A stretch of DNA of 64,000 nucleotides from contig JAGQHB010000102.1 of NCBI GenBank assembly GCA_020432045.1, positions 1-64,000 on the forward strand, in the 5' to 3' direction. Positions 1 through 64,000 of the stretch are shown one piece after another; positions within the stretch are counted from its first letter, which is position 1; the number at the start of each line of letters is the position of its first letter. The stretch is from Dehalococcoidia bacterium (GTDB lineage: Bacteria > Chloroflexota > Dehalococcoidia > Tepidiformales > Tepidiformaceae). The notes under the pieces are model-generated. The model was not told the origin of the DNA, did not search any database, and saw nothing but the letters and a program-made list of their open reading frames with translations. The translations under genes were made by a program, and so were the position numbers.

Positions 1-123
1 CTCAAAGAACAGGACCTTCTGGAGACCGGCATCACCCTGGCGATCCCGGCTTCACCCTGGCGATCGTACCCGGCGTCACTCTGGCGATCCGCGCCCCTCG
101 CCGGACATTAACTCTGGCGATTC
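1..123. repeat. Four short direct repeats, probable IS21-like element end
   Basis: Four copies of a roughly 20-base unit with consensus CCGGCATCACYCTGGCGATC lie at about 26-45, 46-65, 70-89 and 101-122. The first two are exactly adjacent and the last is the most diverged. Repeated internal copies of a terminal motif are a known trait of IS21-family ends. Read on the minus strand the outermost copy begins TGAATCGCCAGAG, consistent with the TG...CA ends of that family. The repeats stop where recognisable oxidoreductase coding sequence begins. The transposase would lie to the left of the window, so the family assignment is inference. Confidence 0.5.
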
Positions 124-1130
124 ACAAGCTGAGCTATTTCGCGGTCATCTTTCTGCTCGCACCATTCCTCATTCTTACGGCGGCCGCCCAATCGCCAGCC
201 ATCGACGCGCAGTTCCCGTGGTATCCCCGTCTTCTCGGTGGACGTCAGAAAGCCCGCAGCCTGCACTTTCTCGGCCTCGTAGGCTTCGTCCTCTTCATCG
301 GTGTCCACGTTTTCACGGTCGCCTACACCGGTCTGGGCGACAACCTCGGCGATATCATGCTGGGCCAGCACACGGAAAAACGAGGACTCGCGATTGGGCT
401 GGCCGTTGCCGTCATTGCGATCATCCTCGCCCTTTATGGCCTCACATCGTGGTACTCGCGGCGCTTTCCCCGGCAAACCCAGCGAATGCTGAGCCGGGTT
501 GTCTTCCCGCTGATGCATGCCCTCTCCCTGGGAGCTCGTTCGCGTCAGCAGTACACCGTCGATGACATCTCGCCGTACTTGATCGTCAATGGCGATCCCC
601 CGACCACCGAGGAGTTTGCCGACCTTGAGCGCGGCATGTTCGGTGGTTGGCGGTTAGACGTTCGCGGACTCGTCACTGAGCCCCTGAGCCTCAGCATGGA
701 AGACCTTCGAGCGCTTCCTGCTTCAACGCAGATCACGAAGCACCATTGCATCCAGGGCTGGTCAGGGGTGGCATCATGGACCGGGGTGAACGTCGACGAG
801 GTTATATCGCGGTGCCAGCCCCTCGCGGCCGCTCGCTTCGCGGTGTTCACCTCATATCAGTTGGACATGGCAGGACGGCCATTTTATGAATCACTAGACA
901 TCAGGTTGATGAAACATCCGCAGACGCTCCTAGCGTACGAGATGAACGGGGCAGCGCTGACCGTCACGCACGGAGCGCCGCTCCGGCTGCGTGTTGAGAC
1001 GGAACTCGGCTTCAAGATGGTCAAGTGGCTCCGGACAATCGACTTTGTCGACGATTACCGGACGCTCGGCGACGGTCAGGGTGGCTCACGCGAAGACACC
1101 ATGTACTACGAACAGTCGGTGAGCATTTGA
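121..1130 (+). pseudogene. 5'-truncated cytochrome b561-type / sulfite-oxidase-fold molybdopterin oxidoreductase
   Basis: The frame is open from the left edge, but family-like sequence begins only at about position 124 (KLSYFAVIFLLAPFLIL), directly after the repeat units. What remains encodes two membrane helices of a cytochrome b-like domain (around 130-200 and 270-340), a third helix near 395-450, then a soluble sulfite-oxidase-type molybdopterin domain. The cofactor-binding cysteine is seen in HHCIQGWSG near position 745. In related proteins an N-terminal part with the first helices and haem ligands precedes this point, so the gene looks decapitated by the mobile element. An internal ATG at 357 could yield a 257-residue protein with one helix plus the Mo domain. 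Whether that is made is unknown. Confidence 0.65.
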
Positions 1131-1241
1131 GCTGTCACAACCGGGCCCGGGCATGTGGCTTCTCGCCCGAAGAGAATGCTGCTGGGAACTACACCTTGCG
1201 CGCGTCCGGGGCACTCGATGAAACGCAGGGCGTCGCCTGGG

Positions 1242-2297
1242 CTATCGCCCGAGCGACTCCCTCGTCCCGGCGAGGTCGGCCATCAGTTCGAGGGCTTCTG
1301 GCTGCCATGCGGTGATCTTCAGGCCATCCAGACCATTCTCGCCGGCGTCGGCCCAGGCGCGAAATCGTTCGCGGATGCGGTCGGGCGGGCCGACGATTGC
1401 CTCTTCATCGATGAACTCGTCCGGGATGGCAGCGGCCGCTTCGTCTTTGCGGCCCGCCAGGAAGAGCTCCTGGACGCGAGCGGCGGCTTCCGGGTAGCCG
1501 CGCTTCACCATGCGGTCATTGTGGAAGTTCTTGGTGCGAGCACCCATGCCACCGATGTAGAGGGCGCGGTGAGGCTTGATGCTGTCGAGCGCCGCCTTCA
1601 CGTCGTTGGTGACGACGACCGATGCGCTTGAAAAGAGCTCGAAATCCTTGAACGACTTTCCGTTTCCTGCCTTGTCGAACCCTTGTTGGATAGAGGCCCG
1701 GACTCGCGGCAGCTCGCCAGGAACGAAGCTTCCCGTGAGGCCATCGGCGATCTCTCCGGCGAGTCGAAGATTCGCGGGAGTGAAGCTGCCCAGCCAGATC
1801 GGGAGGTCCGGGCGCATATGAAGGATTGGGCGCAGCGGCTTGGCGAGGCCGGACGACCCGGGCCCGGTATACGGAAGGCTGATCTCACTGCCGTCGTGCG
1901 TCACTGGTGCCTCGCGCGCAAAGATCTTCTTCATGATGGCGACGTAGTCCCGAATGCGTTCTGTTGGGTTGCCCCAGGGCTGTCCGTACCAACCTTCGAC
2001 GATCTGCGGCCCGGAAACGCCGATCCCGCAGATGAATCTACCGTTGGACATGCCATCGATCGTTGCAGCCTGCATCGCAGCATTGGCAGGGGTGCGAGCG
2101 GCGAGCTGAATGATGCCCGTCGCAAGCCGAATACGGGACGTGAAGCCAGCGAGGTATGCGAGCGGGGTCATCGCATCCGACCCATAGGCCTCCCCGGTCC
2201 AGACGGAGTCGTAGCCCAACCGATCGGCGTGTTGAACGTGCTCCACGGGCACGGACATCTGTGCTCCGGCGTATCCAATGCTGAGTGCGAGTTTCAA
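1242..2297 (-). CDS. LLM-class (F420/flavin-dependent) oxidoreductase
   Basis: This 351-residue protein has the luciferase-like monooxygenase fold. The N-terminal strand MKLALSIGY is followed by the family pattern HADRLGYDSVWTGEAYGSDA, the substrate/cofactor loop LATGIIQLAARTPANAAMQ and GRFICGIGVSGPQ near residue 90. Length and motifs match F420-dependent LLM enzymes more than bacterial luciferase. The substrate cannot be read from sequence. The start is TTG at 2297, chosen because AGGAGG lies five bases upstream. The gene is monocistronic, convergent with the truncated oxidoreductase and divergent from the PHP gene, with which it shares a promoter region of about 120 bases. Confidence 0.8.
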   Translation of the reverse strand: MKLALSIGYAGAQMSVPVEHVQHADRLGYDSVWTGEAYGSDAMTPLAYLAGFTSRIRLATGIIQLAARTPANAAMQAATIDGMSNGRFICGIGVSGPQIVEGWYGQPWGNPTERIRDYVAIMKKIFAREAPVTHDGSEISLPYTGPGSSGLAKPLRPILHMRPDLPIWLGSFTPANLRLAGEIADGLTGSFVPGELPRVRASIQQGFDKAGNGKSFKDFELFSSASVVVTNDVKAALDSIKPHRALYIGGMGARTKNFHNDRMVKRGYPEAAARVQELFLAGRKDEAAAAIPDEFIDEEAIVGPPDRIRERFRAWADAGENGLDGLKITAWQPEALELMADLAGTRESLGR

Positions 2298-2415
2298 ATG
2301 TTCCTCCTGCGTGCGGCGGAGGCATTGTAGCCGATCCAGGTATCCAGACTCCGAATGGACACCCGCAGCGGCACGGTCTCATTCCGGCCAACCTTGAACG
2401 TCACGCGATCTCCGT

Positions 2416-3156
2416 GTGAGATGCAGCAGGGAGGATCCAGCGCTGGTCACTGTCATCGATCTCCACACGCACACCGAAGTCGGTTCATCGGACTCGCGCA
2501 CGACGCCGGCCGACATCGCGGCAATTCGCAGCCGGATTCCATCGCTCCATGGCATCACGCTCACCGAGCATGTGCGCCGCTGGCCGGACGAAGTCATGGA
2601 GCAGGCGCCGCCGGATCTCTCACTGTTTAACGAGCGTGAGTTCGACACGCCGCAGGGCCACGTGCTCGTCCTCGGCGCACCGGCTGTGACGCGCGCGGCG
2701 AACGTCGCACAGCTCCGTGAACGCGTACTGGAAGCCGGGGGCCTGATGATCCTGGCGCATCCGTTCCGGTTCTACCCGAGCCCATTGAGCTTGCTGTACC
2801 CGAGAGAGTGGCACGAACCTGGCGAGTGGCCACCAGAGCGGTTGGCTGAACACCCGTTATTCGACCTGGTGGACGCCGTTGAGGCGTGGAACTACAGGGC
2901 GACGCGAGAGCAGAACGAACTCGCAGCGCGCTGCGCGCGGATTCGCGACCTGCCAATCGTGGCTGGCAGCGATTCCCACGCTCCTGAGGATGTTGGGCGT
3001 TTTGCGACGGAGTTCGCGGACACTGTTGAATCGGTCGAGGCACTCATCGCAGCAATCCGGTCGGGCCGGGGCGTGCCGGTAGAGCTGACGTCGGCAGGCA
3101 GCTATGTACCACTCGAACAACCGGTACGAGCGCCAAGCCTCCGAGCTCTCGAGTGA
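2416..3156 (+). CDS. PHP-domain metal-dependent phosphoesterase-like protein
   Basis: A 246-residue polymerase-and-histidinol-phosphatase (PHP) domain protein. The metal-binding motifs occur in order: DLHTHTE near residue 15, LTEHV near residue 50, AHPFRF near residue 113 and GSDSHAPEDVG near residue 180. Stand-alone proteins of this size hydrolyse phosphoester bonds on small molecules or nucleotides, but the substrate is not predictable. The only in-frame conventional start is GTG at 2416, which has no clear ribosome-binding site. An AGGGAGGA stretch at 2427-2434 would better serve an unconventional CTG near 2443, so the first ten residues are uncertain. It ends convergently with the MaoC gene, separated by a strong hairpin. 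Confidence 0.75.
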   Translation: MRCSREDPALVTVIDLHTHTEVGSSDSRTTPADIAAIRSRIPSLHGITLTEHVRRWPDEVMEQAPPDLSLFNEREFDTPQGHVLVLGAPAVTRAANVAQLRERVLEAGGLMILAHPFRFYPSPLSLLYPREWHEPGEWPPERLAEHPLFDLVDAVEAWNYRATREQNELAARCARIRDLPIVAGSDSHAPEDVGRFATEFADTVESVEALIAAIRSGRGVPVELTSAGSYVPLEQPVRAPSLRALE

Positions 3157-3201
3157 CGACGACGGAGAACGCGGTAAGACATCCGCGAACACCGAATTCA
3201 T

Positions 3202-3237
3202 GGGCAGGTCGTCGAATTATGGTTCGACGGCCTGCCC
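3202..3237. terminator. Bidirectional hairpin terminator between convergent genes
   Basis: Arms at 3202-3216 and 3223-3237 are 15 bases long with a single mismatch (a G-U pair in RNA) around the loop TTATGG. The hairpin sits between the stop of the PHP gene (3156) and the stop of the minus-strand MaoC gene (3253). It lacks a long T-run on either side. Confidence 0.6.
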
Positions 3238-3252
3238 GTTGAGCCGTGAGTG

Positions 3253-3702
3253 CTAGGCCTTCGAAGGCAGGATGACGATGCCCGATGCGGGCGTTGCCAC
3301 GCCTTCCTCTTCGTTCTCGATCCAAACATCGAGGTGGACGAGGTTGCCTTCGGCGGTCTGTTCCTTAGCGGTGACCTTGCCCCGAACCTGGATGGTGACG
3401 TTGGGGCGGTTCATCTTCCGCATCTCAAAGTGGAGCTTTCGCACCCAACCGTCAGGACCGGCGAAGTCCGCCAGGAGCCGATACAGGTTGGCGCGCGTCC
3501 AACCGGTGTTATAGAAGATGTCCTTATGGCCACCAGACTTGGCGAACTCGGGATCGTGATGCACGGCGTAGAAGTCTTGCGACCCGCTGACCTGCTTTAC
3601 CATCTCGGTCCAATCGAGCTTGTACGAGAACCCGGGAACTTCGTCCCCGACGTTAACGTCCTCGAAATAGGTCTGGGGCAGTGGCTTCAGATCGATACTC
3701 AT
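3253..3702 (-). CDS. MaoC-like hotdog-fold dehydratase, C-terminal-type subunit
   Basis: A 149-residue single hotdog domain. The hydratase-2-like motif is seen as SQDFYAVHHDPEFA around residues 40-55, supplying an Asp and a His in the expected catalytic arrangement. Such proteins hydrate enoyl-CoA thioesters, usually as a partner of a second hotdog protein. That partner is the gene immediately upstream, 13 bases away. The start is set at the ATG at 3702 because AAGGAGA precedes it by five bases; a longer frame to 3756 overlaps the upstream gene and has no such site. It is the last gene of the substrate-binding protein/permease/CoA-transferase unit, suggesting a role in processing the imported acyl compound. 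Confidence 0.75.
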   Translation of the reverse strand: MSIDLKPLPQTYFEDVNVGDEVPGFSYKLDWTEMVKQVSGSQDFYAVHHDPEFAKSGGHKDIFYNTGWTRANLYRLLADFAGPDGWVRKLHFEMRKMNRPNVTIQVRGKVTAKEQTAEGNLVHLDVWIENEEEGVATPASGIVILPSKA

Positions 3703-3715
3703 GGGTTTCTCCTTA

Positions 3716-4279
3716 CTATGCTTTTGCGGCTTCGGCGGCGACTTCTTCGGGCGCACGGTGGCGGAGCCCCGTGTTCCGACTGAGGGCGACCAGTTCGTTT
3801 CGCTGGTTGTAGAAGCGGGTTTCGTTCACAATCCAGACGGCCTTGGGGTCGATCTTGATGCCTTTTACGTAGACGTCAGCAATCGAGGGTTCGGACCAGA
3901 GCACGTCGCCGATCTTCAGGGGAGCGAGAAACTCCCAGGTGGTGCTGAGGTTGATTGCGCGATCACCGAGCGTCGGCACGTCAAGCTCAGGGTCCGCACC
4001 CATACGGGCGCCGATGTCGGGGCCGCCACCCCAACTGGGCCAGGTGCCATCGCCCGCAAAGTAGTCCGTCATGACGCCGGGGGCGATGTTGGAGCCATAC
4101 TTGCTCTTCTTGCCGTACGCGGGGTCCAGGAATAGTGGGTTGAGACCGTGGGTCATGTGTTCATGACGGCGAATGGGGTCGTGCTCAACGGGGTAGAGCC
4201 CGTCCTTGCGCTTGCCCTTGCGGCCGATGTAGGCCTTTCGAATTGCTTCGATGTCAAACTGGGACTCTGGGACCTTCAT
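3716..4279 (-). CDS. MaoC/FAS1-like dehydratase, N-terminal-type subunit
   Basis: A 187-residue hotdog protein of the MaoC N-terminal-domain (FAS1-like dehydratase) type. It contains HEHMTHGLNPLFLDPAYG near residue 40 and an AINLSTTWEFLAPLKIGD core typical of this family, but not the Asp/His catalytic motif, which lies in the partner encoded downstream. Two-gene MaoC pairs of this sort form heteromeric enoyl-CoA hydratases in steroid and acyl-CoA catabolism. The ATG at 4279 is preceded by AGGAGA. It lies 57 bases after the CoA-transferase gene in the same orientation. Function as the non-catalytic half of a hydratase is inference from family knowledge. Confidence 0.75.
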   Translation of the reverse strand: MKVPESQFDIEAIRKAYIGRKGKRKDGLYPVEHDPIRRHEHMTHGLNPLFLDPAYGKKSKYGSNIAPGVMTDYFAGDGTWPSWGGGPDIGARMGADPELDVPTLGDRAINLSTTWEFLAPLKIGDVLWSEPSIADVYVKGIKIDPKAVWIVNETRFYNQRNELVALSRNTGLRHRAPEEVAAEAAKA

Positions 4280-4336
4280 TCTTCTCCTGACCTTCCTTGT
4301 TTGGATTTTCCGACCGATTCCAAGATGGCCTGAAAT

Positions 4337-5722
4337 TCAACGCCCGTAGTCAGTGCCGTATCGTCCCCGTAGCCGGTCGAGATGTTGCAGATCAACCTCC
4401 CGCGCGCGCCCGGCGGCCGCTGCCGGGTCGAGTGCTACGCGTGCAGCCACGTCCTGCGGCGGAGGCTTCATTGCAGCGGCGTCAGGCTTCTTCCCGAATG
4501 CACCCTCGGCGGCCATCGCTTCGTACTCGTCCTCAGTGAACGCCATGATGCTGAGCGCGACCTCGCGGTTGTGCTCGCCAAGCATCGGAGCGGGGTAGCG
4601 AAACTCTGCCGGGGTCGCCGACATGCGAGCAGAAGCACCTGGCCACGCTCGCAACCCGGCGTTCTGTTCAGGCGCCTGCTGGACGGACCAGTAGAAGCCG
4701 CGGTCCGCAAGATGCGGATCGAGCAGGAGGTCTCGAACGCTGTTGACAGGCGCGGCAGCGACGCCCGCACGGCCAAGCTCAACGAAGGCGGCAGCTTTTT
4801 GCCGGCTGCTCATCCATGCAGTCAGCGACTGCACTACGGCGTTGTGTTCGGCCTGATCAAGCCGGTCGGAGAAGACGTCACGGGTGCGCCACGTTGCATC
4901 GAGTCCGACCGTGTCACAGAGGCCCTGCCACGCGCTTTGCGACGGCACGGAAACGGCAACCCAGTCATCAGGCCCCTCGCTTCGGAAACAGCCCGAAAAG
5001 GCTGATGCAGGGTCCACGCTGCCAGCCTGCGCAGGCACGGGAGCGCCAATGATGTTGGCCAGGTGGGCATCGCCGAGGATGTTCGTGCCGATTTCATACT
5101 GAGAGATATCGATCCAACTGCCCTCGCCAGTCCTTCGGCACTTGATGAGCGCGGAGATCAGCAGGAAGGCGATGTGAAACGTGGCGGGATGGTCGGTGAG
5201 TGGACAGGCACCGCGACGCGGGCCCTCGCCCGGATAGCCGTTGAGCCAGCCAGACCCGCACATCACTTCAGTCATCATGCCGTAGGAACGAACGGTTTCG
5301 TATGGCCCGCCGTAGCCGTAGCCGGACGTGGAGATGTAGATGATCCTGGGGTTCACGAGCTTGAGCGCCTCGTAGTCCAGATGGAGCTTCTCCATCACGC
5401 CGGGTGGGTGGCTGTCGAGCACGATGTCGGAAACGGCGACGAGGCGAAGGAAGGCCTCGCGACCCGAAGGCTTGCGAACGTCGAGCCCGACGCAGAAGCG
5501 CTTGTTGCGGAACTGCTCGTGATAGGTGCCACCACCCTCCCAGTAGGGATCCTCGGCGCGGCCCGCGGGGAAAACCGCGTTTCGCGACACGTCAGGGCGA
5601 CGATAGTTTTCGACACGGACGACTTCGGCACCGAAATCTGCGAGGAGCCGTGCAGGGAAGGTGCCGGCCTGGACGATGCCGTTGTCGACGATGCGGATAC
5701 CTTGGAGCGCGAGACGGGGCAT
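4337..5722 (-). CDS. Family III CoA-transferase (CaiB/BaiF type)
   Basis: A 461-residue protein with the family III signature at the N-terminus (GIRIVDNGIVQAGTFPARLL followed by ADFGAEVVRVE), the central GYGYGGPYE segment and a C-terminal PMLGEHNREV motif. These enzymes move CoA between carboxylic acids, activating a substrate without ATP. The ATG at 5722 overlaps the upstream stop by one base (TAATG), so the two CoA-transferases are translationally coupled. An upstream extension of 74 residues in the same frame is arginine-rich, lies inside the neighbouring gene and is rejected. The co-donor and acceptor cannot be predicted. Two different subunits in tandem could form a heteromer or act on successive substrates. 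Confidence 0.85.
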   Translation of the reverse strand: MPRLALQGIRIVDNGIVQAGTFPARLLADFGAEVVRVENYRRPDVSRNAVFPAGRAEDPYWEGGGTYHEQFRNKRFCVGLDVRKPSGREAFLRLVAVSDIVLDSHPPGVMEKLHLDYEALKLVNPRIIYISTSGYGYGGPYETVRSYGMMTEVMCGSGWLNGYPGEGPRRGACPLTDHPATFHIAFLLISALIKCRRTGEGSWIDISQYEIGTNILGDAHLANIIGAPVPAQAGSVDPASAFSGCFRSEGPDDWVAVSVPSQSAWQGLCDTVGLDATWRTRDVFSDRLDQAEHNAVVQSLTAWMSSRQKAAAFVELGRAGVAAAPVNSVRDLLLDPHLADRGFYWSVQQAPEQNAGLRAWPGASARMSATPAEFRYPAPMLGEHNREVALSIMAFTEDEYEAMAAEGAFGKKPDAAAMKPPPQDVAARVALDPAAAAGRAREVDLQHLDRLRGRYGTDYGR

Positions 5723-6900
5723 TAGATCACTCCTTCGGCGCGCAAGGCATTCAGCTGTCCGGGCGAACGGCCAAGGAGCCCGCCAAGGATCTCCTGATTG
5801 TGCTCCCCGAGCCTCGGGACGCGACGGTGGACAGCGGACCGCGCTTCGCCATTTACCACGTAGTAGACGCCAGGAAAAACGGCCTCTGACTCCCACGGAG
5901 TAGCTACGGTGTCCCAGAACCCCCTCGCAGCGTGCTGCTCGCAAGCAGCGATATCATCGAGCGACTGAACCATCCCGGCCGGGATCTCGTTTTCGATGGC
6001 GATATCCATCCACTCGCGTCGCGGTCTGGAGGCCGTGTGCTCCGCCATCACGTTGAATAGCTTGCCGGCGTTCACGGTCATCGATCCCGGCGGTTGAAGG
6101 TCGGGCTCGGTGACGAGTTCGAGTGCGTCGAGCGCGATTGCGAACTGCTCCCAGGGGACAGACGTCTGCCAGCGGATCATTACCTGTCCGTCGGCAGCCG
6201 GGAGAAGATCACGCTGACCGCGAGCTTGCAGGGCGCCGGTGTACTGGTAGTCCGCATAGACCATGTACCAGGTGTTGGCCAACGATTCCTGGACGGAGAC
6301 ATCCACGAGCTGGCCTTCGCCCGTGAGCATCGAGTGCCAGTAGGCAACAAGGCCGGCGTATGCGGCGTTCGCACCCGCCCAGTGGTGGGCCATGTTCATC
6401 GGGTAACGCAGCGGCTCGCGGCCGAGGACGCCGTTCCCGTCCATCAGCCCCGCAGCGGCCTGCAACGTCATCTCGGTGGCCGGAAAGTCGTGATACGGGC
6501 CGGTCTGCCCGAAGCCAGTGATAGAGATCCGGACGAGACCGGGTCTTCGGCGAAGGAGGGTGTCCATACCGAAGCCGAGCTTTTCAAGCGTCCCGGGAGC
6601 GCTATTCTCGACGAGGATGTCGGCGCGATCGATCAGCTCCCAAAGGAGTGCAGCGCCGGCCGCCGTCGTCATGTCGAGCGTAACGGATGACTTCCCCGAA
6701 TTGAGGAACGCGAAGCTGGCGCTGAACTCGTGGCCCTGGTCCCGCGGCGCGAACGGGCCTTCTGAACGGGAGGCGTCGCCCGTGGGCGGCTCCACGTGGA
6801 TGACGTTCGCCCCAGCGTCAGCAAAGAGCTTGGCGCAGTATGGCGCGGAATGGCCCTGACCGAGGTCGACAACGTTCAGACCATCAAGGAGTCCGGGCAT
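5722..6900 (-). CDS. Family III CoA-transferase (CaiB/BaiF type)
   Basis: A 392-residue family III CoA-transferase of standard length. The N-terminus reads GLNVVDLGQGHSAPYCAKLF, then ADAGANVIHVEPP, the central ITGFGQTGPYHDFPA block at about residue 150 and the C-terminal RLGEHNQEIL motif. It starts with ATG at 6900, only four bases after the stop of the permease gene, and ends in a TAATG overlap with the next CoA-transferase. Location directly behind the ABC permeases strongly suggests that it acts on the transported compound. Divergence from its neighbour argues against a recent duplication. Confidence 0.85.
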   Translation of the reverse strand: MPGLLDGLNVVDLGQGHSAPYCAKLFADAGANVIHVEPPTGDASRSEGPFAPRDQGHEFSASFAFLNSGKSSVTLDMTTAAGAALLWELIDRADILVENSAPGTLEKLGFGMDTLLRRRPGLVRISITGFGQTGPYHDFPATEMTLQAAAGLMDGNGVLGREPLRYPMNMAHHWAGANAAYAGLVAYWHSMLTGEGQLVDVSVQESLANTWYMVYADYQYTGALQARGQRDLLPAADGQVMIRWQTSVPWEQFAIALDALELVTEPDLQPPGSMTVNAGKLFNVMAEHTASRPRREWMDIAIENEIPAGMVQSLDDIAACEQHAARGFWDTVATPWESEAVFPGVYYVVNGEARSAVHRRVPRLGEHNQEILGGLLGRSPGQLNALRAEGVI

Positions 6901-6904
6901 GGCG

Positions 6905-7798
6905 TTACCGGTTCCTCAGGCGGGGATCGAGAGCATCGCGAAGTCCGTCGCCGAGCACGTTAATAGAGAACACGACGATACTGAGCGCGATGCCGGGAAA
7001 GATAGCCATCCAGGGGCCGCGGGTCACGTAGGGACGGGCTTCGGCGCCCATCATCTGGCCCCACGTCGGGTCTGGCGGCGGGACGCCATAGCCGAGGAAG
7101 CTGAGCGACGACTCGGCAAGGATGGAGGATCCCAGGCTGAGAGACGCAATGATGATGATCGTCGCCATGATGTTCGGCAGGACGTGGCGAACAACGATCC
7201 GCCATGGCGGTACCCCGACCGAACGCGCCGCCTCGACATAGACCTCGCGCTTCACGCTCAGCACGGAACCGCGGATGACGCGGGAGTTCGTCACGCCGTT
7301 GTAGAGGCCAATGACAAACGCGATCGTGAGAAAGCCTGGCCCAAGCATGGTTACGACTAGCAGGAGAAAGAGCAGAAACGGGATGGCCATCGCCGCATCG
7401 ACCAGCCGCTGGAGGAAGGTGTCGATCATGCCGCCGACGTAACCGGATACTAGCCCGAGGACGCTATAGATCGCGATAGCGAATACCGTTGCCGCGGCAC
7501 CGAGGAACAGCGAGAAGCGGGTGGCGAGGAGGACGCGGCTGAATACGTCCCGTCCAAGGTTGTCGGTGCCGAACCAGTGCTCGCTCCCGGGCTTGGAAAG
7601 GGCATCGCGCACGGACGTCTGATAAGCGTCCTGCGGCGTAAGCATCGGCGCGAAGGCCGCAATGAACAGAAAAACAACCAACGCGAGGAGGCCAAAAGTG
7701 GCGAGCGGTTGCGCACGCGCAAACTTAACGAAGGCCCGCAGCGGGTTGCGCCCCTGGGGCGATGGAAAGGCTATCTCCTGTTGTCCGGCTACCGCCAT
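6905..7798 (-). CDS. ABC transporter permease, DppC/OppC family
   Basis: A 297-residue inner-membrane protein of the oligopeptide/nickel permease C type. An N-terminal cytoplasmic stretch and a first helix near residues 33-53 are followed by the periplasmic loop containing HWFGTDNLGRDVFSRV, characteristic of DppC-like subunits, and a five-helix core. The ATPase-docking EAA loop is visible as EAARSVGVPPWRIVVRHVLP near residue 190. It starts at ATG 7798, overlapping the stop of the permease B gene by one base (TAATG). Partner ATPases (DppD/DppF type) are not encoded in this window. Confidence 0.9.
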   Translation of the reverse strand: MAVAGQQEIAFPSPQGRNPLRAFVKFARAQPLATFGLLALVVFLFIAAFAPMLTPQDAYQTSVRDALSKPGSEHWFGTDNLGRDVFSRVLLATRFSLFLGAAATVFAIAIYSVLGLVSGYVGGMIDTFLQRLVDAAMAIPFLLFLLLVVTMLGPGFLTIAFVIGLYNGVTNSRVIRGSVLSVKREVYVEAARSVGVPPWRIVVRHVLPNIMATIIIIASLSLGSSILAESSLSFLGYGVPPPDPTWGQMMGAEARPYVTRGPWMAIFPGIALSIVVFSINVLGDGLRDALDPRLRNR

Positions 7799-8745
7799 TA
7801 GGAAATCCTCGTTCGCGGGTCGATCAACCCGTAGGAAAGGTCAACCAACAGGTTGGTCAAGACGATGATGAAGGCGACCAGCAGCGTCACCGCCTGGACC
7901 ACCTGGTAATCCCTGTGGGAGATCGAGGAGAGCAGCAGCTGACCAAGGCCCGGGAGGCCGTAGACCTGCTCGATGATGGCGGATCCGCTCAGGAGGAACA
8001 CAAAGCGCAGGCCGATCAATGTGATGACCGGGATGAGCGCGTTGCGGAGGGCGTGGCGGCGGATCTGAACGCTGCGAGACAGGCCCTTGGCCGATGCTGT
8101 CCGCATGAAATCGAGCCTGAGCACTTCAAGCATGGTGGCGCGGAGCATCCTCATGGTTGCGCCGGCGAGGCTGATGGAAAGCACGAACGCTGGGAGGAGG
8201 TAATGCTCGAGGTTGGCTATGGGGTCGGTGAGGATGGACACGTGGCCGATGGGCGGCGCCCACTTCCAGTAATAGGCAGGCACGGCGATCGTGACGATCG
8301 CTATCCAGAAGTAGGGAATTGAGATCCCGAGGATAGCGATACTGCGGAGGATGTAGTCCAGCGGGGTGCTCTGTTTGACTGCCGAGAAGACGCCAAGCGG
8401 AATCCCGACGACAACGCCCATGATGAGCGCAAGTGCACCGAGCTCAAAGGTGATGCCCATGCGGTCTATCAGGAGGCCGCGGATCTCCTCGCCAGTCCAG
8501 AGGGACTCGCCAAAGTCGAGGCGAACGGCGCCACCGACGAAGCGCACGAACTGCTCAGGGAGCGGATCGTTGAGGCCCAAATGGTCGCGGAGTTCCTCGG
8601 CCTGGCCGGGTTGGGAGCCGGTGTCCTGGAGAAACTGGTCAACGATATCGCCGGGCATGAGGCGAACGGAGACAAACACGATGACCATGACAAGGAAGAT
8701 CGTGACAGAAGACAGCAACAGCCGCCCGGCGATGTAATTAGCCAC
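7798..8745 (-). CDS. ABC transporter permease, DppB/OppB family
   Basis: A 315-residue permease of the DppB type. The N-terminal helix (LLLSSVTIFLVMVIVFVSVR) is followed by the loop PGDIVDQFLQDTG, five further helices and an EAA docking loop, TASAKGLSRSVQIRRHALRN, near residue 205. It forms the heterodimeric channel with the downstream DppC-like subunit. The start is GTG at 8745 with only a weak ribosome-binding site. Translation after the SBP hairpin may therefore be lower, fitting the common need for more binding protein than permease. Confidence 0.9.
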   Translation of the reverse strand: MANYIAGRLLLSSVTIFLVMVIVFVSVRLMPGDIVDQFLQDTGSQPGQAEELRDHLGLNDPLPEQFVRFVGGAVRLDFGESLWTGEEIRGLLIDRMGITFELGALALIMGVVVGIPLGVFSAVKQSTPLDYILRSIAILGISIPYFWIAIVTIAVPAYYWKWAPPIGHVSILTDPIANLEHYLLPAFVLSISLAGATMRMLRATMLEVLRLDFMRTASAKGLSRSVQIRRHALRNALIPVITLIGLRFVFLLSGSAIIEQVYGLPGLGQLLLSSISHRDYQVVQAVTLLVAFIIVLTNLLVDLSYGLIDPRTRIS

Positions 8746-8775
8746 GCCTTAGGCCCCCTCTAGAGACAGTTCAGG

Positions 8776-8812
8776 CAAGACGCAGGACCGCTTGTCGCGG
8801 TCCTGTGTCTTG
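8776..8812 (-). terminator. Intra-operon hairpin between binding-protein and permease genes
   Basis: Arms at 8776-8791 and 8797-8812 form a 16-base-pair stem with one G-U pair around the loop TTGTC, 13 bases after the stop of the substrate-binding protein gene. Short CAGG/CCTG flanks could extend the stem. It is not followed by a strong U-run, so it may act as a partial terminator or as an RNA-stabilising 3' structure that raises binding-protein expression over the permeases. Both uses are common in ABC operons. Confidence 0.65.
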
Positions 8813-8825
8813 GCCTGGCGGAGTG

Positions 8826-10571
8826 CTAGCCGTAGAACAGCTGGTCGACCTTACCGGCATCCATAATCGTAGGCCGATTCTTGATGGTCGCGAGCGAGGC
8901 CGCCGGTGCGGGACCCGTACCGGTCCACGCATTGGCAATACGCGAAGGGTCGTTGATGTAGCGGACGAGCTCCTTCACCAGTTCCTTCCGCTTTTCGACA
9001 TCAAACTCGGCTTTTTCTACTTCGAGTTTCGCATCAAAAGCCGGGTCCTTGAACTGGGCGAAGTTTCGGCCGCCGGTGCTGCTGTACATCTTCACGAGCG
9101 CGTCGTGGGCATCAACGCCCATGGAGTACGCCGAACTGATCATCTGGAACTCGTGGTTAGCCTCAGCGGCCTTCCACGTTCCCCACTCGAGGCCCTTGAC
9201 GCTGACCTTCATGACCCCGCCGGACTCACGCTGGTACATCTCGGCAGCGAGCTGGATCTCATCGATGCCAATCGTACGATGGGGCACCGACCAGGCCATG
9301 ATTTCGAACTCCAGTGGCTTGTCCTTGCTATAGCCGGCGGCTGCGAGGAGGGCGAGGCCATCGGCGACGTCTTCCTTGCGCTTATCCTTGCGGTAGCCCG
9401 GAAGTGCCGCTACTTCCTTTTCCGGCAGTCCGAAGCCAGCGTTCACCTGGTTGTAGCCGAGAGCGATGCTCGGCTGTGCACCGATCGGCCAACCGTACTC
9501 AAGGTTATCCTGCCGGTTGAGGATCAGGTTGACGGCCTGGCGGACTCGCAGGTCGTTAAACGGCGGAGCGCCATTGTTCATGAAATGGCCCTGGGCCGAC
9601 CCGTACGAAAGCCCCTCGTAGGTGTACGCCTTGATCTTGGCATCCGCGAGTACGTCGTCAAACGACTTGAATCCAACCTGGATTTCAGCGGCGATCGCGC
9701 AGACATCAAGGTTTCCAGCGAGGAACTGGGACCACTGGTCGCCGATGACGATCTGCTGGAGCTTCTCGAGGTAGGGCTTACCTTCACGCCAGTAGTTGGG
9801 GTGACGGCTCAGGATCGCACCGGTGTCCGTTGCTGCTGAATCGACAACGAAGCCGCCGGTGCCGATGGTTGCCTTGTCCGTCTTCAGGTCCGGGAACGTA
9901 TTGAGCGTCTCCTCGGCCAGGACGAAGAACTGGTAACCGGCGAGTGTACTGAGGATGATGGCGTCGGGAGTCTTCGTCGTGATGCGGAGAGTGTTGTCGT
10001 CCACCGCCTCGATCTTGTCGATGTTGATGAGGTCGCCGCGATGGATGAAAGCCGGCGAGTCGGTGCGGGCGCGGTTCAAGGAAAAAGCAACGTCCGAGGC
10101 CTTCATGACGCGGCCGTTGACGGGCGCCTTGTCGTGGAACTTGACACCTTCCTGGAGCTTGAAGATGTATGTCGTCTTGTCAGGCTGTTCCGGCATCGTC
10201 TTGGCGAGGTCGGGCTCCGGCAGCTGGGCATCATCCTTGAAACGAAGGAGCCGGTTGTAGGCAGCCGCAACGATATTCTGCGCGCCAGAAATGGAGTCCT
10301 GGTGCATGTCAAGGTGTGGCGTGCCCTGCCAGGCCCAACGCAAGGTGCCGCCGACCTTGGGCTGAGCAGCCTGCGTTGCGGCGGTAGTCCCGGTCGCGGC
10401 GGACGTCCCGGTGGCGGCTGTCGCGGTCGAACCTGAGCCGCTGTCGTCGTCACCACAGCCGATGAGCGCCAGTGCGGCAGCCCCGGTTGAGGCGACGCCC
10501 ATACCCTTGAGGATGGTGCGGCGGCCGGCCCTTCTTCGAGCGGCCCTGTTCCAATAGTTGTCTGTCTGCAT
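8826..10571 (-). CDS. ABC transporter substrate-binding lipoprotein, family 5 (DppA-like)
   Basis: A 581-residue extracytoplasmic solute-binding protein of the peptide/nickel type. The N-terminus carries a twin-arginine-like stretch (GRRTILKGMG) and a lipobox ending LIGC, so the mature protein would be a lipid-anchored Cys followed by an Asp/Ser/Ala/Thr-rich linker to about residue 70. The mature domain begins with VGGTLRWAWQGTPHLDMHQD and contains family 5 segments such as KLQEGVKFHDKAPVNGR. The start at ATG 10571 is preceded by GAGGGGG; a longer start at 10586 is less well placed. It heads the transcription unit that continues through permeases, CoA-transferases and MaoC proteins. The ligand is unknown; the context suggests a carboxylic acid rather than a peptide. 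Confidence 0.88.
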   Translation of the reverse strand: MQTDNYWNRAARRRAGRRTILKGMGVASTGAAALALIGCGDDDSGSGSTATAATGTSAATGTTAATQAAQPKVGGTLRWAWQGTPHLDMHQDSISGAQNIVAAAYNRLLRFKDDAQLPEPDLAKTMPEQPDKTTYIFKLQEGVKFHDKAPVNGRVMKASDVAFSLNRARTDSPAFIHRGDLINIDKIEAVDDNTLRITTKTPDAIILSTLAGYQFFVLAEETLNTFPDLKTDKATIGTGGFVVDSAATDTGAILSRHPNYWREGKPYLEKLQQIVIGDQWSQFLAGNLDVCAIAAEIQVGFKSFDDVLADAKIKAYTYEGLSYGSAQGHFMNNGAPPFNDLRVRQAVNLILNRQDNLEYGWPIGAQPSIALGYNQVNAGFGLPEKEVAALPGYRKDKRKEDVADGLALLAAAGYSKDKPLEFEIMAWSVPHRTIGIDEIQLAAEMYQRESGGVMKVSVKGLEWGTWKAAEANHEFQMISSAYSMGVDAHDALVKMYSSTGGRNFAQFKDPAFDAKLEVEKAEFDVEKRKELVKELVRYINDPSRIANAWTGTGPAPAASLATIKNRPTIMDAGKVDQLFYG

Positions 10572-10622
10572 TTGTTTCCCCCTCACGACTGATACGTTCT
10601 CGCGAACCTAACAGTTTGTCGA

Positions 10623-10652
10623 ATCCTATCGATGTATAGGCCGGGGAGTCAA
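10623..10652 (-). promoter_or_regulatory. Putative sigma-70-like promoter of the binding-protein operon
   Basis: Read on the minus strand, TTGACT (10652-10647) and TAGGAT (10628-10623) are separated by 18 bases and lie about 50 bases upstream of the substrate-binding protein start. The surrounding sequence is noticeably more AT-rich than the flanking genes. No repeat typical of an operator is seen. Confidence 0.4.
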
Positions 10653-10811
10653 TTTTCTGGATAGACAAAAAAGGTTCCCGCGAAGGCCAATCCTGTGATG
10701 CGCGGCGGCGGCGATACGTCGCGGGCATGGAGCCGACAATGTGCGCCATCGATCGCTGAGTCAAGCGACGTGTAGTATCCCCGGCACGCCATCCGTCGAG
10801 GAGTCGCGAGT

Positions 10812-13079
10812 ATGTCCACCGCCTGTGCGGGCCTGCGGGTCGTCGAGATCTCGCCGGGGATGTCTGGTGCGCTGGCGGGGATGATCCTCGCCGACTTTGG
10901 AGCCGACGTGGTGCGGCTGGAGAGCCCGCGTGGTGACCCCTACCTGAGTGTCGCGGGGGCACGTGTCTGGAGCCGCGGGAAAGCGCGCGTGGCACTCGAT
11001 ATGAACGACGCCGAACAGCGCACGCGGGCGGCCACGCTCATCCGGGAGGCGGATGTAGTGCTCACGGGGGTGCGCCCGACGACGGCCGAACGCTGGGGGC
11101 TCAGCTACGAAGCGTTGGCAGCGAACGATCCGGAGATCATCTTCGCAACGATCACCGGGTTCGGCTGGGACGGGCCGGCCCGGGATCAGCCGATGAGCGA
11201 AGCGCTCATGCAGGCACTATCGGGGGCGATGACGGCGCAGGCTAATGGGAGCCTCCGCGAAGGTCCCGTGTTCATCGCACCGCATTCAACGGCCTACGCC
11301 GCCGCTCTGCTGGCTGTCCAGGGAACCATGGCTGCGCTGCGTGAGCGCGATGGCAGCGGCCAGGGGCAGCATGTCGATGTGGGGCTTTACCAGGCGATGC
11401 TGGTCTACCGCGGGATCCAGATGTGGGAACCCGAACATCACCCTGAGGATTTCCCGTCCTTCCCGGCGACGACGGACCCGCGGGGCGTGCGGCCGTTGTT
11501 CAACCTGAACCAGTGTGCGGATGGCCGCTGGTTGAGCATGGGCGCGTGGACGCCGGCACTCACGTACCGGGCGCTGGAAGTGATGGGACTGGTAGACCTG
11601 CTGGGCGACGAGCGTTTCGCAGGCACCCCGAACTTCTTCCCGGACGATTCGGCACGCCGCGACCTGCTGAACATCCTTTGGGACCGGTTCAAGGAACGGC
11701 CGATGCAAGAGTGGCTGGACGCGATGGACGCGGAGAACGTCCCGTGTGAGCCAGTGCTGACGGTCGCGGAGTTCCGGGACGTGGGCCAGATCTGGGCCAA
11801 CCAGCATGCGATCCGTGTGCATGACCCGGTCGTTGGCCCAATGATCCAGCATGGTGTGTTGGGGGAGTTTTCCGTTACACCCGGGCTGGCCCGGCCCGCG
11901 GAGGCCACACCACGGCCGGCAGCAGCCGTGAGCGAGAGCGCTTCGCGGTGGCGTCAGATGGAGGCGGTCCGTGGCAGTGGGCGGATGCGCGCAGGTGGCC
12001 GAGGGCCTCTCGCCGGCGTACGCGTGCTTGACCTCACTATGTTCCTTTCGGGCCCGATGGCAGGGCACCTGCTCGCTGACCTTGGTGCGGATGTGGTGAA
12101 GGCTGAGCCTCCGGAGGGCGACGACTTCCGGATGTCGGCTCCAACGGTCTTCCGCTTTCTGCACCGGGACAAACAGGGCGTGATGCTGGACCTGAAGACA
12201 CCCGAGGGCAGGGACGGCATCCGGCAGCTCGTCGAACGGTCTGATGTCGTCCTCTATAACTACCGTTTGGGCGTGGAAGACCGGCTTGGCTTGAGTTATG
12301 ACGAGCTACGTGCGATCAGCCCCGAGATCATCGTTTGTAGAATCACCGCGTTCGGGCCGCACGGAGAGCGGGCACACCGGGGCGGGTATGACGCTTCGGT
12401 GACTGCGATGTCGGGGATGTTCCTGTTCCAGGCAGGTGCGGGAAACCCACCGGTGAGCGTGACGCTGGCGGACATCTCCACGGGCCTGGCAGCGGCCACG
12501 GCCATCTCGCTGGCGATCCGGCATAAAGAAACCAGCGGCCGGGGGCAATCGATCGACATCACGATGATCGGGGCGATGTCGTATGTCGGTGGCGACGCGT
12601 TTCCTGACTTCGAGGGCAAGTCCGCGGACGAGCAGGTCGATGCGGGTCAGCACGGATTCGGCCCCTTCTACCGCCTGTACCGGACGCAGGACGGATGGGT
12701 GATGGTGGCGCCGTCACATACGCAGGCCCCGGCATTGCGGCAGGTCACAGGCATCGCAGAAGGCACCCCACCTGACATCGGTGCGCTGGAACAGCTCTTT
12801 GCGAGCCGCAGCACCGGAGACTGGATCGAAACGCTTGAGCGGGCCGGAGTCGCCTGCGCAGATCCAAACGTGGACGCGAAGACGTTCCTGCACAGCGTCC
12901 CGGAACTGCGAGCGAACGGAGCGGCGGTCGCGGTGCAGCACCCCCGGTACGGCCGTTTGGGACAGGCGGGGCCCGCGATCCGCTTTTCACGGACTCCAGT
13001 CCGGATTGAGCGCCAGGAGCCCGGGCTGGGCGAACACAACGACAAGATCCTGGGACCGGTGCCGCAGCCGGGAACCTGA
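10812..13079 (+). CDS. Tandem-fused family III CoA-transferase (two domains)
   Basis: A 755-residue protein made of two complete family III CoA-transferase domains. The first spans about residues 1-375 (GLRVVEISPGMSGALAGMIL, ADFGADVVRLESP). The second begins at about residue 397 (GVRVLDLTMFLSGPMAGHLL, ADLGADVVKAEPP) and ends with EPGLGEHNDKILG. Both retain the central GFG or AFGPHG block. Normal family members have one domain of about 400 residues and dimerise as interlocked rings, so this is a covalent dimer with diverged halves. It starts at ATG 10812 behind GAGGAG and is divergent from the ABC operon. It leads a plus-strand run with CMD, VOC and exporter genes. Confidence 0.88.
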   Translation: MSTACAGLRVVEISPGMSGALAGMILADFGADVVRLESPRGDPYLSVAGARVWSRGKARVALDMNDAEQRTRAATLIREADVVLTGVRPTTAERWGLSYEALAANDPEIIFATITGFGWDGPARDQPMSEALMQALSGAMTAQANGSLREGPVFIAPHSTAYAAALLAVQGTMAALRERDGSGQGQHVDVGLYQAMLVYRGIQMWEPEHHPEDFPSFPATTDPRGVRPLFNLNQCADGRWLSMGAWTPALTYRALEVMGLVDLLGDERFAGTPNFFPDDSARRDLLNILWDRFKERPMQEWLDAMDAENVPCEPVLTVAEFRDVGQIWANQHAIRVHDPVVGPMIQHGVLGEFSVTPGLARPAEATPRPAAAVSESASRWRQMEAVRGSGRMRAGGRGPLAGVRVLDLTMFLSGPMAGHLLADLGADVVKAEPPEGDDFRMSAPTVFRFLHRDKQGVMLDLKTPEGRDGIRQLVERSDVVLYNYRLGVEDRLGLSYDELRAISPEIIVCRITAFGPHGERAHRGGYDASVTAMSGMFLFQAGAGNPPVSVTLADISTGLAAATAISLAIRHKETSGRGQSIDITMIGAMSYVGGDAFPDFEGKSADEQVDAGQHGFGPFYRLYRTQDGWVMVAPSHTQAPALRQVTGIAEGTPPDIGALEQLFASRSTGDWIETLERAGVACADPNVDAKTFLHSVPELRANGAAVAVQHPRYGRLGQAGPAIRFSRTPVRIERQEPGLGEHNDKILGPVPQPGT

Positions 13080-13167
13080 CGGTTCACCGCTGGGCCGGTG
13101 GTCGTAGGCAGGCAGCGTGCGGGGCGACGGAGAGTTCGGCGCGCCAATTGGAGACGAGGAGAGATCG

Positions 13168-13818
13168 ATGCCGAGACTTCGACAAGTTCCGCGGAGCGAA
13201 GCGAGCCCAGACGCCCTGAAGGCGTATCAGCGAATGTTCGGCGACCGGGACCCGGTAGCTGAACCAGGAACGTCGACGGGGACACCGGGGAACTGGTGGA
13301 CGGTCTTCGCTCTCGTACCGGACGTCCTTACGTACTTCCAGGCCGGCGGAGCCATATACAAAGGACCGACACGGGAGATCTCTTCCTACTATGTTGAGCT
13401 TGCAATTGTGCGCGCCGGGTTTGCGGCCGGGAGCAAGTTCGTCTTTTCACAGCACAGCAAGGGTGCACGTGCGGCGGGGATCGCAGACGAGAAGGTAGCG
13501 GCAATCCCCCACTGGCCGGCCACCGACCTCTTCGATGCCAAAGAACGGGCTGTACTCGCCTATGTCGATGAGATGGTGTTGCAACTCGGGCGAGTGCAGG
13601 ACGGTACGTTTGCTCTCCTCGCGGCGAATTTCTCCGATGAAGCTATCCTGGAACTCACATACATCGTTGGGCTCTATATGATGTATGCAGTGCTCTCCCG
13701 GTCACTCCGGCTCGAGTACGACGATGTCGATGAACGTGTTGTCGAGGTGCCGATCCCGGGAGAGGGTACAGCCACCGGAGTAGACATCATGAGCCAGATG
13801 AGTGATTCGTCCGGCTGA
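13168..13818 (+). CDS. Carboxymuconolactone decarboxylase (AhpD-like) family protein
   Basis: A 216-residue all-helical protein of the CMD/AhpD family. The core reads EISSYYVELAIVRAGFAAGS then FVFSQHSKGARAAGI, aligning with the E...LA...AR...C..C...H pattern. The cysteines of AhpD-type peroxidase members are absent, so this is likely a decarboxylase- or hydrolase-like or structural member rather than a disulfide reductase. The start is ATG at 13168, five bases after GAGGAGAG; a longer frame from 13117 lacks such a site. It lies between a CoA-transferase and two VOC-fold genes, a grouping typical of aromatic or cyclic-compound degradation, but the substrate is not evident. Confidence 0.7.
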   Translation: MPRLRQVPRSEASPDALKAYQRMFGDRDPVAEPGTSTGTPGNWWTVFALVPDVLTYFQAGGAIYKGPTREISSYYVELAIVRAGFAAGSKFVFSQHSKGARAAGIADEKVAAIPHWPATDLFDAKERAVLAYVDEMVLQLGRVQDGTFALLAANFSDEAILELTYIVGLYMMYAVLSRSLRLEYDDVDERVVEVPIPGEGTATGVDIMSQMSDSSG

Positions 13819-13843
13819 AACGTGGGTCAGGAGAAGGATGCAT

Positions 13844-14452
13844 ATGTCTGTCACAGAGACGAAGCCGCGGTTTGAAGTGCGTGGCATCAACCATCTCGCG
13901 CTCGTGGTCGCTGATATGGCCAAGACCAGGCACTTCTACACGGAGGTGCTGGGCCTGCCGATGGTCCGGGCTCGCGAGCTCGCTGACGGCGGACAGCAGG
14001 CATTTTTCGCAATCACGGACAACACGATCATCTCGGCCGTTTGGTATCCGGAAGCACCGGAAGGTGAAGTGGGCGTCATCTATCGCGAGTTCTCGGGCGT
14101 CGACGAGGTGACGGGGCAGCACAAGTCCGCTGTACCGGGGACCAAGCAGTCAGCAGCGGGATCGATGCACCATCTCGCGTTCACGGTCCCGCTGGAGAAG
14201 CAGGAGGAATACAAAGAGCGGCTACGCGAGGCGGGCGTGCCCTGCACCGAGATCAACCACCACATCGCCTATGGGAATGGGAAGCAGGCCTACCACCCGA
14301 CGGTGCTGCCGAATGACGCGGAAGCGATCGACGAGTTCGTGAATTCGTTGTATTTCCCGGACCCGGATGGACGGACGTTTGAATTCGCGGCGTATACGCG
14401 TCCACTTGTCCGTGACGATGTCACCCACACCCCGGCACGGGCAGGGGACTAG
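13844..14452 (+). CDS. VOC-superfamily (glyoxalase/extradiol dioxygenase fold) protein
   Basis: A 202-residue vicinal-oxygen-chelate fold protein. The first beta-alpha-beta module starts GINHLALVVADMAKTRHFYT with a metal-ligand-type His. The second begins SMHHLAFTVP near residue 105 and ends with the FPDPDGRTFEFAAYT module, which supplies the usual C-terminal Glu ligand. This His/His/Glu set is that of a metal-dependent VOC enzyme. The start is either ATG 13844 or ATG 13838, both near AGGAGAAGG; 13844 gives better spacing. It is paralogous to the next gene, with which it shares the whole fold. Reaction unknown. Confidence 0.75.
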   Translation: MSVTETKPRFEVRGINHLALVVADMAKTRHFYTEVLGLPMVRARELADGGQQAFFAITDNTIISAVWYPEAPEGEVGVIYREFSGVDEVTGQHKSAVPGTKQSAAGSMHHLAFTVPLEKQEEYKERLREAGVPCTEINHHIAYGNGKQAYHPTVLPNDAEAIDEFVNSLYFPDPDGRTFEFAAYTRPLVRDDVTHTPARAGD

Positions 14453-14546
14453 CAACATCCAGATCCGGCGACGGGCGGATACCCGGACGCCAGAACCTTC
14501 AATACTCCCACCAGGGTCGCGCGGAATGCGCTTCAAGGAGGCTGCT

Positions 14547-15128
14547 ATGACTTCTCAATCGACACGATTCGAGCTTCAGGGATTCCATCACGTTGCGATG
14601 GTCTCGAGCGACATGCAGAACACTGTCGACTTCTACGAGGGCTTGCTGGGGTTTCCGCTGGTCAAGACGCTGGACCTTGGCGGTCAGGGACAGCACTTCT
14701 TCTTCCAGGTGACCGAGAACGATGGCGTCGCGTTCTTCTGGTTCAGGAACGTGAATGCGGCCATGCCGGGGGTTGCTTCGGCGGATTGGAACGCTGGCGA
14801 GACCACACCTTCGAGGGCGAAGGGGCTGGTGAGTAAAGCGGCGGCCGGCGCGATGCACCATCTCTCGTTTGGGGTCCCGGGGGACAAGCTGGACGAATAC
14901 CGTGATCGCCTGCGCGAAGCCGGCATCGAAGTCACCGAAGTGATCGACCAGGAGGACGAAGACGGGGTATGTATTCGTTCCATCTTCTTCCGCGACCCGG
15001 ACGGGATTGTGCTCGAATTCAGCTCGTGGACGGAGCTTGCCGCACGAGGCGGCACCGACTGGTTCAGGCCCGCGACCGCGAGTGAGGCGCTGGCGCGACG
15101 CAAGGAAGGTATCCCGGTCACGATCTAA
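14547..15128 (+). CDS. VOC-superfamily protein, paralogue of the preceding gene
   Basis: A 193-residue VOC protein with the same two-module layout: GFHHVAMVSSDMQNTVDFYE at the N-terminus, AMHHLSFGVPGDKLDEY in the middle and FRDPDGIVLEFSSWT near the end. His and Glu metal ligands are in the expected places. ATG 14547 is preceded by AAGGAG with six bases spacing; a longer frame to 14367 overlaps the previous gene and is rejected. A diverged duplicate beside the first VOC gene suggests either a heteromer or successive reactions on related substrates. Confidence 0.75.
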   Translation: MTSQSTRFELQGFHHVAMVSSDMQNTVDFYEGLLGFPLVKTLDLGGQGQHFFFQVTENDGVAFFWFRNVNAAMPGVASADWNAGETTPSRAKGLVSKAAAGAMHHLSFGVPGDKLDEYRDRLREAGIEVTEVIDQEDEDGVCIRSIFFRDPDGIVLEFSSWTELAARGGTDWFRPATASEALARRKEGIPVTI

Positions 15129-15298
15129 GGGCTGTCGCCACCGGCATCCCCTGGGCCCGGCCCCAAACGCTGAGCTCGGCAGAGTGTGCGGCGCCCGCCT
15201 CCCGGTGATGCGAGCAGAAGTGTCTCGGCTCCCACCGGCCGTGAACGGCATACTGGCGTGAGCGCCCGAATCTAATCGGTCGCCGGAGGTACGAGCGG

Positions 15299-16222
15299 TT
15301 GTCGACGAATCCGGTCGAAGCCATCGACATCGTGAAACGGTATGGATCGTTCACTGCGGTCGATGGCATCTCCTTCGCGGTCCGGGACGGCGAATGCTTC
15401 GGGTTTCTTGGGCCGAACGGCGCCGGCAAGAGCACAACCCTGAAGATGATCTCGTGCACGTCCCCGGTGACCGAAGGCCGACTAACGGTAGCGGGGCTGG
15501 ACGTGGGACGGGATGCACGCGCGGTCAAGAGCCGCCTCGGAATCGTGCCCCAGGACGACAACCTTGACCCGGACCTCTCGGTCCGCAAGAACCTGGAGGT
15601 ATACGCGAGGTACTACGGGCTCTCGGCGAAGCAGGCTGGTCCGCAGATCGACGAAGCATTGTCGCTCTTCCAGCTCAGTGAGCGGGCGCGGGACAGAGTC
15701 GACGACCTTTCGGGAGGAATGAAACGCCGGCTCGCGATCTCGCGGGCGCTCGTCCATGAACCTCAAATCCTGATGCTCGACGAACCAACGACGGGACTGG
15801 ACCCACAGGCGCGGCACCTCGTCTGGCAGAAGCTGCGGTTACTGAAGGCACGCGGCGTGACGATGATCCTGACAACCCACTACATGGACGAGGCGGCACA
15901 CCTCTGTGATCGGCTCGTCATCATGCATCGCGGAACGATCCTCACGGAGGGCCGTCCGCGCGACCTCGTCGAGGAACACTCAGGCGGGAGCGTGCTCGAG
16001 CTTCGCATGGACGCGATCGAGCGCGAGCCCTTCCTGGCGGAAGTTGGCGGAATCGACGGAGTCGCTGTCGAAGAGGTGGAAGACATCGTGTACGTTTTTG
16101 GCGCGGGCGATGTGTCAGCACGAATAGCTGAACGCGTCAGCGACCCGAACCGGGCCTTCCTGCGGCCCGGCAATCTAGAGGACGTTTTCCTGCGCCTCAC
16201 AGGGCGGGGGCTCCTGGATTGA
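15299..16222 (+). CDS. ABC-2 type exporter ATP-binding protein, DrrA/NodI family
   Basis: A 307-residue ABC ATPase. Walker A is GPNGAGKST at residues 38-46, the Q-loop is PQDDN, the signature is LSGGMKRRL near residue 137, and Walker B is LMLDEPTTGLDP near residue 158, followed by a switch His in TTHYMDEA. The C-terminal 80 residues form the DrrA/NodI-type extension. It starts with TTG at 15299 behind GGAGGT and overlaps its permease partner by four bases (TTGA). Family members export drugs, lipids or oligosaccharides. The cargo here is unknown; its position behind the catabolic genes hints at export of a toxic intermediate or a lipid. Confidence 0.88.
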   Translation: MSTNPVEAIDIVKRYGSFTAVDGISFAVRDGECFGFLGPNGAGKSTTLKMISCTSPVTEGRLTVAGLDVGRDARAVKSRLGIVPQDDNLDPDLSVRKNLEVYARYYGLSAKQAGPQIDEALSLFQLSERARDRVDDLSGGMKRRLAISRALVHEPQILMLDEPTTGLDPQARHLVWQKLRLLKARGVTMILTTHYMDEAAHLCDRLVIMHRGTILTEGRPRDLVEEHSGGSVLELRMDAIEREPFLAEVGGIDGVAVEEVEDIVYVFGAGDVSARIAERVSDPNRAFLRPGNLEDVFLRLTGRGLLD

Positions 16223-17013
16223 GCGCGTTCACCACCAGTCCCGATATCTCGTTCGGCGCCTACCGAGTCTGGCAACGCAACCGGGACGTCCTACTGCAGC
16301 TGTGGAAATCGGAGTTCGTGGCTCAACTGTTGGAGCCGGTGGTAGTGATCCTCGCACTCGGCATCGGCCTCGGCCGCTTCGTGGAACTGGACAGCGGCGA
16401 GGAGTACGCCGCCTTCCTGGCACCCGGCCTCATCGCCATGTTTCCGATGTTCGCCGCCGTCTTCGAATGCGCCTGGGGGAGTTATGTGCGCCTTGAGATG
16501 CAGGGCACGTATCGGGCGATCGTGGCAACGCCGGTGAGTGTGGACGACGTGATTACCGGCGAGATCCTCTGGGGCACGACCCGGTCGGTCATGAACGCGT
16601 CATACATCCTCCTTGTCGCCACGGTGTTGACACCGTGGCTGCATATGGTCGACTCGGCGTGGGCCGTGCTGATCATCCCGATTTCCGTGGTTCCAGGCGT
16701 GCTGTTCAGCGCGATCTCGATCTGTTTTGCATCGATAGCGCGAGCGATGAGCCAGTTCAGCTATTTCTTCAACCTGGTGATTAACCCGATGTTCTGGTTT
16801 GGGGGCGCGTTCTTCCCGTTTGACCAGCTGCCACAGTGGGCGCGAATCCTCGCGTGGTTCATCCCGCTCTCCCACGTTGTGTCGCTCTACCGCGGGCTGA
16901 TCGATGGGAACCTGCGATGGGGGCTGTTAGCCGACTTCGCCTGGATCACTGTCGCAGCGGCGGTGTTTTACTGGCTAGCCCTCGCGGGGATGCGGCGGAG
17001 ACTCGTGGAGTAG
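16219..17013 (+). CDS. ABC-2 type exporter permease, DrrB/NodJ family
   Basis: A 264-residue membrane protein with six predicted helices: near residues 35-55, 70-95, 115-140, 145-170, 180-200 and 235-258. The family feature is the conserved loop FWFGGAFFPFDQLPQWARIL followed by PLSHVVSLYRG near residues 190-225. It starts with TTG at 16219 inside the stop of the ATPase gene, indicating translational coupling and a 1:1 exporter complex. The helices are mostly read from hydrophobicity, so their boundaries are approximate. Confidence 0.85.
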   Translation: MSAFTTSPDISFGAYRVWQRNRDVLLQLWKSEFVAQLLEPVVVILALGIGLGRFVELDSGEEYAAFLAPGLIAMFPMFAAVFECAWGSYVRLEMQGTYRAIVATPVSVDDVITGEILWGTTRSVMNASYILLVATVLTPWLHMVDSAWAVLIIPISVVPGVLFSAISICFASIARAMSQFSYFFNLVINPMFWFGGAFFPFDQLPQWARILAWFIPLSHVVSLYRGLIDGNLRWGLLADFAWITVAAAVFYWLALAGMRRRLVE

Positions 17014-17183
17014 GCGAGTCCGAATTGCGAAGTACGCCGGGCCCACCTTCCCGCGCAACCGTCTACCCGCACAGATGTTCCATTCCGACCCCAAGCAGGA
17101 TTCGGCTGATGTCGATACGCAGCACGGCTCGCGGCGGGAGGGAAGGCCCGCTAGGATTCCACCATCTCTCTCAGGACTGCTCG

Positions 17184-17984
17184 ATGGAATTCGAAGACAT
17201 CCTTTACCAGGTCGACCCTGACGGCGTCGCGACGCTGACGATCAACCGCCCGGAACGCATGAACGCACTACGGCCACAGACTACCGGTGAGATCCGGCAG
17301 GCGATCACACTCGCTCGTGAGGACGATGCGGTCCGATGTCTGCTGGTCACGGGTGCGGGGCGTGCTTTCTGCGCCGGCGATGACTTCCAGGCCATCTTCC
17401 TCGCAGAAAACCGGGAGAACCGGCAGATTGACCGCCAGGTTCGCCGCATCAAAGACGGCGAGGTCTCCCTCGACGACCTCTTTGCGCTGGAGAAGCCAAC
17501 TGTTGCAGCCATCAATGGTCCGGCCGTCGGCTATGGGATGGACCTCGCACTCTATTGCGACATCCGCTTCGCTTCCGCGAACGCGCGGATGGGTTGGTTT
17601 TTCGTGCGGCGCGGCGTGCTTGGCACCGTGGGAGGCACATTCATCCTACGGCAGATCGTGGGCCTATCGAAGGCGCTCGAACTTACGATGACGGGCGACA
17701 TGGTGCCGGCAGACGAAGCACTGAGGATTGGCCTCGTTTCGAAGGTCGTGCCAGAGGCCGACCTCATGGCGGAGGCTCGTGCGATGGCGCACAGGCTTGC
17801 GAGCGGGCCTCCGCTTGCTCAGCGGGCCGTGAAGCGTGCCATGCACAAAGGGTTTCAGATGGACTGGAAAACACTCGGCGAATACCAGCAGGCACTGGGT
17901 GATGTCCTCTGGCAGACCGAGGACCACCGTGAGGGCGTCGATTCGTTCGTGGAAAAGCGCGAACCCCACTACAAGGGCCGCTAA
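17184..17984 (+). CDS. Enoyl-CoA hydratase/isomerase (crotonase) family protein
   Basis: A 266-residue crotonase-fold protein. The N-terminal block VATLTINRPERMNALRP, the oxyanion-hole segment GRAFCAGDDF near residue 66, and GPAVGYGMDLALYCDIRFAS near residue 112 are all present. The two glutamates used by classical enoyl-CoA hydratase are not conserved: the first position is Asp (GYGMDLA) and the second lies in FVRRGVLGT, where no Glu is found. It may therefore be an isomerase, a decarboxylase/hydrolase or another crotonase rather than a hydratase. ATG 17184 is chosen from alignment to the family, since a much longer frame overlaps the permease gene. Confidence 0.75.
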   Translation: MEFEDILYQVDPDGVATLTINRPERMNALRPQTTGEIRQAITLAREDDAVRCLLVTGAGRAFCAGDDFQAIFLAENRENRQIDRQVRRIKDGEVSLDDLFALEKPTVAAINGPAVGYGMDLALYCDIRFASANARMGWFFVRRGVLGTVGGTFILRQIVGLSKALELTMTGDMVPADEALRIGLVSKVVPEADLMAEARAMAHRLASGPPLAQRAVKRAMHKGFQMDWKTLGEYQQALGDVLWQTEDHREGVDSFVEKREPHYKGR

Positions 17985-18671
17985 GGGACTCGGACGGGTA
18001 CGCGCATACCTGTCCGCTGAAGCTCGATGGGCGCGGCAGGACTTTGGGCAATGGGGAGGGACGGCCTACGCGTCCGAGTGCGTTCAGTCGTCGTCCAACT
18101 GCCGGACCATCCGGGTTCGGCCTGACGGTCGCGCGGGTGCCGCGACGGGCGCCAGCCGCCGTCGTGAAGCTCCGGTCCTGGGCGACCCAGCGGCGATCCG
18201 GCGACGGCTGCAAAGCGGATCATACCGTAGCTATTGGCGCTCCTCGCGACCATCAACGTGACCGGGATTGCAGGAAATCCGGTGATTGCCCGGAGAACAG
18301 CGTTCGCTTTCTTCCTTTCGACGCTGGCTTCTTCATCGATGGGCGGGTGCCGGGCACGGCGGGCGTAGCGATCGTCTCGCAGATCCTTGAAGCGACACCG
18401 GCACTTCGCAACCTGCGAAGCGTGCTGCCGGTGCAATGCTGGCACGCCTGGGTGAGCCATTTTCCAACCCGGTGACCCGCCGACCTGACACGAAACGTGC
18501 TCCTGCAGATACCCCTCGTGAACATATTTTTCGTGATGGTATTTCTCACACCCATGTAGTGGACGTTCGCACAAAAGACGTCAGCGCGTTGCCGCGTGTC
18601 CGCAAGACGCACACGGCACCACAATCCATACTCAAGAGGCGACGGCGTTACGCCATCCGAAAGAGGGACCA
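17985..18671. other. Intergenic region of about 690 bases, no supported gene
   Basis: Frames here on both strands are arginine- or proline-rich and resemble no family I know. An imperfect hairpin spans 18396-18433: CACCGGCA...TTCGCA pairs with TGCGAAG...TGCCGGTG, with a five-base bulge and a short loop. It could terminate the crotonase transcript, though it lies 400 bases downstream. The part at 18480-18560 is less GC-rich and may hold the DedA promoter. Confidence 0.4.
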
Positions 18672-19292
18672 GTGCCCGGAATCGACATCCAATCTCTGAT
18701 CCTCACGGTCGGATACCTGGGTCTGTTTGCGATCGTGTTCGCCGAAACTGGCCTGCTCGCGGGGTTCTTCCTGCCGGGCGATACGCTATTGATCACGGCA
18801 GGCCTCATGGTCCAACGCGGACAGCTAGATGCCTGGTTGCTGCTGCCGCTCCTCGTTGCGGCAGCAGTAGCGGGTGACTTCGTTGGGTTTGAGATCGGTA
18901 AACACGCGGGGCCACGCCTGTTCAGCCGTGACGAATCGCGATTCTTCAAGCGTCGCCACCTTGAGCGGGCGAAAACGTTTTATGACAAACACGGCGGGAA
19001 GACGATCCTGATCGCCCGGTTTCTCGCAGTGGTCCGCACGTTCGCACCGACGGTGGCCGGGGCGGCCGGGATGCACTATGGCCGCTTCGTGATGTTCAAT
19101 GCTGCCGGCGCGGCGATCTGGGTGGCTTCGATGCTGACGCTGGGCTACGTATTCGGCCAGAGAGTCGGCAACCTGGAAGTGTTCTTCACCGGGCTCGTAG
19201 CGGTGACTGTCATCCTATCGATGGCCCCGGGCCTGTGGCATCTCTGGCGACAGAGGCACTCCACACGTTCCCGCGACCAGGCGGCCAATTAG
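18672..19292 (+). CDS. DedA-family membrane protein
   Basis: A 206-residue member of the DedA/SNARE-associated (VTT) family. The re-entrant-loop signature is visible as FAETGLLAGFFLPGDTLLITAG at residues 25-46, and the second conserved block as ARFLAVVRTFAPTVAGAAGM near residues 115-135, containing the Arg residues needed in E. coli DedA proteins. Family members are lipid scramblases or flippases, including undecaprenyl-phosphate translocases, and affect envelope stability. The start is GTG at 18672 behind GAGGGA. It is monocistronic and convergent with the phosphoesterase operon. Confidence 0.88.
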   Translation: MPGIDIQSLILTVGYLGLFAIVFAETGLLAGFFLPGDTLLITAGLMVQRGQLDAWLLLPLLVAAAVAGDFVGFEIGKHAGPRLFSRDESRFFKRRHLERAKTFYDKHGGKTILIARFLAVVRTFAPTVAGAAGMHYGRFVMFNAAGAAIWVASMLTLGYVFGQRVGNLEVFFTGLVAVTVILSMAPGLWHLWRQRHSTRSRDQAAN

Positions 19293-19405
19293 AGGCACTG
19301 CTTAATCGAGTCGCTTGCCCGTCGAGCGAGCATCCGGCGTTGGAACCCACCGCGGCGAACATCGGACGCCAGGCTCCAATCGAGGAGACGAAGGGCACCC
19401 GATTT

Positions 19406-19960
19406 CTACAGTGCCGACAGATCGATTATGTTCGCCTGGCGGCTGTCCGCAGCGAGGTCGAGGACCGCTACCGTGCCGAGCCTCACCTGTTGCCCGACCA
19501 GGCTCGGGCTCCCGGGATTGACCAGCAGAATACCTTCGTGCGTTTCGACCATCGCCTCATGTGTATAGCCGAAGACGACAATGTCCACCGGTTTTCCAAA
19601 GATGGCCTGCAGGGCGGCAGACAGTGACTCCCCGGCAGGGAACGATCTCGCAATCGCTCCTGGCAGTACGTCATCGCCCAGGCTCCTGAGGATGAGTTCA
19701 TGGGCCATGCCGATCGTGTGGCCATCGAATTCCAACACCAGCACGCCACTGTTTCTGGTTGGCGTTTCGCCAGACCCCTCCAGCCACGATTCGGTGGACC
19801 TGACCGGTGCGATCCGTTCCAGCCACTCGAGGCAGGACGGAATGTAGGCGTGGCCCGCGTGGAGGATTAGGTCGACGCCCTCAAAAGCCTGAACGACTTG
19901 AGGAGGCGGTTCGGGACCCGCTGACGGGATGTGCGTATCAGAGATGACTCCGATCTTCAC
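19406..19960 (-). CDS. YfcE-like calcineurin-fold protein with degenerate metal site
   Basis: A 184-residue single-domain metallophosphoesterase of the YfcE/MJ0936 type. The N-terminal motif SDTH is intact and NPGSPS near residue 145 is retained. Several metal ligands are altered: the GD motif is HAGHAY, the GNxD segment is replaced by VRSTESW, and the terminal GHTH reads GYTH. Catalytic activity is therefore doubtful and a binding or regulatory role is possible. It is the last gene of a four-gene minus-strand unit with HAD, thiolase and DUF35 genes, 27 bases after the HAD stop. Confidence 0.7.
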   Translation of the reverse strand: MKIGVISDTHIPSAGPEPPPQVVQAFEGVDLILHAGHAYIPSCLEWLERIAPVRSTESWLEGSGETPTRNSGVLVLEFDGHTIGMAHELILRSLGDDVLPGAIARSFPAGESLSAALQAIFGKPVDIVVFGYTHEAMVETHEGILLVNPGSPSLVGQQVRLGTVAVLDLAADSRQANIIDLSAL

Positions 19961-19987
19961 GAATCAGACCAGGACCGGCACTGGCGG

Positions 19988-20350
19988 CTACCCTCCATGC
20001 GATTCGAGCCATTCGAGCCATGGTTCGGCAACGCCTTCATGATCCCAGAGGAACTCGAAACCAGCCTTTTCAGCGAGCTGCTGATCGAGCTCCCGGTCGC
20101 CTATGTGCAGGTATTTCACGGCTTCGAAGCGCGACCGGATGTCGGGCAGCATGTGCTTGGCGGCGACGAAGTCCACCCTGATATCGCGAGCCTCCCAGAG
20201 TGCTTTCTGTGCGGATGGAAACCGGTCGGAGCAGCTGCCGATCAGGAACCCGAGCTCCTGAGCCCGCCGCACCATCTCCACGGTGATGCCTCCCGGGGGG
20301 TCGCCAAACTCAAGTGTGCCATCAATGTCAAAGCTAATGAGGAATGCCAA
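19988..20350 (-). CDS. Small HAD-superfamily hydrolase
   Basis: A 120-residue haloacid-dehalogenase-fold protein without a cap domain. Motif I is FDIDGTLEFG at residues 7-16, motif II is the Ser in GSCSDR, motif III is probably the Lys in AAKHML, and motif IV is HIGDRELDQ near residue 90. It is shorter than most HAD phosphatases but has all four motifs. It sits 30 bases after the thiolase gene and 27 bases before the phosphoesterase-like gene. Substrate unknown. Confidence 0.75.
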   Translation of the reverse strand: MAFLISFDIDGTLEFGDPPGGITVEMVRRAQELGFLIGSCSDRFPSAQKALWEARDIRVDFVAAKHMLPDIRSRFEAVKYLHIGDRELDQQLAEKAGFEFLWDHEGVAEPWLEWLESHGG

Positions 20351-20380
20351 GTCGTTCTCCTTGGAGTGGTGAGAGGGAGG

Positions 20381-21706
20381 CTAGTCCGGGCCTGCTCCCC
20401 AGATGAGCGCATCGCAGAAGTTCGGCATGTGCGCGCCGGAAACACCGTATTCTGCCTTCCGCTTGATCTGTGATGGCGACCGGCCCTGGAGCTGGAGGAT
20501 GCAGTCGCGATGGTGCCACCAGCGGGTGCGCCCATTGCCGCTGTTGCCTCCGCTCGGAGAGACGGGGTTCGGCCCTTCGATACTGATGTCGGTCTGGTAC
20601 AGGTCCAAGGCGTACCCGCGTTTTTCACCGCGGGAGGCGAATCGCAGGCCCTCCAGGTGGAACTGGTGGAACAGCGTGAAGCCGTCATACATCTGCTCGA
20701 AGGAGAGATCTTCCGGGCCGATGCCGGCACCTTCGTAGAGCATCCGTCCCATCTTGTCGCTCGATGCTTCCCACTCGGCCAGCGTCGGGGTGACCCCCTG
20801 AAGTTCTGGCCTGGTCTGGGCATGGTTGAGGATGTACACCGGCTTCTGCGCATGGTGCGCCGCCAGTTCCGGCGTTGTGAAGATCACGGCCAGCGCCGCC
20901 TGGATGGGCAGGTCGTTGTCGTAGATGTTCGCGGGCTTGGCAATCCATCGTCCCGAGAGGTAGTCGTCGACCGTGATCATTTCCGGGCGATGCTGTGTGT
21001 AGAAGCCGTCCGGGTTCATAAGCCCGTTTCGCCGCTCTTCAACTACGAACGGCGCCATCATCTCGTGGCTCTTGCCGTATTTGTTGCAGTACTCCTCGAA
21101 GATCATCGCCGTCGTCGCGCAGGCCGGCATACCCCAGATGCCGCCGTACTTGCCGGGTCCTGAGCTGGTGTTCAAGGCGGCCGCGCCCTGTCCGACGTAG
21201 TACCGGCCGGCGAGATTGTGCCAACCCCTGACCACAAGACACGTTTTCGTCAGGCCGCGGCTCACGGCCTCGGCTGCCGTGGTGAGCGCGACGGACATGC
21301 ACACCGGGCCGTTCATCTTGAATTCGACGTTCTTCAGCTCCGGCATGTTCAGGAGGATCCAATCGATGTCTCCGCGAGTGATGCCGGCCTGCGGGAAGTC
21401 CACCATTTTGAAGACCTGGTCAAATCCTTCCGGCGCGGGGGACATGGGGTCGTTCGAAACGCCGGTGGTGGACTCCGGAGTCAATACAATTCCATCGATC
21501 TCATCGGGCGAGATCCCCGCATCCTCGATCGCCTTCCGGATGGCGATAATCGTGAGTGCGCCAAGGCTCGTTTCGGGCCGCTCGTCCCAGCGCCGCGCGG
21601 TCGGAGAGGTCCCGACGCCGGTAGCCACGACCTTTCCGCGGCCCTCCCAGATTCCGAGTCCTTCTCTGTTCCGATGCCACGAATTGGGTGCGATTGGATG
21701 CGCCAT
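20381..21706 (-). CDS. Thiolase-superfamily (SCP2-thiolase-like) acyl-CoA acyltransferase
   Basis: A 441-residue thiolase-fold protein of the nondecarboxylating, SCP-x-like group. The N-terminus has VVATGVGTSPTARRW, the helix IAIRKAIEDAGISPDEIDGI is typical of the family, and a likely nucleophile is the Cys in NGPVCMSVALTTAAEA near residue 130. The C-terminal NPVSPSGGNSGNGR stands in place of the usual Gly-rich thiolase motif. Such proteins usually need a DUF35 (OB-fold) partner to cleave the side chains of steroid-like or branched acyl-CoAs, and a DUF35 gene lies immediately upstream. Reaction specificity is inference. Confidence 0.82.
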   Translation of the reverse strand: MAHPIAPNSWHRNREGLGIWEGRGKVVATGVGTSPTARRWDERPETSLGALTIIAIRKAIEDAGISPDEIDGIVLTPESTTGVSNDPMSPAPEGFDQVFKMVDFPQAGITRGDIDWILLNMPELKNVEFKMNGPVCMSVALTTAAEAVSRGLTKTCLVVRGWHNLAGRYYVGQGAAALNTSSGPGKYGGIWGMPACATTAMIFEEYCNKYGKSHEMMAPFVVEERRNGLMNPDGFYTQHRPEMITVDDYLSGRWIAKPANIYDNDLPIQAALAVIFTTPELAAHHAQKPVYILNHAQTRPELQGVTPTLAEWEASSDKMGRMLYEGAGIGPEDLSFEQMYDGFTLFHQFHLEGLRFASRGEKRGYALDLYQTDISIEGPNPVSPSGGNSGNGRTRWWHHRDCILQLQGRSPSQIKRKAEYGVSGAHMPNFCDALIWGAGPD

Positions 21707-21748
21707 TGCTCGTTCTCCTAACTTCAGTGCGGTAGCGGAATCAGCGGG

Positions 21749-22162
21749 CTAGGAGCCGGCTAGCCGCCATTCGGGCACTTTTTGCCCGGTCGCCGGCGTC
21801 GTTTCGAAGATCACCTCGACTGCAGCGCCGATCGGGACCTGATCCACCGGCACACCGGGAAGATGGGACAGCATGATTACGTCGGGCTCCTCGTCAAGGG
21901 CGATCGTCGCCACGTTGAACGGTTGTTCCGGGACGAGGGTTGAAACGGGGCTGTCGTAAACGACTACGCGGCTCTTGATCCGGCCGCGGCCGCTCACTTG
22001 CCGCCACGTAAGACCCGGATTGCCACAGCGCGCACACATCATCCGCGGTGGGAATTGGAACCGGTTGCACGGCCCACAGTGCTGGACTACCAACCGATCT
22101 TCGTTGCACGCGTCGTAAAAGGGTTGGTCTAACTCTGTCGGGACGGGCGATTGTTTTGGCAT
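21749..22162 (-). CDS. Zn-ribbon/OB-fold DUF35 protein, thiolase partner
   Basis: A 137-residue protein with an N-terminal helix (PFYDACNEDRLVVQHC), a rubredoxin-like Zn ribbon with Cys pairs in CGPC and CARC about 15 residues apart, and a C-terminal OB fold beginning WRQVSGRGRIKSRVVVY. This is the DUF35 architecture that binds and activates thiolase-like acyltransferases. ATG 22162 is preceded by GGAG; a frame extending to 22246 has no supporting site. It opens the four-gene operon running to 19406. Confidence 0.85.
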   Translation of the reverse strand: MPKQSPVPTELDQPFYDACNEDRLVVQHCGPCNRFQFPPRMMCARCGNPGLTWRQVSGRGRIKSRVVVYDSPVSTLVPEQPFNVATIALDEEPDVIMLSHLPGVPVDQVPIGAAVEVIFETTPATGQKVPEWRLAGS

Positions 22163-22393
22163 CTCTGAAACTCCACGAGATTCTACCGGCAAGACGGCGA
22201 CGGATGGGCCGCGCTCTCTTATAAGCCTTCGGTCCGTGGGCGTCACGGCCAGCTGTCATATGAAGGAGAGAGACCGCTTGAAGGATGATGAACGTTGTGC
22301 ACAGTGCGGCGGCACCCCCGGCCGTGTATGGGTCACCACGAACACATTCATCGGGCCATACTGGACGGGCCTTCGGAGTGGCATACTGCAGGC

Positions 22394-23152
22394 GTGACAC
22401 AGCCTCCTCCTCCTCAGCCTGATCCCCCGGCGCCGGAGCCCGACGCGCCAGTGCCTGGAGAGCAAACAAAGCGGTCGAAGGCCCTCCTTCTTTACGGCGG
22501 TGGGCTGCTGGTAGCGGTTGCGGTGGTCGCCGGACTGGCGATCGTCTTCGCCGGGGGCGGTGACGACGATGACAAACCCACGCCCGCGGGCACGGCGACG
22601 AGAACAGCGGCCGATTCAACGGGTGCGGTGACAGTAGAGATCACGGCGACCGACTTCACGTTCGACAAGGACGTGCTGACCATCCCGGCGGGGAAACCGG
22701 TTGTGGTGAAGTTCAAGAATGACGGAGACGCCCCGCACAGTGTTCACTTTCGCACTGAGAAAGGCGGCGCTGAGCTGGCGGACGGCGCGACGGGGCCAGT
22801 AACCGCGGGTGGCTCCGAGGCAGAGTTGCGATTTACGTCGCCAGCGGCCGGTACATACTACTTTGAGTGCGGGGTCCATCCGGCCCAGATGAACGGCACG
22901 CTTGCTGTTGGCGTTGCCGGGGCCGGCAGCACTGCGCCTGCTACATCGACATCGACGCCGGCTACTGCGGTCACGGGCACACCGGCTGCCGCAACGAGCA
23001 CCACCGCACCTGCAGCAACGGCGACTGCGGCTCCAGCCACGTCCACGCCTGTTCCAGCAACAAATACGGTCACGCCGATCGGTGCGTTCCCCTCGGCTAC
23101 GGTGACGATACCCGTCCTCACCATCACACCGTTCCCGACAATCACCCGCTGA
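22394..23152 (+). CDS. Membrane-anchored cupredoxin with Thr/Ala/Pro-rich C-terminal tail
   Basis: A 252-residue protein. Residues 1-28 are Pro-rich and cytoplasmic, a single helix spans 29-53, and a type I copper domain lies at about 78-175 with ligands His115 (APHSVHF), Cys159, His162 and Met166 (FECGVHPAQM). Residues 176-252 are a low-complexity Ala/Thr/Pro/Ser tail. The copper domain is likely an extracellular electron carrier. The C-terminal tail is unusual, because linkers normally sit between the membrane anchor and the domain; it may be glycosylated or contact the envelope. The start is GTG at 22394, chosen because the family-like sequence begins there. Divergent from the DUF35 operon. 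Confidence 0.8.
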   Translation: MTQPPPPQPDPPAPEPDAPVPGEQTKRSKALLLYGGGLLVAVAVVAGLAIVFAGGGDDDDKPTPAGTATRTAADSTGAVTVEITATDFTFDKDVLTIPAGKPVVVKFKNDGDAPHSVHFRTEKGGAELADGATGPVTAGGSEAELRFTSPAAGTYYFECGVHPAQMNGTLAVGVAGAGSTAPATSTSTPATAVTGTPAAATSTTAPAATATAAPATSTPVPATNTVTPIGAFPSATVTIPVLTITPFPTITR

Positions 23153-23229
23153 ACCTGCGATCGAATACCCGGACGTCGGTGGGGGCTCGTCGAGGCGCAG
23201 AGGAGCGACGGTGCTTCGCCCCCACGCCA

Positions 23230-23306
23230 GGGAGCTGCTGCAGCTCCCCAACTCGCCGGAAAAAGCATCACGTCGCTCTCAACCACCCGGACGCCGGGTT
23301 GGTGGT
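23230..23306. terminator. Two hairpins between convergent genes
   Basis: A perfect inverted repeat has arms 23230-23238 and 23240-23248 (GGGAGCTGC/GCAGCTCCC). A second, slightly bulged hairpin has arms 23281-23290 and 23294-23306 around ACG. Both lie in the roughly 220 bases between the stops of the cupredoxin and hydrolase genes and probably end both transcripts. Confidence 0.5.
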
Positions 23307-23375
23307 GGGACTGAGGGAATCAGAGATCTCCACACTCGCTGAAGCCGACGCTCCCGTCTAATGCGGAACCCACTG

Positions 23376-24320
23376 TCATTCCGTGAGGAATGGCACCACG
23401 GCTTCGAGGAATCCCAACGTGTTCTGCGAGTGCACGTTGTGAGCGCAACGCTCGACTGTCACCAGCCGGCCCTGAGGCAGCCGGGCGACGAAGCGTTCTG
23501 CCGACTCGGTCGTCAGGACATTGCTCTCCTGTCCGCGGACGAGCAGCACCGGGAGATTGAAACGCGCTGCATCGTCCAGGGTTGGCCGCTCCGCGATAGA
23601 GCTCTGGACACGGCCCTGGAGCACCCTGTGCGCGAGATCATGCTTGCTGACGTACTTGCCGTCGGCCCGGCGCAGCAGGTTGTAGCGGACAGTCCGCTGC
23701 ACGTGGTCGCGTGTCCGGAAAGGGTCATAACTGACCACGCGATCGACGAACTCGTCGGCCGAGTCAAACTCTCCGATGCCGCGGATGAAGTCCTGGATCA
23801 CCCTCGTGCCTTCAGGAGAGAGCTCGGGGGCTACGTCGACGAGGACCGCTTTCTGGGCGACGCCGGGGAAGTCCCGGAGGAGCGACATCGTGACGATGCC
23901 GCCCATGGAGTGGCCCATGACTATCGGGTTGCGAAGGTTGAGCGCGGCGATCACGGCGGCCGCGTCGGTGGCCATGTCGACCGGCGTTGCCTGGCCATCA
24001 CGGGGCCACTCGCTATCGCCGTGGCCGCGCTGGTCGAGCGCGATGATATGGAACCGGTCCGAGAGGTGAAGGCTCACGAGGTCCCAGCTGTGGCTCGTCT
24101 GGTTGCCGCCATGAAGGAGCAACAAGGCCTGATGCGCCGGATCGCCCCACTCTGTGAGGTGGAGCCGAAGGCCATTGACCAGGACATTTCGCGACACGTA
24201 GCGCACGGTTGCCGGATGCTTGATGCCAAGGTCGCTAGCGCTGGCGAGGAGGCTCTGGAACTCGTCGGACTTGGTCATGTCGAGCGGCTCGGCATCCTGT
24301 GCGAATGCGTTCAGGTACAT
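23376..24320 (-). CDS. Alpha/beta-hydrolase
   Basis: A 314-residue alpha/beta-hydrolase fold protein. The oxyanion motif LLLHGGNQTSHSWD is near residue 65, DQRGHGDSEWP near residue 98, the nucleophile elbow is GHSMGG near residue 135, and the catalytic His is probably in ERCAHNVH near residue 293. It resembles esterases, C-C hydrolases and haloperoxidase-like enzymes. Specificity is unknown. ATG 24320 follows GAGGA at eight bases; longer frames overlap the pseudogene fragment upstream and are rejected. Confidence 0.82.
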   Translation of the reverse strand: MYLNAFAQDAEPLDMTKSDEFQSLLASASDLGIKHPATVRYVSRNVLVNGLRLHLTEWGDPAHQALLLLHGGNQTSHSWDLVSLHLSDRFHIIALDQRGHGDSEWPRDGQATPVDMATDAAAVIAALNLRNPIVMGHSMGGIVTMSLLRDFPGVAQKAVLVDVAPELSPEGTRVIQDFIRGIGEFDSADEFVDRVVSYDPFRTRDHVQRTVRYNLLRRADGKYVSKHDLAHRVLQGRVQSSIAERPTLDDAARFNLPVLLVRGQESNVLTTESAERFVARLPQGRLVTVERCAHNVHSQNTLGFLEAVVPFLTE

Positions 24321-24436
24321 GCAGGTCTTCCTCAAAACGGGATGGCAGCAGTCCATGATAGACCCACCGGCATGATCGTACCGTGCGCCAGTTTGGGGGC
24401 CTGAACGCGCCAATCTCACGCTTTCCAATGATCCAC

Positions 24437-24632
24437 ATGGCTCCGGGCGCTGCTACCGGCCTGGGATCGAAGTTTCCACGGGCGGCTGCTAAGCCTGGGA
24501 TCGGGACGACGCGGTCGACTTCGAGGACAACGCCGTATCGTCTCCCTGGCTCCGGCCGCGATACAAACGTTGTACTCAAGTGCCCGGGTGCGAGGCCCTG
24601 TCTGAACCTGGAACAGGTTCTTGCGGCCACCC
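24437..24632 (+). pseudogene. Decayed 5' fragment of a biotin carboxylase (acyl-CoA carboxylase) gene
   Basis: This stretch aligns along its length with the first 80 codons of the acyl-CoA carboxylase gene starting at 27395. Shared runs include CGGGCGGCTGC, GGGATCGGGAC, GCTCCGG, CGATAC and CTGGAACAGGTT, in the same order and spacing. By eye roughly three quarters of bases match from 24479 on. A one-base deletion near 24509 and a one-base insertion near 24555 break the frame, and no start or downstream part of the gene remains. The orientation is the same as the intact copy 3 kb downstream. It matches that copy better than the second carboxylase at 57-60 kb. Confidence 0.7.
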
Positions 24633-24656
24633 ACTTTTCACGCTTTTCCCGGTCTC

Positions 24657-25745
24657 CTAATCCTGTATGCGTTCCATCGCCCAGGCGACCGCTTCGACAC
24701 GATTCCGGACCCCGAGCTTGGCGTACACGTTGGCCAGGTGCCGGGCGACGGTGCCCTTGCTGAGCGACAGTGTGGCTGCGACCTCGGCGTTTGTAGCTCC
24801 AGTGACAACGAGTTCCAGTACCTCGCCTTCGCGCCTCGTGAGCGCGGTAGCGCCAGTCGTCGCTCTTGACGCGCTGAGCACGCCTTCGAGCCACCCTCGG
24901 CCCCCCGGCAAGCACGATCCCTGTAGGAAGCACTCGATCTCCCGGGCGGTCTCTGGCTGCAGGTCCAGCCGACGGCCGGAGGTAATCAGCAGTCGCTGCC
25001 GCGGGAGAAGGCGGGCGAGGTTCGCCGCACCCTCCGGAGGCATAAGTGAATCGTCTCCGTTGTGGACCAGGAGGGTGTCTGCCTGCACCAACGGGGCGAA
25101 CCGTGACAGGTCCGCTTCGAAAAGGAGGACATCGAGCAGCGCACGGATATCTGCCGGATTGGTGGCTGTCACGTAGTAGCGAACCATGGCTTCTATGTCC
25201 CAGCTCTCCCCCCAGCCAATTGCGAACTGGAGGAAGGCCCTCCAGAACGTGGCGAAGTCCTTGTCCAGGAGCGCGTACAGGGACTTCTGGGCGGCCAGGT
25301 GCGACGCTTCAACACGCAGAACAGGCTCAAACAGGACCATCGTTTGAACCTGCGGCGTCCGCGCGGCCAAGACGACGCTCTCGAACGTCCCGGCGGCCTG
25401 CGCGAGCAGAACAATTCGGTCGATCCCGGCGGCGTCTGCCACTGCCTCGAGGTCATCGGCGTATTGCTCCAGCCCGTGTTCGACCCCCCAATCCGAGCGG
25501 CCAAAGCCACGACGGTCGTACAGGACGATGCGGCCGCTGAACAAGCGGCGGATGAAGCTATGAAAGAATCCCGATTCGATGGTCTCCGTCCAGGGCGGAA
25601 CGAAGATAAGCGACGGGCCTGCACCCCAGCTCGTCCAGGCGATGTGAGTGCCATCACGCGATGTCGTGTAACGAATAGGGCCAGGGACGGGCTGGCGACT
25701 GTTCCAACCCGGGGCCCCTTTACGAGCCGGGAGCTGTCGGGCCAT
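24657..25745 (-). CDS. Alpha/beta-hydrolase-like sensor fused to LuxR-type HTH regulator
   Basis: A 362-residue two-domain protein. Residues 25-280 form an alpha/beta-hydrolase-like domain (PSLIFVPPW, VLYDRRGFGRSDWG, a C-terminal strand before the linker). Residues 300-362 are a LuxR/GerE helix-turn-helix (LTRREGEVLELVVTGATNAE then VAATLSLSKGTVARHLANVY). The nucleophile elbow reads L-A115-Q-A117-A-G119 instead of GxSxG, so the expected serine is missing and the domain probably binds a ligand rather than hydrolysing it. Likely targets are the neighbouring genes, but no operator was identified. The start is the ATG at 25745. Confidence 0.85.
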   Translation of the reverse strand: MARQLPARKGAPGWNSRQPVPGPIRYTTSRDGTHIAWTSWGAGPSLIFVPPWTETIESGFFHSFIRRLFSGRIVLYDRRGFGRSDWGVEHGLEQYADDLEAVADAAGIDRIVLLAQAAGTFESVVLAARTPQVQTMVLFEPVLRVEASHLAAQKSLYALLDKDFATFWRAFLQFAIGWGESWDIEAMVRYYVTATNPADIRALLDVLLFEADLSRFAPLVQADTLLVHNGDDSLMPPEGAANLARLLPRQRLLITSGRRLDLQPETAREIECFLQGSCLPGGRGWLEGVLSASRATTGATALTRREGEVLELVVTGATNAEVAATLSLSKGTVARHLANVYAKLGVRNRVEAVAWAMERIQD

Positions 25746-25833
25746 CTCACCCGCGATTGTACGCGATTCTAGACCCGAGATGTGCCGCCTCTACGAAGCG
25801 TCTGTACTCGCCTGGAACCTCCTGCCGTCCGGA

Positions 25834-25892
25834 GGCCTGGTGAACCAGGCCGGAAGCCGAAGGAGCCGCAGGCCCTTTCGGTCCGCGGCTCC
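25834..25892 (-). terminator. Pair of hairpins after the beta-propeller gene
   Basis: Two perfect inverted repeats lie downstream of the minus-strand gene ending at 25934: GGCCTGG/CCAGGCC (25834-25840 and 25845-25851, TGAA loop) and GGAGCCGC/GCGGCTCC (25862-25869 and 25885-25892). Together they probably separate this transcript from the LuxR-fusion gene that starts at 25745. Confidence 0.5.
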
Positions 25893-25933
25893 CGGCAGTT
25901 CGTGCGGCCTTAGAGCGTTCCCTGTGCAACCGG

Positions 25934-26932
25934 TCAGGGGCCCACCTTTATTCGGTACAAGGCTGGTTTTGGGTCCGGGAAGATGAAGCCGGACTGGTTG
26001 ACGATGTAGAGGTACCTGCTGTGCAGCCCCTTGCCGAACGCCAGAGTCACCGGGCCCAACAGCCCGTCTTCGCTGTCCGCAATGACACTCAGATTCCCAC
26101 GCCGGTCCAGCACGCTGAGCGTACTGTTGTACCAGGAGGAGATGTAGATGCTCCTATCCCGACCCAGCGCTACTCCCTCTGTCATATAGAGCGAGGAGTC
26201 TTCGACGACGACGGAGACATTCCCTGCCGAACCGTCCCGATCGATGTCGATTCGAACGACCCGGGCTTTCTCTTCCACCGTGACGAGCAGCGATCGCCCG
26301 TCCAGTGCCAGCCCTCCAGCGCCAAGCGGGACTCCGAACCCGAGGCTCCCATCCCCTTCTAACAGTGGATCCTGGGCCCAGAGCTCCACCGCCCCCGAAT
26401 CGTGCCGGATGCGCCAGATGGAACCCGTCGTCGAGTTGGAAACGTAAACATTGCCGCGGCGGTCGGCGGTCATACCATTCCCGAACGAGATCGCTTCACT
26501 TCCCGGAACACGCGATAGAGTCCCGTCGCGGGAGATCTTGTAGACACCCGTAGCCGCACCGGTATGTCCGTCGACGAAGCTGGCGTATATCGCATTTCTC
26601 GCCCCGATCCACCCTTCAACGAGCGCGATCGCCGGCAGAAACCCGGTGCCCGGAGGTCCGTCAAACGGGATGGTGGCGATGATTTCTTCGCTGCCATCCC
26701 GGGCGAGTTTCCTCACTTGTCCCAACATCTGCATCCCGACGTAGACGCCACCGTACCGGTCAAATGCGATGCCCTTGGGGAATTCCGATAGCCCAGGATC
26801 GAATTCCCGTACTAGCTCCAGCTCCATGGGAACAGGCCCTCTCCTCCGCGCGTGATCGATGGCTTCGCTGTGGCCGACGCTAGCCAGTGCCATAACGAAC
26901 ACTGGAAGAAGCATCAGTATGGTGCGTAACAT
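25934..26932 (-). CDS. Secreted beta-propeller protein (ScyD/ScyE or SMP-30/NHL-like)
   Basis: A 332-residue protein with an N-terminal signal peptide (hydrophobic ILMLLPVFVMALASVG, probable cleavage near residue 24). It then has a series of propeller-blade repeats with motifs such as PKGIAFDRYGGVYVG, GNGMTADRRGNVYVSNSTTG and TEGVALGRDRSIYISSW. The pattern matches six-bladed ScyD/NHL/SMP-30-type proteins, which are either lactonases or structural. No membrane anchor or catalytic set could be assigned. Exported location is supported, function is not. It may form a unit with the LuxR-fusion gene downstream, though two hairpins intervene. Confidence 0.65.
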   Translation of the reverse strand: MLRTILMLLPVFVMALASVGHSEAIDHARRRGPVPMELELVREFDPGLSEFPKGIAFDRYGGVYVGMQMLGQVRKLARDGSEEIIATIPFDGPPGTGFLPAIALVEGWIGARNAIYASFVDGHTGAATGVYKISRDGTLSRVPGSEAISFGNGMTADRRGNVYVSNSTTGSIWRIRHDSGAVELWAQDPLLEGDGSLGFGVPLGAGGLALDGRSLLVTVEEKARVVRIDIDRDGSAGNVSVVVEDSSLYMTEGVALGRDRSIYISSWYNSTLSVLDRRGNLSVIADSEDGLLGPVTLAFGKGLHSRYLYIVNQSGFIFPDPKPALYRIKVGP

Positions 26933-27394
26933 GGATCATCCTCCTTCAGTGGTCGGCGTTGCTGCCTCCGAGGAGATACTGCAGAAAGCGTGGCCACTGG
27001 CGCATCGATCGAAGTGTGTGATCTTCTAAGCACCAGCATGATCCAAATGTGCAGGTCCCAAGAGCTCGTGTGGCTCTTCGGGGTCGTGCTCGCAGTGCAT
27101 CAGATGCTGGCTTGACGGGGTGCCCCGACCGTTGTTCAGGCCGCGGGAACGGCGTGTTGAGCTGACAGCACAGGTTCGTTCCTGGCGGGAGAGCAGCATC
27201 CAAGAGCTGAGCGGAGTCCGATGCACGCGAACACGCCCGGAAGCCGCCGGTTCGTACTGGGAACGGCTGGCGCTGAAGGACGAGCTTGTTGGCCGGGTGG
27301 CGCCGCATCGCGCAGCTGTCCAGTGGCAGCGGCATGCTGCTTCGCGCCGGAACAGGCTCCACTGTATCTTCCCCTTCGGATACGGAGGGTGCCT
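26933..27394. other. Intergenic region of about 460 bases between divergent genes
   Basis: This holds the promoters of the minus-strand propeller gene and the plus-strand acyl-CoA carboxylase. Frames in it are short or compositionally implausible. A GGAGGG ribosome-binding site for the carboxylase lies at 27384-27389. I see no tRNA, repeat or clear operator. Confidence 0.4.
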
Positions 27395-30300
27395 GTGAAC
27401 GGACGTCGCCTACTCATCGCCAACCGGGGCGAGATCGCTCTGCGCATCGCGCGGGCGGCTGCAGAGCTTGGGATCGGGACCACCGCGGTCTACTCCGAGG
27501 ACGATGCGGCATCGCTCCATCGCTCCGGTTGCGATACGGCTGTTGCGCTCAAAGGCTCGGGTGCGAAGGCCTACCTGGACGTGGAACAGGTTGTTGCGGC
27601 TGCCCGCGACTCCGGCTGCGACGCCGTGCATCCCGGCTATGGTTTCCTGGCCGAGAACGCCACGCTGGCACGTGCCTGCCGCGAGGCCGGGCTCGCATTC
27701 GCCGGCCCATCGCCAGAGGTGCTGGACCTGTTCGGCAACAAGTCAGCTGCCCGGGCACTTGCCACCCGCCTTGGCGTCCCGGTGCTCGCCGGTTCCGAGA
27801 GCGAGGTGACGGCCGGCGAAGCTGCGGCCTTCCTCGATCGCCTTGGCGGCGGCGGGGCCATCGCCATCAAGGCTGTGTCCGGTGGTGGGGGCCGGGGTAT
27901 TCGCATCGTTGCGAGTCCAGACGAGGTAGCCGAAGCCCACGCTCGCTGTTGTTCCGAGGCAAACGCAGCGTTTGGGAACGCCGCCGTGTACGTCGAACAG
28001 GCACTGCGCCACGCGCGCCACATCGAAGTCCAGATCGCCGGGGATCGCACGGGCGAAGTGATTCACCTGCACGAACGGGAATGCAGCCTCCAGCGCCGCC
28101 ATCAGAAAATTATGGAGGTTGCACCGTCGCCTTCCCTGACGCCGGAACTCCGCGAGCGGATCACGTCCGCTGCGGTCGCGATGGCGCGCGAGGCTCGCTA
28201 CGAGAGCCTTGGGACGTTTGAATTCCTCGTCGACGCCACCGCGCCTGCAGGCGAGGAACGCTTCTACTTCATCGAGGCCAATCCTCGAATCCAGGTCGAA
28301 CACACGATCACGGAGGAGGTCACTGGCGTCGATCTCGTGCATCTGCAGCTCCGGCTGCTGTACAGCGAGACGCTGGCGGCCCTGGGCTACACCCAGGATC
28401 GCGTGCCCGCTCCGCGCGGCTATGCCGTACAGGCGCGCGTGAACATGGAGACGATGATGGCCGACGGCAGCACGCGGCCCGGCGGAGGCGAACTCTCGGC
28501 CTACGAACCTCCTTCCGGCCACGGCATCCGGACGGACGGCTTCGGTTACGCCGGATACCGCACGAGTCCTGCGTTCGATTCGCTCCTGGCGAAGGTCATC
28601 GCCCATACCAGTTCGCCGGTGTTCGCCGACGCGGCGGTCCGTCTCGACCGTGCCCTTGCCGAGTTCCGAATCGACGGTGTTCCGACCAACATCGGCTTCC
28701 TGCGAGCCCTCGTGCGACGGCCCGAAGTACGAGCGGGCGCCGTCACCACGGGTCTTATCGATGCCCACGTCGCCGAGCTGGTCGCCGAGGCCGAGCGGCT
28801 GACGCCTGTGCACCACGTCCAGGTTGAACGTGTCCTGGCCGGGGCCAGGGTGGACACGGTCGATCCCCTCGCGGTGCTTACTCACGGGAGGGCAGCGGCG
28901 GGCCAGCGCGGTCGCGCCCCTGCATCGGCAGCCGCGCCAGACGGTTTGCAGGCCGTCGTCGCACCACTCCAGGGGACCATTGTCTCGGTCGTAAGCGCGG
29001 GCGACACCGTACGCGCCGGGCAGCAGGTCGCCGTCATGGAATCCATGAAGATGGAGCACGAGGTTAAGTCCGCCAGGGGCGGAATTGTAACCCGCGTGGA
29101 GGTCCAGCCCGGTGAGACGGTCTACGAAGGCCATCCGCTCCTCTATGTCACCCCGGACGACGCATTGGACGGCGGTGCTACCGGCGAAGAGGTAGTGGAC
29201 CTTTCACGGATTCGTCCCGACCTCCAGGCGCTGTTCGATCGCCGGGATCGCACGCTGGACGCCGCCCGGCCGACGGCCGTGGCACGGCGCCGGGCGACTG
29301 GCCAGCGGACGGCCCGCGAGAACATCGAGGACCTGACGAACGGTCAGTTCACCGAGTACGGCCAGCTTGCCGTCGCCGCGCAGCACAAGCGCCGGACGAT
29401 GGAGGAACTGATCGAGAAGTCGCCCGCGGACGGCATGATTACGGGGATCGGGACAGTAAACGGCGATCTCTTCGACGAGCCCGCGTCGCGCTGTGCGATC
29501 CTTTCGTACGACTACACCGTGTTCGCGGGGACGCAAGGCAACCGAAACCACGTGAAGACGGACCGGTTGCTCCAGGTTGCGGCGAAGGGAGCAATGCCGG
29601 TGATCATCTTCACCGAAGGCGGTGGCGGCCGGCCGGGTGACGACGGCGAAGGCACCGGCGCAACGAACACCTTCGTCAGCTTCCCCGAGCTGAGCGGCCT
29701 CGTCCCGCTCGTCGGGATCAACTCCGGACGCTCTTTCGCCGGGAATGCCGCACTCCTGGGCATGTGCGACGTGATCATCGCGACCCGCAACTCGAACATC
29801 GGGATGGGCGGCCCCGCGATGGTCGAAGGCGGTGGGCTCGGCGTGTTCACACCCGACGAGATCGGCCCGATGGACGTCCAGGTGCCGAACGGCGTCGTAG
29901 ATATCGCCGTCGAAGACGAGGCAGAGGCCGTTGCTGTAGCCAAGAAGTACCTTTCCTACTTCCAGGGATCGCTGAAAACATGGGACGCCCAGGATCAGCG
30001 CCTGCTGCGCAGCATCGTGCCAGAGAACCGGGTGCGTGCCTACGAAGTGCGAAAGGTGATCGAGATCATCGCCGACGTGGGCACGGTCCTCGAGCTACGT
30101 CCGCAGTTCGGGCTCGGCATGATTACGGCTCTCGTGCGCATCGAAGGGCAGCCGGTTGGGGTAATCGCCAACAACCCCATGCACCTGGGAGGCGCCATCG
30201 ACTCCGACGGCTCGGACAAAGCCGCGCGCTTCCTTCAGCTCTGCGATGCGTTCGACCTGCCCGTGCTCACCCTCATCGATACGCCGGGCATCATGGTTGG

Positions 30301-30757
30301 CCCCGAAATCGAACACACCGCCCTCGTGCGGCATTGCAGCCGGCTGTTCGTGATCGGGGCTAACATCCAGGTCCCAATGTTCTCGATCGTGCTGCGCAAG
30401 TGGGTCGGGCTGGGCGGCCTGGCGATGGCCGGCGGCTCGTCCCGGGTGCCGTATTTCTCGGTCGCCTGGCCAACGGGCGAGTTCGCGGGGATGGGCCTCG
30501 AAGGCTCGGTGAAGCTGGGGTATCGCGAAGATCTTGCCGCGGTCGAAGACCCTGAGGAACGGCGGCAGCTGTTCGATACAATGGTTGCGAAGGCCTACGA
30601 GAACTCAAAGGCTTTACGGCATGCGTCGCTTTTCGCGATCGACGATGTCGTGGACCCAGCCGAGTCCAGGTCGTGGGTTTCAGGCATGTTGCGCTCCGTT
30701 CGCCCGGAACGCCGGTCCCCGCATGTGAAGCGCCGGCCTGGCATCGACGCCTGGTAG
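27395..30757 (+). CDS. Single-chain acyl-CoA carboxylase (biotin carboxylase, biotin carrier, carboxyltransferase)
   Basis: A 1120-residue multidomain enzyme. Residues 1-450 are the biotin carboxylase (N-terminal RRLLIANRGEIALRIARAA, ATP-grasp loop SGGGGRGIRIV, HLHERECSLQRRHQKIME). A linker follows, then the biotin carrier domain with the attachment lysine K552 in ESMKMEHEV. Residues 620-1120 are a decarboxylase-type carboxyltransferase (RRATGQRTARENIEDLT, EGGGLGVFTPDEIGP). This is the domain order of single-chain long-chain-acyl-CoA carboxylases rather than split AccABCD. The start is GTG 27395, five bases after GGAGGG; an earlier ATG at 27221 is not supported. A paralogue is encoded at 57264-60563. 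Confidence 0.9.
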   Translation: MNGRRLLIANRGEIALRIARAAAELGIGTTAVYSEDDAASLHRSGCDTAVALKGSGAKAYLDVEQVVAAARDSGCDAVHPGYGFLAENATLARACREAGLAFAGPSPEVLDLFGNKSAARALATRLGVPVLAGSESEVTAGEAAAFLDRLGGGGAIAIKAVSGGGGRGIRIVASPDEVAEAHARCCSEANAAFGNAAVYVEQALRHARHIEVQIAGDRTGEVIHLHERECSLQRRHQKIMEVAPSPSLTPELRERITSAAVAMAREARYESLGTFEFLVDATAPAGEERFYFIEANPRIQVEHTITEEVTGVDLVHLQLRLLYSETLAALGYTQDRVPAPRGYAVQARVNMETMMADGSTRPGGGELSAYEPPSGHGIRTDGFGYAGYRTSPAFDSLLAKVIAHTSSPVFADAAVRLDRALAEFRIDGVPTNIGFLRALVRRPEVRAGAVTTGLIDAHVAELVAEAERLTPVHHVQVERVLAGARVDTVDPLAVLTHGRAAAGQRGRAPASAAAPDGLQAVVAPLQGTIVSVVSAGDTVRAGQQVAVMESMKMEHEVKSARGGIVTRVEVQPGETVYEGHPLLYVTPDDALDGGATGEEVVDLSRIRPDLQALFDRRDRTLDAARPTAVARRRATGQRTARENIEDLTNGQFTEYGQLAVAAQHKRRTMEELIEKSPADGMITGIGTVNGDLFDEPASRCAILSYDYTVFAGTQGNRNHVKTDRLLQVAAKGAMPVIIFTEGGGGRPGDDGEGTGATNTFVSFPELSGLVPLVGINSGRSFAGNAALLGMCDVIIATRNSNIGMGGPAMVEGGGLGVFTPDEIGPMDVQVPNGVVDIAVEDEAEAVAVAKKYLSYFQGSLKTWDAQDQRLLRSIVPENRVRAYEVRKVIEIIADVGTVLELRPQFGLGMITALVRIEGQPVGVIANNPMHLGGAIDSDGSDKAARFLQLCDAFDLPVLTLIDTPGIMVGPEIEHTALVRHCSRLFVIGANIQVPMFSIVLRKWVGLGGLAMAGGSSRVPYFSVAWPTGEFAGMGLEGSVKLGYREDLAAVEDPEERRQLFDTMVAKAYENSKALRHASLFAIDDVVDPAESRSWVSGMLRSVRPERRSPHVKRRPGIDAW

Positions 30758-30973
30758 GGCCGCCCGGTCCGGCAGACCTGTTTGGCGGCGGCATGCTGGG
30801 CTCGCGTGGGGCACCGTCGTACGTCGTCCGCACGATGCCGTGTTCGCGGGCACGGCGATCTCGAACGGCGTGGCCGTACGTGATCGCACGCCACCGGGTA
30901 AATGGCGGGTGTGCGCTAAGATTCGCACTACATCGGGTTGCCACACGTGCGCCCAACGGAGGATCGAGACGCG

Positions 30974-32779
30974 ATGACAGAACGCTTTGGCTACTGGAAC
31001 AAGGTACTTCATGTCGACCTGTCCGCAGGTACGACAACCGTTGAGGAGCCTGGTGACGCCTTCTTTCGACTGTATGGCGGCGGACGGGCGATGGCGGCGC
31101 ACTACCTGTTGAAGCATGTGCCGGTGGGCGCCGACCCACTGGGGCCAGAGAACGTATTTGTGCTAGCGCCCGGGGTGGTCACAGGTGCACCAGTGCCCGG
31201 TGCGGGGCGGCACAGCGTCGGCGCGATGTCACCTCTCAGCGGCGGAATCGCGGAGTCGGAGTCGGGCGGATTCTTTGGGGCTGAGCTGAAGCGCGCAGGC
31301 TGGGATGGCATCGTCGTCCACGGTGCCTCCGAGAAGCCGGTCTACCTGTACATCAACAACGACCAGGTCGAACTGCGAGATGCATCGCATCTCTGGGGGA
31401 AAATCACGGGCGACGTTGAAGACATCCTCAAAACAGAAACGGGCGAGGCCCGCCTCCGGGTCGCGCAGTGTGGGCCGGCCGGCGAAAACCTCGTCCGGTT
31501 CGCATGCGTGATGAACGACGGAAAAGAAGCCGCCGGTAGAGGCGGTACGGGCGCCGTGATGGGCTCGAAGAAGCTCAAAGCAGTGGCCGTACGCGGCACA
31601 ATTGCGGTCCCCGTCGCGGACAAGGGCGCCCTCTCGGAAACCGCTAAATGGGTCTCCTCGACGCTCGATACCAGCCACCGCGCATTCCACGAGTACGGGA
31701 CCGGTGCCGCAATGCAAGGGAAGAATCTTGAGGGCGGTACACCCTCGCGCAATTTCAAGCTCGGCCAGTTCGACGCCGTTCCCATGATCGACGCCGTGGC
31801 GGTGGCCGAAAACTACCGCATCCAGATGGATGCCTGCTACGCCTGTTCTGTCCGCTGCAAGAAGGTAGTCCAGATCGAGGAGAGCGCGGCAAACGAAGGC
31901 GTCACGCGCAAGGGAGTCCCCATCCGCTCCGACCCCCAGGGTCGTTACAGCGTCGATCCTCGTTACGGCGGGCCAGAGTATGAGTCGCTCGCCTCACTCG
32001 GTGGCAACCTCAACGTCGACGACCTCGTCGCGATCTGCAAAGCCAACGAGATGTGCAACTACCTCGGCATGGATTCCATTTCGGCTGGCGCGACGATCGC
32101 ATGGGCGATGGAAGCGTATGAAAAGGGCCTGATCACGATCGAAGACACCGAGGGCCAGCACCTACGCTTTTCGCACGGCGATGACGTCATCGCCTGGCTC
32201 TCCAAAATCGCCTTTCGCGAAGGGTACGGCGATGTCCTCGCCGAGGGCTCTCAGCGGGTCGCCGAGCGGATCGGCATGGGTGCCGAAGAGTTCCTGACTA
32301 CCTGTAAGGGTGTCGAGATGGGGATGCATGACCCCCGCCACATGGAGAACATGCGGCATACCTACCTGCTTTCTCCGACGGGCGGCGATCACTGCAGCCC
32401 GACGAGCGACCGTGCTGGTGTCCGAAACGCCGTTGGGCTCTGCAACTTCCTCCAGTACGACGGTGCGCAAACAGTGGACATCATCAATGCGGTGACCGGC
32501 TGGGGCCTGGACGACAACGACCTGGTGACGATGGCCCATCGCGGCCAGACGCTCGCCCGTCTGTTCAACGTGCGGCACGGGTTCACGCGCGCTGATGACG
32601 TCCTTCCGCGACGGTTCGAAGAGGATCTGCCCAAGCACAAGGGGCTGTCTCCTGATTTCCAGGACCGGCTCGTCAGCGAGTACTACGCCGAACAGGGCTG
32701 GGATCCGGACGGCAATCCAACGGCGGACGGCTTGCGCGAGCTCGGAATCACGTCTGCATTTGTCTCCCTGGTCAGCTGA
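30974..32779 (+). CDS. Aldehyde:ferredoxin oxidoreductase family protein
   Basis: A 601-residue tungsten/molybdenum-pterin enzyme of the AOR family. The N-terminal domain has YGGGRAMAAHYLL and the pterin-binding segments GGTGAVMGSKKLKAVAVRGT near residue 195. The four [4Fe-4S] ligands are C287, C290 and C294 (CYACSVRC) and probably C490 (GLCNF), a spacing very close to Pyrococcus furiosus AOR (288/291/295/494). It oxidises aldehydes to acids with ferredoxin, or runs in reverse. No ferredoxin or pterin-sulfur genes are adjacent. Start ATG 30974 has GGAGG about 11 bases upstream. This family is rare in strictly aerobic lineages, so at least facultative low-redox metabolism is suggested. Confidence 0.88.
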   Translation: MTERFGYWNKVLHVDLSAGTTTVEEPGDAFFRLYGGGRAMAAHYLLKHVPVGADPLGPENVFVLAPGVVTGAPVPGAGRHSVGAMSPLSGGIAESESGGFFGAELKRAGWDGIVVHGASEKPVYLYINNDQVELRDASHLWGKITGDVEDILKTETGEARLRVAQCGPAGENLVRFACVMNDGKEAAGRGGTGAVMGSKKLKAVAVRGTIAVPVADKGALSETAKWVSSTLDTSHRAFHEYGTGAAMQGKNLEGGTPSRNFKLGQFDAVPMIDAVAVAENYRIQMDACYACSVRCKKVVQIEESAANEGVTRKGVPIRSDPQGRYSVDPRYGGPEYESLASLGGNLNVDDLVAICKANEMCNYLGMDSISAGATIAWAMEAYEKGLITIEDTEGQHLRFSHGDDVIAWLSKIAFREGYGDVLAEGSQRVAERIGMGAEEFLTTCKGVEMGMHDPRHMENMRHTYLLSPTGGDHCSPTSDRAGVRNAVGLCNFLQYDGAQTVDIINAVTGWGLDDNDLVTMAHRGQTLARLFNVRHGFTRADDVLPRRFEEDLPKHKGLSPDFQDRLVSEYYAEQGWDPDGNPTADGLRELGITSAFVSLVS

Positions 32780-32855
32780 CGAGCGGGACGGGCGGCGTCG
32801 ACCCATCGTTCGCACGATGACGTGCGGGCCAAATCGTCTGGCTCGCCGGCCGGCC

Positions 32856-32879
32856 ACGTCCTCGGGTTGTTGAGGACGT
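32856..32879 (+). terminator. Hairpin downstream of the aldehyde oxidoreductase gene
   Basis: Arms ACGTCCTC (32856-32863) and GAGGACGT (32872-32879) flank an 8-base loop, 77 bases after the AOR stop. The rest of the 408-base gap to the dehydrogenase operon (32780-33187) has no believable frame. It probably carries the operon promoter, which I cannot pinpoint. Confidence 0.45.
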
Positions 32880-33187
32880 ACGCGCGAATCGGGCTCATCG
32901 TGGTGCGAGCAGTCGCTCGTATGGTCAGCGCCCTATGCCCTGTTTCGCACTTCAGTTCGTGGCCACCGCGAACAGATATCCACCCGGTTCAGCGTGAGCT
33001 CCGGCATCCCGGAACCGGCGTGGTCAGCAATGACTCACGTTCGACGTTCGCGTTTTCGCCGTGTCAGACCCGTCCGGATGGCTGGTTGCCCGGCGCAGTT
33101 CCCAGGCCGAGCTTTGTAAGACACCTTCGCGCGGAGTACAGTCCCCGCGAACGGGCTTCATCAGCCGCGTGTTGTGGAGGTGGTGAC

Positions 33188-34165
33188 ATGGATACAGACC
33201 GCGATACGCTCATTGACCTCTATCTGCGGATGGTACGTATTCGCACCTTTGAAGAGCAGGCGGGCAAGTTGCAGGAGGCCGGAAAGGTCCCCGGTGCGCT
33301 TCACCTGTACGTTGGTGAAGAGGCTGTGGCATCCGGCGTGATGTCCCATCTTTCCAACGAAGACCAGATCACGAGCACCCATCGTGGCCATGGCCACCTC
33401 GTCGCCAAGGGCGGCGATTTCAAGAAGATGTTCGCCGAACTCTACGGACGCGAAACCGGCTACTGCCGCGGCAAGGGCGGCAGTATGCACATCTCCGACC
33501 TGGATCTGGGCATGCTCGGCGCCAACGGCATCGTCGGCGCCGGACCACCGATCGCCATCGGTGCTGCCTTCTCGAACAAATATCGCAAGACCCGCAACGT
33601 CACCTGTTGCTTCTTCGGCGATGGCGCCAGCAATGAAGGCACGTTCCACGAAGCCGCAAATATGGCCGCGCTCTACAGGCTGCCAGTCGTCTTTGTATGC
33701 GAGAACAACGGCTTCGGCGAATTCACACGCCAGGAACGCCACCAGGCAATCCAGGACATCGCTGACCGCGCCAGTGGCTACGGCATGCCAGGCGTCGTTG
33801 TCGATGGCATGGACGTGATGGCCGTGTATGAAGCAGCCGGCGAGGCCATTGAGCGCGCCCGTCGCGGCGAAGGGCCTACCCTCCTCGAATGCAAGACCTA
33901 TCGCTTCTTCGATCACGTTGGCGTTCGCGGCATGGGTGTTGTCTATCGTGACGACTCCGAAGTCATCGAATGGCGGAAGCGGGATCCCCTCGTGCTCTTC
34001 GAAGCCCGGTTGCTCGAAATGAACACCGCAAGTGCTGGCGAGCTTCAGCAGCTGCGAGAGCGCGTCCTCTTTGAGGTGGAAGAAGCAATCGCGTTCGCCG
34101 AGGCGAGCCCCTTCCCAGCCGATTCAGCACTACTCGAAGACGTGTATACCGTGACCGGCGGCTAG
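33188..34165 (+). CDS. acoA: Thiamine-diphosphate dehydrogenase E1 alpha subunit (acetoin/pyruvate type)
   Basis: A 325-residue E1 alpha. It has the substrate-channel region THRGHGHLVAKGG near residue 60 and the ThDP-binding motif GDG...NN, seen as FGDGASNEGTFHEAANMAAL followed by FVCENNGFGEF near residues 145-180. The start is ATG 33188 with GGAGG upstream; a long frame from 32822 is unsupported. It is the first gene of E1 alpha-E1 beta-AcoX-E2-E3, the order of acetoin dehydrogenase clusters, so cleavage of acetoin to acetyl-CoA and acetaldehyde is the preferred reading. A pyruvate or branched-chain oxoacid substrate cannot be excluded. Confidence 0.8.
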   Translation: MDTDRDTLIDLYLRMVRIRTFEEQAGKLQEAGKVPGALHLYVGEEAVASGVMSHLSNEDQITSTHRGHGHLVAKGGDFKKMFAELYGRETGYCRGKGGSMHISDLDLGMLGANGIVGAGPPIAIGAAFSNKYRKTRNVTCCFFGDGASNEGTFHEAANMAALYRLPVVFVCENNGFGEFTRQERHQAIQDIADRASGYGMPGVVVDGMDVMAVYEAAGEAIERARRGEGPTLLECKTYRFFDHVGVRGMGVVYRDDSEVIEWRKRDPLVLFEARLLEMNTASAGELQQLRERVLFEVEEAIAFAEASPFPADSALLEDVYTVTGG

Positions 34166-34190
34166 TACCGGCGCCCCGGAGGTGACCCAA

Positions 34191-35192
34191 ATGACCTCGA
34201 CCGAATCATCGCCAAAACGCGAACTCGCGTATGTCCAGGCCATCAACGAAGGCCTCACACAACTGATGCGGGCCGACCCCGATATCTTTCTCGCGGGAGA
34301 GGATGTTGCACTTTACGGCGGCGTCTTCGGCACCAGCCGTGGCCTTCTCGCAGAATTCGGCAGCGACCGCGTTGTCGATACGCCGATTGCGGAGTCCGGA
34401 TTGCTGGGCCTCGGCCTTGGCGCCGCCGCCACGGGACTCCGCCCCATCATCGAGATCATGTTCATGGACTTCATGGGCGTGTGTATGGACGAAATCGTCA
34501 ACCAGGTCGCCAAAATGAAGTACATGTTTGGCGGCAAGGCCGTCCTCCCTCTCACCATCCAGACGATGTCAGGCGGTGGCACGGGCATGGCGGCCCAGCA
34601 CAGCCAGAGCCTCGAAGCCTGGTTCTGCCACGTCCCCGGGCTCAAGGTCGTCATGCCCTCCGGCCCCTACGAGGCCAAGGGCCTGCTGGTTTCCGCCGTC
34701 CGCGACGACAATCCCGTAATCGTGGCCAATGTCAAAACGATCCTCGCCCATCGCGCCCACGTACCGGAGGAGCTTTACGCCATTCCTCTTGGCAAGGCCC
34801 ACATCGTCCGTCCTGGTTCCAACTTCACGATCGTGGCCACGGGCCGGATGGTCTCCGAAAGTCTCACGGCGGCCGACCAGCTCGCAGCAGAAGGCATCGA
34901 CGTTGAGATCGTGGACCCGCGCACGCTCCAGCCGCTCGACATCGAAACAATCGTCACCTCCGTCCGGAAGACGCATCGTGCCCTCATTGCACACGAAGCG
35001 GTTCGTTTCGGTGGTATCGGTGCGGAAATCGCGGCCCAGGTGCAGGAAGAGGTCTTCGACTACCTGGACGCGCCGGTCGGCCGTGTCGGCGCCCCCTTCG
35101 CGCCCGTTCCATTTAGTCCTCCGCTCGAAAAGCTCTACGTCCCGAATGCCGGCCGGATCGTCGCAGAAGTGCGCCGGATGCTTGGCCGGTAG
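34191..35192 (+). CDS. acoB: Thiamine-diphosphate dehydrogenase E1 beta subunit (acetoin/pyruvate type)
   Basis: A 333-residue E1 beta transketolase-like subunit. Typical blocks are AINEGLTQLMRADPDIFLAG, FGSDRVVDTPIAESGLLGLG and the C-terminal domain VRKTHRALIAHEAVRFGGIG. It pairs with the upstream E1 alpha to form the decarboxylase or cleavage component. The ATG at 34191 follows GGAGG by eight bases; an in-frame GTG at 34182 lies inside that site and is less likely. It is 25 bases after E1 alpha. Confidence 0.85.
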   Translation: MTSTESSPKRELAYVQAINEGLTQLMRADPDIFLAGEDVALYGGVFGTSRGLLAEFGSDRVVDTPIAESGLLGLGLGAAATGLRPIIEIMFMDFMGVCMDEIVNQVAKMKYMFGGKAVLPLTIQTMSGGGTGMAAQHSQSLEAWFCHVPGLKVVMPSGPYEAKGLLVSAVRDDNPVIVANVKTILAHRAHVPEELYAIPLGKAHIVRPGSNFTIVATGRMVSESLTAADQLAAEGIDVEIVDPRTLQPLDIETIVTSVRKTHRALIAHEAVRFGGIGAEIAAQVQEEVFDYLDAPVGRVGAPFAPVPFSPPLEKLYVPNAGRIVAEVRRMLGR

Positions 35193-35205
35193 GGCTCGGG
35201 ACAGC

Positions 35206-36213
35206 GTGCGCGGCACCATCGGCATCATCGCGAATCCCGCCTCGGGCAAAGATATCCGGCGCCTCATCGCTGCAGCGTCAGTTTTCGACAACCAGGAGAA
35301 GCTGAACATTGTCCGCCGTGCCATCCTCGGCGCCATTGCTGGTGGAGTACGGCGTGTCCTCTATATGCCAGATAGCCACCGGATCGTTGCGGCGGCGGCA
35401 GACGGAATCGATGGCGTTGAGTTGGATCCGGTCGAGAGTCCCGGCACGGCGAGCGCCCTCGACACAACGCGCGCCGCCGCGCAGATGCGCGAACGGGGTT
35501 GTGCTGCGGTTATCACCCTTGGGGGTGATGGGACCAACCGTGCGGCGGCCGGCGGCTGGCGCACTATCCCGCTCGTCGCGGTCTCCACGGGCACGAACAA
35601 CGTCTTCCCACGCATGGTAGAGGGCACACTCGCCGGGGCGGCGGCTGCGCTCGTCGCCACGGGCCGGGTGCGCCTCGCTCGTGTCGCAGCCCAGGCCAAG
35701 ACGATAACCATCAAAATCGATGGTGAGCCGGATGACCTTGCACTGGTCGATGCGGTCCTCCTTGATGCAGCGTTCATCGGCGCGCGGGCGATCTGGGACC
35801 CCGCCGCGGTCCGCCGCATCGTCCTCGCCCGTGCCGAGCCTGCAGCCGTTGGCATGTCGGCCATTGGCGGGCTCCTTCGCCCGCTTGGTGATTCCGACCG
35901 TGGTGGCCTCGTGATCGCTGTCGGGGAGGGCGGCCCCGTCACCCTTCGCGCACCAGTCGCCCCGGGCCTCTACGCACCGGTGCCCATCCGGGACTGGCTC
36001 CGTATCAAGAAGGGTGAAACCGTCCGCTTCGAGGGGCCTGGGCTCATTGCGCTCGACGGTGAGCGCGAGCGCCGGCTTCTGCCCGGGCAGGGTGCGACAC
36101 TGTCAATTCGCCGCGACGGCCCGTGGGTCATTGATGTGCACACGGCCCTCAAGGCTGCGGCGCGCTCCGGGCTATTCCAGATTCCACCGCCGGGGAAGAA
36201 CCGTGGCTACTGA
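35206..36213 (+). CDS. acoX: AcoX-like ATP-NAD kinase-fold protein
   Basis: A 335-residue protein related to NAD kinases. An N-terminal TIGIIANPASGKDIRRLI and the diacylglycerol-kinase/NAD-kinase loop TLGGDGTNRAAA near residue 108 are present, followed by STGTNNVFPRM near residue 130. In acetoin-catabolic operons such a gene, acoX, lies with acoA/B/C, and its exact role is unresolved. Here it is inserted between E1 beta and E2, and its last 11 bases overlap the E2 gene. The start is GTG 35206, 13 bases after E1 beta; the frame extending upstream belongs to no protein. Its presence is the main reason to prefer acetoin over pyruvate for this complex. Confidence 0.75.
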   Translation: MRGTIGIIANPASGKDIRRLIAAASVFDNQEKLNIVRRAILGAIAGGVRRVLYMPDSHRIVAAAADGIDGVELDPVESPGTASALDTTRAAAQMRERGCAAVITLGGDGTNRAAAGGWRTIPLVAVSTGTNNVFPRMVEGTLAGAAAALVATGRVRLARVAAQAKTITIKIDGEPDDLALVDAVLLDAAFIGARAIWDPAAVRRIVLARAEPAAVGMSAIGGLLRPLGDSDRGGLVIAVGEGGPVTLRAPVAPGLYAPVPIRDWLRIKKGETVRFEGPGLIALDGERERRLLPGQGATLSIRRDGPWVIDVHTALKAAARSGLFQIPPPGKNRGY

Positions 36214-37552
36214 AGTCCTAATTCCAAAGCTTGGCATGACGATGACCGAAGGCACGGTCGCCGAATGGCGTGTGCCCGACGGTGCATCCGTCCAGGCGGG
36301 CGAAATCGTCTTTCATCTCGAGACCGAGAAGATCGAATTCGAAGTCGAAGCCGAGACCGCCGGTATCGTCCGTCATGTCGTTCCCGCCGGGTCGACTCTC
36401 CCGCCCGGCGCCATCGTGGGATACATCCTCGCGCCCGGTGAAGCGCTTCCCGCGTCTGTGCCGGCCGCCGCGGACGTTGGCGTGATTAGCAGCGGTCCCG
36501 CTTCAGCCACGGCCGCCACAACAGTGCCGGCCATCGGCGAAGGCGGCCGGACGCTCGCTTCCCCCGCAGCCCGCCGGGTCGCTGCCGAGCTGGGCGTCAA
36601 CTTGGGAAATGTCCGCGGCACGGGCCCTGGCGGCCGCATCATCGAGACCGATGTCACCGCGGCGAAGCAATCCCCCGCGCCAGTAGCCGCTTCCGAGTCC
36701 AGTGCCAGAATCGCGGCCTCGCCCATTGCTCGCGGGCTTGCTGAGCAGCTTGGGATCGATCTTGGGCGCGTCACCGGCACTGGCCCTGGTGGGCGCGTTA
36801 CGAAGGAAGACGTCGAGGCCGCCGCGGCTGCGCCTCCCCCGGTGCCGGCCACCCCTGCACGGGAGGCGGGGCAGGTCATCCCAATGCGCGGCATGCGGAA
36901 GGTCATCGCAGAGCGCATGCACGGCAGCCTCCAGCAGATGGCGCAGCTGACCATGGCCATGGAGGTCGAGATGGACGAAGCCGTGAAGCTCCGGACAGCC
37001 CTCGTCGCCGAATGGGAGCCCGAGGGTATCCGGCCTGGTTACACCGATCTCGTCATCAAAGCGGTGGCAAAGGCCCTGCGCCTCCATCCCCGTCTCAACT
37101 CTACGGTCACCGCCAACGGCATCGAACTACTGCCCGATATCCACGTCGGAATGGCGGTCGCGGTCGAAGATGGTTTGCTCGTCCCCGTCATCCGTGATGC
37201 AGATCGCGCCCCGCTCCGCGATATCGCCTCTGAATCTACCCGCCTTGCCACGCTGGCCCGCGAAGGCAAGCTTGGGCCCGACGACATGGCAGGCGGCACC
37301 TTCTCGGTCACCACGCTCGGGATGTCAGGCGTAGATTTCTTTACGCCCGTGATCAACCCGCCAAACACCGCGATCCTCGGCGTCGGGCGTATTCACGATG
37401 CGCTCCGGTGGGACGGCGAACGCCCGCTTCGCTGCTCGCAGATGACGCTCAGCCTCACCATCGACCATCGCGCCGTCGATGGCGCGCCAGGCGCGGCGTT
37501 CCTGCAAACCGTCCGTGACCTTCTCCAGTCCCCCTACAGGCTGCTGATCTAA
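36203..37552 (+). CDS. acoC: Dihydrolipoamide acyltransferase E2 with two E3-binding domains
   Basis: A 449-residue E2. One lipoyl domain covers residues 1-80 with Lys43 in ETEKIEFEVE. Two successive peripheral-subunit-binding domains follow: residues 118-153 (SPAARRVAAELGVNLGNVRG...) and 171-206 (SPIARGLAEQLGIDLGRVTG...), each ending in GTGPGGR. The catalytic acyltransferase domain runs from about 225 to the end, with His422 and Asp426 in DHRAVDG. Bacterial E2 proteins normally have one such binding domain. The start is GTG 36203, overlapping AcoX by 11 bases. It ends in a TAATG overlap with E3. Confidence 0.88.
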   Translation: MATEVLIPKLGMTMTEGTVAEWRVPDGASVQAGEIVFHLETEKIEFEVEAETAGIVRHVVPAGSTLPPGAIVGYILAPGEALPASVPAAADVGVISSGPASATAATTVPAIGEGGRTLASPAARRVAAELGVNLGNVRGTGPGGRIIETDVTAAKQSPAPVAASESSARIAASPIARGLAEQLGIDLGRVTGTGPGGRVTKEDVEAAAAAPPPVPATPAREAGQVIPMRGMRKVIAERMHGSLQQMAQLTMAMEVEMDEAVKLRTALVAEWEPEGIRPGYTDLVIKAVAKALRLHPRLNSTVTANGIELLPDIHVGMAVAVEDGLLVPVIRDADRAPLRDIASESTRLATLAREGKLGPDDMAGGTFSVTTLGMSGVDFFTPVINPPNTAILGVGRIHDALRWDGERPLRCSQMTLSLTIDHRAVDGAPGAAFLQTVRDLLQSPYRLLI

Positions 37553-38925
37553 TGGCCCACTACGATGTCCTCATTATCGGTGGCGGCCCGGCCGGCTACA
37601 CGGCCGCCATCGCTGCTGCCGGGCGTGGCGCGAAGGTCGCCCTTGTCGAGGCCGAAAGACCCGGCGGCGCTTGTGTCCACTATGCGTGCATCCCTACGAA
37701 TATCATGGCTGGCGCGGCTGCCAGCTTTCTCGATGCGCGCGAACTTGCCGTCCACGGTGTCCTCGAGACAGGCGAACGCTTTAGCCTGCCGCGTGCCGCT
37801 GCCCGCAAAGACGCGCTCGTGGCCCAAATGGCAAAGGGCATCGCCGCCGCGCTCCGCATCAGCAAGGTCGAGGTGATCCAGGGTCGCGCCACGTTCTCCG
37901 GGAGGTCGGCGGTCGCCATCACAGAAGCCGGAGGTCAGCGGGACGTAACTGCGGACGCATTTGTGATTGCGACGGGCACACGCTGGGATCCACCGTCCGT
38001 CCCCGGTGCGGCTCCGGACCGGGTCCTCACGGCAGATGCTGTCCAGGCGCTGCACTCTCCGCCTTCGTCCGCCGTTGTCCTGGCCGCTGGCCCTGCTGGC
38101 TCGGGGTTCTCCCTCGAGTACGCATTCTTGCTGGCGACGGCCGGCTCCAGCGTGACCATCGTCACGGATCAGCCACGTATCCTGCCCGCGCTGGATACGT
38201 CCGTCGCCACCACCGTGCGCGGCATGCTCGAGGGCGCGGGGATTCAGGTCTTCACGGGCGCGACCATCCGTGCCGAAGGCTCTAATGCTGTCATCACCGC
38301 GGATGGCCGCTCCGACACAGTCCCGGCCGAGGTGTTCGTAGCAGCCGATGTCCGCCGCCCATACTTCGAGACGCTCAACCCTGGTGCCGCTGCTGTCGAA
38401 GCATCTGCAGACGGCATCGCGGTTGATTCTTCCTGCCGCACCTCAAATCCTGCCGTGTTCGCAGCCGGTGACGTCACCGGGCAGGTGATGCTCAGCAGCG
38501 CCGCGACGCACATGGGGGAAGTTGCTGGCCTCAACGCGGCCGGCGGTACGGCTCGCACACGGCTCGCACACATTCCCCACGTCCTGCAGATGTTCCCAGA
38601 GGTCGCATGGATTGGCCTTACGGAGGAACAGGCCGTTGCCGGCCACCGAGATGTGGTTACCGGTGTGTTCGATCTCGCCTATAACGCCCGTGCCATCGCC
38701 CTTGGCGCCCGCGAGGGGATCGTCAAGGTAGTGGCTGAGCGCGAACTTGGCGAAGTGCTAGGGGTACACGTTGCCGGTCCCGGTGCCGCGGAGATAGCCA
38801 ATATTGCGGCTGCCGTCATGCAGGCCGAGGTTTCGTTGCACGACCTCGCCGCCATGACCTTCTGGCACCCGAGCATGGGGGAATCACTGGCGGAGGCTGC
38901 ACGCCGGGCACTCGCGCGCTTCTGA
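37552..38925 (+). CDS. Dihydrolipoamide dehydrogenase (E3)-like flavoprotein
   Basis: A 457-residue pyridine-nucleotide-disulfide oxidoreductase. The FAD motif is IIGGGPAGYTAA at 8-19, and the redox cysteines Cys41 and Cys46 are in CVHYAC with the lipoamide-dehydrogenase spacing of four. A NAD-binding region lies near 175-210, a second FAD motif is AAGDVTG near residue 305, and the C-terminal base pair is His439 and Glu444. The segment after the second Cys is IPTN instead of IPSK, and the first glycine-rich NAD motif is poor. It is the last gene of the operon, overlapping E2 by one base, and should reoxidise the E2 lipoyl group. Confidence 0.82.
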   Translation: MAHYDVLIIGGGPAGYTAAIAAAGRGAKVALVEAERPGGACVHYACIPTNIMAGAAASFLDARELAVHGVLETGERFSLPRAAARKDALVAQMAKGIAAALRISKVEVIQGRATFSGRSAVAITEAGGQRDVTADAFVIATGTRWDPPSVPGAAPDRVLTADAVQALHSPPSSAVVLAAGPAGSGFSLEYAFLLATAGSSVTIVTDQPRILPALDTSVATTVRGMLEGAGIQVFTGATIRAEGSNAVITADGRSDTVPAEVFVAADVRRPYFETLNPGAAAVEASADGIAVDSSCRTSNPAVFAAGDVTGQVMLSSAATHMGEVAGLNAAGGTARTRLAHIPHVLQMFPEVAWIGLTEEQAVAGHRDVVTGVFDLAYNARAIALGAREGIVKVVAERELGEVLGVHVAGPGAAEIANIAAAVMQAEVSLHDLAAMTFWHPSMGESLAEAARRALARF

Positions 38926-38953
38926 CAGCCGGCAAACAGACGCCACCGGACCG

Positions 38954-40864
38954 TTACCCCTCCACCACCGTCACCGCACCGTCACCGAACACACGGCGAT
39001 GGAGTGCTTCCGTTGACCTCGGGCGGGCGCCAATCGGGAGGGCGAGCACGAGGGGGCCTTCGCGCATGACGAGGTCACCTTCCAGGAATGCATCGAGGAC
39101 CTGCTCCACCGCCCCGCCAGCGACCTCCGCGGGATACTTGGCGGCGAGTAGCGCCCGGATTTTCTTCGGGTTCACGGCTTCGTCACAGAGGAGGAAGACA
39201 TCCTGTGCGAGACCGTCGAGATCCACGGAACGCAACGCCCCGCCCCGGCCGTCGACCACGCGCGTGAACCCTGGATGGATGCGGTATTCGAACGTTGGAG
39301 GCTCCGCGGCCTTGTGTGCCGCGATCCAGGAGCCCAATGCCTTCCTCACACGATCGGCGTACTTTGCGCGGTCGACGAGCTTTGATGATGTGTAATTGAA
39401 GAAGTACCCGACCTTATCAAGGTCGACCACCCCCTCGGGGAAGTTGAACAGGTAGTCGGGCCGGATCTCGTAGCCTGTCACCCCGAACGCCTCCCGGCGC
39501 TCGAAGATCGGACTGAACCGGTGCATCTCGACGAAGCCGAGGTTGTACTCGGGTGGCTGGAGGTGGACGACCCTGGGTACGAAAGCAGCCATGTCCTCGT
39601 ACCAGGCCGGATCCTCGCCGGGGAATCCGCCAAGGACGTTGTACGAAAGTCCGATCCCGTATTCCTTCGCCCAGCGAAGGAACTGGACGACCCGAATCCT
39701 GCTGGTGCCTTTGCCCATGAGCTGCAGGAGTTCAGTGGAGAGCGATTCGATCCCCGGCTGGATGCTCGTCACGCCGGCGGCACGCATCAGCGCGACCTCG
39801 TCCTTGGGCAGATCGATGCGCGTCTCGTAGAAACACTCGAGTTCGTAGTCGAGTGACGCCATGCCTTCGAAGAGCCGCCGGCGCATCCGGCGCGAGATGA
39901 TCCAGTCGGCCGCCGTCAGCTTCGTGACCCGGTAGCGGGAGCTGAGCGCAACCATCTCAGCGAGCACGTGATCGACCGGCTTCTCGCGGAACGGCATGAC
40001 TTCATCGTTGATGCCGCAGAAGACGCAGTGGCTCTGCTGACCCCACCAGCAGCCGCGGGAGCTTTCGAAGGGGAGTGACTCGACCTCGAACTTCAGCTTC
40101 CCGGCCTGCTGAAGGGTACGCCGTTGGAGAAAGTAGTCGTCGTAGTCGGGCGACGGGCTTAGCTGGAGATCAGCCAGTGGCTGGCCTGGTTCGAGCTGGA
40201 CGGCGTCGCCGTCCCACCAGGTCACGCCCGGGATGCCGTGCGTTGGCTCGCCCGAGATGTGGCGCCGAAGGAATTCCCGAAACGACTCTTCGGCCTCGCC
40301 CATAAACACGTGGTCGAGCACCTCGGGCAATGCGCGGTGGTATTCGCGGCCCATCTCGCCATCGAAACAGGCGCCCCCGGCCAGGATCACGACCTCTGGC
40401 CGCTCGGCCTTGATTCGCTTCGCGAGGGCGAGACTCCCCATGACCTGGTTGAAGGTTGCCGAGAAGCCGACGTACGTGGGTTCGAGCGCGAGGATGCGCC
40501 CGGCCAACTCGGCCAGGAATGCCGGCACGGTCTCATCGCGAAGCTTGCGCACGAACTCACGCCGCCGAAACGGGCCCGGGGCGTTCAGTGTGCCTACAAC
40601 CTTGAGGAACTGGTTGCCCCCGAGGGCGTCCGTCCCGTAGAGGTCGCAGGCGAAAAAGTGGTCCGCCATGCCATAGAGCGAACGCTCGTCGCTCAGGATT
40701 TGTGCCGCCTCGATGCCGATGCGCGAGGCCATGTCCAGGTTCGCATACACGGCGGTAGCCGGGACCCCGGCATCCTCAGAGATGCGGGTCAGGATCCCGA
40801 CCGCCAGGGAGGGCCGAGTGATGGTCGCCCAGGGCATCGAGACGAGAACGCCGCGCGGTTCCAT
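38954..40864 (-). CDS. B12-binding/radical-SAM enzyme, RiPP-maturation C-methyltransferase type
   Basis: A 636-residue protein. Residues 1-210 form a Rossmann-like cobalamin-binding domain (VLVSMPWATITRPSLAVGIL at the start, VVILAGGACFDGEMG near 158). The radical-SAM cluster cysteines are Cys272, Cys280 and Cys283 in ESSRGCWWG...CVFCG, an unusual C-x7-C-x2-C spacing known from the radical-SAM family that matures ribosomal peptides. Residues 320-480 complete the TIM barrel (IQPGIESLSTELLQLMGKGT). The C-terminal 130 residues are a family-specific extension. Such enzymes C-methylate unactivated carbons of precursor peptides, but no precursor, transporter or further tailoring gene is adjacent. 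The start at ATG 40864 has no clear ribosome-binding site and a palindrome just upstream. Confidence 0.78.
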   Translation of the reverse strand: MEPRGVLVSMPWATITRPSLAVGILTRISEDAGVPATAVYANLDMASRIGIEAAQILSDERSLYGMADHFFACDLYGTDALGGNQFLKVVGTLNAPGPFRRREFVRKLRDETVPAFLAELAGRILALEPTYVGFSATFNQVMGSLALAKRIKAERPEVVILAGGACFDGEMGREYHRALPEVLDHVFMGEAEESFREFLRRHISGEPTHGIPGVTWWDGDAVQLEPGQPLADLQLSPSPDYDDYFLQRRTLQQAGKLKFEVESLPFESSRGCWWGQQSHCVFCGINDEVMPFREKPVDHVLAEMVALSSRYRVTKLTAADWIISRRMRRRLFEGMASLDYELECFYETRIDLPKDEVALMRAAGVTSIQPGIESLSTELLQLMGKGTSRIRVVQFLRWAKEYGIGLSYNVLGGFPGEDPAWYEDMAAFVPRVVHLQPPEYNLGFVEMHRFSPIFERREAFGVTGYEIRPDYLFNFPEGVVDLDKVGYFFNYTSSKLVDRAKYADRVRKALGSWIAAHKAAEPPTFEYRIHPGFTRVVDGRGGALRSVDLDGLAQDVFLLCDEAVNPKKIRALLAAKYPAEVAGGAVEQVLDAFLEGDLVMREGPLVLALPIGARPRSTEALHRRVFGDGAVTVVEG

Positions 40865-40873
40865 GGCGACGAA

Positions 40874-40896
40874 GATAGCAGCTGGTAGCTGCTATC
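40874..40896 (-). promoter_or_regulatory. Perfect palindrome just upstream of the radical-SAM start
   Basis: GATAGCAGCT and AGCTGCTATC form perfect ten-base arms around GGT, ending nine bases before the ATG of the radical-SAM gene. It could be a repressor operator or an RNA hairpin that controls ribosome access. The arms and position are seen directly; the role is inference. Confidence 0.5.
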
Positions 40897-41094
40897 CGAC
40901 AGCCGACCGGCTTCGGAGCGCTGACTCCACAGGTCGATCCGGCTCTTATCCGTGGCCGGCTTCGCCGTAGCAGGGACACCTTGGATGGTTCGCCCGGGCC
41001 CGACAGCAAGCGCGAGCAAGGCCAGCCGGCACCCGAACCACCTTTGATAGCCATACCTCACGGCCGTGCGATGTCGACCAGCGACTCGTGACGA

Positions 41095-42216
41095 CTAGAT
41101 GATCGGTGAGTTGGGTTCCAATCCAAGCAGGATGCGGCCCACCAGTTCATAGCGCGGAGTCGCCAGCAGCACGTGCTGCCTCATCGTGTGGATGTCCCGC
41201 CAGCAGCGCTCAAAGTCGAAGCTGGTCGATGGCCCCGAGAGGCCAGAAGCGTCAAAGACGAGGTCAACCGCGCGGGCTGCCAACTGTGCTGCGGTGACCG
41301 CGCCGAGCCGCATCTCCGCCTTTTCACGCAGGGTGGGCGGGGTTCCAGACTCCCGAATTCGTCGTGCATTGGCTACCGATTGCAGGTAGACGGCCCGTGC
41401 GGCATGCAGCGACCCGGTCGCCTCGCCATACTGTGCCTGGGCCACAGGGCGCTCACGGAGCGTGCTGCGGGTGGTTGTCGCGACCTTCCCCTGGGCCAGC
41501 TCGGCAAATGCATCAAGCGCATGCTGGGCAACGCCGAGCGCGACTGGCGTCAGCGAATCGGCCAGGTCGCCGAGCGCGTCTCCGCCCGCGGCAATGCGGC
41601 GATGAGGGACGAAGACGTTTTCGAACTGGACGTCGTGGCTTCCCGTCCCTCGGAGCCCAACCACGTTCCACGTTTCGAGAACGCGGCACTGGTCCATCGG
41701 AAGAATGCCGGTCACGCCCTTTCGCTGGTCTCCATCTACCCAGACCGCGAGGGTTGAGAGCCATGTGGCGTAGGTGCAGCCGCTCACGTAGGGAGCGATC
41801 CCGGAGAACAGGAATCCACCTTCCACCGGGACGGCCTTTACCCGGAAGGGATTCAGGCTACCGGCCAGACGCGCGTCGGGGTTCGCGTACAGCGCTTCAT
41901 ACTCCTGCTCCGAGAGCTGGCCGCTGACGCGGGACTGGCTGATCGCCAACATCCAGCCGGTAGATCCGTCGATCCGGGCCATCGCTTCGAGGATGGGCGG
42001 AATCTCATCGCGGGCGAGGCCGCCTCCGCCCATGCCTGGCGGCATCATCAGACGGAACAGCCCACGCTCAGACGCAGCTTCCACCACCTCCCGCGCGGGG
42101 CGGCATTCACGGTCCGCCTGGTCCGCAAACTCCCGCACAAGCAACGCCATCGAGGCGACGCGGTCGAGGTACGTTGTGACCTTCTCACCGCTGGAACCTG
42201 CCACTGTCTCTCTCAT
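41095..42216 (-). CDS. Acyl-CoA dehydrogenase-fold flavin monooxygenase-like protein
   Basis: A 373-residue acyl-CoA dehydrogenase-superfamily protein. The N-terminal helical domain has REVVEAASERGLFRLMMPPG then DEIPPILEAMARIDGSTGWM. The middle beta domain has VVGLRGTGSHDVQFENVFVP near residue 180. The C-terminal domain ends with CWRDIHTMRQHVLLATPRYE. The catalytic Glu of fatty acyl-CoA dehydrogenases is not evident. These features match class D, two-component flavin-dependent monooxygenases and nitroalkane-oxidase-like relatives (HsaA/HpaB-like) better than beta-oxidation enzymes. ATG 42216 follows GGAGG; no flavin reductase gene is adjacent. Confidence 0.75.
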   Translation of the reverse strand: MRETVAGSSGEKVTTYLDRVASMALLVREFADQADRECRPAREVVEAASERGLFRLMMPPGMGGGGLARDEIPPILEAMARIDGSTGWMLAISQSRVSGQLSEQEYEALYANPDARLAGSLNPFRVKAVPVEGGFLFSGIAPYVSGCTYATWLSTLAVWVDGDQRKGVTGILPMDQCRVLETWNVVGLRGTGSHDVQFENVFVPHRRIAAGGDALGDLADSLTPVALGVAQHALDAFAELAQGKVATTTRSTLRERPVAQAQYGEATGSLHAARAVYLQSVANARRIRESGTPPTLREKAEMRLGAVTAAQLAARAVDLVFDASGLSGPSTSFDFERCWRDIHTMRQHVLLATPRYELVGRILLGLEPNSPII

Positions 42217-42291
42217 GACGAACTCCTCCGAGGGTCGCCCGCGGATGGCACGATGCATCCCGCCGGGCTGGCCGCGCTCCGCCAACCGCAG

Positions 42292-42331
42292 CCGTGTTCA
42301 GAGCAGGCGCATGGCACTACTCTGAACACGG
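42292..42331. repeat. Perfect 12-base inverted repeat
   Basis: CCGTGTTCAGAG at 42292-42303 is exactly complementary to CTCTGAACACGG at 42320-42331, with a 16-base spacer. It lies between the LLM gene's stop (42404) and the dehydrogenase start (42216) and has no T-run. It could be an operator for the downstream flavoprotein gene or a terminator for the LLM gene. Confidence 0.5.
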
Positions 42332-42403
42332 GAATCTTCCCCTTTTTGGGCAGCGAGGCCCCTGGTTAGCCGGACTTCGCGACTGCCGGAGCTTCGGTGC
42401 TCT

Positions 42404-43471
42404 CTATATGTTGTGGAATTCGCCTATCAGCCACTTCAAGCGTTCCTCGCTAAGGGCAGGCGCATGCGCCTCGCGAGACGCATCACCGCCGTACATACCC
42501 GCACGATCTCGCGCGGCGGGGAGTGGGAAGCCGATCCGGTCCGCGTAGTCGAAATGCTCACGAGCGTACTTTGGCAGATCGTCGTACTTGCAAGCATTGG
42601 CCATTTCGAGGGCAACCTCGAAGTTCACCGCGTCGAACATCTTGTCCCATTCGCCTCTGCGCGAGAGCTCATGGAGTCGCTGGCCGAGCGACTCCAGGTT
42701 GTGAGCCACGAACACGGACTGGTAAGCAGGGGTGGACCCGTAGAAAGAGATCGGCCGCCGCAGCGCTTCGATCGCCTGCTCGACATCGGAGTCGGTCTCT
42801 CCAAATGCGTTGAAGCCGCCCACGGAAATCGAGATATCGCTAATCGGACGACCGGCCCGGTCAGCACCCTTCTTTACAGCAGGAAGAAGCACGTCACGGA
42901 GGTAGCGCTCGGTCGTGAAACCATGAGGGCGGAACCCGTCGGCACAGAAGCCCGCAACCTCCGCCATGTGCGGCCCAACCGCGGCCAGCGAGATCTTGGG
43001 ATGCGGGTAGTTAATCGGTCCGGGGTTGAAGGCCGGCGTCATCAGGGTGTACCGGTAGTCGTCCGAAACAAAGTCTGGCTGCTCACCGTCCTGCCAGGAA
43101 CGCCATACCGCGCGCATCATGCCGATATAGCCTTCCATGCGCCGGGCAGGCGGCGTCCAGTTGCCGCCGAACCGCTTGATATTGTGTCCCCGGACCTGGC
43201 TGCCCAGGCCGATATTGATACGCCCGCGGCTAAACTCCTGGAGATCCCAGGCCGTCTGGGCCATCACCATCGGCGAACGCGGGAACGCAATGGTGACGCC
43301 CGTAGCAAGTTCCATCCGCTCGCTGTGCTCGGCCGCCAGCGTGAGTGCCAGCACCGAGTTGTGTTTCAACTCGCCGGTGGTGATGCCGTCGAATCCCGCG
43401 GCCTCCGCCTGGACCACCTGGTCCTTGATGTTCCCCAGCCACGTTTCGCCGAATCCCGTCGTAACCTTCAT
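42404..43471 (-). CDS. LLM-class F420-dependent oxidoreductase
   Basis: A 355-residue luciferase-like monooxygenase family protein. Typical blocks are GNIKDQVVQAEAAGFDGITT, SERMELATGVTIAFPRSPMV near residue 55, and GRINIGLGSQVRGHNIKRFG near residue 90. It fits the F420-dependent subfamily. It is only distantly similar to the LLM protein at 1242-2297. ATG 43471 is preceded by AGAGGTG; a longer frame from 43540 is not supported. It precedes the acyl-CoA dehydrogenase-fold gene in the same direction, with a 187-base gap containing the inverted repeat. Confidence 0.82.
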   Translation of the reverse strand: MKVTTGFGETWLGNIKDQVVQAEAAGFDGITTGELKHNSVLALTLAAEHSERMELATGVTIAFPRSPMVMAQTAWDLQEFSRGRINIGLGSQVRGHNIKRFGGNWTPPARRMEGYIGMMRAVWRSWQDGEQPDFVSDDYRYTLMTPAFNPGPINYPHPKISLAAVGPHMAEVAGFCADGFRPHGFTTERYLRDVLLPAVKKGADRAGRPISDISISVGGFNAFGETDSDVEQAIEALRRPISFYGSTPAYQSVFVAHNLESLGQRLHELSRRGEWDKMFDAVNFEVALEMANACKYDDLPKYAREHFDYADRIGFPLPAARDRAGMYGGDASREAHAPALSEERLKWLIGEFHNI

Positions 43472-43685
43472 CTCTTGCACCTCTCTGTCGTTAGTTAACC
43501 GATTGTGAGCATCCTGCCGCTTCTTCCGGTTGGAATACAATCGCGCGCCGGTTGAGTTGGATTGTGAGTCAACCCGGAGCGCACTCGATCGGACGGCCCC
43601 GACTTACACCGATCCGCCTTTTATGGCCGCAAATACCGGCAGTCGCTGAATTCGAAATTTGCGGTCTAGAATTGCCCCCTCGAGA

Positions 43686-45116
43686 TCAGCCCACGCGTGA
43701 TGCGGCCTGATCCACGGGAGCCGGCAAGCCCGGTTCATCAGCCGCCAGGCTTGCCGGCGACTGAGGCGGGCGAGCAAGCAGGATGAGCACGAATCCGAGC
43801 AGAGAGAACAAAGCGAAGGCGACGAAGGCCGCATCGTAACTTCCCGTTCTATCGAAGACTTCGCCGGCGAACACCGGTCCGATTGCGCTGAAGACGATCG
43901 TGAACGGCATCGCGACCGCGCGGATCTCTCCCAGGTGCGCACGGCCGAAGTAGCTGGCCCAGACTGTTTCCTGGAGGGGCACCGTCCCGCCCATGGCGAG
44001 GCCGTATGCCAGCACGACCAGGACGGCCAGTAGCACCGACCCTACATGCCCGACGGCAATGAGGACCAGGATTGCCGCGGCCATCGTCAGGAACGCCGAA
44101 GCGCTGAGATATCGCGCATGGTAGCGATCCATAAGGAAGCCCCAGCCGATTTTGGACACGAGGGCGGCCCAGGCGAGAATCCCAAAGAGAAACGCAGCTG
44201 TGGAGCGGCTGAAGCCGCTGTCCGTGAAGAACGGGATCGCATGAAGGAGCAGCGCACCGAGCCCAACGTTTGCCACACCGTAGGCGAAGATCACCAGCCA
44301 GATGGTGTGAGTCCGAATCGCCTCCGAACGGGTCCATTGGACCTCCGAGACAGCCGACGCCCTGTGCCTTGCGGCGCTGTAGGCGGTCGACTCTTCGACG
44401 GTCATCCCATCCGGGAGGAGGCCGTGGTCCTCCGGTGATCGCCGCATGACAAGAGACGCAGGGATCATGATGGCGAGGACCACCACACTCAACATGATCC
44501 AGCCGCTCCGCCAGCCGTAGCTGGAAATCCACCATGCCGCGAGTGGCGTCATCAGGACGCCGCCCAGGGAAACGCCGGCGGAAGCGATCGAGATGGCCAT
44601 TCCGCGCCGCACGACAAACCACTTCGCGACCGTCACATTTACGACAAGGTTGCCCAGGAGCGCGTTGCCTACGGTCTGGGCTATGCCGCGCACAAGATAG
44701 AACTGCCAGGCCGTTTCCACCTGGCTGGTCAACGCCAATGCCGCAGCACAGAGAATCGTTCCGGCAAGCATCAGGCGACGTGGCCCGCGCCGGTCGAGAG
44801 TGCCTCCGATGACGAATCCCACCGTCCCCATGACGAACGTCGAGACCGATTGGACCGCGGAGAACTCTCCTCGCGACCAGCCCAGGTCTGTGGTCATTGG
44901 TTTCAGGAAGACGCCGGTTACGTAGGCCTGCGTACCCGCCGAGATGAACTGCGCGAAAAGAGCCGCACCAACGATGTACCACCCATAGAAACGCGGCCGA
45001 CGAGGCCAGTGTGCAATCAAGCTACGCCCCGCGCTGATCGATACGCTCAACGGGAGACATTGTCGATATGTGGCGGCGTGGCTGAGAGCAACGAGCCGTC
45101 CATGCGTGAACCGCAT
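43686..45116 (-). CDS. MFS transporter, monocarboxylate (OFA/MCT)-like
   Basis: A membrane protein of up to 476 residues with twelve predicted helices in two six-helix bundles. The first helix is GWYIVGAALFAQFISAGTQA. The MFS loop motif occurs as GGTLDRRGPRRLML near residue 115, and the second half repeats it as KIGWGFLMDRYHARYL. Overall it resembles monocarboxylate/oxalate-formate antiporters, suggesting uptake of an organic acid for the CoA-transferase divergently encoded 73 bases away. The N-terminus is uncertain: ATG 45116 adds a poorly hydrophobic leader, and a TTG at 45020 would begin nearer the first helix. Confidence 0.82.
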   Translation of the reverse strand: MRFTHGRLVALSHAATYRQCLPLSVSISAGRSLIAHWPRRPRFYGWYIVGAALFAQFISAGTQAYVTGVFLKPMTTDLGWSRGEFSAVQSVSTFVMGTVGFVIGGTLDRRGPRRLMLAGTILCAAALALTSQVETAWQFYLVRGIAQTVGNALLGNLVVNVTVAKWFVVRRGMAISIASAGVSLGGVLMTPLAAWWISSYGWRSGWIMLSVVVLAIMIPASLVMRRSPEDHGLLPDGMTVEESTAYSAARHRASAVSEVQWTRSEAIRTHTIWLVIFAYGVANVGLGALLLHAIPFFTDSGFSRSTAAFLFGILAWAALVSKIGWGFLMDRYHARYLSASAFLTMAAAILVLIAVGHVGSVLLAVLVVLAYGLAMGGTVPLQETVWASYFGRAHLGEIRAVAMPFTIVFSAIGPVFAGEVFDRTGSYDAAFVAFALFSLLGFVLILLARPPQSPASLAADEPGLPAPVDQAASRVG

Positions 45117-45188
45117 CGGGCGACCTCCCGAAGCGAAACGGGCGGGAGTATATTCCGTCCGTGGGGGCCCTTGGCCCACGGAGGCGCT

Positions 45189-47681
45189 ATGGAGACAAAC
45201 CAGGGGCTCGCTCCGCTGACCGGCGTGCGAGTGATCGATGTCGCCACCGCACGAGGAGAGCTCGCGGGCCGCTTCCTCGCCGAACTTGGGGCGGAGGTCA
45301 TCAAGGTCGAACCACCGGATGGAGCGGAATCCCGTTCGATGCCGCCGTATTTTGCCGCCGACGGTGGCCGGTCGCTGTTCTGGGAAACCGCGGGGCTTGG
45401 AAAGCGCAGCGTAGTCCTTCCTATGCAACCCACGCCGGGGCAGAGGAGCGTGCTGGACCTCGTGACCGGCGCCGACGTATTTATTGAATCGTCCAACCCC
45501 GGTGAGATGGGGCCCCTTGGCCTGGGCTATGAAGCTCTGCGAATCATCAATCCACGTCTCGTCTATGTTTCTATCACGCCCTTTGGACAAACAGGCCCCC
45601 GGGCGTCCGAGCCGGCCACGGACCTGACAATCCAGGCTGCAGGCGGAATCGTGTCGCTCCAGGGGGACACTGACCGCCGGCCTGTACCAATTGGCGAACC
45701 GTACACCGCTGCCTACCACGCCGGAGCCCAGGCTGCCGCCGACACGGTGATTGCGCTAAACGAGCGAGAGCGTTCGGGGCGTGGGCAGCACCTCGATGTT
45801 TCCATGCAGGCCGCCGTCGTGTGGACCCTGATGAACGCGACGGGATTCCCACCAAACGAAGGCGGGGACATGCCCGGATATGGGGATGATCGTGGTCTGG
45901 CGCCGATGACTGCGGGAGCAGCCGTGCTCAGGCGAGCAGGGATCACAGTCCCGGTGCCGAATATCTGGGAATGTTCGGATGGTCACCTGTATGCGCTGTT
46001 CCTGCCGACGGAGCAGCGGGCCGACGTATTTCAGAATGCTCTGCTGTGGGCTGACGAAGCCGGTGCGTTGGAGGGCGACCGCGATCTCCTCGATATCTCA
46101 TGGAGCACGTACCTCGCCGACGTCGAACACGGCCGGATCGACCAGGAACCGCTCCGCAGGGCGATCGACTGTCTGAAGGTCATGTTCCAGCGCGTTTCGA
46201 AACGGCAGGTGATGGAGCGCAGCATCCGGGACAACCTCTTTTGCGCGCCCATCTACACGCCACGAGACCTGTTGGATGACCCGCATCTCGAGGCCAGGAA
46301 TTTTTGGCGGACCATCGATGGCGTGGTCCATCCGGGGCCGTTTGCCCGGCTGCCGGCCACGCCGCTAACTAACCCGAGACGCGCTCCGACACTCGGCCAG
46401 GATCAGTCGATCGCAGATGAGAATCACCAGTTTGAGCCTGTTCTGATTGGACAGCCGGCCTCTGAGGTGCTCCGACCGCGTCCGTTTGAGGGCCTAAAAG
46501 TGGCAGACTTCGCGTGGGTTGGCGTAGGGCCAATCGTTGCCAAGGCCCTGGCCGACCATGGGGCCACCGTCGTCCACGTTGAATCACGGAAGCGGACTGA
46601 CACGCTCCGTATGGCGGCCCCCTTCAAAGGTGGCGTGCAGGACCCGGACCTCAGCCAGTTCTTCGCGAACTTCAACAGTTCGAAGCTGAGCCTCGCCCTC
46701 GACCTGACGACCAGCGGCGGTCACGAGATTGCACGAAACCTCATCGATTGGGCGGACGTTGTGGTTGAGAGTTTCACACCCGGAACGATGGCGAAATTGG
46801 GGCTCGATTACGAGACTGTGAGCCGTGACCGCACCGGCCTGGTGATGTTCAGTACGTGCCTTCGCGGCCAGACCGGGCCTGAAGCACCGCTCGCGGGGTA
46901 TGGGACCTCCGGTGCGGCATTATCGGGACTGCACTCGATCACGGGTTGGCCAGACCGCGCCCCCGCTGGGCCATGGGGGGCATACACCGATTTCATCACG
47001 CCGCGCCTCGGCGTAGCCGCGTTGACGGCGGCGCTGTTTCACAAGGGAAAGACCGGCGAAGGCCAGCACATCGACATCTCGCAGGTCGAATGCGGCATCA
47101 ACTTCCTTGCGCCAGAGGTCCTGGACTACACGGTGAACGGCAATGTCGCGCAGGCTGCCGGCGATGGTTCACCAAACGCGTTCCCGAATGGCGTGTACCA
47201 GGTTACTGGCACATCCCGCTATATGACGCTCTCGGTCGAAACCGCAGGCCAGTGGGATGCACTCCGGTGTCTCGCGTTCCCCGGACGATTCGCCGGTAAG
47301 GCGTTCGAAGACACGGACTACCGCCGGCGCCACGGCGACGAGATTGACGAAGCGCTTCGCCAATGGCTGCTACCCCAGGATGGCGAGCTGGCCGCGTCCA
47401 CGCTGGTTGGGGCAGGCGTCCCGGCGTCGACCGTCTCCCGGCCGTCGGACCTCTATCATGATCCGCAGCTTGCACACCGAGGATTCTTCGCACGGTTCGA
47501 GCACTCGCGTATGGGATTGACGCCGTACGACGGCTTCGTTACCAATTTCTCCGCCATCCCCTCAGCCCCGCGCGCGGCCGCACCGTGCCTCGGCGAACAC
47601 ACCGACTTCGTCTTGACCGAGCTGCTGGGTCTCTCTCTCGCCGACGTAACCGCCTACCGCGAAGCTTCGGTGCTACGCTGA
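45189..47681 (+). CDS. Tandem-fused family III CoA-transferase (two domains)
   Basis: An 830-residue protein with two family III CoA-transferase domains. The first, about 1-420, opens with GVRVIDVATARGELAGRFLA and ELGAEVIKVEPP. The second, from about 430, opens with GLKVADFAWVGVGPIVAKAL and DHGATVVHVES and ends at CLGEHTDFVLTE. Each half has its own central FGQTGPR or RGQTGPE block. It is the second covalent CoA-transferase dimer in the window and is clearly diverged from the one at 10812-13079. ATG 45189 follows GGAGG. It is divergent from an organic-acid-type MFS gene, suggesting import followed by CoA activation. Confidence 0.88.
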   Translation: METNQGLAPLTGVRVIDVATARGELAGRFLAELGAEVIKVEPPDGAESRSMPPYFAADGGRSLFWETAGLGKRSVVLPMQPTPGQRSVLDLVTGADVFIESSNPGEMGPLGLGYEALRIINPRLVYVSITPFGQTGPRASEPATDLTIQAAGGIVSLQGDTDRRPVPIGEPYTAAYHAGAQAAADTVIALNERERSGRGQHLDVSMQAAVVWTLMNATGFPPNEGGDMPGYGDDRGLAPMTAGAAVLRRAGITVPVPNIWECSDGHLYALFLPTEQRADVFQNALLWADEAGALEGDRDLLDISWSTYLADVEHGRIDQEPLRRAIDCLKVMFQRVSKRQVMERSIRDNLFCAPIYTPRDLLDDPHLEARNFWRTIDGVVHPGPFARLPATPLTNPRRAPTLGQDQSIADENHQFEPVLIGQPASEVLRPRPFEGLKVADFAWVGVGPIVAKALADHGATVVHVESRKRTDTLRMAAPFKGGVQDPDLSQFFANFNSSKLSLALDLTTSGGHEIARNLIDWADVVVESFTPGTMAKLGLDYETVSRDRTGLVMFSTCLRGQTGPEAPLAGYGTSGAALSGLHSITGWPDRAPAGPWGAYTDFITPRLGVAALTAALFHKGKTGEGQHIDISQVECGINFLAPEVLDYTVNGNVAQAAGDGSPNAFPNGVYQVTGTSRYMTLSVETAGQWDALRCLAFPGRFAGKAFEDTDYRRRHGDEIDEALRQWLLPQDGELAASTLVGAGVPASTVSRPSDLYHDPQLAHRGFFARFEHSRMGLTPYDGFVTNFSAIPSAPRAAAPCLGEHTDFVLTELLGLSLADVTAYREASVLR

Positions 47682-48057
47682 CTCGCGAAGGCAACGGGAC
47701 TTGTAAGCGTCAGCGGCGGAGTGCGATGCGCCCGGACACAGGCCAGGAGGGTATTGACTTCGGCCCGCTTTCGTTTCTGAGTCGACAATAAGCAGTACTG
47801 CCTTTGCCAAGAATGGAACGCGCCTCCCCGCAGGCGAAGCTGGCCGAGGGCCTCCTCACAATCACCCGGTGTACCAGGTGATTGTGAGGAGGTCGGACCC
47901 AAACCCGGAAGTAGAACGCGCTGCGTGTGACCTGGTAGTCCCAGGGCGCAGATCGGTGCCTCGAATCGCCTGCGGGCCGGCAGCGCCCTATCATGACGGC
48001 GACCCTTTTCGGTAGGCTCCGTTCACGTCTCCCGCACGCTTCCCGATCGGAGAGCCC
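47682..48057. other. Intergenic region of 376 bases
   Basis: Apart from the long hairpin at 47851-47892 I see no gene here. Frames on both strands are short and compositionally unlike the neighbours. The last 60 bases probably contain the promoter and the GGAGA ribosome-binding site of the small helical protein. Confidence 0.4.
47851..47892. terminator. Long perfect hairpin downstream of the CoA-transferase
   Basis: CCTCCTCACAATCACC at 47851-47866 is exactly complementary to 47877-47892, with a ten-base spacer CGGTGTACCA. A perfect 16-base-pair stem is long for chance. There is no following T-run. It lies 170 bases after the CoA-transferase stop. It may be a terminator or a mobile-element remnant. 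Confidence 0.5.
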
Positions 48058-48303
48058 ATGCCGCTCGCAGACCCCACTGTCGCTGCTGAATACCGCGAAG
48101 CCTGGGAAGCCTGGCAGAAGCAGATCGAACACGTCCATCGCGTGCTTCTCGATGGGGAGGCGATCCGTCCGGACGCCCTCAAAGGACTTCTCAACCGAGA
48201 GGCACGTGCCCGGGAACGCTATGACGCGGCCCGGCTTCGCCTTCTCGGCATCGACGCATCTGGTCTCACCACCTCAACTTCAGGTGAAAATCCCTTTCGG
48301 TAA
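48058..48303 (+). CDS. Small helical hypothetical protein
   Basis: An 81-residue protein. It is almost wholly helical with charged heptad-like spacing (AEYREAWEAWQKQIEHVHRV, then ALKGLLNREARARERYDAAR) and a short Ser/Thr-rich tail. No family is recognised. The start at ATG 48058 has GGAGA upstream and the codon composition resembles neighbouring genes. It is 44 bases ahead of the CcdA-like gene and may be cotranscribed. A short coiled-coil or helical hairpin is the most that can be said. Confidence 0.6.
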   Translation: MPLADPTVAAEYREAWEAWQKQIEHVHRVLLDGEAIRPDALKGLLNREARARERYDAARLRLLGIDASGLTTSTSGENPFR

Positions 48304-48347
48304 GATGCCCTTCAGGCGCAAAACGGTCGCGGCGATACACTGGCTCC

Positions 48348-49370
48348 ATGGCATCACAGGACGCCCTCGGCCGGCACTCCATCGATAGCCGGTTCTGGCT
48401 CTATGGCGCATTCGTCCTCCTGGCAGTTGGCCCGCTCCTCGCATTCACCATCGGCGGCCTGACCAGCAACAGCTTCAGCCTGGAGGGCCCCGGCGGCCCC
48501 ATCCTCGCCTTTTCCGCCGGCGTGCTCTCGTTTGTCTCCCCCTGCGTCCTGCCCATTGTCCCCATCTACATCACCCACCTGTCTGGAGCGACGTTCGAAA
48601 ATGGCCGTGTCGCCGCCAGCCGCCGCGTCACGTTCAGCCATGCACTCGCCTTCATCTCCGGCCTTTCGCTGGTCTTCATCGTCCTCGGCACGAGTGCAGG
48701 CCTGCTCGGCTCGTACTTCCTCCAGGACAACCAGCGCATCCTCGAACAGATCGCCGGTTTCATGCTCGTTGCGATGGCCGTACTCCTCGTTCCAGAACAC
48801 GGCAAAGGTTCACCCATGCGGGGCGCCCTGGCCCTCGTCGCCCTTACGGCTGCCTTCGTCTTCATCGCTGAAACAGCCAGTCTTTCAGGCGACCGCACGT
48901 CGCTCGCTCAGCTGGGCATCGGCCTGCTTGCAATCTGGCTCCGTTACTCCGGATACCTGCCTCTGACCGTGTTTTCCCGCACGTTCGAAGTGAACGTCGG
49001 CCAGAACGTCCGTTCCGTGGGCTATGGACGTTCTGCGCTCGTCGGCGGTGCGTTCGCCCTCGGCTGGACGCCCTGCATCGGTCCGATTCTCAGTGGCATC
49101 CTCACGCTTGCCGCTGCCACGTCCTCGCAGCCGTGGACCGGAACGTATCTCCTTATCGCTTATTCGGCCGGGTTTAGCATTCCCTTCCTGCTTACCGGGC
49201 TCGCCATGTCAGACGCGCAGGGGCTCTTCCGCAAGCTCCAGCAGCACGCAGGCGCGATCGAAACGATCAGCGCGGTGATGCTGGTGACCGTTGGTCTTCT
49301 GCTCTTCTTTGGCAAACTTGCAAACCTCTCCCAGTGGTTCGACTTCGTTGCCTTCAACGAAGGCCTGTAA
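48348..49370 (+). CDS. CcdA/DsbD-type transmembrane thiol-disulfide carrier
   Basis: A 340-residue membrane protein with eight predicted helices: one extra N-terminal helix near 18-36, then the six-helix core, then further helices. The two redox cysteines are Cys66 in SPCVLPIVP and Cys243 in TPCIGPIL, exactly as in CcdA/DsbD. Such proteins carry electrons from cytoplasmic thioredoxin to extracytoplasmic thiol proteins, for instance for cytochrome c assembly. No thioredoxin-like partner (ResA/CcmG) or CcsA/CcsB gene lies within the window. Start ATG 48348. Confidence 0.85.
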   Translation: MASQDALGRHSIDSRFWLYGAFVLLAVGPLLAFTIGGLTSNSFSLEGPGGPILAFSAGVLSFVSPCVLPIVPIYITHLSGATFENGRVAASRRVTFSHALAFISGLSLVFIVLGTSAGLLGSYFLQDNQRILEQIAGFMLVAMAVLLVPEHGKGSPMRGALALVALTAAFVFIAETASLSGDRTSLAQLGIGLLAIWLRYSGYLPLTVFSRTFEVNVGQNVRSVGYGRSALVGGAFALGWTPCIGPILSGILTLAAATSSQPWTGTYLLIAYSAGFSIPFLLTGLAMSDAQGLFRKLQQHAGAIETISAVMLVTVGLLLFFGKLANLSQWFDFVAFNEGL

Positions 49371-49451
49371 AGCTGCGAGAGGGTCGTCCGCCGCGGCCTC
49401 CCGGGTTGGCGCCTCAACGCCAGCCCCGTTACCCTTGAGTTTGGAGTTCGT

Positions 49452-49528
49452 GGCGCGTTCGTCTAGTGGCCTAGGACGCCGCCCTTTCAAGGCGGAGATC
49501 AGGGGTTCGACTCCCCTACGCGCTACCA
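49452..49528 (+). tRNA. tRNA-Glu (anticodon TTC), CCA encoded
   Basis: A full cloverleaf can be folded. The acceptor is GGCGCGT with ACGCGCT, with a G-U first pair. The D-arm follows (TCTAGTGGCCTAGGA), the anticodon stem is CCGCC/GGCGG around CTTTCAA with TTC as anticodon, and the T-arm is AGGGG-TTCGACT-CCCCT. The discriminator is A followed by encoded CCA. The closing G-U pair at the acceptor end is slightly unusual. Confidence 0.93.
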
Positions 49529-49543
49529 CCATTTTGAATCTGG

Positions 49544-49565
49544 GGAGGCGCCGCGGAGCGCCTCC
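49544..49565 (+). terminator. Rho-independent-like terminator after tRNA-Glu
   Basis: GGAGGCGC (49544-49551) pairs with GCGCCTCC (49558-49565) around a six-base loop and is followed by TTTACGTTT. It lies 15 bases after the tRNA end. Confidence 0.7.
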
Positions 49566-49982
49566 TTTACGTTTCGGCATGCAGCCCGTAGTGCCCGATC
49601 TGTAGCGAAGGCGGCCGACCATCCCGGCTCCCCGTCGATACTCCAGGCTCTTCCTCCACCTCGATTAGTTCCTGGGACAAGTCATTCTGCTTCGCCTGAT
49701 CCGGGGCCAGTCCGCCACAATGCCGAGCCCCCGGTGTGATTTTGCACCACGGTTTGTGGCAGGAATCCGAGCCTGGGGACTCGCGATCGGGTGGTCCCAC
49801 CGATAACCGAGCGAAATTCGAAGGCACTCCAGCTTCAGCGAGTGGCCGGGGTAGGCCAGCCCGACGTCCCCCGCTTACGTACGCCTGGAGATCCCACTCG
49901 CTTCACGTGCGGCCGCAAGATGGGTGCAGCGCCCTCACGCCGGGTCAACGCCAGCCGGGGGCAGGGGAGCCGCGACTGCGCA
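49566..49982. other. Intergenic region of about 420 bases
   Basis: The region lies between the tRNA terminator and the stop of the GH15 gene. The frames of up to about 90 codons on the minus strand and 150 on the plus strand show no recognisable motif and no ribosome-binding site. tRNA 3' flanks can be integration sites, but I find no integrase and no repeat of the tRNA 3' end in this window. Confidence 0.4.
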
Positions 49983-51998
49983 TCACCGCAGGCCGGAAAC
50001 GGCTGCTTCCGGAGGTTGCTGGCTTTTCCCGGAATCGCCAGCAAGGAGAGCGTCGTACTTCTCCGCGTATGCGAGCACCGCCCAGACGAATGCCGAATGA
50101 CTCCAGGTAAGTGGAGAAACCGAGAGGGGAACACCAGTGATCGGATCCACCTGTTCGGCGAGGACACCGGAAGGGAGTGCGTTGGTCGCGCACCATTCCA
50201 GATGGGGCACCGCCCGACGCAACTCAGCGACAGTGGAGGATGCTGAGATTTCGTATTCGCACAGCCAGAGCGTCGCGATGAACCAGGGGTTACCAGGCAC
50301 ATCGTCCGGTGTGCCGCCACCGCGTTGGTACTGATCGTTCTTGTAGCGCGCCAGCCCACCGGTGGCCGTCAAGCATGTCAGCTCTTCCCGGATGACACGC
50401 GCTGTCTCCACCATGCGCGGGTCCGCTGGCGATACGACCCCCAGAGTGGCGAGGCCCAGCAGGCTCACGTCGACCACCTGGTCCAATTCGTAACCACCGT
50501 CCGTGCGGTAGCCCGAGCGAGCGAAGCGCGCATGCCCGGAGTCGAACAGGTATTGGTCGATTCCAGCAGCCATCTGGTCCGCCGCGAAGTTGTACGTGGC
50601 CGCCCGTTCTCCCTCCTTGAACACTTCCGCGAAGCGCGCCGCGGCACGGAGCCCTGCGATGACTGACGCCACCGTATAAGCATGGACGCCATAGCGTTCC
50701 TCCCACAGGTCGTAGCAGGGATTCGGGAGGAGCGATTCGGAGTCGCGGAATTGCAACAGGAAGCCGGCGGATTTGACGATGACATCGTCATAGAGTGACC
50801 TGACGAGGTCGATATCCTTGGAGCACTCGTAGTAGATCCAGAGTGCCCAGAGGATCAGCGCGGTTGAATCTTCCTGGATGGGGAGCACTTCCTCGCCATC
50901 AAGCAGCCAGGCGTGCCAGTTGCTGGCCAGCGAACCGTCCGGGTTGTAGTGCTGGAACAGATAGCCACGTTCCGCGAGCGATGGACTACAGAAATTGAAG
51001 AACTTCTGACACAGTTCTGGATACCCCGCCCTGGCGAGTGCCGCCGCCACGAAGGCACCGTCCCGGCCCCACATATAGGAGTAGGTGTCGCCGCCGAAGC
51101 GGACGATGTCCGAATCGTTCGCAGCGATGATGGCACCACGGTTGTCAATCTGTGACCGCAAGATCAGTAGGCTCCGGTCGAACACGTCCCGGACGCCCTG
51201 TGGAAGGCCGGCGAAGTCTCGAGGATTCCGGTGGACCCACACGCGCCAGTACTGGAAGGTCCGGTCCAGGAGGGCCGCAGGAGTGCGGTCAACGACCTGC
51301 TGGTTGAGCCCGGCCACCTCCTTATAGTCTTTCCCGGCGGCCAACCAGTAGTACGCGGTTGCGGTTTCATTCGCGGGGACGGCCAGCCGCGCCCCAACGG
51401 TGGATTCAGCCAGGCCCCAGGCGATTGCGGTACCGACGAGTTCTCCATCCTCGGCATCTTTCCAGGACGGCTGGGTCGCGGCTGATTCCTTCGTACCGCA
51501 CGAGTAGTAGTCGCCATGTTCACTCCCCGCAGCCAGGCAATTGGCGAGGAAGTAGCGACTCACCTTGTAGTGAATGATCGAGTGCGTAGGGGGGTCGAAG
51601 AAGGCCGTATCGCCGATTTCGTGGCCGTAGAGATGGAAATCGTGATTGAAGAAGAGCCGAACATCGCGGCAGGCGCCGGAAAGGTCGCGGACCTCGATCT
51701 TGCGGACGAAGACGTTCAGTTGAATGTCGATTGCATCGTTGCAGCGAAGTTCAAGCCCCAATGCCTCGTTGGTGAGGCGAACGTCGGTGACAAGGCCGTC
51801 GTCCCGGTATCGGAGGTCCTTCGACCATTCTGGTCCCATCCAGGAGAAGTGGCCGTCGGCCCAAACACCGAACCGGAACTCCTGCCCGCGGGTGTGGTTC
51901 TCCTGACCAATCCGGGGATAGAAGATGTCGCGAATTCGGTAATCAAGGTCGAAAGCAACGAGCAGGTTCCCGTTGCTGACTGGAATGTCTCTGGGCAT
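49983..51998 (-). CDS. Glycoside hydrolase family 15 (glucoamylase-like)
   Basis: A 671-residue cytoplasmic enzyme. Residues 1-250 form the bacterial GH15 beta-sandwich (NGNLLVAFDLDYRIRDIFYP). The (alpha/alpha)6 barrel has SYMWGRDGAFVAAALARAGY near residue 310. The probable acid is in LPIQEDSTALILWAL near residue 372, and the probable base is in GVLAEQVDPITG near residue 627, followed by PLTWSHSAFVWAVLAY. It hydrolyses alpha-glucosidic ends of glucans or trehalose-like sugars. There is no signal peptide. Start ATG 51998 follows AAGGAAG, eight bases after the glycosyltransferase stop, implying coupled expression, probably in glycogen or storage-glucan turnover. Confidence 0.87.
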   Translation of the reverse strand: MPRDIPVSNGNLLVAFDLDYRIRDIFYPRIGQENHTRGQEFRFGVWADGHFSWMGPEWSKDLRYRDDGLVTDVRLTNEALGLELRCNDAIDIQLNVFVRKIEVRDLSGACRDVRLFFNHDFHLYGHEIGDTAFFDPPTHSIIHYKVSRYFLANCLAAGSEHGDYYSCGTKESAATQPSWKDAEDGELVGTAIAWGLAESTVGARLAVPANETATAYYWLAAGKDYKEVAGLNQQVVDRTPAALLDRTFQYWRVWVHRNPRDFAGLPQGVRDVFDRSLLILRSQIDNRGAIIAANDSDIVRFGGDTYSYMWGRDGAFVAAALARAGYPELCQKFFNFCSPSLAERGYLFQHYNPDGSLASNWHAWLLDGEEVLPIQEDSTALILWALWIYYECSKDIDLVRSLYDDVIVKSAGFLLQFRDSESLLPNPCYDLWEERYGVHAYTVASVIAGLRAAARFAEVFKEGERAATYNFAADQMAAGIDQYLFDSGHARFARSGYRTDGGYELDQVVDVSLLGLATLGVVSPADPRMVETARVIREELTCLTATGGLARYKNDQYQRGGGTPDDVPGNPWFIATLWLCEYEISASSTVAELRRAVPHLEWCATNALPSGVLAEQVDPITGVPLSVSPLTWSHSAFVWAVLAYAEKYDALLAGDSGKSQQPPEAAVSGLR

Positions 51999-52006
51999 GA
52001 ACTTCC

Positions 52007-53341
52007 TTAGTAGCGACGCGTTGGCGGGCTCATAGTGCCCTGGGACGCCCGGGACAGTCGCCGGCCCGTGCCGGCCGGTTTTCGCCGGGCATCGTCGTCC
52101 AAGCGTCCATAGAGGCCGGTGTACGCCGCCGCCATCCTCGAAGTTGAGAAGTGCTCCTCGACGTGGCTCCGGCACGCGGCACGGCTAATCTCATCAAGCC
52201 TTCCCACGGCACGCACCATCTCCTCTATCGAGTCCACGACGAATCCGGTCTCGCCATGCTTTACGATCTCAGGGACGGAGCCCTCACCGAAGGCCACGAT
52301 CGGGGTGCCCGACGCCATCGACTCGATGAGAACCATACCAAACGGCTCGCCCCAGCGAATCGGGAAGAGCGTCGCCGCCGCATGGCGATACCACTGCTTC
52401 GCTGCACCGGCTCCGAGTTCACCGACGTAGATAACTGCCCGGCCGGAAGAGAGGATCGGCTTCATCACCCGGTTGTAGTAATCCGGCGTGACGGGCTCAT
52501 GACCCAGGTCCGTCTGAAGTTCGAAGGATGCGGACAACTCTTTGAAGAAGGCCCGGTCCGCATCCTTGTTTTGGACGCAGCCGGCGATGACGAGCGTCTT
52601 TCCACTCTGTCGAGCTACCTCTATCGCGGTGTCCTGTCCTTTGTCGCTGGTGAGCCGGCCGATACTGAAGAGATACTCGGGAACCGACGGGCTGGCCCCG
52701 AAGGAGAACTCCGAAACGTCGATCCCGTGCGGGATGACCCTGGCCACGGGCATCAGGCGGTCGTATTGGCGCTCCTGGAAGCGGCTGATCGCAACCGCGT
52801 GAAGCACGGGCAGCGGACGTGACGCGCTAGAGCCGCCGGCTTTGGCGGAATGAAACTCGGCGATGCCGCTTGCCGCGCCGGGGACGTGCAACGTCATGAC
52901 AATCGGCGCGGTGGGATTGAAGCTGGCGTCGTATACGCGTTCGAACCACTGGTGCATGTGGACGATATCGATGTCTGGTTGCCGCGCGCGCCCGAGGGCC
53001 AGGCGCAGGTGCTGATTCACTGCTCCCTCGACTTCGTCGGATCTGTCGCGGCAGTAGTCGCCGAGGCTCGCAGGTAGCGTTGGGTAGTGCTCACCCGCAA
53101 CGCGTGAGTCGGCTGAGCAGGCCACAATCGAACGGTGACCAAGGCTGAGAAGGCCGCTATCGAGATTCTGGATGACAGCTTCGATAGGGCCATATCCGTT
53201 GGTGCTCGCGATTGGTTTGTTGACCGTCGCGACATGGAGAACGTTGAGTGCGCGGCCGGCACGCGCCCGCGGCTGGAAGGCATCCGCGGCGCGTGCCGGG
53301 ACAACCTTCAACATCGGTCTGGCCCTCGGCTGCACAATCAT
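52007..53341 (-). CDS. Glycosyltransferase family 4 (GT-B fold)
   Basis: A 444-residue GT4 retaining glycosyltransferase. The N-terminal Rossmann domain begins LNVLHVATVNKPIASTNGYG near residue 33. The middle is VIPHGIDVSEFSFG followed by YLFSIGRLTSDKGQDTAIEV. The nucleotide-sugar-binding EX7E motif is seen as GEPFGMVLIESMASGTPIV near residue 330. The start is set at ATG 53341, inside an ATGA overlap with the small gene upstream; a longer frame to 53449 lies entirely within that gene. Together with GH15, it suggests synthesis and trimming of a glucan or compatible solute. The donor sugar is unknown. Confidence 0.82.
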   Translation of the reverse strand: MIVQPRARPMLKVVPARAADAFQPRARAGRALNVLHVATVNKPIASTNGYGPIEAVIQNLDSGLLSLGHRSIVACSADSRVAGEHYPTLPASLGDYCRDRSDEVEGAVNQHLRLALGRARQPDIDIVHMHQWFERVYDASFNPTAPIVMTLHVPGAASGIAEFHSAKAGGSSASRPLPVLHAVAISRFQERQYDRLMPVARVIPHGIDVSEFSFGASPSVPEYLFSIGRLTSDKGQDTAIEVARQSGKTLVIAGCVQNKDADRAFFKELSASFELQTDLGHEPVTPDYYNRVMKPILSSGRAVIYVGELGAGAAKQWYRHAAATLFPIRWGEPFGMVLIESMASGTPIVAFGEGSVPEIVKHGETGFVVDSIEEMVRAVGRLDEISRAACRSHVEEHFSTSRMAAAYTGLYGRLDDDARRKPAGTGRRLSRASQGTMSPPTRRY

Positions 53342-53613
53342 GGCCGCACGTACCGGATGCAGATCGACCTTCCGGGCTGCCTGAACCAGCGTCGAGCGGA
53401 CAGAACTGTGCCCGCACGCCGCGCAGAACCGTCGTCTGCGACGCGCCATCCGCTGGCCGCCAGCGTGGTGGCGTCCTCACGGTACGACTTCGTGTTCTTG
53501 TAGCACCGCGATTGCTCAGAACGCTGCGGCATCACCACGGCATTCCAGGAAGGCTGCGCGTAATTCGATGCATCGTCCGCTGGTGGGACAGGCGTTTGAG
53601 GTCGGGAATCCAT
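53338..53613 (-). CDS. Small conserved-looking hypothetical protein
   Basis: A 91-residue protein. The first 40 residues are Pro/Asp/Ser-rich. The rest has a pattern of a short compact domain: CYKNTKSYREDATTLAASGW, then VADDGSARRAGTVLS and a closing GRSICIRYVRP that looks like an edge strand. Similar small actinobacterial or chloroflexal proteins with Y...DA..LAA.GW...VTYVR patterns exist, but I cannot name a family. The stop overlaps the GT4 start as ATGA, and AAGAGA precedes its ATG, both supporting a real gene. Confidence 0.5.
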   Translation of the reverse strand: MDSRPQTPVPPADDASNYAQPSWNAVVMPQRSEQSRCYKNTKSYREDATTLAASGWRVADDGSARRAGTVLSARRWFRQPGRSICIRYVRP

Positions 53614-54243
53614 GGGATGTCTCTTTCTAGCCTGCGGCTCATCGGGTGGCTTCGGCTGGGGTCAGGCAAGGTGAGCCAGCGCGTGTGTGCTGCGCTGGTC
53701 GATGCTGAGGTTAGGGGCGGAGTGAGCCGGCTTTTGCGGTGACATTGCCGTTGGCAGGTGCGCCTCTTAAGAAGGGCATCTACCGGGGCGGGTTTACTAG
53801 AAGCCGCGCTTTCTGGCGGAGCGACAACCACGCCATGGCGGATGGGAGCTCGAACCCGGTCCCAAACCTGCCATCGGCGGTCCAAACGAGCGATTGGCTC
53901 GTTTGGGTCGTCCGCATGTGGACACCATACCACGAGTCGTTGTTCGAGAGTTAACACCATCGAACATGTCTTGCCCTGGATGACGGTCCGCCAGGATGCA
54001 CCCGTACGGGCCAACTGACATTCCGTGTGGCGAACCTCCCCGGTTCCGTCGATACGTGCATCGCCGCGGTCGACGCTCCCTGCTTCAGGATCAGCGAACA
54101 CGCGGAGGAGAGATCCAACCAGCGTTGCGATGGCCAGAAGGCGCCGACGATTCGGCATCACGACACGTGCGGTCGTGAACAACGCACAAATCCGCTCCCG
54201 TGCCGTCGCAGACCGAAGTATTGGGATGACCTAGCATGCCTAC
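53614..54243. other. Intergenic region of about 630 bases with a perfect hairpin
   Basis: This holds the divergent promoters of the small protein/GT4/GH15 operon and the nitronate monooxygenase. A perfect hairpin CCAAACGAGC/GCTCGTTTGG has arms 53882-53891 and 53897-53906. A weaker one, CCAGCGC/GCGCTGG, has arms 53676-53682 and 53692-53698. Frames here are Arg- and Ser-rich and are not convincing. Confidence 0.45.
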
Positions 54244-55767
54244 ATGTCCGAGTCCGCCACACCGCTCGCCACGACCGCACCCGGTTACCCTGAGCTTATC
54301 CAGGGCGGGATGGGGGTTGCAGTTTCGGACTGGCGATTGGCCCGTGCGGTTGCTATGGCCGGCCAACGCCTGGGAGTGCGCACCCTCGGAGTCGTTTCGG
54401 GCACGGGGCTTCCAGTAATGCTTGTTGACCGTCTGCAAGCTGGCGATTGTGATGCCGTTCGTGCGTTGAATGCCTTCGATCCCCGCATCGCTCGTGAGAT
54501 CATGGGCGAGTACTTCGTGCAAGGGCCATGGACAGGGAGGAGACGAGGGAAGCTTCCACCAAAGCCGGAGGTCCTCGTTACAGGGAACGAAGCCACGAAG
54601 ACGCGAATGATGAAGCTCGCGGTTGCCTCGGCCTACGTAGAAGTCTGGCTTGCGAAGGAAGGTCATAGCGGCCCGATCGGGATCAACCTGCTTGAGAAAG
54701 TCCAGCTGATGCATCTGCCGGCCCTGTTGGGCGCGATGATGGCTGGCGTCGATTACGTCCTTGTTGGCGCAGGTATCCCGTACCAGATCCCGGCAGTGCT
54801 TACGAGTTACGCGCGCAACGAGCCGGCGAGCTATCGGATGGACGTTGCCGGCGCCGCGGACAAACACTTGTTGACGCTCGACCCGCGGGATTTCCTGCCC
54901 GAAGGGGCGAGCCTCAGGCGCCCAGAGTTTGTACTGATCGCCTCCCACCACGCCCTGGCGATGAGGCTTGCGGCAACTGTGGAAGTCGATGGGTTCGTGA
55001 TCGAAGGGCCCAACGCGGGTGGCCACAATGCACCCGCACGAGGAAAGCTCACTGCGGAAGACGGACAACCTATCTACGGTGACCGTGACAAGCCAGACCT
55101 GGCAAAGATCGCTCAGCTTGGTAAGCCTTTCTGGCTCGCTGGATCGTATGCCACGCCGGCAAGGGTCGCCGAGGCGAGGGCACTGGGGGCAGCAGGCGTC
55201 CAGGTGGGTTCTGCGTTCGCACTCTGTGACGAATCGGGACTGCGGGAAGGCGTCAAGCGGGAGATTCGAAAACGCATTGCCGCGGAAGAACTCGAAGTCA
55301 GGACCAGCACAACTGCATCCCCGTCGGGCTTCCCTTTCCAGGTGGTCCAGCTCACGGGAAGCCTCTCCGACCAGCGCGTCTACCAAGCCCGCAACCGTGT
55401 CTGTAACGTGGGCCATCTTGTAGAGGCTTATCAGAAGGATGAGGGCGAAGGTGGCGGAATTGGCTTCCGCTGTCCGAGCGAACCAGTCGACGCATTTGTG
55501 AGGAAGGGCGGCACCGAGGCAAGCACAGAGGGGAAGATCTGTCTTTGTAACGGATTGGGGGCGGCCGCCGGCGTTATCAACCCCGAAGCGGAGCCGTTTG
55601 TGGCAACCCTGGGAAAGGATGTCGCATTTTATCGGGAAATCAGGACTCAAGAGGATGGCAGCTATGCGGCTGAGGATGTCGTCCGGGCGATCCTGGCGGC
55701 CGCTCCAGTGCGCCAGTTCTCAACAAGCGGGGCGGTCTCGAAGACAGCTTCAAGGGCAGTATCGTGA
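54244..55767 (+). CDS. Nitronate monooxygenase family FMN protein
   Basis: A 507-residue TIM-barrel flavoprotein of the nitronate monooxygenase/2-nitropropane dioxygenase family. Characteristic blocks are PELIQGGMGVAVSDWRLARA at the N-terminus, INLLEKVQLMHLPALLGAMM near residue 142, VDGFVIEGPNAGGHNAPARG near residue 250 and WLAGSYATPARVAEARALGA with GVQVGSAFAL near residue 315. It is about 130-180 residues longer than typical members, and the extra part is a C-terminal domain with Cys residues (CNVGHLVEAY, GKICLCNGLG). The extension suggests a variant with a special substrate. Start ATG 54244 lacks a clear ribosome-binding site. Confidence 0.8.
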   Translation: MSESATPLATTAPGYPELIQGGMGVAVSDWRLARAVAMAGQRLGVRTLGVVSGTGLPVMLVDRLQAGDCDAVRALNAFDPRIAREIMGEYFVQGPWTGRRRGKLPPKPEVLVTGNEATKTRMMKLAVASAYVEVWLAKEGHSGPIGINLLEKVQLMHLPALLGAMMAGVDYVLVGAGIPYQIPAVLTSYARNEPASYRMDVAGAADKHLLTLDPRDFLPEGASLRRPEFVLIASHHALAMRLAATVEVDGFVIEGPNAGGHNAPARGKLTAEDGQPIYGDRDKPDLAKIAQLGKPFWLAGSYATPARVAEARALGAAGVQVGSAFALCDESGLREGVKREIRKRIAAEELEVRTSTTASPSGFPFQVVQLTGSLSDQRVYQARNRVCNVGHLVEAYQKDEGEGGGIGFRCPSEPVDAFVRKGGTEASTEGKICLCNGLGAAAGVINPEAEPFVATLGKDVAFYREIRTQEDGSYAAEDVVRAILAAAPVRQFSTSGAVSKTASRAVS

Positions 55768-56154
55768 TGCCCGGCGCTATATGCACGAACCTGCCGCGGT
55801 GCGGGCCGTGTTACCCTCAGTGAAGGGCGGCACTGAGATCGTCGACCGGGCAGGTGGCCACGCCGGACTCCTCCCTTAACCCTTCCCCTGAGTATGACTC
55901 AACCGTGACTTCCCAAGTCAGGTTCCTGAAGGCCCGCCGGTGAGTGGTTCCAGGACATCTTCCCGAAGTGCCACTCCACGCCGCCACCGCAGATCGGGCC
56001 ACCCTGACCACGCCACCAGGAACCACGGAGTCACGAACGAGGGTTGCGACGAGACACCACGGTGAGTAGACTCCGCCCGCAAATTGGGCCGAAGTCTCAG
56101 GAAGAATGCCGGCCTTCCCGACCGGACATCCACGAAACGATTGGAGAGTGAAAC
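55768..56154. other. Intergenic region of 387 bases
   Basis: A hairpin CTCAGTG/CACTGAG at 55816-55822 and 55831-55837 lies 50 bases after the nitronate monooxygenase stop and may terminate it. The rest shows only Pro/Arg-rich frames. A GGAGAG ribosome-binding site for the SDR gene lies just before 56155. Confidence 0.45.
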
Positions 56155-57078
56155 ATGTCCGGAAGGCTGGAAGGTCGAGTCGCGATTGTGACAGGTGCGG
56201 GACGTGGCATTGGGCGCAGCGAGGCGTTGCTGCTCGCAGCTGAGGGGGCACGGGTCGTCGTCAACGACCTTGGTGGCTCGCCAGCAGGTGAAGGCGCGGA
56301 TGCAAGCCCTGCAGAAGAAGTCGTCGCAGAGATCAAGAAAGCCGGCGGAGACGCCGTTGCCAACTTTGATTCCGTCGCCAGCATGGAAGCCGGCGAACGC
56401 ATGGTGAAGCAGGCAATAGACACGTGGGGCCGCCTCGACATCGTTGTTAACAACGCCGGGATCCTTCGTGACCGGATGATTTTCAACACCACCGAACAGG
56501 AGTGGGACGACGTCATCGCCGTCCATCTGAAGGGGCACTTCACCGTCACCAAGTTCGCCAGCATGGTGTTTCGTCAGCAGCGCAGCGGGCGGCTCATTGG
56601 CACGGGGTCGAGTTCTGGCCTGGGCAACATGGGTCAGGCCAATTACGCGGCGGCGAAAGAGGGCATCGCGGGACTCTTCCGGACGCTTGCACGGGACCTG
56701 GGACGGTACGGCGTTACGGCGAACTACATTCGGCCGGGTGCCGCTACGCGCCTGACGCAATCTCCGGAGATGGAACAGGCAAGGCTCCGCTCGGCAGCCC
56801 AGGGGCTGGCCCGGGCAGGCGGCGGAGCATCGCTCGACGACCGGGGGCCTGATCGCGTCGCCCCGTTCGTCGTTTGGCTGTGCACGGATGCCGCCGCGAA
56901 CGTCAATGGCCAGGATTTCGGGGTGAGCGGGAACACCGTCAGCCTCTATTCGCAGCCTACACCCGTGAACAACATCTACCGCCAGGGCGGCTGGACACTG
57001 GACGCCCTGGATGAGGTGTTCCCGCAAACGATTGGCCGGGGGTTGGTGAACCCAATGCCCCCGCAGGCGCCGAAATAA
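56155..57078 (+). CDS. Short-chain dehydrogenase/reductase (hydroxyacyl-CoA dehydrogenase-like)
   Basis: A 307-residue classical SDR. The NAD(P) motif is TGAGRGIGR at about 13-21, NDLGG comes after the second strand, and NNAG occurs near residue 100. The catalytic Ser is in GTGSSSGLG near residue 145, and the Tyr and Lys are in NYAAAKEG near residue 160. NDLGG and LRDRMIFN are typical of the dehydrogenase domain of multifunctional enzyme type 2. The protein is longer than the minimal 250 residues because of a C-terminal extension. It probably oxidises a 3-hydroxyacyl-CoA. ATG 56155 has GGAGAG upstream. Confidence 0.85.
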   Translation: MSGRLEGRVAIVTGAGRGIGRSEALLLAAEGARVVVNDLGGSPAGEGADASPAEEVVAEIKKAGGDAVANFDSVASMEAGERMVKQAIDTWGRLDIVVNNAGILRDRMIFNTTEQEWDDVIAVHLKGHFTVTKFASMVFRQQRSGRLIGTGSSSGLGNMGQANYAAAKEGIAGLFRTLARDLGRYGVTANYIRPGAATRLTQSPEMEQARLRSAAQGLARAGGGASLDDRGPDRVAPFVVWLCTDAAANVNGQDFGVSGNTVSLYSQPTPVNNIYRQGGWTLDALDEVFPQTIGRGLVNPMPPQAPK

Positions 57079-57090
57079 GGGTTGGAATCC

Positions 57091-57128
57091 GGCGCGCGGA
57101 CCCGGGCCCTGGCCCGGGCCTACGCGCC
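57091..57128. terminator. GC-rich bidirectional hairpin between convergent genes
   Basis: Arms at 57091-57108 and 57111-57128 pair over 18 positions with three mismatches (partly G-U). They lie 13 bases after the SDR stop and upstream of the convergent carboxylase stop at 57264. Confidence 0.6.
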
Positions 57129-57263
57129 ACGAAGCGCGGGAATGAACTGGCTCGTAGCCCCGTACGCTGAACGGATCGTGCGGGTAGCGGCACAATCCTG
57201 TCGATAGACGGGTGGGGCAGCAGCACTCATCGCACCTGAGCGTCGTATTGCCCGATCCGGGCT

Positions 57264-60200
57264 TTACCATGCGTCAATATAGGGGCGCTTCTTACCAGTT
57301 CGAGGTGTCGTTCGCACCGACTCAAGAGTGCGCGCGATCCAGCTTCGTGTTTCCGCGGGGTCGATGAGCTCGTCAATTGCAAAAGCCTGCGCCTGGTTCA
57401 TCGCGTTCCAGGCTTCGTAGTCCGCCGCAACCAGATCGTCAAAGACTTTCTTCCGGGTTGCCTGGTCTTCGATGGCGGCGAGCCGGGCCTTCTGGCTCAG
57501 CCTGATGGACCCTTCAATGTTCATCCTCGCGAATTCTCCGGTCGGCCACGTCACGTTGAAGATCGACGGTGGCTGCATTGCCGCTGCCCCGAGGCCGGTT
57601 CGTTTTCGCAAGACGATGTTCATCACCGGGACCGTGAGGTTCGACCCCACCAGGAACATCCGGCTCGAGTGACGGAGGATGGCGGTTCGTTCCGTTTCCG
57701 GGCCGACCATTGTTCCAGGGGTGTCGCAGAGCGAGATGATTGGCAAGTCAAATGCGTCGCAAAGCTGCATGAAACGTGCAGCCTTGTCGGAACCGTCCGC
57801 GTCGAGCGCCCCGCTGAGAACCAGCGGGTTGTTTGCAATGACCCCTACCGGGCGCCCTTCGAGCCGTATGAGAGCGGTCAACATCGCCGCACCGAAGCCC
57901 GCACGAAGCTCGAGCACCGAGCCGGTGTCGGCAAGCAACTCGATCACCCTGCGCATGTCGTAGGCGCGAACCCGGTTTTCGGGCACGACAGAGCGCAGGA
58001 GCCGTTGATCAGCGGCTTCCCATGGCGATGTTGCCCCCTGAAAGTACGAGAGGTAGCGCTTTGCGGCGGCGGTGGCGCTGGCTTCGTCCTCTACAAGGAC
58101 ATCGATCACACCATTGGGAAACTGGACCGACGTAGGCCCGATGTCTTCTGGGGCGACGATCCCAAGGCCGCCTCCTTCGACCATCGCCGGTCCACCCATC
58201 CCAAGATTTGAATTGTTGGTCGCGATGATGACGTCGCAGACGCCGAGCAACCCTGCATTGCCAGCGAAGCAGCGTCCGTTCACCACGCCAACAAGCGGGA
58301 CGAGTCCACTAAGCCTGCTCGCCAGTGTCCACAAGCTGGTCGTGGAACCCTCGTTGGCGCCATGTTCTCCCGACCGCGCTCCGCCACCTTCGGCGTAGAC
58401 GACAACCGGCAGCTGGCCCTGCTCCGCGACTTCGAGCATGCGGCGAATCTTCGCCATCCCCCGGCGGCCCTGTGTACCGGCGAAGACCGTGCCGTCGTGC
58501 GCAATGATTACGCATTTCGATACTGGGGCCGTGAAGAGTTCGCTGTTGACGGCGCCGATGCCTGCAACAACTCCGTCTGCCTGAGAACGTTCGATGAGCT
58601 CAGCGGTCTCGAAGCGGTGCTCCTGGGCAGCGACGACGAGCCGTCCGTACTCCAGGAAGGAGGCACCGCAGAGGTCGTCGACGTTCTCGCGGGCGGTGCG
58701 GCCGCCCGAAGCATGACGCCGGGCGACCTGGCTGCCGCGTGCCGAGTCCAAGGTCTGAGTACGGCGGACAAAAACCGACTCAAGGTCTGACCGCACGCGG
58801 TCCGGGTCATCGTCGATGCTTGCGGCCAGGTCGTCAGCATCGATATCCGTCGCTTCGATGTCGACCAACGGACGGCCCTTCACGGCAATGGCACCCGCAG
58901 CCGCGAGGACGGTCACGACTCGCCCGCTGACGGGCGATCGGACCTCGTGCTCCATTTTCATGGCTTCGATGACGGCGACGATCGCACCGGCCTGAACCAT
59001 GTCACCCGGAACTACATTGACACTCACAATGGTGCCCTGGACCGGAGCCCTAAGCACGAGCATGCCACCAAGGTCGACCGGTGACACCAGCTCATCCTCT
59101 TGTTCTAGGGCTGTCGTCCTGCCGGCGCTTTCGTGTGGCGCCGGACGCGGCGACGGTCTGGACGCAAACGCCGCCGAACGAGCGGCAATATCCGATGTGT
59201 GATCATCGATAAAACGCGTGGTCAATGTGCCCTGGCGGACAGCCGGTTGCTCGAGCAGCGCGCGAAGAAACGGGATGTTGGTGGCGATGCCCTCGACGTC
59301 GAATTCGGCTAACGCCCGTTCGAGCCGGGTGACCGATTCTGTGAACGTGCCCGACGGCACATGCGCGATCACCTTTGCGAGGAGGCTGTCGTAGGCTACG
59401 CCGGGGGTAAAACCAACATAGCCCGCGCCATCGGTCCGGACGCCCAGGCCCGACGGGGGCTCGTATCGAGTAATCGTTCCCAAAGCGGGCTCGACGGTTC
59501 CGTCCGGCGCGATCGTTTCGAGATTTATGCGGGCCTGGATCGCGTACCCACGTGGGTTTTGACCGGCGTCCGGGGAGATACCCAGCTGGCCAAAACTCTC
59601 TCCTGTGGCGAGTGCAATTTGAAGGCGGACGAGATCAACCCCAGTTACCTCCTCAGTCACCGTATGCTCCACCTGCAGTCGCGGATTGGTCTCCATGAAG
59701 AAGAACGCTCCGGGTGAGCTTACGTCGACCAGGAATTCAAAAGTGGCAATGCCCTTTAGCCGGGCTGCGCGTGCCATTGCCAGGGCCGCATCAGTGAGCC
59801 GCGTGCGCATCGCGGGGTCGAGAGACGGCGCAGGCGCAACCTCAACGATCTTCTGGTGCCGCCGCTGAAGCGAACACTCCCGTTCGCCGAGGTGAATGAC
59901 AGAACCGGTGAGGTCGGCCGCCGTTTGGACCTCTATGTGACGCGCCTCCCGAAGTGCCCGTTCGATGTAGAGGCGCCCGTCGCCAAACGCAGCTGCGGCT
60001 TCGGACCGGCAACGTTCGAACATCGGTCCTATCTCGGCGGCGTCAGTAACGATGCGGATTCCCCGGCCCCCGCCGCCTGCAACCGCCTTGATTGCCATCG
60101 CAGCACCCGAGCCGAGGGATCCGAAGAACGCAGCCGCCTCCCCGCTTGATACCGGCTCCACCGACCCGTCTAGCAGCGGGACATTGAGGGAACGGGCCAG

Positions 60201-60563
60201 TTCTCTGGCCGCGACTTTGTCGCCGAACAGTCGCAGAGTCTCTTCGGGCGGGCCAATAAAGTTCAGGCCTGCGGCGGCGCACTGACCGGCGAAGGTGGCG
60301 TTCTCGCTAAGGAAACCGTAGCCGGGGTGGATAAGGTCACAACCGGATTCGCGAGCAAGCGAGATGATAGCCGGGCCGTCCAGATAGGCTTTCGCGCCCG
60401 ACCCGGGCAAAGCGAGCGACTGGCCAGCTTTGAATCGATGGAGCGCAGAGTCGTCGTCAGTGGCATAGATGGCGACCGATTCGATGCCCATCTCAGCCGC
60501 AGTCCGGGCGATGCGGATAGCGATCTCCCCACGGTTGGCGATAAGGAGGCGGCGAACAGTCAA
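57264..60563 (-). CDS. Single-chain acyl-CoA carboxylase, second copy
   Basis: A 1099-residue protein with biotin carboxylase (1-450; RRLLIANRGEIAIRIARTAA, AGGGGRGIRIV, HLGERECSLQRRHQKIVE), biotin carrier (Lys536 in EAMKMEHEV) and carboxyltransferase (from about 610; GGRTARENVDDL, EGGGLGIVAPEDIGP). It is collinear with the enzyme encoded at 27395-30757 and clearly homologous throughout. The linker and carrier regions diverge most, so acyl specificities may differ. The start is TTG 60563, four bases after GGAGAGG; a frame to 60632 has no supporting site. It is transcribed convergently with the SDR. Confidence 0.9.
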   Translation of the reverse strand: MTVRRLLIANRGEIAIRIARTAAEMGIESVAIYATDDDSALHRFKAGQSLALPGSGAKAYLDGPAIISLARESGCDLIHPGYGFLSENATFAGQCAAAGLNFIGPPEETLRLFGDKVAARELARSLNVPLLDGSVEPVSSGEAAAFFGSLGSGAAMAIKAVAGGGGRGIRIVTDAAEIGPMFERCRSEAAAAFGDGRLYIERALREARHIEVQTAADLTGSVIHLGERECSLQRRHQKIVEVAPAPSLDPAMRTRLTDAALAMARAARLKGIATFEFLVDVSSPGAFFFMETNPRLQVEHTVTEEVTGVDLVRLQIALATGESFGQLGISPDAGQNPRGYAIQARINLETIAPDGTVEPALGTITRYEPPSGLGVRTDGAGYVGFTPGVAYDSLLAKVIAHVPSGTFTESVTRLERALAEFDVEGIATNIPFLRALLEQPAVRQGTLTTRFIDDHTSDIAARSAAFASRPSPRPAPHESAGRTTALEQEDELVSPVDLGGMLVLRAPVQGTIVSVNVVPGDMVQAGAIVAVIEAMKMEHEVRSPVSGRVVTVLAAAGAIAVKGRPLVDIEATDIDADDLAASIDDDPDRVRSDLESVFVRRTQTLDSARGSQVARRHASGGRTARENVDDLCGASFLEYGRLVVAAQEHRFETAELIERSQADGVVAGIGAVNSELFTAPVSKCVIIAHDGTVFAGTQGRRGMAKIRRMLEVAEQGQLPVVVYAEGGGARSGEHGANEGSTTSLWTLASRLSGLVPLVGVVNGRCFAGNAGLLGVCDVIIATNNSNLGMGGPAMVEGGGLGIVAPEDIGPTSVQFPNGVIDVLVEDEASATAAAKRYLSYFQGATSPWEAADQRLLRSVVPENRVRAYDMRRVIELLADTGSVLELRAGFGAAMLTALIRLEGRPVGVIANNPLVLSGALDADGSDKAARFMQLCDAFDLPIISLCDTPGTMVGPETERTAILRHSSRMFLVGSNLTVPVMNIVLRKRTGLGAAAMQPPSIFNVTWPTGEFARMNIEGSIRLSQKARLAAIEDQATRKKVFDDLVAADYEAWNAMNQAQAFAIDELIDPAETRSWIARTLESVRTTPRTGKKRPYIDAW

Positions 60564-60768
60564 TGGACCTCTCCGGCAGGCGGGGTGTGCGCAAGATACA
60601 GGAACGCTACCGCGAGGTCGTAGCTGACACATCCGGCGCCACCATCAGAAGCCCACGTAGCGACAGCCATCCGACGCACATCTCAGCGACATGCCCCCGC
60701 GCAGCTTATTAAGGACACGGTGGTGGTTGGCCAAGGGCTCCCGTCGCACGACATGTCCCATCAAGGGA

Positions 60769-61389
60769 TCAGCGATCGGTGGCGATTCGTGGTGGCCAGA
60801 GTTGTTCCACGGCGAACGCCAGCCCTATGCCAACAAGCCATGCCGCGAGATGCTGGTAATCCGCTTCGTGGCCACGGAACCAGAGCCTGAACGCATGGAT
60901 GCCTAATCCAAGGAGAACGGCACCGGGTCGCCACCTGCGCGGTGCTGCGACGGCGAGGCCACCGAGTGCAGCGAAGCAACCCGACGACGCTCCAGAGTCC
61001 TGCTCGAGCGCCCAACTGAGTGCGGTCGCGTTGCCGAGTGCACCGAGCAGCCGAAAGAGCACGACTGCGCCTGCTGAACTGATCGCATCGCCGAGAAAGA
61101 AGATCAACGCGGTGCGCCTCCATCCCCGCAGAACCTCGTAGGGTGGCACGAACGTGAGGAGCATCAACAGGATGGTCCAGTCGAGAACCGTGCGCGTCTG
61201 GACAAACGTGCCGGTGAAAAGCCGGTAGAACTGGAACATGACGAGGTCGTGCCAGTTCAGACTCAACGCATCAACGAAGCGGGCGTGGAGGCCATGCCAC
61301 ATACCAACAGTGGCAACCGTGGCCACGACCGCGGTCTGCGCGAAGGTGAACCATGGGATGCGCCATCTTCGACCAGCACACTCCATCAT
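60769..61389 (-). CDS. Rhomboid-like intramembrane protein (second of tandem pair)
   Basis: A 206-residue, six-helix membrane protein. Rhomboid-like marks are FYRLFTGTFVQ near residue 54, PPYEVLRGWRR near residue 82, a probable nucleophile Ser135 in DSGASSGCFAALGG, and His180 in ADYQHLAAWLVG. This resembles the Gly-x-Ser and His dyad of rhomboid proteases. It is clearly paralogous to the gene upstream, over which it is coupled by TGATGATG (starts possible at 61389 or 61386). The longer frame to 61428 is not needed. Whether it is a protease or an inactive iRhom-like protein cannot be decided without activity data. Confidence 0.6.
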   Translation of the reverse strand: MMECAGRRWRIPWFTFAQTAVVATVATVGMWHGLHARFVDALSLNWHDLVMFQFYRLFTGTFVQTRTVLDWTILLMLLTFVPPYEVLRGWRRTALIFFLGDAISSAGAVVLFRLLGALGNATALSWALEQDSGASSGCFAALGGLAVAAPRRWRPGAVLLGLGIHAFRLWFRGHEADYQHLAAWLVGIGLAFAVEQLWPPRIATDR

Positions 61390-62024
61390 CAGGGGGGCGA
61401 TTCGGCGGCCCGAGCTGAAAGATGCCATACGGCATCGAGGAGGTGTCCCGTCAGCGCTCCGGCAGCGAAGCCAAAGCCATGCTGGACATCAGAGAACTTC
61501 GGGTTCCAGATCATCGGCACTACGAATGCCGCAATTCCAAGTACGGTTGATGCAATTCCCGGTTTTCCGTGAGTGACGGCGGCGGAGGCCCCGAGGCATC
61601 CGAACGCGCCCACGGATGCTCCGGTCTCAAGGCTTGACGACCAGCGCACGGCTGTCTGGTTCCCGGCGACGCCTGTTGCTCGCAGCAACATGAGCGACGC
61701 CGCGGATCCCAAGAAATCGGCAACGAAAAAGACAATACCGGCCCGGCGAGCACCTCGCACTCGCTCGTAGGCGAAACACGAAACGCCCACCAACAGCAGG
61801 ATCGGCAGTGTCACGCCGGGCGACTGTTGAACAAAGACATTCCCGAGCAAGCGCTGAGCTCGAAGGTTAAGGATGTACTCCCAGTTGATGCCGAGTGCTG
61901 CAACCAGGCGGCGATGGCGCCCTGGGTTGTGCCATGTTGCCAGTTGGACGGCCAGGATAGCGGCCGTCAGGATAGCCGTGAACCACGGTCTCGGGAACGC
62001 GAAACGCCGTTTCCTCACCTCCAC
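61389..62024 (-). CDS. Rhomboid-like intramembrane protein (first of tandem pair)
   Basis: A 211-residue membrane protein with about six helices. It has AQRLLGNVFVQ near residue 57, FAYERVRGARR near residue 84, the GxS block ETGASVGAFGCLGA with Ser137, and DVQHGFGFAAGALTGH with His182, a good match to the last rhomboid helix. It is collinear with the downstream protein (for example GIVFFVADFLGSA versus LIFFLGDAISSA), so the pair arose by duplication. The start at 62024 overlaps the DUF2156 stop by ten bases. The context suggests that it works on the lipid-modifying proteins upstream. Confidence 0.62.
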   Translation of the reverse strand: MEVRKRRFAFPRPWFTAILTAAILAVQLATWHNPGRHRRLVAALGINWEYILNLRAQRLLGNVFVQQSPGVTLPILLLVGVSCFAYERVRGARRAGIVFFVADFLGSAASLMLLRATGVAGNQTAVRWSSSLETGASVGAFGCLGASAAVTHGKPGIASTVLGIAAFVVPMIWNPKFSDVQHGFGFAAGALTGHLLDAVWHLSARAAESPP

Positions 62025-63685
62025 TTCTCCAACAGCCGCTGGGTGAACCGCGGCAGCCGGATTGGAAGAGCCCCGGAGCGCTCTCCGGCTCGAACCACAC
62101 TCAACAGGAGCGAAGGCAGGTCAAGGTCGTTCTCATAGACGAGGAATCGCGGCTCCCATCGGGGGTTCCACTTGTCTTTGAACGCTCTGAGACCCTCGAA
62201 GTTGAAGGCCGAGCCACCGAGCTCTCGAACCAAACGCACGGACCGCCCGCCCAGGCCCCCTTCATCAACGCGCGCCAGTGGTGCGAAACCGAGGTTCATT
62301 CCGTCCAGTTTCTCGGCCCTAAAGAAGTCGATGAGGTACACGAACAGATAATCCATGACCCCATCGGGAGAGTCGGGGCGCCGTCGCATCAGGTCGAAAT
62401 TCCCATTCTTCGAAGCGAGCGGTGGAAGCGCATTTACGAACGCTTCGATCCGCCCCCCGGACGACCGCACCACGAACACGTCCGTCTCCTGCAGGTACTC
62501 CCGACCGAAGGCTCCCAGGCTGAAACTACGTTCGCGGTGGCCGCCGTCCGCGAGCCATGCATCTGAGACCTCGCGCAACTCGTCCAGAACGTCGTCGCCG
62601 ATCGGCTTCGAGAGCTGCTCGATGGTGCACCCACCCCGACTGAGCCGGTTGCACGCATTGCGGACGTGCTTAAAAGCTTTTCCATCAAGGCTGAATTCCT
62701 GGACGGGGACGATGGCCTCCTCGCCGATCTTCAATGCTTTGAACCCCACCGCTCGCAATGTATCTGCGCCGGGCTCGGTCACCTGATGGAACGCGATCCG
62801 CCAGCCGTTCATCTCGCAGAAGCTGCCGAACTGCCTGGCGACGGCAGGCACGGCAGCTTCGGCGCCGATTGGTTCGCCCAGTGCAACCGCCGTTCCGGAG
62901 ACTACCCGGTAGCCAATAAATGCATCGCCAGCCTCGCTGAAGAAGTAACGCTTGTCATCCAGCAGGTGGAAGTACGCGATCCCTGAGGTGGCGTATCGCT
63001 CCAGCAGTTGGCGTACGAGCGCTCGCTCCGTGCGAAGCGTGGTTGCGCGGTCGATGACCGGACGTACCAGCAGCCAGAGTCCTACGACCAGCACCACCAG
63101 CGCCGTGATCCGCACCGACTCGATGAACCAGTGGCCATGGCGCGAAGCCGGATCGATCGTGGTTGTTGGCAGGATGAAAAGGAGGCGAAAGCCATTCTCG
63201 ACCGCTTCCAGGAAGTCTGGAGAATGCCGAAAGTCCCGGTCCAGGAAGTAGATGCCGAGGACGCCATAGGTGAACACCCCAGCGAACCCGAGGATGAGCC
63301 ACACGGCCCCCTGCCGCGCCCGGACGGGGTCACTCCGGGCCGGAAAGTATCCCGCTGTCAGAAGCAGGCTGACCAGGGCCACGGCCGTAAGACCAACCCC
63401 TGCGATGTCGGCACGCTTCAGCGGATGGGCGATTAGCGAGCCGCACAATGCTGCTACGGCCACGAGCCAGGCGGCGCGCTTTCCGCGAGACAGTCCCCCA
63501 ACGGAGCCAAGCATCGCTATGGATGCGAAGAGCAACAGAAAGCGAGAGCCCCGAATCGCAACCCCGTGGATGTGTTCTGGTCCGAGACTCAGCAGCGGCT
63601 CTCGTACGGCCGCCAACCAGACATTTGTGAGGGCGAGCATCAGCACCAGGGCTGCGATAGCGCGCCGCACCGTCCGGCGACTCAT
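62015..63685 (-). CDS. MprF-like aminoacyl-phosphatidylglycerol synthase domain protein (DUF2156)
   Basis: A 556-residue protein. The N-terminal 215 residues contain about six or seven helices (for instance AIAALVLMLALTNVWLAA and LTAVALVSLLLTAGYFP). The remainder is a duplicated GNAT-like DUF2156 domain: YATSGIAYFHLLDDKRYFFS near residue 245, AVALGEPIG near residue 275, EFSLDGKAFKHVRNACNRL near residue 350 and GVMDYLFVYLIDFFRAEKLD near residue 440. These match the catalytic half of MprF/LysX, which transfers an amino acid from aminoacyl-tRNA to phosphatidylglycerol. The start at ATG 63685 overlaps the upstream stop as ATGA. No lysyl-tRNA synthetase domain is fused. Confidence 0.8.
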   Translation of the reverse strand: MSRRTVRRAIAALVLMLALTNVWLAAVREPLLSLGPEHIHGVAIRGSRFLLLFASIAMLGSVGGLSRGKRAAWLVAVAALCGSLIAHPLKRADIAGVGLTAVALVSLLLTAGYFPARSDPVRARQGAVWLILGFAGVFTYGVLGIYFLDRDFRHSPDFLEAVENGFRLLFILPTTTIDPASRHGHWFIESVRITALVVLVVGLWLLVRPVIDRATTLRTERALVRQLLERYATSGIAYFHLLDDKRYFFSEAGDAFIGYRVVSGTAVALGEPIGAEAAVPAVARQFGSFCEMNGWRIAFHQVTEPGADTLRAVGFKALKIGEEAIVPVQEFSLDGKAFKHVRNACNRLSRGGCTIEQLSKPIGDDVLDELREVSDAWLADGGHRERSFSLGAFGREYLQETDVFVVRSSGGRIEAFVNALPPLASKNGNFDLMRRRPDSPDGVMDYLFVYLIDFFRAEKLDGMNLGFAPLARVDEGGLGGRSVRLVRELGGSAFNFEGLRAFKDKWNPRWEPRFLVYENDLDLPSLLLSVVRAGERSGALPIRLPRFTQRLLEKWR

Positions 63686-64000
63686 GGCGGCACTGCGATG
63701 TTCGTCGACAGTTGCCGGGCGGCGATCGCTCCGAGCACGAACGGGACCCAGGTGTCGAATAGACGGTAGACGAGAGTGGCTGCGGTGGCCGTGGCGACCG
63801 GCAGTCCGAAGGCAACCAGTACGGCGCCGAGCGAAGCTTCGGCTGTCCCCGCCCCGGCCGGGAGTATGCCCACTATCGAGAACAGGACTGAGATCGCATA
63901 CGCCACGAGTGCCACTGCGAGGGACACTTTCCCGCCGACCGCGTAAACGACCAACCAGAGAGTAAGGATCGCTAGAGCTTCCCACGCCAGGGCGTGAATG
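63682..64000 (-). CDS. Partial flippase-like membrane protein (lysyl-PG synthase TM / AglD family)
   Basis: The coding frame is open to the right edge, so only the last 105 residues are seen. They form three to four hydrophobic helices with the family mark PAGAGTAEASLGAVLVAFGLP, matching the PGG.G..E..L.....A.G.P pattern of UPF0104/AglD proteins that form the flippase half of MprF. It ends in an ATGA overlap with the synthase gene, so the MprF functions are split over two adjacent genes. Confidence 0.72.
   Translation of the reverse strand, partial: IHALAWEALAILTLWLVVYAVGGKVSLAVALVAYAISVLFSIVGILPAGAGTAEASLGAVLVAFGLPVATATAATLVYRLFDTWVPFVLGAIAARQLSTNIAVPP

Follow-up and report, generated by a model that had tools for sequence, protein, structure and literature searches.

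What do two small rhomboid-like proteins do in an operon for the modification of membrane lipids? The question is raised by one end of the window, a stretch of 64,000 nt of DNA from a Dehalococcoidia bacterium (Chloroflexota; Tepidiformaceae) belonging to the same family as Tepidiforma (assembly GCA_020432045.1, contig JAGQHB010000102.1, positions 1 to 64,000 of the forward strand). Four genes run here on the minus strand in the order flippase, synthase, RhoA, RhoB, and all their junctions overlap. RhoA and RhoB denote the tandem rhomboid-like proteins of the window, Rho the module in general.

The flippase gene is cut by the window edge. Its 3' part (63682-64000, minus strand) matches PF03706 at 4.1e-15; the complete protein, 347 aa long (L004:3683-4726; to contig position 64725), scores 93.6 bits over the profile (2e-26; cut-off 33.4), and the LPG_synthase_TM flippase domain is therefore present. 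The synthase (62015-63685, minus strand; 556 aa) features membrane helices followed by a GNAT-like LPG_synthase_C domain which covers all of PF09924 (residues 1-298 of 298, 9.4e-78), and matches the MprF structures 6lvf and 7duw at 3.5e-55. Judged by sequence, its N-terminal helices correspond to what MprF ordinarily has in its synthase half; the protein aligns to positions 319-837 of NCBIfam bifunc_MprF, and flippase and synthase are therefore a plain MprF split in two.

RhoA (61389-62024, minus strand) has 211 residues and a GTG start, RhoB (60769-61389, minus strand) 206 residues, and the two are 36% identical (E 1.7e-23). Flippase and synthase overlap by ATGA (63682-63685), the synthase stop and the GTG of RhoA by 10 bases (62015-62024), and the RhoA stop and RhoB start, the latter at 61389, lie within TGATGATG. 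The codons of interest are those for RhoA Ser137 (61614-61616; GxS, first residues of TM4) and His182 (61479-61481; D-x-x-H, TM6), both placed by the alignment of linked relatives and the structural model, and for RhoB Ser135 (60985-60987) and His180 (60850-60852), placed by alignments; all four are on the minus strand. An earlier note on this DNA had described four overlapping minus-strand genes, a flippase with an MprF-like synthase carrying its own N-terminal helices, two paralogous small proteins, and these same Ser and His residues. Coordinates, junctions and residue positions proved exact, the profile matches agree with the naming of the first two genes, and paralogy is borne out by the identity of the small proteins and by their place in the Rho tree. 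A scan for promoters and terminators gave results at chance level. Genes on the same strand flank the operon: a P-type cation ATPase gene (L004:4872-7640) 145 bases upstream of the flippase and, 136 bases downstream of RhoB, a gene for a fused biotin carboxylase/carboxyltransferase (window 57264-60632).

Whether RhoA and RhoB are rhomboids is answered differently by structure and by sequence profiles. The template-free AlphaFold2 model of RhoA, built from 17 diverse sequences, has six membrane helices (pLDDT 92.1, pTM 0.88). In the PDB, the first 34 structures ranked by Foldseek all have a rhomboid fold; they are GlpG or iRhom, nearly all GlpG. The probability for GlpG is 1.00 and its TM scores reach 0.66 on the query and 0.74 on the target, E-values being all above 0.001. 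As in GlpG, Ser137 opens model helix 4 (136-149; model numbering is minus one) and His182 resides inside model helix 6 (177-207). RhoA scores 15.3 bits against Pfam Rhomboid (PF01694), under the cut-off of 22.6, and RhoB has no match; neither matches Rhomboid_2 (PF20401), which is matched by 3 of 14 linked Rho at E up to 1 (best 2.7e-5). One linked relative passes PF01694 (L095), and another is above the PF20401 cut-off (L271). Local profile comparison of Rho with canonical rhomboids is not significant; a forced global comparison, made with a wider set including unlinked rhomboids, gave 97.6%. Neither window protein reaches a curated rhomboid cut-off, and the rhomboid call consequently rests on fold, motifs and relatives. 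The rhomboid nature supposed in the earlier note is supported by the structure prediction; profile search gives a sub-threshold score for RhoA and nothing for RhoB. Both are best regarded as proteins of predicted rhomboid fold.

Conservation is concentrated on a few residues. Among the 37 MprF-linked Rho sampled for alignment, the Gly of GxS is found in 37/37 and the Ser in 36/37, and the last-helix His in all 35 readable rows. The only invariant columns in 14 Rho which are 20-30% identical to RhoA are F99, G135, S137 and H182. An acidic residue (D or E) stands at position -4 from the Ser in 36/37 linked Rho, and a D at -3 from the His in 31/37; canonical rhomboids of the same family have no acidic residues at these places. 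The acidic residue before GxS is not specific to Rho, since 12 of the 21 rhomboid-like proteins without such linkage have it too.

The state of the dyad varies with gene arrangement. Ser and His are both intact in all 36 Rho which are either separate genes or fused to the C-terminus of the synthase, window copies included. Among the 21 N-terminal fusions sampled, 10 are intact, two have Thr with the His kept, and nine lack Ser and/or His. The conservation that the earlier note named as a check extends to every separate or C-fused relative sampled and breaks down in 9/21 N-terminal fusions. Sampling by the Rho profile favours intact copies, and it was synthase-based sampling that exposed the degenerate N-terminal fusions, by which a dyad universal in all Rho is ruled out. 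Thr replaces Ser in the N-fused protein L224, and also in L216, which is among the Rho-profile matches; Ser and/or His are lost in L225-L227, L259-L261 and L272-L274. Changes in these degenerate actinobacterial fusions (L224-L227, L259-L261, L272-L274) are Ser to Thr, His to Arg, or loss of both, and some of the fusions are carried by conjugative plasmids. The Rho domain can persist without the dyad, but not, as far as sampled, in the arrangement of the window.

Linkage of Rho to MprF was monitored in 294 genomes of Dehalococcoidia with a five-sequence Rho profile, matches of 78 bits or more being taken as strong. Each of the 13 strong places, found in 12 genomes, lies next to an MprF synthase gene or forms part of one, and no place at about 50 bits or less is adjacent to one. 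Full-size synthases (PF09924 at 214 bits or more) are encoded by 19 of the 294 genomes. Rho is present in 12 of these 19 vs. 0 of the 275 others (Fisher p about 7e-17); as seven synthase genomes lack Rho, the module is not obligatory for MprF. Gene order varies within the class: flippase-synthase-Rho, fused MprF then Rho, Rho first (L045), divergent Rho (L046), and Rho fused before the synthase, a N-terminal fusion of this kind being found in Chloroflexota genome G058. The genome from which the window derives has on contig 36 a second cluster made up by flippase, synthase and a single Rho. This cluster (L005:1-9458) has ABC exporter genes on one side and a histidine kinase/response regulator pair on the other, both in opposite orientation to it, a setting often seen at loci for peptide resistance.

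The association extends beyond the class. Rho sits beside a synthase, a fused MprF or a flippase in other Chloroflexota (L093-L095), and a wider, synthase-led scan of GTDB contigs found Rho at 14 of 80 named loci, all in Chloroflexota or Actinomycetota; no Rho was found at the cyanobacterial, Bacteroidota or Armatimonadota loci among those 80. In Hoyosella, Klenkia and Ilumatobacteraceae the synthase is extended at its C-terminus by Rho, while flippase, synthase and Rho make up a single reading frame of 1246 aa in Goekera deserti (L105:1602-5342); at another locus (L104) a fused Rho is followed by a second Rho gene. Many Actinomycetia proteins of 690-880 aa have the layout Rho-TM-synthase, and several Actinomycetia with genomes of 7-10 Mb have a Rho gene after a gene for a synthase of about 600 aa. 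On the whole, 21 of 49 actinomycete Rho matches lie within 3 kb of a synthase. N-fused proteins are annotated at NCBI as DUF2156 or lysyltransferase-domain proteins, and in the fusions tested with Pfam the Rho part is unlabelled or below cut-off. Chance co-location of Rho and synthase is ruled out by this recurrence and by the fusions; the gene order whose recurrence the earlier note proposed to survey is widespread, fusions included, in both phyla. In five actinomycetes (L275 of G828, G725, G838, G818, G662) an unlinked Rhomboid_2-type gene is found 5.6-11 kb from a synthase of LysX length, which could be shared synteny only.

In the Rho tree RhoA and RhoB are sisters (support 99/94), and are therefore the result of a duplication. 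The tree sets 34 linked Rho apart from the unlinked ones (85/94), L093-L095 falling elsewhere, and long branches weaken its deep nodes. Several separate, well-supported parts of the synthase tree contain Rho-linked members, and the Rho labels cluster, a pattern which may reflect either an old linkage with losses or repeated recruitment.

Such clustering, and the relatedness of many of the cases, are what neutral gene order inherited from a single ancestor, with no functional tie, would leave behind. Yet the linkage survives rearrangement (Rho first, or divergent), fusion at either end of the synthase and the distance between two phyla; it appears in separate parts of the synthase tree, and independent fusions in different orders were found. 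Neutral linkage is accordingly very improbable, and we estimate at about 0.93 the probability that Rho is a functional partner of MprF. There is good support for viewing RhoA and RhoB as paralogues of a rhomboid-fold protein which serves MprF lipid aminoacylation as a third module. The partnership proposed by the earlier note is supported by the predicted fold, the recurrent linkage and the fusion layouts, with the dyad kept in separate and C-fused relatives but not in all N-terminal fusions; the two mechanisms offered there, regulated proteolysis of synthase or flippase and movement of lipids, stay conjectural.

How the partner may act is a harder matter. Our tentative preference is for a membrane-embedded Ser-His hydrolase or transferase working on the aminoacyl lipid, ahead of proteolysis and of a role in structure only; the proposal leans on analogy and falls short of an even chance. 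The synthase would load an amino acid from tRNA onto a lipid of the inner leaflet, and the flippase would move the aminoacyl lipid outward. Rho, docked on the synthase helices, would cut or transfer the aminoacyl ester by means of a Ser-His dyad accessible from the outer leaflet, and so set the amount of aminoacyl lipid displayed. Rhomboid topology is established for GlpG; by the same topology we infer that the Rho dyad opens to the outer leaflet, where the flipped aminoacyl lipid is displayed. Rho may thus be the membrane-embedded counterpart of the soluble hydrolases paired with MprF (AcvB, PA0919). This hydrolase or transferase reading is favoured because synthase-hydrolase operons (lpiA-acvB) are known and because hydrolases are found beside synthases lacking Rho, if in few cases. 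On a plasmid of Rubrobacter radiotolerans (L228:2254-6009) consecutive genes encode a PF00756 esterase, a synthase and a flippase; Rho is absent and the esterase takes the position of the extra gene. In one Chloroflexota genus (L066, L068) an alpha/beta hydrolase gene is upstream of a Rho-less synthase. In AcvB, Asp residues recognise the lysyl head group, Ser336 is required, and interaction with LpiA was tested for and reported (PMC13197417). The acidic residues flanking the Rho dyad count in favour of the mechanism too, if less so for the unspecific one before GxS. Against the mechanism, we know of no lipid-cleaving rhomboid, every characterised Ser-His rhomboid known to us being a protease, and the nine sampled N-fusions without Ser and/or His imply that some retained Rho domains do without catalysis. 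The docking surface could not be read from the model of the Hoyosella fusion (pTM 0.72), its Rho part being too weak; Foldseek matches listed for that model are synthase, MprF and acetyltransferase structures only.

Rho might instead be a true intramembrane serine protease, with the synthase or flippase as substrate for turnover, or an exported protein. Such an enzyme would have the predicted fold, a Ser opening TM4 and a His within TM6; about two thirds of linked Rho have an aromatic residue at Ser+4, comparable to the stacking residue Tyr205 of GlpG (PMC3237569), and over half have a WR/YR motif in L1. But both RhoA and RhoB lack the H-x-x-x-N of TM2, on the oxyanion side, which the canonical rhomboids of the family have. 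That Rho is fused to one end of the synthase or the other is more easily understood of a stoichiometric partner than of a protease with a range of substrates. Two ordinary rhomboid proteases are encoded elsewhere in the genome, so that its housekeeping copies are not RhoA and RhoB, and no GlyGly-CTERM substrate over cut-off was found in six genomes. All told, a protease is somewhat less probable than the hydrolase or transferase, and not far behind it. Rhombosortase, transferring proteins onto a lipid amine, was rejected, TIGR03902 matching only 2 of 17 members (best 0.036); the lack of GlyGly-CTERM matches over cut-off in the six genomes speaks against it as well.

Just as probable as a protease is a Rho that is mainly a non-catalytic subunit, which would sit on the synthase helices and bind or present the aminoacyl lipid, or thin the membrane for it, as rhomboid pseudoproteases do for other clients. 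N-terminal fusions retaining the domain after loss of Ser and/or His speak for such a subunit, as does the fact that N-fused Rho occupies the flippase position in the chain, some of these genomes (G827, G765, G753, G864, G776) having no PF03706 protein over cut-off; the rest of the Rho sequence is also very diverged. It is hard to reconcile with Ser and His being invariant in all separate or C-fused copies when almost nothing else is conserved, and the conserved dyad speaks against the window copies being mere passive movers of lipid. A lipid-acting rhomboid branch, which would hydrolyse or transfer the MprF aminoacyl group at the outer leaflet and be secondarily inactive in some actinobacterial fusions, is a possibility only slightly less probable than the hydrolase or transferase mechanism itself.

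The operon resembles several known systems and matches none. Bifunctional MprF (LpiA; 6lvf, 7duw, 7f47) has the PF03706 domain, the TM helices of the synthase and the LPG_synthase_C domain, ordered as here, but is not split into two genes, and the canonical form has no rhomboid-like proteins. In LpiA-AcvB and MprF-PA0919 operons the synthase is likewise co-encoded with a Ser-dependent partner (putatively so for Rho); AcvB is reported to interact with LpiA (PMC13197417). It is soluble and periplasmic, whereas Rho is a six-helix membrane protein of predicted rhomboid fold and putative activity. Rhomboid proteases (GlpG, PF01694) share the predicted fold, GxS on TM4 and His on TM6; the window copies differ by the lack of H-x-x-x-N, by GxSxG in place of GASG, by sub-cut-off Pfam scores and by linkage to MprF. 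Rhomboid_2 (PF20401) members share D-x-G-x-S and the last-helix His, and several MprF-linked relatives match the family, but most linked copies, RhoA and RhoB included, do not, and its unlinked actinobacterial members form a separate group. Actinobacterial LysX and AlaDAGS similarly join a synthase domain to a small TM domain in a chain without flippase, but are described as six helices plus a GNAT-like domain, with no rhomboid module reported (PMC10580965). No published MprF-rhomboid pairing was found in the open papers searched; in a paper on the MmpL3 interactome a MprF-like flippase and a rhomboid each appear among the interactors of MmpL3, and are not listed there as partners of each other. 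MprF and rhomboids are each known; their pairing as a recurrent, fusible third module is the new part, not having been found in the open papers searched.

Bacteria are shielded by MprF systems against cationic peptides and daptomycin; the partners which set the level of MprF products have been described mainly as soluble hydrolases. Recurrence of Rho and its fusion to the synthase in two phyla suggest an overlooked third working part of MprF lipid modification, and a rhomboid partner of a lipid enzyme is now clearly testable. A role would follow for a large set of unannotated membrane domains hidden inside DUF2156 proteins. If the proposal is true, Rho would add to the rhomboid superfamily a branch acting on lipids, and to MprF systems a third catalytic module.
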